Translations under genes and position numbers: made by a program
The notes under the pieces: model-generated
Seen by the model: only the letters and a program-made list of their open reading frames with translations
Told to the model about the DNA's origin: nothing
The model's database searches: none
Part shown: piece by piece, positions 1-64,000 of the stretch
Numbering within the stretch: the stretch's first letter is position 1
How the letters are laid out: each line of letters begins with the position of its first letter
NCBI GenBank assembly: GCA_023259035.1
Contig: JAHFRA010000011.1
Coordinates: 1-64,000, forward strand
Origin: Gallionella sp.
GTDB lineage: Bacteria; Pseudomonadota; Gammaproteobacteria; Burkholderiales; Gallionellaceae
Direction of reading: 5' to 3'
Length of the DNA stretch: 64,000 nucleotides

Positions 1-21285: not shown

Positions 21286-22476
21286 ATGAAAAATCACACC
21301 CATTTACATCAACCCCAGCCTGCTATCGGGGCTTTCGAGCCGCTGCATCCGGAGCGTTTTGCCGCCGCGCAAAAAAGCACTTGGGTGAGTATCGCCATCA
21401 ATTTGCTACTGACGTTCTTCCAGGTCGCGGGCGGATTTTTCGCGCATTCGCAAGCCTTGATGGCCGATGGTCTGCACTCGCTGTCGGATTTGCTTTCCGA
21501 TGTACTGGTGCTGTACGCGAACCGTCACGGCAACCGCCACGCCGACGCCAACCATCCTTACGGGCATGCACGGGTAGAAACCGCCGCAACATTTATCTTG
21601 GGAATTTTCCTTGCTGCGCTCGGTGTAGGATTGCTGGTGGCTGCCGCAATGCGTTTGCAGCAGCCCAGCACATTGCAGGCGGTAAATCCGCTGGCGCTGG
21701 CCATCGCGATGGCCGCATTGGTTGCCAAGGAAGGCATGTTTCGCTACATGCTGGCGGTGGCCAAGCGGGTACGCTCGCAGATGTTGGTAGCTAATGCATG
21801 GCATGCGCGTTCGGATGCGGCATCTTCATTAGTCGTCGTCGTCGGCGTGATCGGCAATCTGTTCGGCTACACCTTTCTCGATCTGGTTGCCGCCGCGGTG
21901 GTGGGGGTGATGATTGCACACATGGGCGGCAAACTGGCCTTGGAAGCAATGGCGGAACTGATCGATACCGGTTTGGATGAGGAGGAGGTCGAGGCCATCC
22001 GGCAAACCTTGCTCAATACCCATGGGGTGCGGGCACTGCATGATTTGCGCACCCGCAAGATGGCCGACAATGCGCTGGTTGACGCGCACATCGTGGTCGA
22101 TCCCAAGATTAGTGTTTCGGAGGGGCATTTCATTGCCGAATCGGCACGTTATGCCGTGCTTCAAAACCACCATGTGTTGGATGTGATGGTGCACATTGAT
22201 CCTGAAGATGACCTGCAAGCCAAACCCAACGCGCATTTGCCCGGTCGCCCCGGGTTGCTGGCGCATCTTGCCGAGCGTCTGGGGGATTCGAGCCTGACGG
22301 GTAATCGCGTGGTGTTCCACTATCTGGATGGCAAGGTGGATGCCGAGATATATTTGCCTGCCGATCAAGCACATGGAAAACAAGCTGATGCCTTGCAGAC
22401 ACGTTGCGACGAACTGGTCGGCGATGACGAGTTATTTCGTGCCATTCATGTCCATCGCAGCCACGCACAGAATTAG
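21286..22476 (+). CDS. Cation diffusion facilitator transporter
   Basis: LMADGLHSLSDLLSD, NHPYGHARVE, C-terminal cytoplasmic domain. Confidence 0.93.
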   Translation: MKNHTHLHQPQPAIGAFEPLHPERFAAAQKSTWVSIAINLLLTFFQVAGGFFAHSQALMADGLHSLSDLLSDVLVLYANRHGNRHADANHPYGHARVETAATFILGIFLAALGVGLLVAAAMRLQQPSTLQAVNPLALAIAMAALVAKEGMFRYMLAVAKRVRSQMLVANAWHARSDAASSLVVVVGVIGNLFGYTFLDLVAAAVVGVMIAHMGGKLALEAMAELIDTGLDEEEVEAIRQTLLNTHGVRALHDLRTRKMADNALVDAHIVVDPKISVSEGHFIAESARYAVLQNHHVLDVMVHIDPEDDLQAKPNAHLPGRPGLLAHLAERLGDSSLTGNRVVFHYLDGKVDAEIYLPADQAHGKQADALQTRCDELVGDDELFRAIHVHRSHAQN

Positions 22477-22479
22477 TGC
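22465..22479 (+). promoter_or_regulatory. Predicted NtrC binding site upstream of glnA
   Basis: GCACAGAATTAGTGC = GCAC-N7-GTGC. Confidence 0.5.
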
Positions 22480-22573
22480 GCAAACGATCATGTCACGTTC
22501 AATTTTGGTGCGAATATTTTATGTGCTGCGTTGCTGGCTTATGGCACAATGCCGCTTGTTCATGCGGGAAGAG

Positions 22574-22589
22574 TTGGCACGCTTCCTGC
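22574..22589 (+). promoter_or_regulatory. Predicted sigma-54 promoter of glnA
   Basis: TTGGCACGCTTCCTGC with GG-N10-GC spacing. Confidence 0.65.
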
Positions 22590-22686
22590 GGCTAGTCTAG
22601 TGCCGCGTATCACGTATTTTGGTTCACTGATTATTTGATTTTAATTTGTTACATTTTTTTGTTGTATTTCTTGTGAGGAGAGAGTT

Positions 22687-24102
22687 ATGTCGATGTCGGC
22701 AAATGATGTGTTGAAAATGATCAAGGACCGCGATATCAAATTCGTGGATTTCCGTTTTACCGATACGCGCGGCAAGGAGCAGCACGTTGGTGTGCCTGCC
22801 AAATACGTGGGTATGGACAAATTTGAGGACGGCCATGCGTTCGACGGCTCTTCAATTTCCGGCTGGAAAGGTATTCAAGCATCGGATATGTTGCTGATGC
22901 CTGACCCTGAAACCGCCTACCTTGACCCGTTCATGGATGAAAACACTCTGGTGATTACCTGCGATGTGGTCGAGCCGACCGATGGCAAAGGCTATGACCG
23001 CGATCCGCGTTCCATCGCGAAGCGTGCGGAAGCCTATTTGCAGTCCAGCGGTATCGGCGACACGGCTTACTTTGGGCCCGAGCCGGAGTTTTTCATTTTT
23101 GATTCCGTAAACTGGCATGTCGACATGTCCGGCTGTTCGCTGAAGATCAATTCCGAAGAGGCTGCATGGTCAACCGGCGAGAAATTCGATGGCGGCAATA
23201 CCGGACATCGGCCCATGGTCAAAGGTGGCTACTTCCCGGTTCCGCCGGTCGACAGCCTGAACGATATCCGCGCCGCGATGTGCCTGGCGCTGGAAGACAT
23301 CGGCATCGAAGTCGAAGTGCATCACCATGAAGTGGCAACCGCCGGGCAGTGCGAAATCGGCACCAAGTTCAACACGCTGGTGCGGCGTGCCGACCAGACT
23401 CAAGCCTTGAAATATGTGGTGCATAACGTTGCGCACCAATATGGCAAAACGGCGACCTTCATGCCCAAGCCCATCGTCGGCGACAACGGTTCCGGCATGC
23501 ACGTGCACCAATCCATCTGGAAAAACGGCAAGAATTTGTTTGCCGGCAACGGCTATGCGGGGCTGTCCGAAACCGCGCTGTTTTACATTGGCGGCATCAT
23601 CAAGCACGCCAAGGCGCTGAACGCGATCACCAATCCTGGCACCAACTCCTACAAGCGCCTGGTTCCGCATTACGAAGCGCCGGTCAAGCTGGCTTATTCG
23701 GCAAAGAATCGTTCCGCTTCGATCCGTATCCCGCACGTAGCCAGCGACAAGGCGCGCCGCATCGAAACCCGTTTCCCGGATCCGACCGCGAACCCGTATC
23801 TGTGTTTTGCAGCCTTGATGATGGCCGGTTTGGATGGCATTCAAAACAAGATTCACCCTGGCGATCCGGCTGACAAAAACCTGTATGACCTGCCCCCCGA
23901 AGAGGATGCAAAAATCCCGACAGTGTGCAGTTCACTGGACGAAGCGTTGGCAAACCTGGACAAGGATCGCGAGTTCTTGACCCGCGGCGGAGTCTTCTCC
24001 AACGACTTCATAGATGCATTCATCACGCTAAAAATGGAAGAGGTCAACCGCATCCGCATGACCACACACCCGGTTGAATTCGACATGTATTACAGTATTT
24101 AG
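22687..24102 (+). CDS. glnA: Type I glutamine synthetase
   Basis: [61 protein letters not shown]. Confidence 0.98.
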
Positions 24103-24134
24103 CGGCAAGATTCAGGCACACGATGCAGGACAAC

Positions 24135-24163
24135 AAACGGGGCGCAAGCCTCGTTTTGTTTTT
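24135..24163 (+). terminator. Rho-independent terminator after glnA
   Basis: AAACGGGGC-gcaa-GCCTCGTTT followed by TGTTTTT. Confidence 0.7.
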
Positions 24164-24260
24164 GCTGCGAGATGAACCTTGAATGGTTTGAACAGCAAAC
24201 GGTTTGTCTGTGTCTGAGGCTTGCCCTATACTTGCCCATGCCACCCGCAGGAGATCCATC

Positions 24261-24737
24261 ATGAAACCTCGATATTTGCTTGTTGCCATAATGTGTTCTT
24301 GTCCGATATTAGGACAGGCTGAAATCTACAAGGCTATTGATGCCGATGGGCATGTAACTTACTCGAGCACGCCGATCAAAGGAGGAAGAAGAATTATTCT
24401 GGAGCCGTTGCCGACCATGGCACCATCTGCGCGCGTGCGATCCGCCGCTTCACCGGAAGGCTTTCCAAGAGTGGACGGCGAAACCCAAAAAGGGCGTGAC
24501 GATACACGCCGGAAGATTCTGGAAGATGAGTTAAACACTGAAGAAAGATTGCTCGAAGAAGCCAAACGCAGCTTGAAGGAAGGCGAGGAAAACCCTGAAG
24601 TCCATCGCGGACAAGACGGCAAGACTTATCGCAACGTGGCGAAATATGAAGAAAAAGTCAAATCGCTGAGCGAGCAAGTTGATTTGCACCAGAAGAACAT
24701 CGATGCGCTAAAAACCGAGCTGTCCAAACTCAAATAG
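24261..24737 (+). CDS. DUF4124-domain protein
   Basis: Signal peptide then IYKAIDADGHVTYSSTPIKGG; start corrected to 24261 after GGAG. Confidence 0.8.
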   Translation: MKPRYLLVAIMCSCPILGQAEIYKAIDADGHVTYSSTPIKGGRRIILEPLPTMAPSARVRSAASPEGFPRVDGETQKGRDDTRRKILEDELNTEERLLEEAKRSLKEGEENPEVHRGQDGKTYRNVAKYEEKVKSLSEQVDLHQKNIDALKTELSKLK

Positions 24738-24776
24738 CTCTTTCATCTGGCATGTTTTCTGCTTCGTTAAGGACGT

Positions 24777-25940
24777 ATGCCTGACTTTCCCTTCCTCACG
24801 CTGGAGTTCTTGGCGACCGCTGTCATCCTGCTGGATGATGAAACGCGTGTCGTTTATCTCAATCCAGCAGCGGAACACCTGTTCGATGTGAGCGGCAAAA
24901 ATCTGCTCGGGCATCCGGCGCGGCAGGCGTTCACGGATACAGAACAATTGATGAACGCCTTGCAACATGCAACCCAGGACAATGCCAGCTATATCGAGCA
25001 CGACCTGACGCTCGGCACACCTGCGCACGGCAAGCTGCATTTACGCTGCGCGGTAACACCGATGCAGCTGGACAACGGGCATGGCCAGGATGCCGCACCC
25101 GACGATGATCTCCGTCATGCCCGGTCCCCTCTCCCGCAAGCGGACGAGAAAGCGAACGAATCGCTGCGCGAGCTTCACTATAGCCGCTATTTGCTGCTGG
25201 AATTTCACCCGATAGGCAGGCCGCTGAAGCTGGCGCGCGAAGAACAGATGCTGGATCAGACACAAGCAAATCGCCTGTTGTTGCGCAACCTCGCGCATGA
25301 GATCAAGAATCCGCTTGGCGGCATACGCGGCGCGGCGCAATTGCTCGAGCAGGAACTGGATAATCCGGCGTTGCGCGAATACACCCAGGTCATCGTGCAA
25401 GAGGCGGACCGGCTGCGTTCGCTGATGGAGAAATTGCTCTCCCCGCAAAACGCCTCTCACTACAGCGCGCTCAACATCCATGAAGTGCTGGAGCGGGTAC
25501 GCAGCGTGGTGCTGGCGGAAATACCGGAAGGATTAACGATGCAGCGCGACTATGACATCAGCTTGCCGGCGCTGGTCGGCGATAAGGAACAGTTAATACA
25601 GGCGATGCTCAACATCGTGCGCAATGCCGCACAGGCCATGCAAGGCAAAGGATCGATTGTATTGCGCACCCGCATTGCGCGGCAGGTGACGCTGATCAAA
25701 CGTCGCCATCGCCTGGCGGTGATCGTGCAGGTTATCGATAATGGGCCGGGTATTCCGCCGGAACTGCAGGACAAGATTTTTTATCCGCTGGTGTCGGGAC
25801 GAGCCGATGGCCACGGGCTGGGGCTGACTTTGGCGCAGGATTTCGTCAGCCAGCATCACGGCACGATAGAATTTGACAGTGAACCTGGGCGCACATGTTT
25901 CACCGTGCTGCTGCCGCTCGGCATAGCCGAAACCAAATAG
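24777..25940 (+). CDS. ntrB: Nitrogen regulation histidine kinase NtrB
   Basis: PAS; NLAHEIKNPLGGIRGAAQLLE; upstream of ntrC. Confidence 0.93.
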   Translation: MPDFPFLTLEFLATAVILLDDETRVVYLNPAAEHLFDVSGKNLLGHPARQAFTDTEQLMNALQHATQDNASYIEHDLTLGTPAHGKLHLRCAVTPMQLDNGHGQDAAPDDDLRHARSPLPQADEKANESLRELHYSRYLLLEFHPIGRPLKLAREEQMLDQTQANRLLLRNLAHEIKNPLGGIRGAAQLLEQELDNPALREYTQVIVQEADRLRSLMEKLLSPQNASHYSALNIHEVLERVRSVVLAEIPEGLTMQRDYDISLPALVGDKEQLIQAMLNIVRNAAQAMQGKGSIVLRTRIARQVTLIKRRHRLAVIVQVIDNGPGIPPELQDKIFYPLVSGRADGHGLGLTLAQDFVSQHHGTIEFDSEPGRTCFTVLLPLGIAETK

Positions 25941-25985
25941 GTAGCACGGATGAAGCGCAGCGGAATCCGGGAAAGCATCCCGCAA
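25941..25985. repeat. Dispersed hairpin repeat between ntrB and ntrC
   Basis: GTAGCACGGATGAAGCGCAGCGGAATCCGGGAAAGCATCCC, matching a motif I recognise as a common proteobacterial intergenic repeat. Confidence 0.6.
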
Positions 25986-26008
25986 GCGCCCTACAAAAGT
26001 AACCAAAG

Positions 26009-27415
26009 GTGAGTGAAATGAAATCAGTCTGGATTATAGACGACGACCGCTCGATTCGCTGGGTGCTGGAAAAATCGCTGGCCCGCGAAAACATCGAGTT
26101 CAAAAGTTTTGCCACAGCGGATGAGGCGTTGCGGGCATTGGCTCATGATGTGCCGCAAGTGGTAGTCAGCGATATTCGCATGCCCGGCAGCTCGGGGCTG
26201 GATTTTTTGCAGGCCCTGCATCAACACCATCCGCTCGTTCCGGTCATTATCATGACCGCTTACTCCGATCTGGAAAGTGCCGTTTCGGCATTTCAGGGGG
26301 GCGCCTTTGAATACTTGCCCAAACCGTTCGACATCAACCACGCAATTGAACTGGTTCGGCGCGCATTGGAACAAAGTCGGCGCAAATCTGGCGAAGCTGT
26401 AGATGTCGATGTGTCTGCCAATATTCTCGGCCACGCTCCGGCGATGCAGGAGGTGTTCCGCGCCATCGGCAAGCTGGCACAATCGCAGGCGACCGTGCTG
26501 ATCAATGGCGAGTCCGGTACCGGCAAAGAACTGATTGCGCGCGCGCTGCACCGCCACAGCATACGGGCCAGCAAGCCGTTCATTGCCATCAACACTGCCG
26601 CAATTCCCAAGGATCTGCTCGAGTCGGAATTGTTCGGCCATGAACGGGGCGCGTTTACCGGCGCGGTTACAACGCGGCATGGGCGCTTCGAACAGGCGGA
26701 AGGCGGCACACTGTTTCTCGACGAGATCGGCGACATGCCCGCCGACTTGCAAACCCGTTTGCTGCGCGTGCTGTCGGATGGCAACTTCTATCGTGTTGGC
26801 GGGCACCAGCCGATCAAGGCTAATGTGCGCATCATTACCGCCACCCATCAGGATCTTGACGAGCGCGTCAGACAGAAACTATTCCGCGAAGACTTGTTTC
26901 ATCGCCTGAATGTGATCCGGCTGCGCCTGCCGCCATTGCGTGAACGGCGCGAAGATATCCCCTTGCTGGCAAAATATTTCCTGCAAAAAAGCGCGCGTGA
27001 GCTATCTGTCGAGCCAAAGCAATTCAGCGATACCACGTTGCGGCACCTCGCCACACAGGATTTCCCCGGCAACGTGCGGCAACTGGAAAACCTCTGCCAC
27101 TGGCTGACCGTGATGACGCCTTCACAGATGATCGAGATCGCCGACCTGCCGCCGGAGTGGCGCGACAAGAGCACAGCCGCTGTTGACGGCGGCGATTGGA
27201 GTGCCGCGCTGGCGCGGCAAGCCGCAACCGCATTGCAGCGCGGCGATGCGCGCATCATGGACACGCTCACCGCGCAGTTCGAGCGCACCCTGATTCTGCA
27301 AGCGCTGCACCATACCGGCGGGCGCCGCATCGAAGCTGCCACCCTCCTCGGCATCGGGCGTAATACCCTGACGCGCAAGGTGCAGGAATTGGGGTTGGAC
27401 AATCAGGAAGGGTAG
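26009..27415 (+). CDS. ntrC: Nitrogen regulation response regulator NtrC
   Basis: VWIIDDDRSIRWVLEKSLARENI, GESGTGKELIARALH, GAFTGA, C-terminal Fis HTH. Confidence 0.95.
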   Translation: MSEMKSVWIIDDDRSIRWVLEKSLARENIEFKSFATADEALRALAHDVPQVVVSDIRMPGSSGLDFLQALHQHHPLVPVIIMTAYSDLESAVSAFQGGAFEYLPKPFDINHAIELVRRALEQSRRKSGEAVDVDVSANILGHAPAMQEVFRAIGKLAQSQATVLINGESGTGKELIARALHRHSIRASKPFIAINTAAIPKDLLESELFGHERGAFTGAVTTRHGRFEQAEGGTLFLDEIGDMPADLQTRLLRVLSDGNFYRVGGHQPIKANVRIITATHQDLDERVRQKLFREDLFHRLNVIRLRLPPLRERREDIPLLAKYFLQKSARELSVEPKQFSDTTLRHLATQDFPGNVRQLENLCHWLTVMTPSQMIEIADLPPEWRDKSTAAVDGGDWSAALARQAATALQRGDARIMDTLTAQFERTLILQALHHTGGRRIEAATLLGIGRNTLTRKVQELGLDNQEG

Positions 27416-27676
27416 GGGGCGTATGCCATACGCCCGCTGCTTGGTCTTTATCGATTACGGCGCAGTGGATAGGTAATATTTCGAGGGCGCTATTTCAAAG
27501 ATTCACGCGCAACCCTGTCTCATTTGCGGAGACTGTCGTATGGCCGCTTGCGGGCAATAGAAAAATCTGTGGCTGAATCAAATTTGAAACGCACGAAAGT
27601 AGAACTTAATCAGTATCCGCTAACGATACCGAAGGCGAACTTCTGCTCTACCCAAGCGGTCGATCAAATTGCCAAA

Positions 27677-28684
27677 TCAATTCGGCGCGCACATTACCAC
27701 ACCTTCGTTGCTCCAACCGCGAGACACCACTTCCTGTATGGCGGCCAGGCTGCTGGTGATGCGGTGGTTTGAATCGATACCTTGGGCAAAACCGTTATTG
27801 TAGGCGCGATAAACCGGCACTGTCCCGGTTGGGCAAGCTCCATCCAATCCCCCCGTGGTCGGCTGTGACGAGACGAAATCCAGGCTCTCGAAATTCCAGC
27901 GCTTCTGTGTAGCTGGCGTACTTTGCTGCAACTGCTTGAGAAAATCACACTCGATGGGATCGACCGTATAGAAATGCGAGTTAGGGCCGGGCGACTGGCT
28001 GCCGTAGAAGCGACAGACGGTCGTGCTGCCGCCTGATTTGAAGCTATTGCCAGTGCGAATCCATCCGGGGCCAGCGCTGCCACCGTCAATCTGCGTAGCT
28101 TCGTTTGCATCGGCAGTAATAAAGTAGTGGTCGAGAGTGGTGTTATAGAACTCGACGACATCGAGCAAAGGAGCCTGAACAGGGGAAATCGAACCGGTTA
28201 TGCCAGCGAAATTTGTCGGCGCATTGACTACGCTGTTACCGTTCCGGTTCAACGCATGTATGCCGTCAGTCGGCAATGCACTATAGGTTATGCTATCGAC
28301 GTCGGCAAAGTTCACGTTTCCATTGTTCTGAAACAGGAATCCGTTGGGTACAATATAGTCGGGAGTGACGATGCCGAGGTTCGCGAATCCCTGGGTGCCA
28401 ATCAGAAACTTATGTCCAGCCGTGCCGCCCGATAGATCCGTCGGAAAGTTGAAGGTGTGAATGCTGGCGCCCTGCGATGTGGTAATCGTGTGGCCGCCGA
28501 CGAATTCCTGGCCGCCATCGAAGGTGCTCAGCTCTATGTATTGCACCGTACCGCTTGCATCGCTGTAGAGCTCGCTCAAATCCCATAAATGAAATGTGGC
28601 GCTTGCGCTCTGTGCAAACAGTGCGCCGCCAAGCAGAATCAAAATACGTAAAATGCGAGTGGCAAATTCTGGCAACATATCCAT
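27677..28684 (-). CDS. Secreted protein, LTD-like N-terminus plus DUF5648-like C-terminus
   Basis: Signal peptide; VQYIELSTFDGGQEFVGG; VEFYNTTLDHYFITADANEATQID and VCRFYGSQSPGPNSHFYTVDPIECDFL. Confidence 0.7.
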   Translation of the reverse strand: MDMLPEFATRILRILILLGGALFAQSASATFHLWDLSELYSDASGTVQYIELSTFDGGQEFVGGHTITTSQGASIHTFNFPTDLSGGTAGHKFLIGTQGFANLGIVTPDYIVPNGFLFQNNGNVNFADVDSITYSALPTDGIHALNRNGNSVVNAPTNFAGITGSISPVQAPLLDVVEFYNTTLDHYFITADANEATQIDGGSAGPGWIRTGNSFKSGGSTTVCRFYGSQSPGPNSHFYTVDPIECDFLKQLQQSTPATQKRWNFESLDFVSSQPTTGGLDGACPTGTVPVYRAYNNGFAQGIDSNHRITSSLAAIQEVVSRGWSNEGVVMCAPN

Positions 28685-29049
28685 TCCTCCTCAATGACTG
28701 TTACGACGAAGAAATAAACAACTTGGTGCGGGGGTGCCGAATTCAACTGCACCGGTGGTTCCAAGTTTGGTGACCGTGCAAAAATGATATTCCACTGTAC
28801 CCGGATTGGGTATCGGTGTTTGACTGATTGTGGTGTAGGGGATTGAGAAATTTTATGTCAGTATCTGTCTGGCAGGGCGCAAGGAGGTGCGTTGGGTTAC
28901 ATCGAATAATCGACAGGATTGTCTCGCGAACTGGCGGCAGGAGTAGAAAGCCATTGAATATCCGGTCCGCACTAACCCGAACTTTATCGCAGTTATTGCA
29001 CCGCCCAAAAGCCGCCGTTTAGCCCACTTGTTTGGCCTGCAATACGTCC

Positions 29050-30471
29050 CTACGCCAATCTTTTTAGCAGCTTCTCGTGTATCCCGCCAAAGCCGCCGTT
29101 GCTCATCACCAGCAGATGGTCACCGGAGCGTGCGGCGGCGGCGATGGCTTCGATCAATTCATCGAGATCATCCTTCACCACGGCCTTGCCGCCCAGCGGC
29201 GCGAGTGCGACGCGCGCATCCCAGCCGAGGTTGCCGGCGTAGCAGAACACCAGGTCGGCCTCTTTCAGGCTGCCGGGCAACGCATCCTTCATCACGCCCA
29301 GTTTCATCGTGTTGGAGCGCGGCTCCAGCACCGCGAGGATGCGCGATTTGCCGAGCTTGCAACGTAAACCGGCGACAGTGGTGTCGATCGCGGTGGGATG
29401 GTGCGCGAAGTCGTCGTACACGGTGATGCCGTTGACTGTGCCGCGCACTTCCATGCGCCGCTTCACGTTCTTGAATTCGCTCAAGGCTGCCAAGCCTTGC
29501 GCCACCGGCACGCCGACATGACGCGCGGCGGCAAGCGCGGCAAGCGCGTTCATGCGGTTATGTTCGCCGAGCAAATCCCAGTGCAGCGTGCCTTGCACTG
29601 CGCTGTTGAGCGTCACACGATTATCAGCATCAATCTGCCAGCCCTCATCGCTGCCGAACTTCTCTACCGGTGTCCAGCAACCGCGTTGGAGCACGCGCTG
29701 CAATGCTTCCTCGCGTCCGTTGCACACCACCAACCCGTTGCCGGGAACGGTGCGCACCAAGTGGTGAAACTGCGTCTCGATGGCTGCGAGATCGGCAAAG
29801 ATGTCGGCGTGGTCGAATTCGAGATTGTTCAGGATCGCGGTGCGCGGACGGTAGTGCACAAATTTGGAACGCTTGTCGAAGAAGGCGGTATCGTATTCGT
29901 CGGCCTCGATGACAAAGAACGGCGAAATCCCCCCTAGCCCCCCTTTTTCAAAGTGGGGAACGGTTGTGCCGGTGTCATTGGTGTTACCCCCCTTTGAAAA
30001 AGGGGGGCAGGGGGGATTTTGGTTTAACCGCGCCGAGACGCCGAAATTCTGCGGCACGCCGCCGATCAGGAAACCGGGGTTCAGCCCGGCGTATTCCAGT
30101 ATCCACGCCAGCATCGAAGCGGTGCTCGTCTTGCCGTGCGTGCCTGCCACGCCCAGCACCCATTTGTCGCGCAGCAGTGTATCCGCCAGCCATTGCGGGC
30201 CGGAGGCATAGGGCAGGTTGCGGTTGAGAATTTCCTCCATCAGCGGGTTGCCACGCGACACCACATTGCCGATGACGAAAATATCAGGCTTGAGGTTAAG
30301 CTGTTCCACACCAAAGCCTTCGATCAGCTCGATGCCTTGTGCTTCCAGTTGCGTGCTCATCGGCGGATAGACATTGGCATCGCAGCCGGTGACGCGGTAG
30401 CCCGCCTGTTTGGCGATGGCCGCGATGCCGCCCATGAACGTGCCGCAGATGCCGAGAATGTGAATGTGCAT
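29050..30471 (-). CDS. mpl: Murein tripeptide ligase Mpl
   Basis: HILGICGTFMGGIAAIAKQAGYRVTGCDANVYPPMSTQLE, GVAGTHGKTSTASML, FFVIEADEYDTAFFDKRSKFVHYRPRTAILNNLEFDHADIF; in-frame repeat insertion. Confidence 0.95.
   Translation of the reverse strand: MHIHILGICGTFMGGIAAIAKQAGYRVTGCDANVYPPMSTQLEAQGIELIEGFGVEQLNLKPDIFVIGNVVSRGNPLMEEILNRNLPYASGPQWLADTLLRDKWVLGVAGTHGKTSTASMLAWILEYAGLNPGFLIGGVPQNFGVSARLNQNPPCPPFSKGGNTNDTGTTVPHFEKGGLGGISPFFVIEADEYDTAFFDKRSKFVHYRPRTAILNNLEFDHADIFADLAAIETQFHHLVRTVPGNGLVVCNGREEALQRVLQRGCWTPVEKFGSDEGWQIDADNRVTLNSAVQGTLHWDLLGEHNRMNALAALAAARHVGVPVAQGLAALSEFKNVKRRMEVRGTVNGITVYDDFAHHPTAIDTTVAGLRCKLGKSRILAVLEPRSNTMKLGVMKDALPGSLKEADLVFCYAGNLGWDARVALAPLGGKAVVKDDLDELIEAIAAAARSGDHLLVMSNGGFGGIHEKLLKRLA
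29925..30020. repeat. About 96-bp palindromic element inserted in-frame in mpl
   Basis: Arms AAATCCCCCCTAGCCCCCCTTTTTCAAAG (29925-29953) and CTTTGAAAAAGGGGGGCAGGGGGGATTTT (29992-30020). Confidence 0.9.
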
Positions 30472-30514
30472 GTTAGTTCTACTTCTTTACGAAGCAGCAA
30501 TCTCCAACTTAAGT

Positions 30515-30616
30515 TCCGTTCGTGCCGAGCCTGTCGAAGCATGTGCGGCGCACAGCTATTTCACCCTTCGGCAAAGCCTTTAATCCTGAGCGCGGTCGAA
30601 GGGTCAGGGCGAACGG
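30515..30616. repeat. Dispersed intergenic repeat with imperfect inverted arms
   Basis: CCGTTCGTGCCGAGCCTGTCGAAG ... GAGCGCGGTCGAAGGGTCAGGGCGAACGG. Confidence 0.55.
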
Positions 30617-30623
30617 TTTTCTT

Positions 30624-30977
30624 CTAGACCCGAAAAATAAAATATACCGCGCCCATCAGGCACAGCGCCGCATACAGATAATCCCACTTCAGCGGCTGGC
30701 TCATGTACAGCACCGCGAACGGCACGAACACCAACAGCGTGATGACCTCCTGCAATATCTTCAGCTGCCCGAGGCTGAGCGCAGTGTAGCCGATGCGATT
30801 GGCGGGCACCTGCAACAGGTACTCGAACAGCGCGATACCCCAGCTAATCAGCGCCGCGATATACCACGGCGAGGCCGCCAGATTCTTCAGATGCCCGTAC
30901 CAGGCAAACGTCATGAACAGGTTGGAGACGGCAAGCATCAGCGCCGTGACCAGCAATGGATGTGAGATTAGTCCCAT
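30624..30977 (-). CDS. DMT/DUF486 family small membrane protein
   Basis: Four TMs; FMTFAWYGHLKNL, WGIALFEYLLQVPANRIGY, LGQLKILQEVITL. Confidence 0.88.
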   Translation of the reverse strand: MGLISHPLLVTALMLAVSNLFMTFAWYGHLKNLAASPWYIAALISWGIALFEYLLQVPANRIGYTALSLGQLKILQEVITLLVFVPFAVLYMSQPLKWDYLYAALCLMGAVYFIFRV

Positions 30978-31033
30978 CTGTTGTTTTCTCTTCCGCAGAC
31001 TGTCGGACAGCGTAGTAGCTTTGCAATACGCTG

Positions 31034-31489
31034 TTAACGGACGCCCATCAACTCCACATCGAACATCAGCGTCGCATTCGGCGGGATTGCACCCGGTGCG
31101 CCGCGTGCGCCATAACCGAGATGCGGCGGGATAATCAGCGTGCGTTGCCCGCCCACCTTCATGCCTTCAATGCCCTGTTCCCATCCGTCGATAACCATCC
31201 CGGCGCCGAGCTTAAATTCGATCGGTGCGCCACGGTCGCGCGAGCTGTCGAACTTTTTGCCCTTGTTTTCTTTAGCGGAGGCGTCATACAGCCAGCCGGT
31301 GTAATGCACGGCCACTTCGCGCCCCGCCGTGGCTTTGTCGCCCGAGCCCAGCTTATGGTCGGTTTTTACCAGCTTGGTTATATCAATGGCTTCTTTCTTG
31401 GTTACGGCTTTTTCGGCATAGGCGGTGGTTGAAAAAACACCGGCAACCAGCAGCAATGCCAGAGGGAAAAACAAGATACGTTTCATCAT
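31034..31489 (-). CDS. FKBP-type peptidyl-prolyl isomerase, periplasmic
   Basis: Signal peptide [55 protein letters not shown]. Confidence 0.93.
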   Translation of the reverse strand: MMKRILFFPLALLLVAGVFSTTAYAEKAVTKKEAIDITKLVKTDHKLGSGDKATAGREVAVHYTGWLYDASAKENKGKKFDSSRDRGAPIEFKLGAGMVIDGWEQGIEGMKVGGQRTLIIPPHLGYGARGAPGAIPPNATLMFDVELMGVR

Positions 31490-31548
31490 TTGTAATGCTC
31501 CTTTGAAATAAATTTTAGTCTTTGCGAGGCGCCCTGCGCAGGCAGGAA

Positions 31549-31896
31549 TCAATTCACACCCAGCAATTCGACATCAAACACCAGCGTCGCATTCGGCGGA
31601 ATTACCCCGCCCGCGCCGCGTGCGCCATAGCCGAGATTGGCTGGAATAACCAGCGTGCGTTGCCCGCCCACCTTCATACCTTCGACGCCCTGGTCCCAGC
31701 CCTTAATCACATGCCCTGCGCCGAGCGGGAAATCGAACGGTTCATTGCGGTCGCGCGAGCTGTCGAATTTTGCGCCTTTATTTTCAGGCGCGGCCTCGTC
31801 GTACAGCCAGCCGGTGTAATGCACCACCACCCTTTTGCCGTTGGTCGCCAGATCGCCTTCGCCCAGCTTGCTATCGGTTTTAATCAGTTCAGTCAT
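31549..31896 (-). CDS. FKBP-type peptidyl-prolyl isomerase, tandem paralogue without signal peptide
   Basis: [15 protein letters not shown]...[33 protein letters not shown] upstream of ATG. Confidence 0.93.
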
Positions 31897-32092
31897 GTTG
31901 CCTGTTTCCTTCTGTGTTGTGGCTTGTTCAGGGCAAGCCGTGGTTAAAAAATGCCGGCCGACAACAGTACGGCCAGCGGTAAAAAAGCAAGGCTTATCGT
32001 TCGTTTCCAATTATTCTTTTGTGAGGTGGACAACTTTTCCCACTATCAAACAGGGCAGCGTGGGCACGTTGTACACACGCTGCTTGACTGCC

Positions 32093-32293
32093 TTATTCTT
32101 CAAGCGACCCTTCCCGCTCTTTCTTGTATTTGTCGTAGCTTGGTGTGGGAAAGATAGCGCGTTCGTTCGGCGTTCTCTTCGCCTCGTTGTTATTCTTTAT
32201 GCCTTCATACACGCCTTGATACGGATCGTTGGTGCAAGCCACAAGCAGAATTGCGGTCAGCAAAAAGAGGCTAGCCTTCATCACTTTTTCCAT
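32093..32293 (-). CDS. Small lipoprotein of unknown function
   Basis: MKASLFLLTAILLVAC lipobox; conserved-looking charged tail. Confidence 0.7.
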   Translation of the reverse strand: MEKVMKASLFLLTAILLVACTNDPYQGVYEGIKNNNEAKRTPNERAIFPTPSYDKYKKEREGSLEE

Positions 32294-32347
32294 TTAGTTT
32301 CGTAAACTGGATTCGGCCAAAAGTATTCTCGGATGAGGGTTTCCATC

Positions 32348-35300
32348 CTAATAGCTCAACACTGGCGCCAGCCAGCGTTCCGCCTCTTCAACACTCCAGC
32401 CTTTGCGCTTGGCGTAGTCCGCCACCTGATCCCTGTCCAGCTTGCCGGTGGCGAAATATTGCGCCTGCGGATGCGCAAAGTAAAAGCCGCTCACGGCTGC
32501 TGTAGGCAGCATCGCGTAGCTTTCGGTGAGTGTGATACCTGCGTTTTCCGGTGCCATCAAGAGTTCAAACAGCGCGCCTTTCTCGGTATGTTCAGGGCAG
32601 GCCGGATAGCCGGGCGCGGGGCGGATGCCGCGATATTGCTCGGCAATCAGCGCATCGTTATCCAGCGTCTCGTCCGCCGCATAGCCCCAGAATTCGCGGC
32701 GCGCGCGCGCGTGCAGCAACTCGGCGAAGGCTTCGGCGAGACGGTCGGCCAGCGACTTGAGCAGGATCGCGTTGTAGTCGTCGTGGCGCTTCTCGAATTC
32801 GGCCACTCGCGCGTCGATGCCGATGCCGGTGGTGACGGCGAACGCGCCGATGTAATCCGCGACCCCTGTTTCCTTCGGCGCGATGAAATCGGCCAGGCAA
32901 TAGTTCGGGATGTTGTCCGGTTTTTTTGATTGCTGGCGCAGGTTGTGCCAAGTCATCGCCACCTTGCTGCGTGTTTCATCGGAGTAGATTTCGATGTCGT
33001 CGCTATTGACGCTGTTCGCCGGGAACAGGCCGAACACGGCATTCGCGGTAAGCCATTTTTCGCCGATGATCTTTTTCAGCATCGCCTGCGCGTCGGCGAA
33101 CAGCTTGCGCGCTTCTTCGCCCACTGCTGCGTCCTGCAATATTCTCGGATAACGCCCGGATAGTTCCCATGCCTGAAAGAACGGCGACCAGTCGATATGT
33201 TCGGCGATCTTGTCCAGCGGGTAATTCTCGAATTTGTGTACGCCCATCAGCCACGGTTTCGGTGGAACGTAAATCCCCCTCAATCCCCCTTTTTGCGAGT
33301 TGGGCGAAAAACCGCCCATCCCTGCCGACTCCGATTCAAAGGGGGAGGCAGATGCCGTGGGAGCGGTGGTCTCCTCCCTTTGCAAAAGGGGGTTGGGATA
33401 ACCAGCGACTTGGCTATCGTCTTTTGATAGCCTAGTCGAATGGCTAGTTGTTTTATCAGGGATTTGCTTTGCCCAGTTTGTTTTCAGCCCATGCGCCCGC
33501 GCCTCGGCCAGCGTGACATACACAGCCTTGCTCTTCTTGCCTTCGTGCTGCTCGCGCGCCGCAGCATAGTCCGCCTTGATGCCCGCGATGTATTCGTCGC
33601 GCAATGTGCCGGAGAGCAGGTTGCTGCACACGCCCACCGCGCGCGACGCATCGGTGACATATACCGTCGCGCCGCTTGGGTAGTTCGGTTCGATCTTCAC
33701 GGCGGTATGTACGCGCGACGTGGTCGCGCCGCCGATCATCAGCGGAATGGTGAAGCCCTGGCGCTGCATCTCTTTCGCCACATGCGCCATTTCTTCCAGC
33801 GACGGCGTGATCAGCCCGGACAGGCCGATGATGTCTGCCTTGTGCTCGCGCGCGGTGTCGAGTATCTGCTGGCATGGCACCATTACGCCCATGTTCACCA
33901 CCTCGAAATTGTTGCACTGCAACACCACGGTGACGATGTTCTTGCCGATGTCGTGCACATCGCCCTTGACCGTCGCCATCACGATCTTGCCCTTGGCGCT
34001 GGTGTTGCCGGTGCGCAGTTTTTCCGCTTCGATATACGGCACCAGATGCGCCACCGCCTGCTTCATCACGCGCGCCGATTTCACCACCTGCGGCAGGAAC
34101 ATCTTGCCCGCGCCGAACAGGTCGCCGACCACGTTCATGCCGGTCATCAGCGGGCCTTCGATCACCTCGACCGGGAATTCCGCCTGGCGGCGCGCTTCTT
34201 CGGTGTCTTCGACAATGTAAGTGGTGATGCCACGCACCAGCGCGTGAGTCAGGCGCTCCTGCACCGTGCCCTTGCGCCATTCCAGATCCTCGACTTGCGC
34301 CTTGCCGCCGCCCTTCACCGTCTCGGCCAGCATCACCAGACGCTCACCCGCATCGGGCCGGTGGTTCAGCACCACATCTTCCACCGCGTCGCGCAATGCG
34401 ATTGGAATTTCCTCGTACACGCCGAGTTGCCCGGCGTTGACGATGCCCATGGTCAGGCCAGCCTTGATTGTGTGGTACAGGAACACGGTATGGATTGCCT
34501 CGCGCACCATCTCGTTGCCACGAAAGCTGAACGACACGTTCGAAACGCCGCCGCTGATCTTGGCGTAGGGCAGATGCTGCTTGATCCAGCGCGTGGCCTC
34601 GATGAAAATCACCGCGTAGTTGTTGTGTTCTTCGATGCCGGTGGCAATCGCAAAAATATTCGGGTCGAAAATAATGTCTTCTGGCGGGAAGCCGACGCGA
34701 TTCACCAGAATGCCATAGCAACGCTGGCATATCTCCGTCTTGCGTTTATAGGTGTCGGCCTGGCCCTGCTCGTCGAACGCCATCACCACCGCCGCCGCGC
34801 CATAGCGGCGCACCAGTGTGGCGTATTTGATGAAATTTGCTTCGCCCTCTTTCAGCGAAATCGAATTGACGATGGCCTTGCCCTGCACGCACTTCAGCCC
34901 TGCCTCGATCACTTCCCACTTGGACGAATCGATCATCAGCGGCACTTTGGAGATGTCCGGCTCGGAGGCGATCAGGTTGAGGAACTTCACCATCGCGGCC
35001 TGCGAATCGAGCATCGCCTCGTCCATGTTGATGTCGATGATCTGCGCGCCGTTCTCCACCTGGTTGCGCGCCACGTCCAGCGCTTGCGCGTAATCGCCGC
35101 TCAGGATCAGACGCGCAAACATCTTCGAGCCGGTGACATTGGTGCGCTCGCCGACATTGACGAACAGCGAGTCATCGCCGACATTGAACGGTTCCAGCCC
35201 GGACAGGCGCAGTTTCTTTTCGATGTCGGGAATGCGGCGCGGCGGCACATCTTTCAGCGCCTCGGCGATGGCTTTAATATGTGCGGGCGACGTGCCGCAA

Positions 35301-36262
35301 CAGCCTCCGGCGATGTTGAGAAAGCCGCTGGTGGCAAATTCTTTTACCAGTCGCGCAGTTTTTTCCGGCAGCTCATCGTAGCCGGTTTCGGACAACGGAT
35401 TGGGCAACCCAGCGTTGGGATGCGCGCTGATATAACAGCTCGCGACGCGCGACAGTTCTTCCACATACGGGCGCATCAGTTCAGCGCCCAGCGCGCAGTT
35501 CAGGCCGATCGACAATGGCTTCGCGTGCGACAGGGAATTCCAGAACGCCTCGGTAGTCTGGCCGGACAGCGTGCGTCCCGAAGCATCGGTGATCGTTCCT
35601 GAAATCATGATCGGCACGCGCACCTTATGTTGCTCGAAATATCGCTCGATTGCAAACAGCGCGGCCTTGGCGTTGAGCGTGTCGAAAATGGTTTCGACCA
35701 TCAAAATATCCGCGCCGCCGTCGAGCAGGCCGCGTATCGCTTCGGTGTAGCTTTCCACCAGTTCGTCGAAGGTGACGTTGCGCGCGCCGGGGTCGTTCAC
35801 GTCCGGCGAGATCGACGCGGTGCGCCCGGTCGGCCCGAGCACGCCCGCGACGAAGCGCGGCTTGTCCCTGGTGGAAAATTCATCGCACAGCCCGCGCGCC
35901 AGCTGCGCACCGGCCATGTTCAACTCGTACACCAGATGCTGCATCTGGTAATCCGCCATCGAGACGGAGTTGGAGTTGAACGTGCAGGTCTCCAGAATAT
36001 CCGCGCCCGCTTCGAGATACTGGCGGTGGATGCCGCCGATAACGTGCGGCTGGGTCAGCAGCAGCAGATCGTTGTTGCCTTTCACATCAATCGTGTGGTC
36101 GGCAAAGGTTTTGCGCGCACCGTTGTAATCGCCGTATAACTCCGTGCCGCGATAATGCGCCTCGGTCAGCTTGTGGCGCTGGATCATCGTGCCCATTGCG
36201 CCATCCAGAATCAGAATGCGTTTTTGCAGCTGCTGCTCAAGCGGGTGGGTGTTGCCGGTCAT
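32348..36262 (-). CDS. metH: Cobalamin-dependent methionine synthase
   Basis: Hcy-binding, pterin-binding, B12 ([17 protein letters not shown]) and SAM activation domains; in-frame insertion near 33271-33460. Confidence 0.97.
33271..33460. repeat. Composite palindromic-repeat insertion within metH
   Basis: AAATCCCCCTCAATCCCCCTTTTTGCGAG / CCCTTTGCAAAAGGGGGTTGGGAT arms plus repeat copy B at 33398-33459. Confidence 0.8.
33398..33459. repeat. 62-bp hairpin-containing repeat, copy B
   Basis: GGCTATC-gtctttt-GATAGCC stem; same length as 6334-6395. Confidence 0.8.
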
Positions 36263-36430
36263 GATGTGTAGCCTGAAAAATGAGCGCGAATTTTACCATG
36301 TAACGACACTAACGCTGCTCCCCTGCCCGCAAGTTACCTTGTAGGTTGCTGCCAAATTAAAGTGCACTTGAATTTAATAAATGTTTTATGATTGCCGCGT
36401 TTTATTCTGCACTTGAGCAAAGGAGGAACC

Positions 36431-36766
36431 ATGTTTTGCTTCACACGTATTGCTGCAACTTCACTGATAGTTTTCTTGCTCGCAGCTTGCGGCACTGTCC
36501 AAGTGGGGCGGAATTTTGACATGCGCGCGTTCGAAACGAAGATTGAGCGCGGTGTTTCTACACAAAGCCAGATTCGCGCATGGCTCGGTGCGCCGACGGG
36601 CACAGGGATTAATGTGGATACGGGCGGCGAACGCTTTGACGAATGGACGTATTATTTTGCTTTAGGGAAGCTGTCCGATATGTCCGGCGCAAACGTGAAA
36701 ATGTTGCAAATCAAATTTGACAAGCAGGGAATCGTACGCGGCTACAACTGGTCAACTTCGGAGTAA
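36431..36766 (+). CDS. BamE/SmpA-like small lipoprotein
   Basis: Lipobox FLLAACG; ERGVSTQSQIRAWLGAPTG; GGAGG before ATG at 36431. Confidence 0.65.
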   Translation: MFCFTRIAATSLIVFLLAACGTVQVGRNFDMRAFETKIERGVSTQSQIRAWLGAPTGTGINVDTGGERFDEWTYYFALGKLSDMSGANVKMLQIKFDKQGIVRGYNWSTSE

Positions 36767-36856
36767 AAGCAGAAGTTGAATCAGCCGCTGCCCGTCAAAT
36801 CAAATCTGGATTATTGAGCCTTACATAAATGAAGGCAGCGTGCAAAACCAGCAAGT

Positions 36857-36886
36857 CCGTCATTCTGGCCCTCGCCGGAATGACGG
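36857..36886. repeat. Small intergenic hairpin repeat
   Basis: CCGTCATTC ... GAATGACGG, 9-bp perfect stem. Confidence 0.6.
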
Positions 36887-36935
36887 CTGCTATATCTGCC
36901 TCTGTCATGAATCAAGTAGAGGGCGATAATACGCT

Positions 36936-38189
36936 TTAAACAATCATCCCCGCCGCGACCGTGTTGTTGGTCGCTTCATCAATCACAATAAAGCTGCCGG
37001 TAAAGCGGTTCTTGCCGTAGTGGTCGAGCGCCAGCGGCTGTTGCACTTTCATCGCGACGCGGGCGATGTCGTTCATGTTCAGCTTGTCGGTTGCATGGTG
37101 CGCCAGGGTGTTCACGTCGACGCGGTATTCGAGGCGCGAGAACAGGCACTTCACCATGCGCGTGGTGTGCTTGATGATGTATTTGCGGTTCAGGTCGAGC
37201 GGCGCCTCGGACAACCAGCACAACATGGACTCGAATTCCTTTTCTACCTTGGGCGGGTTGACACCGCTCTTGACGAACATGTCGCCACGCGAAATGTCGA
37301 TCTCATCCTCCAGCGTCAGCGTGACTGATTGCGGTGCGTAGGCGCGCTGCAACTTGCCGTCGTAGGTGACGATCTCTTTTACCTTGCTGGTGCGGCCCGA
37401 GGGCAGCACGGTGATCTCGTCGCCGACCGCGATCTCGCCCGATTCGATGCGCCCCATGTAACCGCGAAAGTCGTGGTACTCATTGGTCTGCGGGCGGCAT
37501 ACCCATTGCACCGGATAACGGAAGTCGGCGGTATTTACGTCGTAATCGATCACGACGTTTTCCAGAAAATCCAGCAGCGGCGCGCCCTTGTACCAGCTCA
37601 GGTTGTCGCCGTGCTCCACTACCATATCGCCGTTCAGCGCGGACATCGGGATGCAGGTCACGTCATGGATGCCGAGCTGCGCGGCAAAGGCGCGGTACTC
37701 GGCGACGATGGCATTGAAGGTGTCTTCGGAATATCCCACCATGTCCATCTTGTTCACGGCCAGCACGATGTGCGGCACGCCGACCAGGCTGGCCAGGTAG
37801 GTATGGCGGCGCGTCTGCGTCAGCACGCCCTTGCGCGCGTCGATCAGGATGACCACCAGATTCGCGGTGCTCGCGGCGGTCACCATGTTGCGCGTGTACT
37901 GCTCATGCCCCGGCGTGTCGCCGATAATGAACTTGCGCTTGGGTGTGGCGAAGTAGCGATAAGCCACGTCGATAGTGATGCCCTGCTCGCGCTCGGCCTG
38001 CAGGCCGTCGGTGAGCAGAGACAGGTCGACGGCGGCCATGCCGCGCTTTTCGCTGGTCTTTGAAATCGCCGAGAGCTGATCTTCGAAGATCGATTTCGAA
38101 TCGTGCAGCAGACGCCCGATCAGCGTGCTCTTGCCGTCGTCTACGCTACCGGCGGTGATGAAACGTAATAGTTGTGTTGCGTTACTCAT
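36936..38189 (-). CDS. cysN: Sulfate adenylyltransferase large subunit, no fused CysC
   Basis: [39 protein letters not shown]. Confidence 0.95.
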
Positions 38190-38209
38190 ATAAATACCTT
38201 GTTTTTTGT

Positions 38210-38268
38210 CCGCAGATTACGCAGATTAGATGGATTAAAACCAAAACAAAAATCTGCGTAATCTGCGG
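38210..38268. repeat. Inverted repeat in cysN-cysD gap, 18-bp perfect arms
   Basis: CCGCAGATTACGCAGATT (38210-38227) / AATCTGCGTAATCTGCGG (38251-38268). Confidence 0.9.
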
Positions 38269-38282
38269 AAGAAAAGATTTTT

Positions 38283-39188
38283 CTAGAAATAGCCTTCTTT
38301 CTTGCGCAGTTCCATCGAAGCCTCCGAGGTCTGGTCGTCCATGCGCGTCGCGCCGCGTTCGGTGATGCGCGTGGTTGATGTTTCCTCGATGATTTCCTGT
38401 GCGTTGCTTGCGCAGGATTCCACCGGCGCGGTGCAGGTCATGTCGCCGACGGTGCGGAAACGCACCGAAAGCACTTCCACTTTTTCACCCGGCTTGGGCT
38501 GCACCAGATGCGATACCGGAATCACCGAATTGCCGCGACGGATCACTTCGCGTTTGTGCGCATAGTAAATTTCCGGGATATATAGCTTCTCGCGTGCGAT
38601 GTATTCCCAGATATCCATCTCGGTCCAGTTGCTGATCGGGAATACGCGAATGTTTTCGCCGGCGTGCACGCGCGTGTTGTAGATGTCCCACAGCTCCGGG
38701 CGCTGGTTCTTCGGATCCCACTGGCCGAACTCGTCGCGGAACGAGAAGATGCGCTCCTTGGCGCGCGCTTTTTCCTCGTCGCGCCGCGCACCGCCCATGC
38801 AGGCATCGAAGCCGAACTCGGCGATGGTCTCCAGCAGCGTCACAGACTGGTACGGGTTGCGCGGTTTGTCCGGGTCTTTAATAACGATGCTGCCGCGCTT
38901 GATCGAGTCTTCCAGCGAGCGCACGATCAACCGCTCGCCGAGATCGGCGGCCAGCTTGTCGCGCGTCGCGATCACCTCGGGGAAGTTGTGCTCGGTGTCG
39001 ATGTGCACCAGCGGAAACGGGAATTTCGCCGGACGGAACGCCTTCTCCGCGAGGCGCAGCATCACGATGGAATCCTTGCCGCCGGAAAACAGCAGCGCCG
39101 GGTTTTTGCACTCCGCCGCAACCTCGCGCATGATGTGGATGGATTCGCTTTCCAGCGCGTCCAGATGGGTAAAGGTGTGTGCGGTCAT
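38283..39188 (-). CDS. cysD: Sulfate adenylyltransferase small subunit
   Basis: LLFSGGKDSIVMLRLAEKAF, ARRDEEKARAKERIFSFRDEFGQWDPKNQRPELW. Confidence 0.96.
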   Translation of the reverse strand: MTAHTFTHLDALESESIHIMREVAAECKNPALLFSGGKDSIVMLRLAEKAFRPAKFPFPLVHIDTEHNFPEVIATRDKLAADLGERLIVRSLEDSIKRGSIVIKDPDKPRNPYQSVTLLETIAEFGFDACMGGARRDEEKARAKERIFSFRDEFGQWDPKNQRPELWDIYNTRVHAGENIRVFPISNWTEMDIWEYIAREKLYIPEIYYAHKREVIRRGNSVIPVSHLVQPKPGEKVEVLSVRFRTVGDMTCTAPVESCASNAQEIIEETSTTRITERGATRMDDQTSEASMELRKKEGYF

Positions 39189-39235
39189 CTTTAATTTTCT
39201 TTCACTTCTTCAAACATCAATATCGGTTTTCGTAA

Positions 39236-39271
39236 GGTGCGCTATACGCACCATGGTGCGTGGAACGCACC
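39236..39271. repeat. Double-hairpin intergenic repeat
   Basis: GGTGCG-ctata-CGCACC-at-GGTGCG-tggaa-CGCACC. Confidence 0.75.
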
Positions 39272-39286
39272 CTACAGGTGCTAGCC

Positions 39287-39350
39287 AGTTTCAAAAGAAC
39301 GGGTTTGGTTACGCGCAAATCGCACTCTTTGTCTTCCGGGTTTTGGTTCC
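39287..39350 (-). pseudogene. Diverged relic of a cysH 3' end
   Basis: Minus-strand NQNPEDKECDLRVTKPVLLKLA versus cysH C-terminus ENPEDKECGLHVAKPVLLKRA. Confidence 0.75.
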
Positions 39351-39409
39351 GACTAACGCCGTGTGCTCCACACGGCATAAGTCTTCACCGAAATCCAGAG
39401 GACTACATA

Positions 39410-40105
39410 TTACGCACGTTTCAAGAGAACTGGTTTCGCCACATGCAAGCCGCATTCCTTGTCCTCTGGATTTTCCCACCACCACCTGCCGGCGCGGATA
39501 TCTTCGCCCGGCGTGATGGAACGGGTGCATGGCGCGCAGCCGAGGCTGGGGTAGAACTGGTCATGCAGTTTGTTGTAGGGTACATCATGCTGCCTGATGT
39601 AGGCCCACACATCCTTGTTCGACCATTCCAGCAGCGGGTTGAATTTCTGCAAGCCGAAATCGGCATCAAACGACGCTACCTCCAAGCTGCCGCGCGTGAC
39701 CGCCTGGTCGCGGCGTAAGCCGGTTATCCACGCCTTCTTGCCCCGCAGCGCGCGGCGCAACGGTTCGACCTTGCGCGCAAAACAGCAGCTCTTGCGCAAT
39801 TCCACGCTGCCGTAAAAACCATTCACTCCGTTTTGTGCGACATATTTTTCTACCGCAGCACTGTCCGGAAAATACACCTTCAATGGTAAGCCATAGCGGT
39901 CGGCTACCTCCTGCATCAAGTCGTAGGTTGCTTGCGGCAGGCGCCCGGTATCCAGGCTGAATATTTCAATGTTCAGTTGGTGTTTGGCAATCAGGTCGGT
40001 CAGCACCATGTCTTCCGCACCCAGGCTGTTGGCAAAACAAACCGGCGAAAAATCGCTTTCCGCTTGTTGCAGTACAGCAACCGCTTGGTCAACTTTTTGT
40101 TGCAT
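39410..40105 (-). CDS. cysH: Phosphoadenylyl/adenylyl-sulfate reductase, Fe-S (APS) type
   Basis: SCCFARKVEPLRRAL and LGCAPCTRSI Cys pairs; ANSLGAEDMVLTDLI. Confidence 0.92.
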   Translation of the reverse strand: MQQKVDQAVAVLQQAESDFSPVCFANSLGAEDMVLTDLIAKHQLNIEIFSLDTGRLPQATYDLMQEVADRYGLPLKVYFPDSAAVEKYVAQNGVNGFYGSVELRKSCCFARKVEPLRRALRGKKAWITGLRRDQAVTRGSLEVASFDADFGLQKFNPLLEWSNKDVWAYIRQHDVPYNKLHDQFYPSLGCAPCTRSITPGEDIRAGRWWWENPEDKECGLHVAKPVLLKRA

Positions 40106-40114
40106 GTCCTTCTC

Positions 40115-42154
40115 CTATACCAGCAAGCCTGCAGATGCTTCAGTTAAATCAAGGTGTGCGTCTTTTTCCATCACAAATGCCCCCACCTTCACCGTCCAGC
40201 TATCCACCGCCGCACTGAGCGGCGCAAGCTCTTCGTTGCTGAGCTCGTGCGCATTCGCCAAAGCAGTAACCACCGTTGCAAACTCGTCGGCAATCTCGCC
40301 GGGTACCATTTGCTTTAACTGGCTGGCAAGTTTGCCCAAATCATCCTGACGAATCCCGTCCAACAACTGCGCCACACCCGAGCCAAGCAGCCGCAGGATC
40401 GCCTCATTGCACTGCGCCGCCTCGTCGTACTTGCGCTGAAACACCAATGCGTTGCGATATTCGCGTTCATGAGCGGCCTCGAAAAAATTCGCGCCGATCA
40501 ATACTTGCGACGCACCCGCACATTCACCGCCACCCAGATTCAGCACACGGAAATCGCCGGTATCGCCGTGGTCGCGCATTACCTCTTCGACATCCCTGGC
40601 TTTCACTTCGATGATATCCGCCAGCAACTGCTTGAAAGAATCCGGCTGTTGCAACCGCGCCCAGGCAAAGAAACTTTCTGCGCCGCTATCCTGATAGGCC
40701 TGTTCCACCTGCGCAATCGCCCGTTCTGCACGCGCCGCTGGCACCGCCGGGCCTTTCAGCGCCAGCGCACCGCCTGCCATGCCGCTACCGCCAAAATACA
40801 TCTGGTAATGCGGCACCAGCTTGCCGTGCACGCGCTTGCCCTCACCGTAAATGCCGATATCGCCAGTTTCCGGTTGCGCGCAACCGTTGTGGCAGCCCGA
40901 CACGCGAATGCGCAAATCGCTTACGCCACCAGACAGTTTGGGCGCCAGCACAGTGCTGGAAGTAATCCCCAGGCGGCAAGTCGAAGCACCAGGGCAAGCC
41001 GTTACATTGTCGCCTGCGCCGGGTTCGCGCAGGTTCAATGCCGCCAATCCCGCCCGCAACGCGGTAATCTGCCCTTGCGCCACGTTCAGGATGGCAAAGT
41101 TCTGATCCTGCGAGGTATGCACCTCATTCAAGCCATGTGCCTGCAACAATCGCGCAACACCGCGCATTTGCGCCACGCTCAAATCGCCCAGGGGCACCGC
41201 GACCGGCAGCACGAACAATCCCGGCTGATATTGCGCAAACAGCTTGCGCGGTGTGCCGGGGCCAGGAATCTCGCTGACAACTTGTTTGCGCCACTCGCCT
41301 TTGGGATACGGTTGATCGGCAAGAGCTTCTCTGGTGCGGGTAAATTCTTCGCGGTATTTCTCCACAAATCCTTCTGCGCCGAAACGCTCGACCAGAAACT
41401 TGATGCGCGATTTGGCGCGCTTGGTGCGATCAGAATACTTGTTATGCAAGGTCACCAGAGCTTCCAGCGAAAACAGCAATTCCTGTTCGGGAATGAATTC
41501 TTCCACCACGATGGCCTCGCGCGGCTTGTGTCCCAAGCCGCCGCCCGCCTTTACCATGAAACCGTGCTGCCCGTCCTTCTTGACCGCCACCACGCCGCAG
41601 TCTTGCAACAACGATTGCGCGCAATCTGCCTCGCAAGCGGAGAAGCTGATCTTGAACTTGCGCGGCATCTGCTGGTTGAGCGGGTTGCGCAGAAAATGGC
41701 GCGTCGCGCCATCCACATGCGCATTGACATCCACGTGCCCGCGCGGGCACACGCCCGAAAGCGCGCAAGCAGACATATTGCGCACCGCATTGCCGCACGC
41801 CTCGCGCGAGGTCAGTCCGGCCTGGGCCAAGCGGCGCATCGCCTCGGGTATCTCGGCCAATGGAATGAAATGGATCTGGATCGACTGGCGTGTAGTGATA
41901 TGCGCAACATCCCGCTGCGCGTACGCTTCCGTCACATCCGCCAATGCGTCCAGTTGCGTGGCGGTCAACCGTCCGCCGGGCACCTTGATGCGCAGCATGT
42001 TCACGCCTACCTGGCGTTGGCCATACACGCCCTGTTGCAGGCGGACGGCGGTAAAGCGGTCAGCATCTATGTGGCCGTTAAAAAAGGTCTGCACCGCTTG
42101 TTCGAAGCGGTCAATTTCCTCGAAGTCAGACAGGTTTTGTGTATTTTCGCTCAC
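40115..42154 (-). CDS. cysI: Ferredoxin-type nitrite/sulfite reductase with C-terminal extension
   Basis: HITTRQSIQIHFI, TACPGASTCRLGIT, SGCHNGCAQPETGDIGIYG; GTG start at 42154 after AAGGAG. Confidence 0.88.
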   Translation of the reverse strand: MSENTQNLSDFEEIDRFEQAVQTFFNGHIDADRFTAVRLQQGVYGQRQVGVNMLRIKVPGGRLTATQLDALADVTEAYAQRDVAHITTRQSIQIHFIPLAEIPEAMRRLAQAGLTSREACGNAVRNMSACALSGVCPRGHVDVNAHVDGATRHFLRNPLNQQMPRKFKISFSACEADCAQSLLQDCGVVAVKKDGQHGFMVKAGGGLGHKPREAIVVEEFIPEQELLFSLEALVTLHNKYSDRTKRAKSRIKFLVERFGAEGFVEKYREEFTRTREALADQPYPKGEWRKQVVSEIPGPGTPRKLFAQYQPGLFVLPVAVPLGDLSVAQMRGVARLLQAHGLNEVHTSQDQNFAILNVAQGQITALRAGLAALNLREPGAGDNVTACPGASTCRLGITSSTVLAPKLSGGVSDLRIRVSGCHNGCAQPETGDIGIYGEGKRVHGKLVPHYQMYFGGSGMAGGALALKGPAVPAARAERAIAQVEQAYQDSGAESFFAWARLQQPDSFKQLLADIIEVKARDVEEVMRDHGDTGDFRVLNLGGGECAGASQVLIGANFFEAAHEREYRNALVFQRKYDEAAQCNEAILRLLGSGVAQLLDGIRQDDLGKLASQLKQMVPGEIADEFATVVTALANAHELSNEELAPLSAAVDSWTVKVGAFVMEKDAHLDLTEASAGLLV

Positions 42155-42172
42155 AACTTTTCTCCTTTGCAC

Positions 42173-43003
42173 TTACTTGTAAAACACCATCTTGAGACCG
42201 ATGATGAGCAACATTACTGCCAGAATCGGACGCAATGTTTTTTCCGGTACTCTGGCGCTCAAATGGCTGCCAGCGTAGATGCCGGGCAACGAGCCAAGCA
42301 GCAAGCTGCCCAGTAACACCAAGTCCACCGTACCCAATGCCAAATGCCCCATCCCAGCCAGCGCGGTCAGCGGCACGGCATGCACAATGTCCGTGCCCAC
42401 CACCTTCACCGCCGGCATGCGCGGGTACAAAAACAACAATGCGACCGTACCTAACACGCCTGCGCCAATCGAAGAAACGGTCACCAATGCGCCAACCACC
42501 ACGCCCGTCGCAATAGTGGCCGCCGGCAAATAACGATGATGCAATTCGTACACCGTACCATCCTCGCGCCGCGCAATTTTCTTGATCCAGTCTTTCAACA
42601 ACAGCGCTGTAGCCGTCAGTAACAGCGCCGCGCTCAACACGCCGGTCACCAAGCCGCGCAAGGTCTTTTCATCCAGCGCCAAGTATTTCAGCAGGGCTAC
42701 CGTAGCCACGGATGCCGGCAAACTACCCAAACCGAGCAACCCCACCACTTTCCAGTCCACCGAACCGCGCCGCCCGTGCACCCAGCCACCCAGAGTCTTG
42801 GTCAACGAGGCATACAGCAGATCGGTACCCACTGCGGTTGCCGGAGACACGCCAAACACCAGCACCAGTAACGGGGTCATTAGCGACCCGCCGCCAACCC
42901 CCGTGACACCGACAATCAGCCCCACCAGGAAGCCGGACAACGTGTACATCCAATCCATGCGCAACCGCCTTTTCAAATTCAGGCGCGCATTGTAGTCGAG
43001 CAC
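42173..43003 (-). CDS. TauE/SafE-family sulfite exporter
   Basis: GFLVGLIVGVTGVGGGSLMTPLLVLVFG, multi-TM; between cysI and cysB. Confidence 0.9.
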   Translation of the reverse strand: MLDYNARLNLKRRLRMDWMYTLSGFLVGLIVGVTGVGGGSLMTPLLVLVFGVSPATAVGTDLLYASLTKTLGGWVHGRRGSVDWKVVGLLGLGSLPASVATVALLKYLALDEKTLRGLVTGVLSAALLLTATALLLKDWIKKIARREDGTVYELHHRYLPAATIATGVVVGALVTVSSIGAGVLGTVALLFLYPRMPAVKVVGTDIVHAVPLTALAGMGHLALGTVDLVLLGSLLLGSLPGIYAGSHLSARVPEKTLRPILAVMLLIIGLKMVFYK

Positions 43004-43067
43004 CGTTATACTTCTAAATACTTTATTGTTAGAATGTTATAACTATTGGTAATATAGGAGTATAGCC

Positions 43068-44012
43068 ATGAACCTGCAACAACTGCGCTACCTCAACGAA
43101 ATCGTGCGCCAAGGGCTGAAAATTTCCGATGCGGCAAGTGCGCTGTACACCTCGCAGCCCGGCATCAGCAAGCAGATAAAATTACTCGAGGAAGAGTTGG
43201 GCATCGAGATTTTTGTGCGTAACGGCAAGCGCATCGCCGCCGTCACGGAACCCGGCAAAGCCGTTCTGGCGATCGCACAGCGCATGCTCCACGATGCGGA
43301 AAACTTGAGGGAGGTTGCCCAGGAATTTCATTCGCAGGATAGCGGCCACCTGACCATCGCTACCACCCACACCCAGGCACGGTACGCCCTTCCTCCCGTG
43401 GTCAAGCAATTCATCAAACGTTATCCTGGCGTGAAACTGGGACTTCACCAAGGCAACCCGACCCAGATCGCCGAACAAGTGTTGAGCGGTGAAGCCGACA
43501 TTGGTATCGCAACCGAAAGCCTGTCGCTCTACGATGATCTCGTCACGCTGCCATGCTACGAGTGGAACCATTGCGTTATTACCCCGCTACGGCACCCCTT
43601 GCTCAATGAGAAAAAACTGACGCTGGCTAAAATTGCGCAATATCCCATCATCACTTACGACTTTGCATTTAGCGGGCGCGGCAAAATCAATGCCGCGTTC
43701 GAAGCGGCAAACATTCAACCGAACATCGCGTTGACCGCGATTGATGCGGACGTGATCAAAACCTACGTGGAATTGGGATTGGGTATTGGCATACTTGCGA
43801 AAATGGCTTTCATACCAGAACGCGACAAGCACTTGCGTATGATAGATGCCGGGCATCTGTTCAAATCCAGCACCACGCGTATCGCAATCCGCAAGAACGA
43901 ATACCTACGCGGCTATGCTTACGAATTTATCGAGCTATTCGCCCCGCATTTGACCCGCGAGGTCGTAGCCAAGGCTATGCACCTGTTCATGTTACCGGAG
44001 AAACAACCCTAA
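43068..44012 (+). CDS. cysB: LysR-type regulator CysB
   Basis: MNLQQLRYLNEIVRQGLKISDAASALYTSQPGISKQIKLLEEELGIEIFVRNGKR. Confidence 0.92.
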   Translation: MNLQQLRYLNEIVRQGLKISDAASALYTSQPGISKQIKLLEEELGIEIFVRNGKRIAAVTEPGKAVLAIAQRMLHDAENLREVAQEFHSQDSGHLTIATTHTQARYALPPVVKQFIKRYPGVKLGLHQGNPTQIAEQVLSGEADIGIATESLSLYDDLVTLPCYEWNHCVITPLRHPLLNEKKLTLAKIAQYPIITYDFAFSGRGKINAAFEAANIQPNIALTAIDADVIKTYVELGLGIGILAKMAFIPERDKHLRMIDAGHLFKSSTTRIAIRKNEYLRGYAYEFIELFAPHLTREVVAKAMHLFMLPEKQP

Positions 44013-44206
44013 ACTGGAGGGATTTGTTTGTCCGTTTGGCGAATCCCAAAGTGGTCACCCGCACGATCAAGGTGTTCAAACTTTGGAGCCAGCAACGCTT
44101 CAATCTGAGTCCATGGCAATCGGGTTGCCAGCGCCGCGAGCGGATCGTTCAGGTTGATCATGGTGTCAATGCGGCTGCGGAAAAAATCGGGTGTGTGCAT
44201 CTTCAA
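44009..44206 (-). pseudogene. Truncated IS5-family-like transposase N-terminus
   Basis: DFFRSRIDTMINLNDPLAALATRLPWTQIEALLAPKFEHLDRAG then unrelated tail. Confidence 0.65.
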
Positions 44207-44473
44207 ATTCCTCAGGAATCATTTGACGAAATAACGTTTCTTGAGGGAATCGGTGCACATGCTTCAGCATAAAATCTCTGTATTCATGCAGGTTGCGCGC
44301 GTTTTGCAAGGCAGACTATTGACATCCAGATTTGGCGTAAATTTGTCTACCTGTTTGCGATACTAGACCAGATGCAGAGTATTGACCTAAAAGCATTCCA
44401 ACACGCTGATGACCGTTATTCCAATTTAGATAGAAGCTCCATTTAACTGGTGGCTTTTCAATCTAGAAAGGTA

Positions 44474-46855
<2,382 letters not shown>

Positions 46856-46875
46856 TTATTTCCTAGTGGTATATT

Positions 46876-46891
46876 TGTTTCACGTGAAACA
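46876..46891. promoter_or_regulatory. parS centromere-like site 1
   Basis: Perfect TGTTTCACGTGAAACA. Confidence 0.95.
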
Positions 46892-46903
46892 CCAAAATTA
46901 CTT

Positions 46904-48010
46904 TTAAATGCGCATTGGCATAACAACATAGCGGAACTCTTGGTTTTCTTCCGTCGTTATTAACACACTGCTATTTGGATCGCCAAATGAAAATGTTGCG
47001 TTTTCCCCGCTTATATTATTTAGCCCATCGATTAAATAATTAACATTGAAACCAACATCAATAGCTTCGCCATGATAATTAGTTTCAATCTCTTCTTGCG
47101 CTTCTTCCTGTTCGCTGTTGCTGCTAATAATACTAAGATTTTTTTCGGTCATAACAAAGCGTACACCCCTGAATTTCTCATTAGATAATATCGCTGCACG
47201 TTGTAACGCCTGTTGAATGAGAATGCGGTTTAAATTAAGGTGGGTATCATATTTTGGAATAACGCGTTCATAATCTGGAAATTTTCCATCTATCACTTTT
47301 GTAACTAATGTAATGTCTGAAAAAGTGGCTTTTGCTTGTTGTTGTGAAAATTCTAACTCGATATTTTCATCAGTGTCCGTTAAAAGTTTTGATAGTTCAA
47401 TTATAGCTTTGCGGGGAAGAATAATTTCCTGTTTTTCAAAATTATCCTTTATTGACTTGGCATTATATGCTAGCCGATGTCCGTCGGTAGCCACTGCTTT
47501 AAGTTTGTTGCCTTCGGCAATTAATAAAACGCCATTTAAATAATAACGAACATCTTGCTGTGCCATTGCATATTGAACGGAAAGTAACAGCGATTTTAAT
47601 TCTTTTTGAGCCAATACTATTTTTCTTGTATTTTCTAACTGACTATTTAGTTTTGGAAAATCTTGAGAAGGTAGTGTTTGCAAACTAAACCTGCTTTTGT
47701 TTGCATTAATTTGTACTTTATTATCTTTAAGTTCAATAGATACTTTGCTTTGATCAGGAAGAATACGAAGAATTTCCTGTAATTTTTTTCCACTAACTGT
47801 GATGGCTTCGTTTTGCCTATTTTCAGGATCTATATCAATAGTTGTCGTAATTTGAATTTCAAGATCGGTTGCAGTAAAACGTAATTTCCCATTTAAATTT
47901 TCGATTAAGACATTAGATAAAATTGGCAAGGTTTGTTTTTTTTCAACGATCCCAATCACAATTTGTAATGGTTTGAGTAAGATTTCTTTATCTAAATTTT
48001 TAATAAACAT
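46904..48010 (-). CDS. dnaN: DNA polymerase III beta clamp
   Basis: PILSNVLIE, ATDLEIQI, AVATDGHRLAY, C-terminal YVVMPMRI. Confidence 0.97.
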   Translation of the reverse strand: MFIKNLDKEILLKPLQIVIGIVEKKQTLPILSNVLIENLNGKLRFTATDLEIQITTTIDIDPENRQNEAITVSGKKLQEILRILPDQSKVSIELKDNKVQINANKSRFSLQTLPSQDFPKLNSQLENTRKIVLAQKELKSLLLSVQYAMAQQDVRYYLNGVLLIAEGNKLKAVATDGHRLAYNAKSIKDNFEKQEIILPRKAIIELSKLLTDTDENIELEFSQQQAKATFSDITLVTKVIDGKFPDYERVIPKYDTHLNLNRILIQQALQRAAILSNEKFRGVRFVMTEKNLSIISSNSEQEEAQEEIETNYHGEAIDVGFNVNYLIDGLNNISGENATFSFGDPNSSVLITTEENQEFRYVVMPMRI

Positions 48011-48210
48011 ATATATAAATCCTTAATAACAACTAATAAAGCGGCTTTGATTAGTATAAACATAAATTAATACTATTACTTCCATGCAGATACCCTACGA
48101 AATTATAAGCACTGTTGTTGTTGATAGAACATACTATTTATATGAATAACTTTTAGCTTTACACCGAAACTGTGCATTACTAACATTTTGTGCACACAAA
48201 GTTTGTAGTT

Positions 48211-49569
48211 TTATCTACGTAAGATTTGAAGAAGAATTTTGTAGTCCGCATCAATTGTAGAATCTGATGCTCTAAGATTGGTTACTATTTTACAAGCATG
48301 AATAACAGTCGAGTGGTCTTTTCCGCCAAAAGCATTGCCAATTTCGGGCAAGCTTAAAGAAGTTAATTCGCGTGCCAGAGACATGGCAGTTTGGCGCGGT
48401 CGTGTCAGATTACGAGGTCTTTTTTTGGAAAGCAAATCTACAAGCTTAATATGGTAGTAATCGGCAACCGTCTTTTGTATATTTTCGATGGAAATTTGAC
48501 GACTTTGGGCAATTAGGATGTCTTTAAGTGCTTCTTTCGCTGTTTCAATAGATATTGTACGTTGGTGAAATTTAGCATACGCTTCGACACGTTTTAGAGC
48601 CCCCTCTAGTTCCCTGACGTTGGAATTTACATGTTTTGCAACAAAAAAAGCTACTGCTTCATCTAGACTTAAACCGCAAAAACTCGCTTTTTTAAGCAAA
48701 ATGGCAACACGCATTTCTAATTCAGGTGGTTCAATGGCAACAGTAAGTCCCCAACCAAAACGCGAAACTAAGCGACTATCAAGCCCAGAAATTTCTTTTG
48801 GAAATGTGTCGCTGGTCATAATAACTTGTTTGTGTGAATCAAGTAGTGTGTTAAAGGCGTAAAAAAATTCTTCTTGAGTTTTAGCCTTGCCTGCAAAAAA
48901 TTGAATATCATCAATTAGCAAAATATCAAGAGAATGGTAGAACTGCTTAAATTCTTCAAATTTATTGGATTGATAAGCTCTAACCACATCGGAAACATAC
49001 CTCTCGGCATGCATATAACAGATTTTGGTTTGCGGTTTATTAATTTTAACTTGATTACCAATAGCTTGAATTAAATGGGTTTTTCCTAAACCAACGCCAC
49101 CATAAACAAAGAGCGGATTGTAGGATGCACCTGGTAGCTCGGCAACTTGTGTTGCGGCAGCAAAAGCTAGTTGATTGGCTTTTCCGGTAACAAAGTTTTC
49201 AAAAGTTAAATTAGGGTTAAGTTTTCCATAGCTGCGGAATGAAGTTTCGAATTTGGGTTTGTTATCAGAAATAAGGGGGGAGGTTTTTGGAGATATGTCA
49301 ACTTTACGCGGCTTATCATCTAATGTGGCTTCAAAAACACGAAACACAAAATGTGGAACTTGTGAATTAGCAAGAACAGCTTGTCGACTGATTTCAGGCA
49401 AAAATCGTTCCTGAACAAGTTTTAAGGTAAATGAATTAGGGGCAGTAAGAACTAATGAACCATTTTCACTTTGTAATTTAAGTGGCTTTATCCAAGAGTT
49501 AAATTGTTGCTGTGGCAGGCTCTTTTCAAATGAGCGAAGGCATAAATCCCAAAAAGAAATGTCTTGCAT
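48211..49569 (-). CDS. dnaA: Chromosomal replication initiator DnaA
   Basis: [49 protein letters not shown]. Confidence 0.98.
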
Positions 49570-49725
49570 GTTTGTGTGAGAGAAAATGATTCGGAAGCAG
49601 AAAAAGATGACGCATTCTACAACCCAAGCTGAAACTTATCCACAGGCAAAAAGCAAATTAGACTTGACATGTGTGCTGTTACGCTTTGTAATGCCGCGTT
49701 TTACAATTGAACAAGGAATTAAGAC
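49570..49725. other. Candidate oriC segment between dnaA and rpmH
   Basis: Perfect DnaA box TTATCCACA at 49636-49644; dnaA/dnaN/rpmH/parS context; dnaN-dnaA gap 48011-48210 is an alternative. Confidence 0.4.
49664..49692 (+). promoter_or_regulatory. Sigma-70 promoter for rpmH operon
   Basis: TTGACA (49664-49669), 17-bp spacer, TAATGC (49687-49692). Confidence 0.6.
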
Positions 49726-49860
49726 ATGAAACGGTCATATCAACCATCTGTAACAAGAAGAAAGCGCACCCACGGTTTTTTAATACGAATGAAAACCAGA
49801 GGCGGTCGCGCAGTTATTAATGCACGACGAGCCAAAGGCCGAACAAGACTTGCAGTCTGA
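49726..49860 (+). CDS. rpmH: 50S ribosomal protein L34
   Basis: [44 protein letters not shown]; below ORF-track length cutoff. Confidence 0.98.
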
Positions 49861-50206
49861 TGCATTAACCAAATTTACCGCTGCTTACCGATTGTTGCGT
49901 GAGAACGGGTTTTCTCATGTTGTTCGTTGCGAAAGTGTAGCGGATAAACACTTCAAGGTTTTTTTTGCTTCCAATAATATGGGAAATGCTAGGCTTGGAA
50001 TAATCGCTAGTAAAAAAAACCTACCTAACGCCGTAGACAGAAATCTAATAAAAAGAGTTATTCGGGAGGTGTTCCGCCAACATAAAATCAAAACCCGGAA
50101 ACTGGATTTGGTGGTAATAGTGCGGCGGGCTCCACTTTTTGATGATAGAACACATAGTTTGGAGACGCTGTTTAGTAAAGTAGAAAACAGATGCGTAGAA
50201 TTGTGA
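49820..50206 (+). CDS. rnpA: Ribonuclease P protein component
   Basis: [31 protein letters not shown]; upstream ATG overlaps rpmH, start uncertain. Confidence 0.92.
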
Positions 50207-50400
50207 TCAAGACGGTGTGTGGTTACCAGTATTTAATTAGCCCGCTGTATCCCCCCACTTGTAGATTTATTCCTAGTTGTTCCAGTTATGCCTGTGAATC
50301 CTTATCAAAGCACGGTGTAATAAAAGGGGGTTGGCTCAGCATAAAACGATTGCTGCGGTGCAACCCTTGGAATCCCGGCGGATACGACCCCGCGCCTTAA
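50191..50400 (+). CDS. yidD: Membrane insertion efficiency factor YidD
   Basis: [43 protein letters not shown]. Confidence 0.95.
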
Positions 50401-50413
50401 TATCAAACCCATC

Positions 50414-52057
50414 ATGGATCTACAAAGACTGTTTTTGTTCATAATTTTTACATTTTCGCTAGTGATGGTTTGGGATGGATGGCAACGCTACCAACATCCG
50501 GAACGGCACATTCAGCAGAATGTTCAGACAGACAAGGAATTGCCAAAATCAAAGGAAATACTTCCCGTGGGCACTGGGCAAGCAGCTATAGCTCAACAAC
50601 CCGTCCGGCAGATCACTGAAAAAACAATACACGTCAGAACTGATATATTTGATGCAGAAATTAGCACCATTGGTGGAGATATTAGCCGTCTGGCATTGTT
50701 AAATCATCCTGATGGGTTGGACAAAAACAAATCGCTTGTGCTTTTTCATCGTGGTTCAGGAACCCATAATTATGTCGCGCAAAGCGGCTTACTTGGGGTG
50801 GGGCTGCCAAACCATAACAGCCAATTTATTTCGGAACAGGATCAGTACGTGCTTTCAGGGGGTGCTGAACAGGTTCAGGTACGGCTGAGTTCCGAGAGTA
50901 GTCCCGCGTTCAAAGTGACCAAGGTAATTACCTTCCACAAAGGGAGTTATTTGATTGATGTTGCTTATGAATTGGAAAATACCGGGCAACAGATAATAAC
51001 AGCGAGCAGCTATTTCCAATTAGTTCGCGATAGTGTTGCGCCAATAGGCAGTTCGCGTTTTTTACCTACTTTCACTGGCGTGGCGGCTTATACCGACAAG
51101 GAAAAATTTAAAAAAGTAAAATTCTTGGATATAGAAAAGGGAAAGGCGGATTACCCCAAGCAATCTGATGATGGCTGGATTGGAATGTTGCAGCATTATT
51201 TTATTGCGGCGTGGTTACCCAAAGAAAAGACCAACCGTGAATATTTCATGCGCAAACTTGAGGGTGACGTATATTCGGCAGGGATAATTTTGCCCGAGCC
51301 GGTTATTAACCCTGGGCAGAAAACGGTTGTGAGTACTACCCTTTATGCTGGCCCTGCTCAGACTGGTTTAGACAACGTTGCCCCAGGTTTGGGATTGACT
51401 GTGGATTATGGCTGGCTGACCATTATTGCCAAACCGCTGTTCTGGGTCATGACGCTGTTTAATGATTGGACGCATAACTGGGGTGTCGCCATTATTTTGC
51501 TTACCGTGCTGATCAAACTGTTGTTTTTTCCGCTTTCGGCGGCAAGTTACCGTTCTATGGCAAAGATGCGCTTGGTAGCGCCTAAGCTGGAAAAGATAAA
51601 GCAACAATGTGGTAGCGATCGTGAACAATTAAACCGCGCCATGATGGAGTTGTACAAAACAGAGAGAATTAATCCATTGGGTGGATGTTTGCCAGTGGTG
51701 GTACAAATCCCAGTCTTCATTGCTTTATATTGGTCTATTTTGTCAAGCGTGGAGATGCGTTATGCACCATTTTTTGGCTGGATAACCGACTTGTCAGCGG
51801 CGGATCCGTATTACATTTTGCCGTTGATTATGGGAACGAGCATGATTATTCAGGCGCGCCTTAATCCGAAACCACCCGACCCCATACAGGCTAAAGTAAT
51901 GCAAATTATGCCTATCGCGTTCAGCGTAATATTCTTCTTTTTTCCCGCTGGACTTGTGCTGTATTCTATTGTGAATAATATGCTTTCAATCGGCCAGCAG
52001 TGGTATATCACTCGGGTTGCCGAGGGCGAGAGTAAAGGTGTCGTTGCCAAACGCTGA
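50414..52057 (+). CDS. yidC: Membrane protein insertase YidC
   Basis: NWGVAIILLTVLIKLLFFPLSAASYRSMAKMR, MELYKTERINPLGGCLPVVVQIPVFIALYW. Confidence 0.97.
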   Translation: MDLQRLFLFIIFTFSLVMVWDGWQRYQHPERHIQQNVQTDKELPKSKEILPVGTGQAAIAQQPVRQITEKTIHVRTDIFDAEISTIGGDISRLALLNHPDGLDKNKSLVLFHRGSGTHNYVAQSGLLGVGLPNHNSQFISEQDQYVLSGGAEQVQVRLSSESSPAFKVTKVITFHKGSYLIDVAYELENTGQQIITASSYFQLVRDSVAPIGSSRFLPTFTGVAAYTDKEKFKKVKFLDIEKGKADYPKQSDDGWIGMLQHYFIAAWLPKEKTNREYFMRKLEGDVYSAGIILPEPVINPGQKTVVSTTLYAGPAQTGLDNVAPGLGLTVDYGWLTIIAKPLFWVMTLFNDWTHNWGVAIILLTVLIKLLFFPLSAASYRSMAKMRLVAPKLEKIKQQCGSDREQLNRAMMELYKTERINPLGGCLPVVVQIPVFIALYWSILSSVEMRYAPFFGWITDLSAADPYYILPLIMGTSMIIQARLNPKPPDPIQAKVMQIMPIAFSVIFFFFPAGLVLYSIVNNMLSIGQQWYITRVAEGESKGVVAKR

Positions 52058-53378
52058 TTCTATTGCCGCCATTGCCACTGCACAGGGGCGCGGTGGAATT
52101 GGGGTGGTGAGAATATCCGGACGGCATATCGAAACCTTGGTATGCGGGATTTTGGGTAAGTTGCCTGTCAAGCGGCATGCCACTTGCGGCAATTTTCTGG
52201 ATGAAAACGGCGATACCCTGGATCAGGGTATCGCCTTGTTTTTTCCTGCTCCGCATTCCTATACCGGCGAAGATGTGCTCGAACTACAAGGGCACGGCGG
52301 CCCCGCAGTGTTGCAACTGGTGTTACAGCGTTGCCTTGATTTGGGCGCACGGCTGGCGCAACCCGGAGAATTTACTCGACGCGCCTTTTTGAACAATAAG
52401 CTTGACTTGGTGCAGGCGGAAAGTGTCGCTGATCTGATTGATGCCAATACCGCCGAAGCCGCACGCAGCGCGATGCGTTCTTTGCACGGGGAGTTTTCCG
52501 TTGCCATCCACGGCATGGTTGACGAGTTGACCAATCTGCGCATGCTGATTGAGGCGATGCTGGATTTTCCGGAAGAGGACGTTGAAGCCATCGATCTGGA
52601 GCACCGCGATGTTTTTCTGAGCAATGTCCGGTCGCGATTACAGAATACGTTGAACACCGCAAATCAGGGAAGCTTGCTGCGCGAGGGCGCGCATGTGGTT
52701 ATTGCCGGTCAGCCGAACGTCGGCAAGTCCAGCCTGCTGAACCGTTTGGCTGGCGAAGAGGTGGCGCTGGTCAGCGATGTTCCAGGCACCACCCGCGATG
52801 TGATTCGCCAAGCGATTCAGATTCGCGGGGTGCCGTTGCACATTATGGACACGGCTGGGTTGCGCGAATCCGTAGATACGGTAGAAAACATGGGCATCGC
52901 GCGCGCGCATCAGACAATGCACCGCGCCGACCTGATTCTGCTGCTGATAGACGCGAGCAATGGGTTGTCGGCGCAGGATGAAGCAATACTTGCCGAATTG
53001 CCGGCGAGCATTCCGCGGCTGCTGGTGTTCAACAAGGCCGACCTGCTGGATAGCAGCACGGTCGTGTCCGCCAGTACACCGTTTATTTTGGTGTCCGCAA
53101 AAACAGGCGAGGGGATAGAAGAGTTGCGTGGCCAGATGCTGGCGGCAGTGGGTTGGCGCGATCAGGAAAGCGGCACCTTCATGGCGCGGGAGCGACACGT
53201 GCGTGCCTTGATATTGGCGCAGACCCACTTGATTCAGGCGCAGGAAGTACTGGCCAGCGCGGAGTTATTTGCCGAGGAGCTGCGCCTAGCGCAACTCGCG
53301 CTGAACGAGATTACCGGGGAATTTACCGCAGATGACCTGCTTGGCGAGATTTTCAGTCGGTTCTGTATTGGGAAATAG
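52038..53378 (+). CDS. mnmE: tRNA modification GTPase MnmE
   Basis: SIAAIATAQGRGGIGVVRISG, GQPNVGKSSLLNRLAGEEVALVSDVPGTTRD, C-terminal FCIGK; GTG start overlapping yidC. Confidence 0.97.
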   Translation: MSLPNADSIAAIATAQGRGGIGVVRISGRHIETLVCGILGKLPVKRHATCGNFLDENGDTLDQGIALFFPAPHSYTGEDVLELQGHGGPAVLQLVLQRCLDLGARLAQPGEFTRRAFLNNKLDLVQAESVADLIDANTAEAARSAMRSLHGEFSVAIHGMVDELTNLRMLIEAMLDFPEEDVEAIDLEHRDVFLSNVRSRLQNTLNTANQGSLLREGAHVVIAGQPNVGKSSLLNRLAGEEVALVSDVPGTTRDVIRQAIQIRGVPLHIMDTAGLRESVDTVENMGIARAHQTMHRADLILLLIDASNGLSAQDEAILAELPASIPRLLVFNKADLLDSSTVVSASTPFILVSAKTGEGIEELRGQMLAAVGWRDQESGTFMARERHVRALILAQTHLIQAQEVLASAELFAEELRLAQLALNEITGEFTADDLLGEIFSRFCIGK

Positions 53379-53386
53379 CTTGAATT

Positions 53387-53402
53387 GTTTCACGTGAAAC
53401 AA
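53387..53402. promoter_or_regulatory. parS centromere-like site 2
   Basis: Perfect TGTTTCACGTGAAACA. Confidence 0.95.
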
Positions 53403-53465
53403 TGCGTTTTGGATTCCGGGCGTGCTGTTGTATGATGCGCGTCCTTTCCAAAACAGTTGCAACAC

Positions 53466-53605
53466 GGGAACCTCTAAAACTCTAGAGTTCGCCAAAATGC
53501 AAGGCGCGAGAAAATTTTGTAGCGCCGCATATGGATTATATGTAAGCATGAAATTTTTCCGCAATGCAGCATCTGGATGAAATTGTGGATTTTTAGAGGT
53601 TTCCC
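53466..53605. mobile_element. MITE-like element upstream of mnmG, 14/15-bp terminal inverted repeats
   Basis: GGGAACCTCTAAAA (53466-53479) / TTTTAGAGGTTTCCC (53591-53605). Confidence 0.75.
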
Positions 53606-53606
53606 T

Positions 53607-55520
53607 ATGAATTTCCCCGAAATATTCGATGTAATCGTGGTGGGTGGCGGCCATGCCGGCACGGAGGCCGCTTTGGCCAGCGCGCGTGCGGGCTGCAAGA
53701 CCTTGTTGCTCAGCCACAACATTGAAACGCTCGGGCAGATGTCCTGCAATCCATCGATTGGCGGGATCGGCAAGGGTCATCTGGTCAGGGAGGTGGATGC
53801 GCTGGGTGGCGCGATGGCGGCGGTAACCGACGAGAGCGGTATCCAGTTCCGCATCCTGAATTCAAGTAAAGGCCCGGCGGTGCGCGCGACGCGCGCACAG
53901 ACCGACCGCCTGCTTTACAAACAGGCAATCCGATCAAGGCTGGAGAATCAGCCCAACCTGTGGTTGTTCCAGCAGGCGGTGGATGATTTGCTGGTCGAGT
54001 CATCAGCTGGGCAGGACAGGGTGCGCGGGGTGATCACGCAACTGGGCTTGCGCTTCAGTGCTAAAACCGTGGTGTTGACGGCGGGCACTTTCTTGTCCGG
54101 ATTGGTTCATGTCGGGCAGGCCAATTACCCGGCGGGTCGCGCGGGTGATCCGCCCTCCATCAGCTTGGCGCACCGTTTGCGCGAACTGAACCTTCCGGCG
54201 GGGCGGCTAAAGACCGGCACACCGCCGCGCATCGATGGGCGAACTATCGATTATTCGGTGCTGCAGATGCAGCAGGGCGACGACCCGGTGCCGGTGTTCT
54301 CATTCATGGGAAATGCCGCGCAGCACCCGCAACAGCTGCCGTGCTGGATCACTGAAACTAACCGGCGCACCCATGACATCATTCGTGGCGGGCTGGATCG
54401 TTCGCCGCTGTTCACTGGAGTGATCGAGGGAGTGGGGCCGCGCTATTGCCCGTCCATCGAGGACAAAATAACGCGCTTTGCCGGCAAGGACTCGCACCAG
54501 ATTTTCCTCGAGCCGGAAGGGTTGACTACCCATGAGGTGTATCCCAATGGCATTTCCACCAGCCTGCCCTTCGATGTGCAACAGGCTTTGGTGCGTTCCA
54601 TTAAGGGCTTGGAAAACGCGCATATCATGCGCCCCGGTTATGCGATCGAATATGACTATTTCAATCCGTGTGGACTGAAAAGCTCTTTGGAAACCAAGGC
54701 GATACAAGGGCTGTTCTTTGCCGGGCAGATCAACGGCACGACCGGCTACGAAGAGGCCGCCGCACAGGGCTTGCTGGCCGGACTCAATGCCGCGCTGCAA
54801 GTGCGCGAACAAGATGCTTGGTGTCCGCGCCGCGACGAGGCATATTTGGGTGTGCTGGTGGATGATTTGATCACGCAGGGTGTTTCTGAACCGTATCGCA
54901 TGTTCACCAGTCGCGCCGAGTATCGTTTGCAGTTGCGCGAGGACAATGCGGATTTAAGGCTGACGGAGATTGGGCGCAAGCTGGGCATCGTGGATGATGT
55001 GCGCTGGCAGGCGTTTGAACAAAAACGCGAATCCATCGCACGCGAGCAGGAGCGGTTGCGCAACACTTGGGTGAATCCGCGCAACCTGCCTGCAGAGGAT
55101 GCAGTACGCGTGCTGGGCAAACCGATTGAGCGTGAGTACTCGCTACATGAGCTGTTGCGCCGCCCGGACGTGAATTATGCCAGCCTGTTGACCTTGCCTG
55201 GCGCGGGGGCGGGGGTGGACGATGGAAAGGTCGCGGAACAAGTGGAAACACAAGCGAAATACCACGGTTATATTGAGCGGCAACGCGACGAGATCGGCCG
55301 AAGCGAACAATATGAAACGCTGGGATTGCCGGATGACTTGGATTATCGCGAGGTGCGCGGGCTGTCCATCGAGGTGCAGCAAAAGCTCAATCAGCATAAA
55401 CCCGAAACCGTCGGGCAGGCGGCACGCATTTCCGGGATTACTCCGGCGGCAATTTCGCTGCTGTTGGTGCATATCAAGCGCGGTTTTCGCGATGGGCAAC
55501 CAGCACAAAAATGCGCATGA
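53607..55520 (+). CDS. mnmG: tRNA uridine 5-carboxymethylaminomethyl modification enzyme MnmG
   Basis: [47 protein letters not shown]; start corrected to MNFPEIFD. Confidence 0.97.
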
Positions 55521-56152
55521 ATTTGGCTGAGGAATTACAGCGCGGCATTGCACAATTGGGGATTACGCTGGGCGTGGACGCGCAAGACAAGCTGCTGGAT
55601 TATTTGGTGTTGCTGCACAAATGGAATAAAGTTTATAACCTGACGGGAATTCGGGACCCGCAGCAGATGGTGAGTAATCACTTGCTAGACAGCCTTGCAG
55701 TAATACCGCATCTATGGGCAGGGCGGTGGCTGGATGTAGGGTGCGGCGCCGGTTTGCCGGGGCTGGTATTGGCGGTCGCGCAGCCGGACTGGCGGCTCAG
55801 CTTGTTGGACAGCAACAGCAAAAAAACCGGTTTTGTGCAACATGCGGTCATTGAGCTGGGTTTGCATAACGTGAGTGTTTACTGTGCGCGTGTAGAGGAA
55901 TGGCGGCCAGTGGAGCGGTTTGATGGGATTATTTCGCGGGCCTTCAGCGAATTGGGCGATTTCTTGCACGTCACCCGCCACCTTATGGCATCGCAGGGGC
56001 GCTGGGTGGCGATGAAGGGTGTGCCGCAGCAGGAATTGGCGGGCGTGCCGGACGGATGCCGAGTAGAGCAGGTTGTGCGGTTGCAGGTGCCGGGGTTGTC
56101 GGCGGCGCGCAGCTTGGTGATTGCAACATGCGATAACGGTAAAACAATATGA
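55511..56152 (+). CDS. rsmG: 16S rRNA (guanine527-N7)-methyltransferase
   Basis: [42 protein letters not shown]. Confidence 0.95.
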
Positions 56153-56931
56153 CGAAAATACTAGTAGTTACCAATCAAAAGGGCGGCGTAGGGAAAACCA
56201 CAACCACCGTGAATTTGGCAGCCAGCCTTTCGGCCGCCAAACAGCGCGTGTTGCTAATCGACCTCGATCCGCAGGGCAATGCCACGATGGGCAGCGGCAT
56301 TGACAAGCGCGATTTGCAGGCCAGCATCTATGATGTGCTACTGGGCGGCAAGACGATAGCCGAAGCGCGGATACGCTCGGAAGCCGGAAAATATGACCTG
56401 TTGCCCGCCAACCGGGATTTGGCCGGTGCCGAGGTTGAGTTGGTCGATCTGCCATATCGAGAAACGCGTTTGCGCGATGCGCTGCACAGTGTCGCGGCAG
56501 AATATGACTATGTGTTGATCGATTGTCCGCCAGCGCTGAATTTGCTGACTCTGAACGGACTGTGTGCGGCCAAGTCGGTGTTGATCCCGATGCAATGTGA
56601 ATACTACGCGCTGGAAGGGCTGAGCGACCTGGTGAATACCATTCGCAAAGTGCGCACTAACCTGAATCCGGAATTGGAAATTGAAGGCCTGTTGCGCACC
56701 ATGTTCGATCCACGCAATACGTTGGCTCAACAAGTCTCAGATCAGTTGCAGGAACATTTCGGCAGCAAAGTGTACCGTACTGTAATTCCGCGCAATGTGC
56801 GGTTGGCGGAGGCACCCAGCTATGGTGTGCCGGTGCTGTATCACGACAAATTATCCAAGGGAACGCAGGCATATCTGGCTTTGGCTGGAGAGTTATTGAA
56901 TAACGCAGCGCAACCTGCTGCAACGGCATAA
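56149..56931 (+). CDS. parA: Chromosome partitioning ATPase ParA
   Basis: VVTNQKGGVGKTTTTVNLAASL, IDCPPALNLLTLNGL. Confidence 0.96.
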   Translation: MTKILVVTNQKGGVGKTTTTVNLAASLSAAKQRVLLIDLDPQGNATMGSGIDKRDLQASIYDVLLGGKTIAEARIRSEAGKYDLLPANRDLAGAEVELVDLPYRETRLRDALHSVAAEYDYVLIDCPPALNLLTLNGLCAAKSVLIPMQCEYYALEGLSDLVNTIRKVRTNLNPELEIEGLLRTMFDPRNTLAQQVSDQLQEHFGSKVYRTVIPRNVRLAEAPSYGVPVLYHDKLSKGTQAYLALAGELLNNAAQPAATA

Positions 56932-56942
56932 AGGAAATGGAT

Positions 56943-57803
56943 ATGGCAACAAAGCAGAATAAGGGATTGGGGCGCGGACTGGATGCGTTACTGTCCGGCG
57001 GCAAAAACGAAAAAGACGAGGCGATGCGCGATTTGAATGTCGCGTTGCTCAAGCCGGGCAAGTACCAGCCACGTTCGCATATGGACGAGGCTTCGTTGAA
57101 TGACCTGGCGGCTTCAATCAAAGCGCAAGGAATCATGCAGCCGATACTGGTGCGGCAACTTGCCGATAACGGCTACGAAATTATTGCCGGCGAGAGACGT
57201 TGGCGGGCCGCTCAGCTTGCGGGGTTGACCCATGTTCCGGTGTTGATACGTAGCGTTCCGGACAATGCTGCATTAGCGATGGCGTTAATTGAAAACATTC
57301 AGCGTGAAGATCTCAATCCCTTGGAACAGGCAGTGGGCATCCAGCGGTTAATAGATGAATTCAAGATGACGCACCAGACAGCTGCCGATGCGGTAGGGCG
57401 ATCGAGGAGTGCGGCCAGTAACTTGCTGAGACTGCTTAAACTGTCGCAGGTTGTGCAGGACATGCTGATGGAAAAGAAACTGGATATGGGGCATGCGCGC
57501 GCCCTGTTGTCAGTGGAGAGTGCACAGCAGATATTGTTGGCCAATAAAATTATGGCGGGCGGACTGTCGGTGCGAGAAGCCGAGAAGTTGGTTCAGAGCT
57601 TGTTGAATCCCGCGCTTAAACACAAGAAAGTAAAACCAAGCCGCGATATTATCCGGTTGCAGGAAAAAGTTGCTGATCGGCTTGGCGCAACAGTTGAAAT
57701 ACGGCATGGCGCGAAAGGCGCAGGCAAGTTGGTAATAGAATATAAAACGCTCGATCAACTTGACGGCATTTTGGCAAAAATAGGCATAAAAGGTAATGAA
57801 TAA
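56943..57803 (+). CDS. parB: Chromosome partitioning protein ParB
   Basis: YQPRSHMDEASLNDLAASIKAQGIMQPI, AGERRWRAAQLAG, ALIENIQREDLNPLEQA. Confidence 0.96.
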   Translation: MATKQNKGLGRGLDALLSGGKNEKDEAMRDLNVALLKPGKYQPRSHMDEASLNDLAASIKAQGIMQPILVRQLADNGYEIIAGERRWRAAQLAGLTHVPVLIRSVPDNAALAMALIENIQREDLNPLEQAVGIQRLIDEFKMTHQTAADAVGRSRSAASNLLRLLKLSQVVQDMLMEKKLDMGHARALLSVESAQQILLANKIMAGGLSVREAEKLVQSLLNPALKHKKVKPSRDIIRLQEKVADRLGATVEIRHGAKGAGKLVIEYKTLDQLDGILAKIGIKGNE

Positions 57804-57957
57804 CCGTAAGAACACTTCTAAGCGCTTTGTTGCCTTTATACAACAACGCTCGACAGCATTTTTGGCGTAATTGCGCTTGACTTGACGTAAAGGAATGGTA
57901 GAGAATGCGCGGGCTTTTTGTTGTCCTTGGCCAAAAAGTAACATCCAAGGGCGCATG

Positions 57958-59171
<1,214 letters not shown>

Positions 59172-59198
59172 TTTTTTGTCACTATTAACTTTAATTAA

Positions 59199-59498
<300 letters not shown>

Positions 59499-59539
59499 TT
59501 ATCCATTGCAGGAAGCATAATCCAGCGTAAGGAATTGAA

Positions 59540-60010
59540 ATGAACATTAACCTGACACTGTTCTCGCAGGCGCTGACGTTCGCCATTTTGATATGGTTCA
59601 CCGTGAAGTTTGTCTGGCCACCTTTGTTGGCGGCGGTCGAGGCGCGTCAAAAAACTATCGCCGATGGCTTGGCTTTTGCTGAGCGTGCCAAGCACGACCT
59701 CGAGTTGGCTGCCAAACGTTCTGCTGACGTTTTGCGGGAAGCAAAAGAAAAGGCTGGTGAAATTATTAGCCATGGCGAGAAGCGCGCCAGTGAAATTGTC
59801 GAAGAAGCCAAGGTGCAGGCCAAGATTGAAGGTGATCGTATCATCACAGGCGCCAAGGCTGAACTTGATCGGGAGGTGTTTCAAGCCAGAGAGCAATTGC
59901 GTACCCACGTGTCAGCAATTGCGCTTGCCGGCGCGGGCAAAATCCTTGGTCGGGAAATTGATGCCAAGGCGCACAACGATCTGCTCGACAAGCTGGTTGC
60001 GGAAATTTAA
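59540..60010 (+). CDS. atpF: ATP synthase subunit b
   Basis: [29 protein letters not shown] plus coiled coil. Confidence 0.95.
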
Positions 60011-60015
60011 ACGTC

Positions 60016-60549
60016 ATGTCTGAAGCCATCACCATTGCTCGGCCATACGCACAGGCAGCATTTGAAGAAGCGCAAATATTGTCGGACCTGAAAGGCTGGG
60101 CGGAGGTGTTGACCTCTCTTGCCGAGGCGGTCTGCTATCCAGAAGTCCGCGCGGTAGTCGCCAGCCAACAGGTTGCCAAACCGCAACTCGAAAGTTTGAT
60201 GGTGGATTTACTGGGCAGCCAGGCAAACGTACAGCAGCGTAATTTCGTTCGCATACTGGTGAAGAATCAACGTCTGCTGGTGCTCCCGGAAATTGCCGCA
60301 ATCTTTGAAAATCTGCGGGCGGAGGCGGAAAAAACAGTAAATGTGGTAGTGGATTCCGCGTTTGAGTTGTCTGCCGTTCAACAAGAAAAAATTGTCAAGT
60401 CACTGAAAGCGCGCATGGGCCGGGAAATCAAGCTGGTCTGTAAAATCAATAAAGAATTACTAGGCGGTATAGTGATCCGTGCCGGCGACAAGGTGATCGA
60501 CGGTTCAGCGCGCACCCGCCTTGGCGAAATGGCAAAAGCTTTTGCCTGA
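60016..60549 (+). CDS. atpH: ATP synthase subunit delta
   Basis: IARPYAQAAFEEA; GGIVIRAGDKVIDGSARTRL. Confidence 0.95.
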   Translation: MSEAITIARPYAQAAFEEAQILSDLKGWAEVLTSLAEAVCYPEVRAVVASQQVAKPQLESLMVDLLGSQANVQQRNFVRILVKNQRLLVLPEIAAIFENLRAEAEKTVNVVVDSAFELSAVQQEKIVKSLKARMGREIKLVCKINKELLGGIVIRAGDKVIDGSARTRLGEMAKAFA

Positions 60550-60579
60550 AAATAGGTTTATCAAGATAAGGAAATCCAG

Positions 60580-62121
60580 ATGAAGCTCAACCCTTCTGAA
60601 ATCAGCAGTTTGATTCGCAGTCGCATCGATAATTTCGAGGCGCTAACACAAGAGCGCACCGAAGGAACAGTAGTCAGCGTAACTGACGGCATCGTTCGCG
60701 TGCATGGGCTCTCCGATGTGATGCAAGGTGAAATGCTGGAATTTCCCGGCAACACTTTCGGTTTGGCGCTGAATCTGGAGCGCGATTCTGTCGGTGCGGT
60801 GGTGCTGGGTGAATATGAGCACATCACCGAAGGAGACACGGTTAAATGCACGGGCCGCATTCTGGAAGTACCGGTTGGACCGGAATTGTGCGGCCGTGTG
60901 GTGAACGCGTTGGGCCAGCCGATTGACGGCAAGGGCCCGATCAACGCTAAAATGACCGATAAGCTTGAAAAAGTTGCACCAGGCGTAATTTCGCGTAAAT
61001 CGGTTGACCAGCCGGTGCAAACCGGCCTGAAGTCGATCGACTCGATGGTTCCGATAGGACGCGGCCAACGCGAGTTGATCATTGGCGACCGCCAAACAGG
61101 CAAGACCGCCGTTGCGGTAGACACCATCATCAATCAGAAAGGTCAGAATATGACCTGCGTATACGTGGCTATTGGTCAAAAGGCTTCGACCATCGCCAAC
61201 GTGGTGCGCAAACTGGAAGAACATGGCGCGCTGGGTTACACCATCGTGGTCGCTGCTTCTGCCTCTGATTCCGCTGCGATGCAGTTCTTGGCGCCCTACG
61301 CCGGTTGTACGATGGGCGAATACTTCCGCGACCGCGGACAGGATGCACTGATTGTTTACGACGACCTGACCAAGCAAGCTTGGGCATACCGTCAAATTTC
61401 CCTGCTGTTGCGCCGTCCACCAGGCCGCGAAGCCTACCCCGGTGACGTGTTCTATCTGCACTCCCGTCTGCTGGAACGCGCTGCCCGTGTGAATGCCGAT
61501 TATGTGGAAGCGTTTACCAAGGGCGAGGTTAAGGGCAGGACTGGCTCGCTGACCGCATTGCCGATTATTGAGACGCAAGCGGGAGACGTGTCTGCTTTCG
61601 TGCCAACCAACGTGATTTCCATCACCGACGGCCAGATATTTCTGGAAACCGACCTGTTTAACGCGGGTATCCGACCTGCAATTAACGCCGGCGTCTCGGT
61701 GTCTCGCGTGGGCGGCGCGGCGCAAACCAAGGTGATCAAGAAGCTGGGTGGGGGTGTGCGTCTGGCACTGGCGCAGTATCGCGAACTGGCAGCTTTTGCG
61801 CAGTTCGCATCCGATCTGGACGAGGCCACACGCAAGCAGTTGGAGCGCGGACGACTGGTGACAGAATTGATGAAACAGTTGCAGTACTGCCCGCTGTCGG
61901 TTGCTGAAATGGCCGTATCGCTATTTGCAGTTAACAAAGGCTACTTCGATGATGTATCGGTGCCAAAAGCTCTGGCATTTGAGTCTGCACTTCATTCCTA
62001 CCTGAAATCCAGCAGCAAAAGTTTGTTGGACGCGATCGAGTCCAGCAAGGATTTGAATCCCGAGAATGAAAAACTATTGTCCGCAGCCATTGAAACATTC
62101 AAGGCAACGGCTGCTTATTAG
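60580..62121 (+). CDS. atpA: ATP synthase subunit alpha
   Basis: [45 protein letters not shown]. Confidence 0.98.
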
Positions 62122-62134
62122 GGCGGGGTAAAAA

Positions 62135-63001
62135 ATGGCTGGCGGAAAAGAGATACGCGCAAAAATCAAGAGCGTGGAAAACACGCGCAAGATCACGCGC
62201 GCCATGGAAATGGTTGCAGCGGCCAAGATGCGCAAAGCACAGGAACGTATGCGTGCCTCACGCCCCTATGCCGAAAAAATTCGCAATGTCGCGGCGCACC
62301 TGTCTCGCGCCAACCCGGAATACGAACACTCGTTTCTGGAAAAACGCGAAAATATTAATAACGTTGGGTTGATTATAGTAACTTCCGATAAAGGCTTGTG
62401 CGGTGGGTTGAACACAAACATTCTGCGTCTCGCAGTAAACCGGATGAAGACATGGGAAGCCGAAGGAAAAGGTATTTCAATTTGCGCGATTGGCAACAAG
62501 GGTCTGGGTTTTATGTCGCGCATCGGTGCCAAGGTCAAATCCAACATGACTGGCTTGGGCGATACGCCGCATATTGAAAAACTGATTGGCGTTGTGAAAG
62601 TGATGCTGGATGCTTATGCAGTAGGGGAAATAGACGCCATCTATCTGTGCTACAACGACTTCGTTAACACCATGAAGCAAGAGCCGCGTGTGGATCAATT
62701 GCTGCCGCTGAGCGGCGAGCAATTGGGGACTGCCAAGGGTAATTGGGACTATATCTACGAGCCGGATGCCAAGCAGGTGATTGATGAGTTGCTGGTGCGT
62801 TATATCGAGTCGCTGGTTTATCAGGCCGTCGTGGAGAACATGGCTTCCGAACAGAGCGCGCGGATGGTGGCGATGAAAGCCGCCTCGGATAATGCAAAGA
62901 GTGTAATTGGTGAGCTCAAGCTGGTATACAACAAAGCGCGCCAAGCAGCTATCACACGCGAAATTTCGGAAATCGTCAGCGGCGCAGCGGCAGTTGGCTA
63001 A
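62135..63001 (+). CDS. atpG: ATP synthase subunit gamma
   Basis: [51 protein letters not shown]. Confidence 0.97.
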
Positions 63002-63045
63002 TTGATAGCTGGTAGCTTGAGTGCTACAGCGAATTACAAAATTAA

Positions 63046-64000
<955 letters not shown>

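Follow-up and report, generated by a model that had tools for sequence, protein, structure and literature searches.

The window analysed here, a 64,000-nucleotide stretch of DNA from Gallionella sp., raises the question of how a palindromic repeat can lie inside an intact gene and how it came to be there. The gene is mpl. In a protein search the nearest named relatives were Sideroxydans, Gallionella and other MAGs of the Gallionellaceae, a family of iron oxidisers, which makes this family the probable source of the window. We describe the insert and its relatives, the nuclease gene with which such palindromes are paired, and the explanations that can be offered for their spread.

The palindromic insert in mpl

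The original prediction placed a palindromic repeat wholly inside mpl with no stop or frameshift. We found the repeat at exactly these positions and with this sequence (Table 1), and the reading frame is uninterrupted over its 473 codons. In a profile search the product matched TIGR01081 with 725 bits as well as the Mur ligase domains, and the genome contains a single mpl copy at E <= 1e-50.

Table 1. Positions of mpl, metH and the parts of their inserts in the window
Feature	Position	Strand	Remark
mpl (UDP-N-acetylmuramate:L-alanyl-gamma-D-glutamyl-meso-diaminopimelate ligase)	29050..30471	-	473 aa; host gene of the insert
Type-A palindrome pair, in frame in mpl	29925..30020		outer tag, hairpin, spacer, hairpin, outer tag
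Outer tag AAATCCCCCC	29925..29934		hairpin 1 side of the mpl insert
Hairpin 1, CCCCCCTTTTTCAAAGTGGGG	29938..29958		mpl insert
Inter-hairpin spacer	29959..29986		mpl insert; encodes most of residues 163-172 (NTNDTGTTVP)
Hairpin 2, CCCCCCTTTGAAAAAGGGGGG	29987..30007		mpl insert
Outer tag GGGGGGATTT	30010..30019		hairpin 2 side of the mpl insert
metH, cobalamin-dependent methionine synthase	32348..36262	-	second host gene in the window
metH in-frame insertion, residues 933-999	33266..33466	-	between the B12-binding and activation domains

The two arms of the insert (29925-29958 and 29987-30020) are inverted, C/G-rich and 85% complementary over 34 nt. The repeat unit, which we call type A, reads AAATCCCCC(C), 3-5 bases, CCCCCTTT, 3 bases, AAAGGGGG; such units usually occur in inverted pairs, with the tags pointing outward or inward. 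Residues 150-182 of Mpl (NQNPPCPPFSKGGNTNDTGTTVPHFEKGGLGGI) derive from the insert, with SARL before and SPFFVIEADEYD after them. In most of the congeners examined, just two residues separate SAR[L/I] from SPFFVIEADEYD (e.g. SARLTESPFF), as against 33 residues at this place in the window Mpl. Because most congeners have only two residues at the site, the net gain is about 31 residues, the number originally proposed between SARL and FFVIEADEYD. A repeat of a further palindromic family (CCTGAGCGCGGTCGAAGG...) is found directly upstream of mpl (30522-30620).

The hairpin core pattern, with up to two mismatches allowed, gave 39 forward matches in the genome versus 5 for the reversed-pattern control, and BLAST returned related palindrome copies at many other genomic places. 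The mpl insert is therefore not a product of chance. An assembly artefact could be ruled out, since inserts of the same kind occupy the same mpl codons in two independent congeners (G016 and G020). In the AlphaFold2 model of the window Mpl (mean pLDDT 85.5), pLDDT falls below 50 over exactly residues 152-180; this predicted disorder bears out the expectation that the site is a loop. The structure 3eag (PDB) aligns to Mpl on either side of the insert gap. Presumably, the insert is translated as about 31 extra residues that are harmless to the host.

On the G-rich strand, the outer tags mirror the purine arm of the hairpin and could provide the third strand of an intrastrand triplex. We scored this mirroring with G-on-G and A/T-on-A rules. 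The triad rule was perfect in 55 of 66 type-A hairpins, compared with 0.8% after shuffling of the tails, and in 26 of 27 hairpins of another family, B1 (shuffled, <1%). Family E did not follow the rule in the single register tried, which we count against our best explanation. In this symmetry type A agrees with the BoxC/PIT motif, and we class it as a predicted intrastrand-triplex palindrome of that kind. With the E. coli motif, triplex formation was shown in isolated single-stranded DNA (Holder et al. 2015, PMC4666352).

At the mpl site, congeners differ. The type-A inserts of G016 and G020 have two and three units, respectively; G018 has a short insert of family E, which is related to type A; and G003 and G023 have an unrelated palindrome (family B, LPSPASGRGVGGEG), all at the same codons. 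Yet another palindrome-like insert is present at the site in a distant betaproteobacterium (L138). Alignment of Mpl with close relatives, as originally suggested, showed the segment to be missing from most congeners, so it is not universal among the orthologues. In a tree of mpl with the insert removed, the two family-B gains were split by well supported branches, and the three type-A inserts fell in one unresolved six-species group that also includes family E and empty sites. The presence of different families at one place argues for tolerance of the loop and not for a shared target sequence. Judged from the alignments and the predicted structure, the mpl loop is a recurrent, tolerated landing site. 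Comparison of filled with empty mpl sites revealed no visible target-site duplication, and the junctions were strongly diverged; they suggest that a few host bases were lost rather than duplicated.

A comparable class of in-frame palindromic elements had been postulated for this lineage, and copies were indeed found across the genome and in congeners. BLAST and pattern searches located about 17 type-A sites in the genome. In-frame copies lie in mpl, metH, metG, bioF, leuS (two), aceF, a gene for an MmeI-type enzyme (two) and addA; about ten copies are intragenic and others are at gene ends or intergenic. The genome showed no further copies of bioF, leuS or metG. The congener comparison of host genes left out the second MmeI-like site and addA; the loops of bioF, leuS and metG were empty, filled by type A, or filled by other repeat families. 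Among 300 genomes of the order, exact type-A cores occurred in 27 genomes and in 14 of 134 genera, at 1 to 73 copies per positive genome (reversed-pattern control, 0-1).

The metH insertion combines a type-A pair in degenerate form (tag at 33271, hairpin at 33374-33392) with another, nested repeat. Alignment of MetH with PDB 9ssp breaks at query residues 932/1000 and chain residues 946/950. The nested repeat (33394-33466; TTCGACTAGGCTATC...GATAGCCAAGTCGCTGGTTATCCC type with TGATGAAAC ends) looks as if one element had been inserted into another. Repeats of this type are also found in the hairpin loops of palindromes near DUF559 genes, in the flanks of L380, L384, L395 and L400.

Pairing of the palindromes with DUF559 genes

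The first clue to a partner came from the metG linker of G010, which holds an in-frame DUF559 domain with family B palindromes on both sides. In the genome under study, a DUF559 gene adjoins a type-A pair; its product matched PF04480 with 104 bits and PDB 3hrl with an E-value of 3e-20. A search of 61 genomes of the genus yielded about 70 DUF559 places. Residues E16, E56, D58, H62 and D71 are present in all 61 genus DUF559 proteins, and dN/dS was about 0.07-0.11, the copies inside hrpA and metG included. Given the invariant nuclease residues and these ratios, the nuclease is kept under selection.

A palindrome of family A, B, E or F lay within 260 bp of the DUF559 gene at 60 of the 61 genus loci examined, and on both sides at 40 of them. 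Random placements gave 3/400, 18/200 and 32/200, and loci centred on Y1_Tnp genes 0/16; the value of 32/200 is high because the leuS, metG and bioF loci were picked for carrying inserts. Since we delimited the palindrome families visually, on the basis of the first 30 genus DUF559 loci, the tests at the level of the order and the phylum are more independent.

Palindrome labels changed 9 times on the DUF559 tree (106 columns, SH-aLRT support only) versus a mean of 33.2 after shuffling, and type A formed one clade of eight members plus one unlabelled protein. The eight genus genomes with a type-A DUF559 contained 3-61 exact type-A cores, and the other 53 had a median of 0 (p 8e-8). In the 300 genomes of the order, the nearest relatives of the type-A DUF559 (at least 58% identity, own protein included) were flanked by type A in 14 of 14 cases. 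All 14 of their genomes were A-positive, as compared with 13 of the 286 others (p 5e-17). Among the DUF559 loci scored in the order, those of more distant relatives were all without type A. Judged by the DUF559 tree and these genome counts, every palindrome family has a DUF559 clade of its own.

At the level of the phylum, palindromes of the listed families were present at 23 of 30 DUF559 loci, 14 of which had them on both sides, and matching repeats bracketed 16 of the 30 loci versus 0 of 240 controls. The seven loci without any listed palindrome count against our best explanation. Type A was present without a close type-A DUF559 in 13 genomes of the order; present dependence is therefore not strict. 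Two of them, G050 and G194, have 17 and 20 type-A cores and no DUF559 near the type-A clade, possibly as orphaned repeats. Phage records gave few, distant DUF559 matches. The link between DUF559 and the palindromes is an association in genome sequences, which by itself would also fit DUF559 as a passenger. In the parts of the open-access literature on DUF559 accessible to us, no link to palindromic repeats was found, and we regard the pairing, provisionally, as new here.

Palindrome-bracketed DUF559 reading frames also lie in frame inside genes. They occupy the same metG linker in G010 and G030 and the same hrpA site in G067, G074 and G075; others lie in a DNA methylase gene (G081) and an asparagine-synthetase-like gene (L476). 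The names hrpA, methylase and asparagine synthetase are our own reading of the host sequences. The full form of the element is a single gene for a predicted DUF559 (Vsr-like PD-(D/E)XK) nuclease between palindromes, and both this form and the short form are found in frame inside genes.

In E. coli K-12, ycjD, the gene for a DUF559 protein, lies between sapF and fabI, and directly past it is CCCCTCGCCCCTCTGGGGAGAGGGTTAGGGTGAGGGG, a BoxC/triplex copy. The K-12 chromosome has 23 such triplex motifs (PMC4666352). A motif within a few hundred bases of ycjD by chance is unlikely (about 0.004 by our estimate). YcjD and a gonococcal DUF559 protein are nearest to the family-B1 DUF559, and B1-like palindromes adjoin both genes. 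For YcjD, a Vsr-like nuclease function has been predicted (PMC1189080). In a methylase mutant of Caulobacter, the SOS response is caused by the DUF559 protein VsrA (PMC12907096). At L512 the start of ycjD (complement) is overlapped by a nearly perfect inverted repeat, CACCTCATTCTGACAA...TTGTCAGAATGAGGTG, which might hide the start codon. A control search with PF04480 recovered DUF559 only in Caulobacter and not in the control E. coli, even though ycjD of K-12 carries the DUF559 annotation; the strain or a filter may explain this.

Explanations for the spread of the palindromes

The mpl insert is probably the non-autonomous form of a mobile element with two parts, a DUF559 nuclease gene and its palindromes, and we infer that palindrome pairs lacking the nuclease are passengers of this element. 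The nuclease would recognise and cut or nick DNA with reference to the palindrome of its own family. As the break is repaired, the palindrome would be copied, with or without the nuclease gene, to a new place or to an empty allele. Selection would then remove out-of-frame or damaging insertions, and in-frame copies in disordered loops would persist.

Spread by a RAYT (Y1 tyrosine transposase), as for REP/BIME repeats of the GTAG type, is suggested by the REPIN-like pairing of the hairpins and by three Y1_Tnp (RAYT-like) genes in the genome (L092, L093 and L094, on contigs C31, C17 and C18). However, each of these genes is flanked by GTAG-type repeats of its own instead of type A. Type-A copies are devoid of the GTAG tag, and the bases that separate their tag from the hairpin vary. 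In a set of more than 60 Y1_Tnp loci, only one, together with a neighbouring locus on the same G050 contig, had type A around it, at a distance of several hundred bases. With other repeats at the Y1_Tnp genes and no type A close by, RAYT was rejected as the type-A partner, and we consider its involvement very improbable. A copy of one of the Y1_Tnp-linked GTAG-type repeats is present in the window at 25941-25971. It is also extremely improbable that the loop insert is functional for Mpl and retained by selection at the protein level. The insert has stayed free of stops, but it is missing in most congeners, unrelated inserts take its place in other species, and the model predicts disorder.

Homing alone, in which DUF559 would cut the empty alleles of a small number of conserved genes and the element would be copied into the same site by gene conversion, with little ectopic movement, would account for the in-frame DUF559 genes at one hrpA site in three species and in one metG linker in two. 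We nevertheless hold it to be unlikely, given the dozens of dispersed copies in some genomes and the unrelated palindrome families that fill one loop across species, which point to loop tolerance and not to one target. Finally, the palindromes might spread with no dedicated enzyme, by replication slippage or break repair through their odd structure, the DUF559 genes being passengers that settled at, or were carried by, such sites. Holder et al. (2015, PMC4666352) associated the E. coli motif with instability and saw neither a transposase nor an integrase in its vicinity. Type A, for its part, is abundant in some genomes that lack a close DUF559. Yet a random passenger would not be expected to be flanked near-universally, as DUF559 is and Y1_Tnp is not, nor to show clade-specific pairing, co-occurrence across genomes and strong purifying selection. 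The enzyme-free explanation seems unlikely, too.

We see an about even chance that DUF559/YcjD proteins are the dedicated mobility enzymes of bacteria-wide triplex-type palindromes, including E. coli BoxC; these would form a transposase-less class whose full and stripped forms sit in frame in essential genes and remodel their loops. BoxC/PIT palindromes, known since the 1990s, have had neither an enzyme nor an explanation of how they spread, and the YcjD/DUF559 nucleases are widespread but have no settled role. Their pairing, if true, would explain both, would be testable in E. coli K-12, and would place a second class of enzyme beside the RAYTs for short palindromic repeats. Moreover, in Mpl, aminoacyl-tRNA synthetases and other proteins the same loops have been filled in frame more than once, which gives a natural experiment on the gain of disordered insertions.

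Comparison with known repeat systems

The original prediction drew a parallel to the Rickettsia palindromic elements (RPEs). The part concerning in-frame palindromic insertion holds, and kinship does not: the CGTC tag that marks RPE-4 and RPE-6 (PMC3733652) is absent from type-A copies, and RPEs were rejected as relatives on this comparison with the RPE-4 and RPE-6 tags only. Like type A, RPEs and intragenic REPs (Di Nocera et al. 2013, PMC3733652) lie in frame in unrelated genes, often at tolerant places; they differ in being CGTC- or GTAG-tagged and in having no reported DUF559 partner. As regards IS-derived MITEs, it is DUF559 and not a transposase that lies between type-A repeats, and the mpl site has no visible duplication, its junctions being diverged.

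REPIN/BIME elements and their RAYTs resemble type A in that the hairpins are paired and inverted, a non-autonomous form exists, and copies of the repeat flank the enzyme gene. Unlike them, type A goes with a predicted PD-(D/E)XK nuclease instead of an HUH transposase, is without GTAG and has triplex symmetry. YcjD and VsrA, like the type-A partner, belong to PF04480 (Pfam) and have the conserved nuclease residues; they are known as predicted nucleases or as mismatch-repair-like, and the papers searched report no link to palindromic repeats. BoxC/PIT, which occurs in many bacteria as described in PMC4666352, resembles type A in having a C-rich hairpin and, after it, a mirrored G-rich block as the third strand, and in its many copies, single or in inverted pairs. 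The E. coli motif was described as always intergenic and as having no gene for mobility in its neighbourhood (Holder et al. 2015, PMC4666352), whereas type A lies in frame in genes and is paired with DUF559.
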